Shown: positions 1 to 10,765 of the stretch, piece by piece
Layout: every line of letters begins with the position of its first letter
Position numbering within the stretch: the stretch's first letter is position 1
Assembly: GCA_027731885.1 (NCBI GenBank)
Contig: JAQCAO010000041.1
Span: 1-10,765 of the forward strand
Origin: Actinomycetota bacterium
GTDB taxonomy: Bacteria > Actinomycetota > Actinomycetes > Nanopelagicales > Nanopelagicaceae
Direction of reading: 5' to 3'
Length of the DNA: 10,765 bases
The notes under the pieces: model-generated
The model's input: only the letters and a program-made list of their open reading frames with translations
The model's database searches: none
Told to the model about the DNA's origin: nothing
Made by a program: the position numbers and the translations under genes

Positions 1-551
1 CAAACTGGCCAAGCATCGACATCGGCAAATCTCTTGAAAAGCGCCGCTTTACCCTCCATTACAGGAAGCGCTGCCTCTGGGCCAATGTTTCCCAGGCCAA
101 GTACCGCAGAACCATCTGTAACAACAGCAACGGTATTGCGCTTCATTGTTAAGCGCCGTACATCGGATGGATCTTCAACAATCGCCTGACAAATGCGGGC
201 CACACCTGGCGTGTAAGCGCGGGATAGGTCATCTCTAGTCTTTAACGGGACTTTTGCTTGAACCTCTAACTTTCCACCGAGGTGCAATAAAAATGTGCGA
301 TCGCTAACTTTGCGAACAGTTAGCCCTGCATGCGCAGTCAAGGCGTTGTTTATCTCTTGCGCATGATCTACATCTATTGTGTCGCAAGTGACATCTATAA
401 CTACTTTTTCTAAGAGCGATTCAACAACATCGAGTGCGGTAATTGTTGCACCTGCACCAGTGATTGTGCTGGTGATTAATGCAACTGGTTGAAGATCTGG
501 AGATCCTTCAACACGAATCGTGATTCCATACCCGGGTGATGTAGATGCCAT
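1..551 (-). CDS. NAD(P)-dependent malic enzyme with N-terminal ACT domain (partial, 5' part)
   Basis: Oxidative decarboxylation of malate to pyruvate in the cytoplasm. Only the first 183 codons are inside the window; the frame stays open to base 1. Residues about 8-85 look like an ACT domain ([14 protein letters not shown], then alternating strands and helices), a small ligand-binding module seen at the front of many actinobacterial malic enzymes. The malic N-terminal domain follows. The [10 protein letters not shown] motif carries the likely catalytic Tyr113. The stretch [20 protein letters not shown] leads into MEGKA with the likely general base Lys168, then [12 protein letters not shown]. 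The ATG directly abuts the upp stop codon (TAA then ATG, no gap). A GGAG 8 nt upstream of this ATG lies inside the end of upp, so translational coupling behind upp is likely. Cofactor preference (NAD or NADP) cannot be told from this part, because the Rossmann domain is outside the window. Confidence 0.93.
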
Positions 552-1190
552 TTAAACAACTCCGTAAAGACGATCGCCAGCGTCGCCTAAACCAGGAACG
601 ATATATCCGTGGTCGTTTAACTTCTCATCGAGTGCGCCAGTGACAAGAGTGATCGGAACCCCCGAATTAGCAAAAGCATCTTCGAGCACTTTTATTCCTT
701 CAGGAGCTGAGAGAATGCAAATGGCAGTGATGTCATCGGCGCCACGTTCGATTAAGAAGTTAATCGCCGCAACCAGAGTTCCACCGGTTGCCAACATCGG
801 ATCTAGTACAAAGCATTGGCGGCCAGAAAGATTTTCAGGAAGACGATTTGCATATGTGCTCGCTTGCAGCGTTTTCTCATCGCGAACCATTCCGAGAAAA
901 CCAACTTCGGCGGTTGGGATCAAACGTGTCATTCCTTCGAGCATGCCAAGACCTGCACGCAAAATTGGAACGACGACTGGCCTTGGGTCAGAGAGCTTCA
1001 ATCCAGTCGTCGCAGAAACCGGAGTCTTAATCGAAACTTTTTCGGTGCGGACGTCGCGAGTTGCTTCATAGGCGAGCAGGGTCACGAGCTCTTCAACTAA
1101 GTGGCGAAATGTTGGTGAATCCGTTCTTTCGTCGCGCAGAACGGTCAATTTGTGGGTAATCAGCGGGTGGTTGGCGACGTGAACTTTCAT
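552..1190 (-). CDS. upp: Uracil phosphoribosyltransferase
   Basis: Pyrimidine salvage: uracil plus PRPP gives UMP and pyrophosphate. The protein has 212 residues, close to the usual 208-210 for bacterial Upp, and is collinear with the family from [10 protein letters not shown] to the C-terminus. Visible signatures are PILRAGLGM (about 75-83), the PRPP-binding loop [12 protein letters not shown] (127-138), and the uracil-binding C-terminal segment [15 protein letters not shown] (196-210). The ATG is preceded by AGGAG with only about 2 nt spacing, which is short but is the only candidate. The gene is divergent from the TadA-associated gene. Possible -10 boxes in the short interval are TATTCT and TAAGGT (read on the minus strand); neither has a convincing -35. 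It is followed without a gap by the malic enzyme gene, so the two are probably co-transcribed. Confidence 0.97.
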
Positions 1191-1224
1191 GGCTCCTACC
1201 TTACAGGGGTTTCCAACTCGCCCA

Positions 1225-1719
1225 ATGAGTGAGAATATGGTGGATGTGACGGAAGCAATGGTGGACGAGGTAGATATCGCAGTTGCTGCGTGGCACGAGG
1301 ACGGCCGCTGGAATCTCGCGCTGTTACCTGACGCACATGATTTACCTCAAATTATTGATCGCCTAAAGTCACAGCAAACAAATGGTGGCGCGATCGCTTT
1401 ATTGGCAATCGATGAAGAATTCTTTATGTTGATACGCGTTTTAGGATCACACATCAGCATGTTTTTAAGTGATGTGACTTGTGCAATGGATTATGCAGTC
1501 GCCGCAGAATTTCTCGAACTCTGTGATTTAGATTCTCCTGAAGAAGATGAAGAACCTCTTCCGGTTGGGCATTTAGATATTTTGGCAGATCTCGGAGTTA
1601 ATCAAATGGAACTCTCTGCACTCTGCGATGATGCAGAACTTTTTCCAGATGAACAATTAGAAGCGATCGCTAGCCGCCTAGGATTTGCCGAACAATTCGC
1701 TGAGTTATTGGAGCTATAA
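1225..1719 (+). CDS. tRNA adenosine deaminase-associated protein
   Basis: A small acidic protein (164 residues from this start) of the actinobacterial family that sits directly upstream of tadA. The molecular role is not established; the name comes from gene neighbourhood. Recognisable blocks are [14 protein letters not shown] near the N-terminus, [16 protein letters not shown] in the middle, [18 protein letters not shown], an acidic linker (DSPEEDEE), and a C-terminal helical block, LDILADLGV through [20 protein letters not shown]. The start is uncertain. In-frame ATGs lie at 1189, 1225, 1237 and 1258. The 1189 ATG overlaps the upp start codon on the other strand and leaves no leader. I chose 1225 because it leaves room for the divergent upp leader. 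1258 ([12 protein letters not shown]) has a weak GGAAG in front of it and a possible TATGGT -10 at 1236, and is nearly as good. tadA follows 29 nt downstream. Confidence 0.85.
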
Positions 1720-1748
1720 GAATTTCAAATCAAAGCCTTGAATCTCTG

Positions 1749-2180
1749 ATGGATAAAGCGATCGCAATTGCAGAAAAAGCAACTGCAACTGGCGATGTAC
1801 CGGTCGGTGCACTTGTCATAAACAAAGATGGAATTGTTGTCGGAAGCGGTTCGAATGAACGCGAAGTCAAAAACGACCCAACTGCGCATGCCGAAATAGT
1901 CGCGCTAAGAAACGCTGCGAGCCGATTGCAAAATTCTCGGCTTGATGGTTGCACTTTGATAGTGACTTTAGAACCTTGCGCGATGTGTGCTGGCGCAATC
2001 GCACAAGCGCGCATTTCTCATCTAATTTTCGGCGCGTGGGATAAGAAAGCTGGCGCAGTTGGTTCTGTCTGGGATGTGATTAGAGATCCGCGCGCACTTT
2101 ATAAAATGGATGTAACTTCTGGAGTTCGCGAGGCCGAATGCGCCAAGCTTTTAAGTGATTTCTTCGAAAAGCAGCGTTGA
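1749..2180 (+). CDS. tadA: tRNA-specific adenosine deaminase TadA
   Basis: Deaminates the wobble adenosine (A34) of tRNA-Arg(ACG) to inosine. It belongs to the cytidine/deoxycytidylate deaminase fold. The zinc site is complete: HAEIVAL supplies the zinc ligand His47 and proton-shuttling Glu49, and PCAMCAGA supplies Cys77 and Cys80. NEREVKNDPTAHAE and the later FGAWDKKAGAVGS also fit TadA, where guanine and nucleoside deaminases would differ. The protein is 143 residues, slightly shorter than the usual 150-165, because the N-terminus begins right at helix 1. No Shine-Dalgarno sequence is visible before the ATG. The frame is open back into the previous gene but contains no ATG, GTG or TTG there, only a CTG at 1746. 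Translation may be coupled to the upstream gene. It is convergent with the transporter gene, with one nucleotide between the stop codons. Confidence 0.95.
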   Translation: MDKAIAIAEKATATGDVPVGALVINKDGIVVGSGSNEREVKNDPTAHAEIVALRNAASRLQNSRLDGCTLIVTLEPCAMCAGAIAQARISHLIFGAWDKKAGAVGSVWDVIRDPRALYKMDVTSGVREAECAKLLSDFFEKQR

Positions 2181-2181
2181 T

Positions 2182-4515
2182 TTAAACCAATAGTTCGTAA
2201 GAAGGATTCAAGATAGTCAGCGCACCTTCTTCTTCGCCGACCATGCCTTCTGCACGAATCTGCGAACCGACTTCAAGGCCTGCGATCTCGCGGCGACCTA
2301 AAAATTGCAAAGTAACGCCACCGGTCTGATCCCAAACTTCGACTTGAAGAATTGGGGCTGATCCACGCGGTGCGCTCTTAATCGCTGTCACCTTGCCTTG
2401 AACATGGGCTCGCTTGCGCCACTGAATCTCGCCGATAGGTGTCATTTCTTCTGCGTAGTGGCTAACGGGTTCAACGTTCTTCATAACATCTTCGATTGGT
2501 TTAAATCGCGCAACAGGTGCGGCCACCGGTTTCACTTCACTTGGCGCAGCAAGGGTTAACTGTGAGGATGAAGTAATGCGATCCACGTCAAAAGGAACAA
2601 TGGTTGCGACGACGCGCTGCAATTGAGAAATAGGTGCAGCAATCTCTTCAGCAGTTTGATCGTGAAGCAAGCGGCCAAGGAAACCTGAATATGAACGGCG
2701 CGGAAGCAAGAGCGTCAATTCAACATCTTGCTTCTCGGTCATACGAATTGCATAGTCAAGTGCTGAGTTTGCAAGGCGTCTATCCGGGCAGTCGATTAGT
2801 TCGAGAGTCACATCATCTAGCGCATCTGATTTTGCCCACGCCTCTTTAATATCTTCTGCCCGTCGATCGTCAATTACAAAGTGAACAGCGCTTAGATTTC
2901 GTGGCTTAAGGCTACGCGCGTAACGAACCGCACCAACCGTTGCGATATCTACATTGTCAACAAGAACTGTCACATCGTGTCGTGCGATTGAAGTCGCACG
3001 CTCCTGATGTTGCTTGATAGTAAGTGCTTTTTGTTCGCGTGCGTATTGCTTATTAAATTTCAACATTAGAATCACAACTAATGGCGTACCGATTACGACA
3101 ACCCAGGTGCCTTGTGAGAACTTCACTATTGAAAGAACTAGAACTGTAAAAACTGCAATCGCAGTTGAGATACTGTGCGATAAAATTTTTCGCTTTGGCA
3201 GCTTTAGGCGGATACTCCTTTTTGTCATTCCCGCTCCGGTTAGGGCGAACCCCACAAATACTGAGAGGGCGTAAATTGCCGCCAAAACCGTAATACTCGC
3301 TTGAGTAACAATGACCAATAGCGTGGCGAAACCAGCTATAAATAAAACCCCATTTGAAAAGACTAATTTATGGCCACGTTGTGTCAGCCTACGAGGCAAA
3401 TAACCATCGTTAGCCACCATATTGACCAAATTAGGAAATGCGGTAAAACAGGTATTTGCGCCTGCAAATAAAATAAGCATGGTTCCAGTTTGAGTTAGGA
3501 TGAAAAGAATATCTCCAATGAGTCCATCACCAAGTGCAGCCTTCGCAATTAGTGAGATCACAGTTGGTGTTCCATCGGCATATGGAATTGCCTGAGTTTC
3601 TTTGGCAAGCCAAGCAATACCGATAATTAAAGTGCCTAGAGTGGCGCTCATGAGTATCAATACTTTTTTCGCATTTACGTGCCCTGGGTTTTTAAATAAC
3701 GGAACACTATCTGAGATCGCCTCAAGTCCAGTGAGAGATGCGCTTCCATTTGCAAATGCTTTTAGTATTAAAAGCATCGCCGCAACTGAGAGCAAACCTT
3801 GAGCCTGTCCGATTGGAACCAGCCCCTCCGTATCTTGGCTATAGACCGGCAAAGTTCCTGCAAAGTATCTATAAATTCCAAAAATGAAAACAATAAGCAT
3901 TGAGCCCATGAAGAGATAAGACGGAATTACAAAAAAAGCACCTGCTTCTTTTACTCCTCGTAGATTTACATAGGTAAGAGTAAATACGATTAAAACTGTA
4001 ATTTGTACCTTAAATGGATTTAACTCTGGGAAGGTTGATAAAAGTGCAGCAACTCCTGCGGCAGATTGAATTGCAACAGTAATGATGTAGCCAAACATAA
4101 GTTCAACAGCTGCAACTTGTGAAACTACTCGTCCAAAGTTTTCGCGAGAGACAAGATAGGCGCTGCCAGAACGTGTGTATGTTGTAATAACGTCGCGATA
4201 TAGAAGTGTGATTGCGATCAACATCACGATGATGATCCCGATCATGGGAGGGAAAATCGTAAACGCTGCGAGACCGAAGGCAGGAATTAGCGCAACAAGT
4301 ATCTGCTCGCCGCCGTAGGCAGAGGAAGAGATGCAGTCAGAAGAGAGAACTCCAAAAGCATTCTTCTTACTTAACCTCTGGGAGGACAAGGTGTGGCGAT
4401 TAAGCGGTATCCCAAGGAAATACTTTTTGACTTTGTAACTTAATGGGTCTTTAAGGTGACCCAGTTCTCGTCTAACAACTGGTGTATCCGCACCATCCGT
4501 CCAAGACTTTGGCAC
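2182..4515 (-). CDS. KimA-like APC-superfamily potassium transporter with Usp-like domain and C-terminal OB-fold
   Basis: A membrane transporter of 777 residues (numbered from the GTG start). The core at about residues 30-490 has roughly 12 hydrophobic segments and, from memory, aligns with Bacillus KimA (YdaO), a high-affinity K+ importer. Matching blocks are FGVLSSDCISSSAYGGEQI (Asp60, Tyr67), LYRDVITTYTRSGSAYLVSREN, TGLEAISDSVPLFKNP (Glu265) and LFAGANTCFTAFPNLVNMVANDGYLPR. Residues about 512-640 form the cytoplasmic Usp-like domain also present in KimA. After a Pro/Ala/Val-rich linker (641-695) comes an OB-fold (696-776) ending in TLQFLGRREIAGLEVGSQI and TILNPSYELLV. That domain is normally a separate actinobacterial protein (Rv2694c-like). 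An ATG at 4572 would also open the frame, but the GTG at 4515 has GAAGGAG exactly 5 nt upstream, so I use it. Amino-acid transport is a weaker alternative. Confidence 0.88.
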   Translation of the reverse strand: MPKSWTDGADTPVVRRELGHLKDPLSYKVKKYFLGIPLNRHTLSSQRLSKKNAFGVLSSDCISSSAYGGEQILVALIPAFGLAAFTIFPPMIGIIIVMLIAITLLYRDVITTYTRSGSAYLVSRENFGRVVSQVAAVELMFGYIITVAIQSAAGVAALLSTFPELNPFKVQITVLIVFTLTYVNLRGVKEAGAFFVIPSYLFMGSMLIVFIFGIYRYFAGTLPVYSQDTEGLVPIGQAQGLLSVAAMLLILKAFANGSASLTGLEAISDSVPLFKNPGHVNAKKVLILMSATLGTLIIGIAWLAKETQAIPYADGTPTVISLIAKAALGDGLIGDILFILTQTGTMLILFAGANTCFTAFPNLVNMVANDGYLPRRLTQRGHKLVFSNGVLFIAGFATLLVIVTQASITVLAAIYALSVFVGFALTGAGMTKRSIRLKLPKRKILSHSISTAIAVFTVLVLSIVKFSQGTWVVVIGTPLVVILMLKFNKQYAREQKALTIKQHQERATSIARHDVTVLVDNVDIATVGAVRYARSLKPRNLSAVHFVIDDRRAEDIKEAWAKSDALDDVTLELIDCPDRRLANSALDYAIRMTEKQDVELTLLLPRRSYSGFLGRLLHDQTAEEIAAPISQLQRVVATIVPFDVDRITSSSQLTLAAPSEVKPVAAPVARFKPIEDVMKNVEPVSHYAEEMTPIGEIQWRKRAHVQGKVTAIKSAPRGSAPILQVEVWDQTGGVTLQFLGRREIAGLEVGSQIRAEGMVGEEEGALTILNPSYELLV

Positions 4516-4520
4516 AAAAA

Positions 4521-4527
4521 CTCCTTC
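4521..4527 (-). promoter_or_regulatory. Ribosome-binding site deciding the transporter start
   Basis: Read on the minus strand this is GAAGGAG followed by TTTTT and then GTG (4515-4513). The strength and 5-nt spacing point to the GTG start, not the ATG 57 nt further upstream (4572), which has no such signal and would lie 3 nt from the gabD start codon. Confidence 0.7.
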
Positions 4528-4563
4528 AGTTACCGCGGCTAGCGCGTTCAATTGCCTTTTCAG

Positions 4564-4569
4564 TATGCT
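4564..4569 (+). promoter_or_regulatory. Possible -10 box of a leaderless gabD transcript
   Basis: TATGCT fits the TANNNT pattern of an actinobacterial -10 element. It ends 6 nt before the gabD ATG at 4576, so transcription would begin at or next to the A of the start codon. No Shine-Dalgarno sequence precedes gabD, which agrees with leaderless expression. No good -35 hexamer was seen at 16-18 nt. Confidence 0.4.
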
Positions 4570-4575
4570 CATCTT

Positions 4576-5994
4576 ATGCGCACTCAGTTATATATAGATG
4601 GCCAATGGGTCGATGGAAATGGCACTTTGGATGTAATTGATCCAAGTGACGGCTCAGTTATAGCCAAAGTTGCCACCGCCGGCGATGCCGAGATTGAGGC
4701 TGCGCTAGCCGCTGCCGATCGCGCCGCACCCGCCTGGGCCAAGACCGCCCCGCGCGTGCGCGGTGAAATCCTGCGCAGAGCATTTGAACTTATGACGCAA
4801 GAAGCTGATTACCTCGCCGAGTTAATTTCAAAAGAGAATGGCAAAGCGCTACCTGATGCCAAAGGTGAAGTTGCTTATGCCGCCGAATTTTTCCGTTGGT
4901 TCTCTGAAGAAGCAGTCCGTATTGCTGGTGATTTCAGAATGTCGCCAAGTGGAGATAAACGAATTCTTGTTACGCATCAACCAGTCGGTCTCTCAATACT
5001 TATTACACCTTGGAACTTTCCGGCTGGAATGGCAACTCGTAAGATAGGTCCAGCCATCGCTGCGGGATGCGCCATGATTTTAAAGCCAGCAGGAGAGACA
5101 CCTCTTACTGCGCTCGCCATCGTTGATATTTTAGATCGCGCGGGAGTTCCTAAAGGTGTTGTTAATTTGATTCTGCCAACCCCAACGGGACCAGCGATTG
5201 CAAAAATGTTGCACGATAAGCGCGTTAAGAATCTTTCCTTTACTGGCTCAACAGAAGTTGGTCGCATAATCCTTAAAGAAGCTGCCGACAATGTAATTCG
5301 CTGTTCTATGGAACTTGGCGGAAACGCACCATTTGTTGTTATGGATGATGCGAATATTGATGAAGCGGTAAAGGGTTTAATGCTCGCCAAGATGCGCAAT
5401 GGTGGCGCAGCCTGCACCGCCGCAAATCGTATTTATGTGCAACGCCCAGTTGCGAAAGAATTTATTGAAAAGTTTACAGCCGCAATGGGCGCATTTGTAA
5501 TGGGACGCGGTCGCGACGCAGGTGTGCAGCTCGGTGCCAGCGTTTCTGTTAAAGAGCGCAACAAGATCGCTGAACTCGTTGATAACTCCATTAAAGCTGG
5601 CGCAAAGGTTTTAACTGGCGGAAAAACTCCAGATGGTCCGGGCGCTTTCTATCCCGCAACCGTTTTAGAAGTAGATAAAAAGGCTGAAATTCTCAAGCAC
5701 GAAGTCTTTGGCCCCGTTGCCCCTGTCGTAGTTTTCGACACTGATGACGAAGCGATCCAATTAGCTAATAGCACTGACTTTGGATTAATTAGTTACGTCT
5801 ATTCTGAAAATCTAAAGCGCGCTATTCAAATATCTGAGGCGATTGAATCCGGAATGGTTGCAATCAACCGCGGTCTTATTTCCGATCCAGCCGCACCATT
5901 TGGTGGTGTGAAGCAATCTGGTTTAGGCCGCGAAGGTGGCTTCGATGGAATCCACGAATTTCTCGAAACCAAATACATCGGGGTCGAGATTTAA
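4576..5994 (+). CDS. gabD: NAD(P)-dependent aldehyde dehydrogenase, succinate-semialdehyde dehydrogenase type
   Basis: Oxidises an aldehyde to its acid; the best fit is succinate semialdehyde to succinate (GABA breakdown to the TCA cycle). The 472 residues from MRTQLYIDGQWVDG match the usual family length. Catalytic features are ITPWNFPAG with Asn147, LKPAGETPL with Lys170, FTGSTEVG (222-229, cofactor loop), MELGGNAP with the general base Glu246, GGAACTAANR with nucleophile Cys280, and EVFGPVAPV (376-384). The C-terminal GLISDPAAPFGGVKQSGLGREG resembles SSADH over other aldehyde dehydrogenases. The reading frame extends 8 codons upstream to a TTG, but homologues begin at this ATG. Oddities: the active-site loop lacks the second cysteine found two residues after the nucleophile in many SSADHs, and the first ~70 codons are richer in GCC and CGC than the rest. 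No gabT aminotransferase is adjacent. Substrate is inferred, not proven. Confidence 0.88.
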   Translation: MRTQLYIDGQWVDGNGTLDVIDPSDGSVIAKVATAGDAEIEAALAAADRAAPAWAKTAPRVRGEILRRAFELMTQEADYLAELISKENGKALPDAKGEVAYAAEFFRWFSEEAVRIAGDFRMSPSGDKRILVTHQPVGLSILITPWNFPAGMATRKIGPAIAAGCAMILKPAGETPLTALAIVDILDRAGVPKGVVNLILPTPTGPAIAKMLHDKRVKNLSFTGSTEVGRIILKEAADNVIRCSMELGGNAPFVVMDDANIDEAVKGLMLAKMRNGGAACTAANRIYVQRPVAKEFIEKFTAAMGAFVMGRGRDAGVQLGASVSVKERNKIAELVDNSIKAGAKVLTGGKTPDGPGAFYPATVLEVDKKAEILKHEVFGPVAPVVVFDTDDEAIQLANSTDFGLISYVYSENLKRAIQISEAIESGMVAINRGLISDPAAPFGGVKQSGLGREGGFDGIHEFLETKYIGVEI

Positions 5995-6012
5995 ATTCCT
6001 GCCCAATTAATA

Positions 6013-6100
6013 TGGCGGAGGATGAGGGATTTGAACCCTCGAAAGGTTGCCCTTTACACGCTTTCCAAGCGTGCGCACTCGGCCGCTATGCGAATCCTCC
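6013..6100 (-). tRNA. tRNA-Ser (anticodon GGA), CCA encoded
   Basis: A full cloverleaf on the minus strand. Acceptor stem GGAGGAT (5' end at 6100) pairs with ATCCTCC, then discriminator G and an encoded CCA (6015-6013). The D-stem is GCA/TGC. The anticodon stem CACGC/GCGTG encloses loop TTGGAAA with anticodon GGA (6066-6064). The long variable arm AAAGG-GCAA-CCTTT is typical of a class II serine tRNA. The T-arm is GAGGG-TTCAAAT-CCCTC. It reads UCC and UCU codons. It converges on gabD with 18 nt between, and is divergent from the SRP RNA, a common actinobacterial arrangement. Confidence 0.97.
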
Positions 6101-6103
6101 TGG

Positions 6104-6117
6104 CGGGATCGCTCCCG
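6104..6117. repeat. Short inverted repeat in the tRNA-Ser leader
   Basis: CGGGA (6104-6108) and TCCCG (6113-6117) are perfectly complementary around a 4-nt loop. It lies 4 bp outside the tRNA 5' end, so in the tRNA precursor it would be a leader hairpin close to the RNase P cut. No T-tract follows on either strand, so it is not an obvious terminator. Confidence 0.4.
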
Positions 6118-6144
6118 ACTGGCTAAGGGTAACGGGGTAATAAC

Positions 6145-6150
6145 TATGAT
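6145..6150 (+). promoter_or_regulatory. Probable -10 box of the SRP RNA promoter
   Basis: TATGAT is a strong match to the TATAAT/TANNNT -10 consensus. It ends 6 nt before A6157, exactly where the base-paired 5' end of the SRP RNA begins. A clear -35 element was not found. Confidence 0.55.
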
Positions 6151-6156
6151 TACGCC

Positions 6157-6249
6157 AGATCCCTCACGCGGCATTACCGCGCTGAACTCCCCCAGGGTAG
6201 GAATACAGCAAGGGTAGGCGCGCTCTAATGGGTGCGTGGGGGGTCCTTT
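6157..6249 (+). ncRNA. ffs: Signal recognition particle RNA (4.5S, small bacterial type)
   Basis: The Ffh-binding helix 8 is recognisable: CAGG (6193-6196), a 3-bp stem GUA/UAC closing a GGAA tetraloop (6200-6203), and AGCA (6207-6210) forming the symmetric and asymmetric loops. The ends pair over 12 bp (6158-6169 with 6234-6245, including G-U pairs), and a CAUUA/UAAUG helix and a GC-rich helix lie between. The length of about 93 nt fits the short 4.5S class without an Alu domain. It acts with Ffh and FtsY in co-translational membrane targeting. The exact ends are inferred from the pairing and from the -10 box at 6145. It lies between divergent tRNA-Ser and dnaX, its usual position in actinobacteria. 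Confidence 0.93.
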
Positions 6250-6253
6250 ATAT

Positions 6254-6272
6254 AGTGCCAGTCGGTACTTTG
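6254..6272 (+). terminator. Possible hairpin terminator after the SRP RNA
   Basis: AGTGCC (6254-6259) can pair with GGTACT (6264-6269), with one G-U pair, around loop AGTC, followed by a short TTTG. The stem is modest and the T-run poor, so termination may be partial, allowing read-through into dnaX 42 nt downstream. Confidence 0.35.
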
Positions 6273-6314
6273 TAATAGGTTGTAAATATCGTTGCGCAGA
6301 AGAGAGGAGTGAAA

Positions 6315-8057
6315 ATGTCACTCGCGTTGTATCGCAAGTATCGACCATCTGTATTTGCAGATGTAATCGGTCAAGAACATGTCACCGTTCCACTTTCTAA
6401 TGCGCTGACTTCTGGCAAAACACATCACGCTTATTTATTTAGCGGACCACGTGGTTGCGGAAAAACTTCTAGCGCTCGCATCATGGCGCGCTCACTTAAT
6501 TGCGAACAAGGTCCGACTCCAACTCCTTGCGGACTCTGTCAATCCTGTAAAGATTTAGTTGCAAATGGTCCGGGTTCACTCGATGTAATTGAACTCGATG
6601 CGGCGACCCACGGTTTAGTCGATGATGCACGCGACTTACGCGATAAAGCATTCTTTGCACCAGTTCAAAGCCGTTACAAGATTTATATCATTGATGAAGC
6701 TCACCAACTTGGACCAGGCGCAGCAAATGCGCTTTTAAAGGTTGTGGAAGAACCACCTCCCCACGTAATTTTTATCTTTGCAACAACCGAACCAGAAAAG
6801 TTGATTTCAACTATTCGTTCTCGTACTCATCACTATCCATTCCGCTTAGTTCCACCAGGAATCTTGGCGGAACACTTGGAAAAGATTTGTAAAGAAGAAG
6901 GCGCAAGCGTTGCTAAAGGCGTGATTCCACTTGTGGTGCGCGCCAGCGGTGGCTCGGTTCGTGATGCACTTTCAGTACTAGGTCAGTTACTTGCTGGCGC
7001 TGGTCCTGATGGAGTCAGCTACGAGATCGCGATTCAATTGCTCGGATTTACCGATGGCGCACTTCTTGATGATGCCGTTGATGCTCTTGCGGCGCGCGAT
7101 GGTGCAACGCTCTTTAAAACTGTTGATCGCGTTATCGAATCAGGTCACGATCCGCGTCGCTTTGCCAGTGATCTCCTAGAACGCCTGCGCGATTTAATGA
7201 TCGTTGATGCACTTGCCGCAACTAATGCCAATTCAATTCTGCGTGAATTACCCGATGATCAGTTGGAACGTATGCGCACCCAAGCCGCAAATATCGGCGC
7301 TGCTAACTTGTCGCGTTCTGCAGATATTGCAGCAGAAGGCTTAACCCAAATGCGCGGCGCAACAGCGCCTCGTTTGATTCTCGAACTTATCTGCGGCCGT
7401 ATGTTGTTGCCTGGCGGAGATAACAGCGAATCCGGAATGCTCTCGCGCATTGAACGTCTAGAACGCGTCGAAAACATTTCCACTCCCGCATCATCTCCAA
7501 CTCCACCAGTGATTCCGAAGAGTTCAAAAGCAGCTAAAGATGAAGTGATTCCAACGGTTGTGGCTGAGAAGGAAGCAACAGAAGGAGATTCTAAAGAAGC
7601 TCTTCCCGAATCTCCGAAGGTTGCTTCCGAAAGGCAAGCCAAACCAGTTTCTTCTTCCAAATCTTTCGATATCGCCGGTTTACGCCGTCTTTGGCCTGAT
7701 GTGATCGAAAACGTCAAGAAGCGCCGCCGCTTAACCTGGTCGCTCCTCTCCGCCTCAGCACAAATTGTTGCTGTAGATGAAAATCTAATTACGATCGGCA
7801 TAGTTAATGCCGGTGCACGTGATTCATTTGTTAGATCAGAATCAGATGAAATCCTGCGCCAAGCTTTTATTGAAATTGTCGGAATTGATCGTAAGATAGA
7901 AGTAGTTGTAGATGCATCAATTGATACAACTTCAACACCTGAGGCGCGCGCAGTTCGTAAAGATGAAGCGCCTTCTGACAAGAACTTATTGTCAGGTGCT
8001 GCGCTACTAGCAGCCGAACTCGGTGCCACTGTGATTAATGAAAAGAACAAGGGCTAA
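6315..8057 (+). CDS. dnaX: DNA polymerase III subunit gamma/tau
   Basis: ATPase subunit of the clamp loader that loads the beta clamp and organises the replisome; 580 residues. The N-terminal AAA+ module has LYRKYRP (5-11), Walker [10 protein letters not shown] (44-52), a zinc knuckle with Cys63, Cys72, Cys75 and Cys78, Walker B IIDEAH (125-130), sensor [10 protein letters not shown], and the arginine-finger region TIRSRT (166-171). The helical clamp-loader collar follows to about residue 365. A Ser/Pro/Lys/Glu-rich linker spans about 388-450. The C-terminal domain ([20 protein letters not shown] to the end) is the actinobacterial tau tail. The ATG at 6315 has GGAG 5 nt upstream; a GTG at 6309 overlaps that signal and is rejected. 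No A-AAA-AAG type slippery site was noticed in the linker, so a frameshifted gamma form is not suggested. The stop overlaps the recR start (TAATG). Confidence 0.96.
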
Positions 8058-8668
8058 TGAGCACTGGTATGTATGAAGGTGCGATCCAAGATCTCATCGA
8101 TGCTTTAGGGCGTTTGCCAGGGATAGGTCCAAAGAGCGCACAGAGAATTGCATTTCATATCTTGCAATCAGATGGCGATGCAGCGCTGAATCTTGTGGAT
8201 GCGATTCGCACTGTAAAAGAGCGAGTTAGATTCTGCGATCAATGCGGAAATGTTTCTGAAGAAACCGAATGCCGCATCTGTCGCGATCCACGTCGCGATC
8301 CGACACAAATTTGCGTTGTTGAAGAGAGCAAAGATGTAATCGCCATCGAGCGCACTCGTGAATTCCGCGGCAAGTATCACGTCCTTGGTGGCGCAATCAG
8401 TCCAATTGATGGCATCGGCCCAGATCAGCTGCGCATCCGCGAATTAATGGTGCGCTTATCTGATTCAAATATCACCGAGGTAATCCTTGCGACTGATCCA
8501 AATCTAGAAGGCGAAGCAACTGCCACCTACCTTGCTCGCTTAATCAAGCCGCTTGGCATTAAGACTTCTCGCTTAGCCAGTGGCCTGCCGGTTGGTGGCG
8601 ATCTTGAATATGCAGATGAAGTAACCCTGGGGCGCGCTTTTGAGGGTCGCCGTAACGTAGAAGGCTAA
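8057..8668 (+). CDS. recR: Recombination mediator protein RecR
   Basis: Works with RecF/RecO to load RecA onto SSB-coated gapped DNA. The 203 residues show the full family layout: helix-hairpin-helix [20 protein letters not shown] (about 17-36), a four-cysteine zinc finger (CDQC ... CRIC, followed by RDPRRD), a Toprim domain beginning [16 protein letters not shown] with [20 protein letters not shown], and the Walker-B-like [18 protein letters not shown]. The ATG at 8057 shares its A with the dnaX stop codon and has AAGGG 3 nt upstream. A second ATG at 8069 (MYEGAIQDL) matches how many homologues begin and is the alternative. The gene is co-transcribed and probably translationally coupled with dnaX. 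The usual ybaB gene between them is missing. Confidence 0.96.
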
Positions 8669-8670
8669 GA

Positions 8671-8710
8671 GTCTCACTATTTGAACGCGCCTTTGTCTCA
8701 ATAATTGAGA
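8671..8710. repeat. Palindrome and imperfect direct repeat upstream of lysC
   Basis: TCTCAATAATTGAGA (8696-8710) is a perfect palindrome with 7-bp arms and one central base. The half ending at 8708, with the G at 8695, is also a near copy of 8671-8684: GTCTCACTATTTGA against GTCTCAATAATTGA, 12 of 14 bases identical and offset by 24 bp. The element lies in the 92-nt recR-lysC gap. It could be an operator for a repressor of lysC-asd. Read as a terminator it would be a weak, A+T-rich hairpin followed by TTTCCC. Its role is not known. Confidence 0.45.
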
Positions 8711-8760
8711 TTTCCCTTAATTGGGTGGCTGGAATCTGAAAATTGCTTCACTATTGGCCT

Positions 8761-10032
8761 ATGGGGTTAATAGTTCAGAAGTACGGCGGATCCTCAGTAG
8801 CCGATGCCGAGGGCATGAAGCGCGTGGCCGCCCGCATTGTGGCGGCGAAGAAAGATGGCAACCAGGTCGTAGTCGTAGTCAGCGCAATGGGCGATACCAC
8901 CGATGAATTAATCGATCTAGCAAACGCTGTCACCCCGATTCCCGGCGGACGCGAATTAGATATGTTGCTGACAGCCGGTGAGCGAATTTCTATGGCGCTG
9001 CTTGCAATGGCGATTTCAAATTTAGGTCACGAAGCTCGTTCATTTACCGGTTCACAAGCAGGTGTAATCACAGATTCTGCACACGGTCGCGCTCGCATCA
9101 TTGATGTTACGCCAGGACGAATTCAAGAAGCGCTCGCCGATGGTGCAATTGCAATCGTTGCGGGTTTCCAAGGAATCTCGCAAGATACAAAAGATATTAC
9201 GACGCTAGGTCGCGGTGGATCAGATACAACAGCAGTCGCACTTGCTGCAGCACTTGATGCAGATGTTTGCGAGATTTACACAGATGTCGATGGAGTCTTT
9301 AGCGCTGATCCGCGCGTTGTTCCATCTGCACGTAAATTAAAGACTGTTACTTACGAAGAAATGTTAGAACTCGCTGCCGCTGGTGCCAAAGTTCTGCACT
9401 TGCGTTGCGTCGAATATGCGCGTCGCTACAACTTACCGATTCACGTCCGTTCATCATTTTCACCAAACGAAGGAACCTGGGTGGTTGAAAACCATCCTGA
9501 AGGAGGAAACATGGAGCAAGCAATTATCTCGGGAATCGCACACGATAAATCCGAAGCCAAGGTAACGATTGTTGGCGTTCCGGATCGCACTGGTGTCGCA
9601 GCTCGTATCTTCCAAGCAATTGCCGATGCCGATATCAATATCGACATGATCGTGCAAAATGTTTCTGCTGCTGCAACCGGACTTACCGATATTTCATTCA
9701 CTGTTCCTAAAGCAGAAGGAGCAAATGCAACGACTATTTTGAAGCGCATCCAAGGCGAAGTCGGTTTTGCTTCGATTCAATACGATGATTCAATCGGCAA
9801 ACTCTCACTTGTTGGCGCCGGAATGCGTTCACACCCTGGCGTTACTGCAACCTTCTTCGCAGCAATGGCAGAAGTAGGGCTAAATATTGAAATGATCTCA
9901 ACCTCTGAAATTCGAATATCGATTATTTGCCGCGAAAGTGACCTAGAAAAGGGAGTTCGAGCAGCACATACCGCCTTTGGGTTAGATGCCGATCAAGTAG
10001 AAGCAGTTGTTTATGGAGGAACAGGTCGATGA
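8761..10032 (+). CDS. lysC: Aspartate kinase (alpha subunit; beta subunit from an internal start)
   Basis: Phosphorylates L-aspartate to aspartyl-4-phosphate, the first step to lysine, methionine and threonine. It has 423 residues, against 421 for the Corynebacterium enzyme. The kinase domain has [17 protein letters not shown] (7-23), [15 protein letters not shown] (37-51), TAGER with Glu74, and [18 protein letters not shown] (148-165). The C-terminal regulatory part holds two ACT repeats, from [17 protein letters not shown] (near 270) and [17 protein letters not shown] (near 355), so feedback control by pathway amino acids is expected. The frame begins at an ATG at 8743, but homologues start at [12 protein letters not shown], so 8761 is chosen; no Shine-Dalgarno sequence precedes it, possibly a leaderless start. 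The stop overlaps the asd start (ATGA), making a lysC-asd operon. Confidence 0.96.
9500..9513 (+). promoter_or_regulatory. Internal ribosome-binding site and start codon for the aspartate kinase beta subunit
   Basis: AAGGAGG (9500-9506) is followed 4 nt later by an in-frame ATG (9511-9513), codon 251 of lysC. This is the strongest Shine-Dalgarno sequence in the gene and much better than that of the full-length start. The 173-residue product, [18 protein letters not shown] onward, is just the ACT-domain part. It begins at the same place as the known beta subunit (from about Met250) of Corynebacterium LysC, an alpha2-beta2 enzyme. In-frame overlapping translation is therefore likely here too. 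Confidence 0.75.
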
Positions 10033-10765
10033 GTAAGAAAAAAGGAAAGAAACTTCCATCGCTTGCGGTAGTCGGTGCAACAGGTGCTGTTGGCACAGTA
10101 ATGCTCGATATTTTAAGTAAGCGTAAAAATGTTTATGGAGAGATTCGCTTAATCGCATCTGCGCGCAGCGCCGGCAAGAAGTTAATCTGTCGAGGCGAAG
10201 AGTTAACTGTTGTTGCACTTTCTCCTGAAGCATTCGACGGTATCGATATCGCGATGTTTGATGTTCCAGATGAAATCTCAGCCGAGTGGGCGCCAATCGC
10301 CGCAAAGCGTGGAGCAGTTGTCGTCGATAACTCAGGTGCATTCCGCATGGATAAGAAAGTTCCATTGGTGGTGCCAGAGGTAAATCCAAAGGATATAAAG
10401 AACCGCCCAAAGGGAATTATCTCTAACCCAAATTGCACGACTCTTTCAATGATTGTTGCAATGGGTGCACTCAATAAGAAGTTCGGTTTGAAAGAGCTAG
10501 TCGTATCTTCTTATCAAGCCGCTTCAGGTGCCGGACAACCTGGGATCGATGCTCTGCACGATCAGATTTCTAAGATCGCCGGAAAGAACCTCGGTTCAGT
10601 TGCAAAAGATCTTCGCGGCGTGATTAAAGATCTAGGTCCATTCCCCGCACCACTGGCGATGAACGTTGTTCCTTGGGCGGGTTCTTTAAAAGAAGCTGGT
10701 TATTCATCTGAAGAACTTAAGGTTCGCAATGAATCACGGAAGATTCTTGGTATGCCAAAGTTAAA
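10029..10765 (+). CDS. asd: Aspartate-semialdehyde dehydrogenase (partial, 3' end beyond window)
   Basis: Reduces aspartyl-4-phosphate to aspartate semialdehyde with NADPH, directly after LysC in the pathway. About 245 codons lie in the window with no stop; the full family length is about 340-350. The NADP-binding loop [13 protein letters not shown] is at 14-26. Other blocks are [30 protein letters not shown], and [11 protein letters not shown] (98-108). The active-site motif SNPNCTTL carries nucleophile Cys136. [16 protein letters not shown] and [14 protein letters not shown] follow. The ATG overlaps the lysC stop by 4 nt, and GGAGGA (10015-10020) lies 8 nt upstream inside lysC, so coupled translation is expected. 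Confidence 0.96.

Follow-up and report, generated by a model that had tools for sequence, protein, structure and literature searches.

An OB-fold domain fused to a KimA-type transporter ties a widespread actinobacterial protein of obscure role to potassium uptake

An OB-fold protein that is widespread in actinobacteria, including mycobacteria, carries no annotation beyond nucleic acid binding. In a stretch of 10,765 nucleotides from a member of the Nanopelagicaceae (GCA_027731885.1, contig JAQCAO010000041.1; the whole stretch is called the window here), a related domain appeared at the C-terminus of a KimA-like potassium transporter. We therefore asked whether this fusion is genuine, where its two halves come from, and what an OB domain might do on a potassium transporter.

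The layout of the gene is given in Table 1. The linker (about 2595 to 2431) and OB domain (about 2430 to 2182) had been placed correctly to about 10 bases by the earlier note. GTG 4515 is perhaps the true start, because residue 20 is the first start codon in 13 of 21 homologues from the order (Nanopelagicales) and because ATG 4572 lies only 3 nt from ATG 4576 of the divergent aldehyde dehydrogenase gene. In the full-length model, linker residues 669-707 were mostly below pLDDT 50, and ten-residue blocks of the OB domain (711-796) scored 80-88. The fold likeness listed for the cytosolic domain was taken from descriptions of KimA (PMC10284832, PMC6994465).

Table 1. Features of the fusion gene in the window
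Feature	Position	Strand	Extent and basis
kimA-OB fusion gene	2182..4572	-	796 aa from the longest ORF; 777 aa if the start is GTG 4515
Transmembrane core, KimA/APC fold	3019..4437	-	residues ~46-518; K+ and proton residues present
KimA-type cytosolic domain, PPAT/Usp-like	2587..2985	-	residues ~530-662; predicted alpha/beta pattern
Linker, predicted disordered	2440..2586	-	residues ~663-711; full-length structure prediction
OB-fold domain	2185..2439	-	residues 712-796 (last 85); homologous to the stand-alone OB of the TrkA/KimA cluster

Residues 46-641 matched Bacillus subtilis KimA (6s3k/8b70) with an E value of 2e-83, and by sequence the protein is a putative KimA-type K+/H+ symporter of the KUP family with an APC fold. 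When KimA residues are numbered as in PMC10284832 and PMC6994465, the K+ residues D36, Y43, T230 and Y377 correspond to D79, Y86, T281 and Y434 of the window protein, and the proton residue E233 corresponds to E284. The position of KimA D117 is occupied by G161. Among 74 close full-length relatives, the window included, all 19 type II cores have G at this position and all 55 type I cores have D. D117 is the proposed trans-inhibition residue and, according to PMC6994465, transport does not depend on it; a glycine there therefore does not bar membership of the KimA family.

Scanned on its own, the tail matched PF01336 at 6.1e-6 to 1.8e-5 (26.5 and 25 bits), just under the curated cut-off of 27. 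The same family went unreported in a scan of the full-length protein, and a stand-alone relative (L076) reached 31.3 bits. The isolated domain was predicted as an OB barrel with a mean pLDDT of 96, and its top Foldseek matches were likewise OB folds (CST/Stn1, RPA, RecG and LysRS). The tail is thus, by prediction, a five-stranded OB barrel, which together with the KimA match confirms the description of the protein as a KimA-like transporter with a C-terminal OB fold. Polyubiquitin matches in a PDB profile search were taken as noise, and a phage search found nothing.

The tail had also been likened to a stand-alone OB protein encoded in a cluster with KimA-like and TrkA-type genes. This homology was borne out by hhalign (99.7%, E 1.4e-26, 46% identity over 84 columns), and the conserved OB positions G15, G48, G58, G65, N78 and P79 are present in the window OB. 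The cluster OB protein is presumably Rv2694c, and the cluster-type KimA Rv2690c, of M. tuberculosis.

The window derives from a MAG of 118 contigs, and the kimA core is mosaic; both facts would suit an artefact of assembly or annotation, or an accidental read-through. The mosaic breakpoint, however, lies near residue 545, away from the linker, and the same full-length allele is present in another assembly, on a 6312-base contig (protein cluster P0121, 93 member sequences). The same fusion was found in single-contig genomes of the genus (e.g. G001 and G002) and in the complete chromosome of Ca. Planktophila lacus (NZ_CP016769; L100), which excludes an assembly join at the linker, as the earlier note had wished to see checked, and makes an artefact of any of these kinds vanishingly improbable.

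Outside the fusion, the OB exists in two other arrangements, as a gene of the cluster in many Actinomycetes and, in some Acidimicrobiia, as a closely coupled gene immediately downstream of kimA. In the latter class (that of G577), an OB reading frame directly followed 15 of the 16 tail-less kimA genes fetched, all of the clade to which the fused KimA belongs (clade A, below), and it often overlapped or abutted the kimA stop. Seventeen distinct junctions were compared (the 15 fetched loci plus L170 and L174): seven were 4-nt overlaps of the form ATGA or GTGA, three were TGATG, three had a 1-nt gap, three had overlaps of 20-38 nt and one was ambiguous. L194 was dropped from the tail-less set as it is fused, L173 was left out because it is cut by a contig end, and the count likewise leaves out G750, whose tail-less clade-A match lies at the edge of a contig. 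L170, L171 and L174 had been candidates for tail-less genes lacking the OB; this was ruled out, their OB being an overlapping downstream gene.

Phylogenetic trees were built without near-identical and partial loci (L184 was left out as a repeat of L171); the OB tree had 85 columns, and all were quick trees. The fused KimA fell in clade A and the cluster KimA in clade B, a split with an SH-aLRT of 100, and on this tree the fused KimA is placed as an old paralogue of the cluster KimA. Consequently, the earlier proposal that two members of one cluster had fused stands for the OB, which is homologous to the cluster OB, and fails for the KimA half; direct fusion of cluster KimA with cluster OB in this lineage was rejected. 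Parsimony on clade A gave six changes among the fused, split and OB-less states. There was no OB in 25 of 126 clade-A rows of known state (a Streptomyces clade, tandem Mycobacterium copies and two others), and therefore the OB is not required by every KimA.

The TrkA cluster itself was examined in 14 fused genomes of the order. In 13, DUF3159, CeoC, CeoB and the methyltransferase were kept and both kimA and OB were gone; in the fourteenth (L085) the kimA slot was empty and the contig ended before the OB side. The same double loss was seen in a genome of another family (G296). The fused gene occupied the cluster kimA slot in G161 and lay beyond the methyltransferase in G337, and the separate OB was gone from both. 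The cluster was present in G153 and G197 (L204, L205); in the tree, the fused genes of the genus to which these two belong fall together with named Mycobacterium rows.

An OB match was found in 136 of 151 genomes of the order, three of them with the stand-alone form only (G035, G060 and G111, genus g8), and the 15 genomes without an OB match had no KimA match either. In the class sample, the fused form was carried by 40 of 41 order genomes, none of these 40 having a separate OB. The anticipated loss of the stand-alone gene where the fusion occurs was thus seen in these 40 genomes; several genomes, however, carry the fused and stand-alone forms together, and G159 keeps a stand-alone OB in addition to a single, fused KimA. 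The fusion is not confined to this lineage: of the 353 class genomes from outside the order, at least 20 carry it. Across 394 genomes, 320 had both KimA and OB, 21 KimA only, 9 OB only and 44 neither (Fisher p 3e-33, without correction for kinship). The exceptions count against a KimA-OB link: OB was undetected in 21 of 341 genomes with KimA, 16 of them in a single family (f36), and 9 genomes have OB with no KimA match.

A literature search, covering in part the texts that name Rv2694c or Rv2690c, found no description of a KimA-OB link. In M. smegmatis transposon sequencing after benzyl alcohol, two of three overrepresented genes tabled in PMC10547480 were MSMEG_2768 and MSMEG_2772, the OB protein and a permease; the genes between them, MSMEG_2769 and MSMEG_2771, are given as TrkB and TrkA in PMC5401905. 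Identification of MSMEG_2768 and MSMEG_2772 as OB and KimA-like rests on annotation and gene order. In contrast, a table for dibucaine lists the permease and lacks the OB gene (PMC10127668). Because insertions in the OB and the KimA-like permease were enriched together in the one M. smegmatis experiment with benzyl alcohol, we consider that the OB is an accessory cytosolic domain of KimA which most likely supports or gates K+ uptake, a reading we hold with reasonable confidence. The overlapping split pairs, the concerted gene loss, the co-occurrence and the joint listing in this experiment strengthen the link to potassium transport that the earlier note had suggested. The window protein would carry its extra OB domain on a flexible tether beneath the cytosolic domain of a K+/H+ symporter, as an accessory transporter part that elsewhere may be made as a separate subunit. 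The OB would contact KimA, and its effect on KimA would be positive.

We then considered the TrkA-type proteins. Two strong TrkA_N matches were present in 20 of 20 genomes and TrkH (PF02386) was matched in none of these, in a search whose control responded in 11 of 14 genomes. With no TrkH matched, one may ask what it is that the paired TrkA proteins regulate. At 10 of 27 loci (L171 and L184 counted as one case), ceoB and ceoC lie on the opposite strand beside a clade-A kimA of either the split or the fused kind. The OB could mainly be a docking module that tethers the RCK proteins CeoB and CeoC to KimA, in one K+ uptake complex replacing TrkH-TrkA. Both of these observations would fit such a role, as would a CeoC search of 74 genomes, in which CeoC was found in all 9 genomes with OB and without KimA and was not found in any of the 16 f36 genomes where KimA occurs without OB. 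However, CeoC is retained in 28 of 44 genomes that lack both KimA and OB, f36 may represent a single event, and the CeoC data come from those 74 genomes only. Docking as the main function is therefore possible, though we lean against it. Under the favored reading of an accessory domain supporting or gating uptake, the OB probably still acts together with CeoB and CeoC, which are retained though no TrkH was found.

The OB might instead bind single-stranded nucleic acid or tRNA in the manner of RPA, RecG and anticodon-binding OBs, and so recruit RNA or ribosomes to the membrane, or let the level of RNA, as a measure of K+ demand, set uptake. Most of the top solved folds matched bind nucleic acid, the Pfam and NCBIfam matches, weak for the most part, were to RecG and to OB families of the nucleic acid kind, and R49 and R50, which follow strand 3, were kept in at least 90% of 36 sequences. 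Mean net charge was positive at +1.2 in fused (64), +2.9 in split (17) and +3.7 in cluster (11) domains, but the window OB itself is about -1 by letter count, and OB folds bind proteins and small ligands too. We regard this role as unlikely, while allowing that a nucleotide or nucleic acid may bind the OB of an otherwise accessory domain.

The earlier note also thought an added cytoplasmic sensor plausible, given that cyclic di-AMP controls KimA in Bacillus, and the added OB might accordingly sense c-di-AMP or another dinucleotide. KimA of B. subtilis is reported in PMC10284832 to be inhibited by c-di-AMP. The KimA pocket is partly conserved in the window protein, with equivalents of R337, H579 and Q581 present and V457, P479, V506, N580 and S582 substituted. 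P479 and V506 of KimA touch c-di-AMP through the backbone, and S582T is a mild change. A diadenylate cyclase domain was found in 0 of 17 genomes of the order, the control responding in 11 of 14. A review drawing partly on unpublished data (PMC10117811) lists six RCK_C proteins in S. venezuelae and attributes c-di-AMP binding to only two, Vnz_27460 not among them; to judge from gene numbers, Vnz_27460 adjoins the KimA-like Vnz_27465. The missing cyclase and the partly kept pocket argue against this suggestion; they make control by c-di-AMP unlikely in this order, and sensing of such a dinucleotide by the OB is highly improbable.

Taken further, and only tentatively, the actinobacterial 'Trk system' might be a three-part K+ importer in which KimA is the transporter, CeoB and CeoC are RCK sensors, and the OB is a gating subunit whose signal would be a nucleotide or RNA. 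Natural evidence for contact between KimA and OB would then come from the fused gene and from the split pairs that overlap. In any case, the fusion, kept in freshwater and many other actinobacteria, and the tight gene coupling give a widespread protein a concrete partner, KimA, and a test. That small-genome freshwater actinobacteria keep the fusion and have no c-di-AMP cyclase domain suggests potassium control without the signal used by Bacillus.

Compared with known systems, the Trk system (TrkH plus TrkA) shares the two TrkA-type RCK proteins with these genomes, whereas a TrkH match was missing from all 20. The cluster-type KimA belongs to the same family and has CeoB, CeoC and OB as partners in the genome, but forms the separate clade, is about 35% identical to the fused KimA and has no OB tail. 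The stand-alone cluster OB (MSMEG_2768 by annotation) is a homologous domain, with GRRxIxG and NPxY-like motifs in most members, encoded by a separate gene with its own N-terminal stretch in place of the linker. The RecG wedge, RPA and anticodon-binding OBs share the OB fold, with weak sequence similarity in the case of RecG; unlike them, the window OB is attached to a membrane transporter and has no helicase or synthetase parts. Finally, B. subtilis KimA (6s3k, 8b70, 8b71) and the window protein have in common the transport core, the K+ site, the proton residue and the cytosolic alpha/beta domain, whereas the window protein differs in its partly altered c-di-AMP pocket, in the glycine that replaces D117, and in its extra linker and OB domain.

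The protein encoded by the fusion gene of the window (see table) consists of a transporter, a linker and a C-terminal tail. Bacillus subtilis KimA aligned to residues 46-641 (E 2e-83), and the best match of the full-length structural model was 8b70, KimA with c-di-AMP (E 6.5e-32). After the linker, the C-terminal 85-residue domain was predicted to form an OB barrel with a mean pLDDT of 96. Its Foldseek neighbours were the OB folds of CST/Stn1, RPA, RecG and LysRS, and the isolated tail scored 25-26.5 bits against PF01336, for which the cut-off is 27. The first start codon lay at residue 20 in 13 of 21 homologues from the order of the window, and because of this GTG 4515 may be the start of the fusion gene. 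Window residues were mapped through the KimA alignment onto positions given in PMC10284832 and PMC6994465; the K+ site and the proton residue were retained (D79, Y86, T281, Y434 and E284). By sequence and site residues, the fusion protein is a member of KimA/KUP. One relative (locus L037 of genome G026) has N at the K+ site aspartate D36, the counterpart of window D79. The source MAG of the window (contig C99) is 1.16 Mb and 81% complete.

Features of the window and of the predicted fusion protein
Feature	Position	Strand	Remarks
kimA-OB fusion gene	2182-4572	minus	longest ORF on minus strand, 796 aa
Linker	about residues 663-711		mostly pLDDT < 50 at 669-707 in the predicted structure
176-aa ORF	1189-1719		between upp and deaminase gene; no Pfam match at E 0.001

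Profile comparison of 13 tails from the order with 10 stand-alone OB proteins gave a probability of 99.7% (E 1.4e-26, 46% identity over 84 columns), and seven divergent tails from families f4 and f38 gave a weaker match (96.8%, E 2.7e-10, 22%). By homology, the OB tail is a member of the cluster OB family. The stand-alone gene lies in a conserved cluster of dut, DUF3710, OB, DUF3159, CeoC, CeoB (opposite strand), KimA and a TRAM methyltransferase, with members confirmed by Pfam in two loci (L017, L044). This order was present in two f4 genomes (L204, L205) and in f19 (L206); f18 (L207) had the same order, but with dut and DUF3710 turned round. From their placement in the tree of KimA cores, we took f4 for Mycobacteriaceae and f19 for Streptomyces. 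In that tree, of 123 cores, the 16 rows of the cluster type form clade B, apart from the 107 rows of clade A, which holds the fused and split forms. The division between the two clades has an SH-aLRT of 100, which rules out that the fused KimA is the cluster KimA.

The order of the window was taken for Nanopelagicales (Ca. Planktophila), since a Ca. Planktophila lacus locus (L100) and L034 of genome G012 share the same core. A second class, that of genome G577, was taken for Acidimicrobiia because a locus so titled (L171) shares its junction with L184 of genome G719. In this second class, 15 loci carried 16 tail-less clade-A kimA genes, and an OB ORF stood directly after 15 of the 16, the exception being one tandem copy. 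These loci together with L170 and L174 gave 17 distinct kimA/OB junctions, as L171 repeats L184. Seven had a 4-nt ATGA/GTGA overlap, three had TGATG and three a 1-nt gap; three others overlapped by 20-38 nt, and one was unclear. Junctions of this kind are typical of translational coupling. Considering the split junctions, the cluster and the fusion, OB therefore exists in three arrangements: its gene can be coupled to an adjacent kimA or lie in the cluster, some kilobases away from kimA, or it can form a domain of the fusion protein. Tandem clade-A kimA genes were seen in L059, L060, L064, L154 and L178, loci that belong to or group with Mycobacterium; L178 has two tail-less copies followed by a fused copy.

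An OB match was found in 136 of 151 order genomes, and the 15 without one had no KimA hit either. Most listed matches in the order lay in open frames of at least 700 aa, and the dozen or so in shorter frames were taken for contig ends. Three genomes of genus g8 had a 133-aa stand-alone OB as their sole form, and one genome (G135) had both forms. In the class sample, the fused form was present in 40 of 41 order genomes, none of these 40 having a separate OB, and at least 20 of 353 class genomes outside the order carried the fused gene. KimA was hit in 93 of 198 genomes of the second class, where 34 among the matches listed extended to the OB end. Named carriers of the fusion include Ca. Planktophila lacus, Mycobacterium triplex, M. 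simiae and two Kitasatospora. In three loci titled Bifidobacterium breve MAG (L099, L106, L111), the fused gene is of the freshwater-order type and shares 58-83% identity with that of the window; these titles look wrong.

For 14 genomes of the order that carry the fused gene (L079-L091, L097), the TrkA locus was inspected. In 13 it consisted of dut, DUF3159, CeoC, CeoB and the methyltransferase, without kimA or OB. L082 had one additional ORF between DUF3159 and CeoC, and L089 and L091 are short contigs, yet both slots were covered. In the 14th genome (L085), nothing occupied the kimA slot, and the contig stops short of the OB side. The same loss of both genes was seen in another family (G296, L092), and the g8 cluster (L017) retains both. 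In G161 (L046) the kimA slot holds the fused gene, with the separate OB and DUF3159 missing from the cluster; in G337 the fused gene has the methyltransferase on one side and acn on the other, and the separate OB is gone. The simplest reading is that one fused gene replaced two genes. Fusion is not always accompanied by loss, because fused and stand-alone OB occur together in G156, G159, G170, G176, G185, G200, G202, G208, G326, G345 and the fused f4 genomes; in G170 the fused gene is next to a cluster that contains an OB and a kimA of its own, the latter in pieces in the ORF call.

Co-occurrence was assessed in the class sample of 394 genomes, with KimA scored by the window protein (E <= 1e-20) and OB, in either form, by profile A1 (E <= 1e-9). 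KimA and OB were both present in 320 genomes, KimA only in 21, OB only in 9 and neither in 44 (Fisher p 3e-33, uncorrected for kinship). The KimA cut-off is not a family test, and other permeases may account for a few weak matches near E 1e-40. The sets were derived from gaps in the handle numbers of two listings, and their sums match the tallies of 341 and 329. Sixteen of the 21 KimA-only genomes belong to family f36 (e.g. G260, G288, G306); in these 16 the KimA match was kept, CeoC was not found and OB was not detected. CeoC was present in the other five, three of which are incomplete (80-91%), in all nine OB-only genomes and in 28 of the 44 genomes without KimA and OB (families f17, f20, f23). 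From these counts, OB tracks KimA more closely than it tracks CeoBC, and it is also absent where CeoBC alone seems to have been lost. TrkA_N gave two strong matches in all 20 genomes tested, and TrkH was found in none of the 20. For S. venezuelae, a review gives TrkH, KtrB and KtrD as not found and reports two KimA-like proteins (PMC10117811).

Residues ~51-545 of the window protein (window 2930-4420) were closer to genome G039 (L032), at mostly 82-94% identity per 50 residues and 68% at 451-500, than to G012 (32-72%), which shares its core with Ca. Planktophila lacus. Residues 551-796 were nearest to G012 and Ca. Planktophila lacus at 94-98%, but 76% at 651-700. The same mosaic was shown by protein cluster P0121 (93 member sequences). 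On sequence grounds, the transport core of the window is a recombinant allele. Window 4090-4092 (residue 161) encodes G where KimA has the proposed trans-inhibition residue D117, and among 74 close full-length relatives this site was G in all 19 type II cores and D in all 55 type I cores. Thus the core can be replaced without the cytosolic part and its OB. Glycine at this site might relieve K+ feedback inhibition.

The c-di-AMP pocket of KimA is only partially retained in the window protein, and the diadenylate cyclase domain (PF02457) was not found in any of 17 order genomes (G000, G001, G002, G007, G008 and 12 more). Because of these two results, control by c-di-AMP is unlikely in the order, barring an unknown cyclase. 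Among the other genomes tested the domain was found in 2 of 3, and among the controls in 11 of 14.

A table of M. smegmatis Tn-seq after benzyl alcohol gives three overrepresented genes, MSMEG_2768, MSMEG_2772 and MSMEG_5694, the first annotated as an OB-fold protein and the second as an amino acid permease; the word "potassium" is absent from the main text of that paper (PMC10547480). MSMEG_2769 is TrkB and MSMEG_2771 is TrkA (PMC5401905), and therefore MSMEG_2768 and MSMEG_2772 flank Trk genes, as in the actinobacterial cluster. Because insertions in either gene were enriched after recovery, this single screen, with gene identities by annotation and order, suggests that the effect of OB goes in the same direction as that of the permease. 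In a single dibucaine screen, the permease was listed without the OB gene (PMC10127668). We propose that OB is a cytosolic accessory to KimA and that it supports K+ uptake or gates it, probably in concert with CeoB/CeoC; we infer its contact with KimA, the sign of its effect and its ligand alike. The OB of the fusion protein would work in the manner of a regulatory domain added to a KUP transporter.
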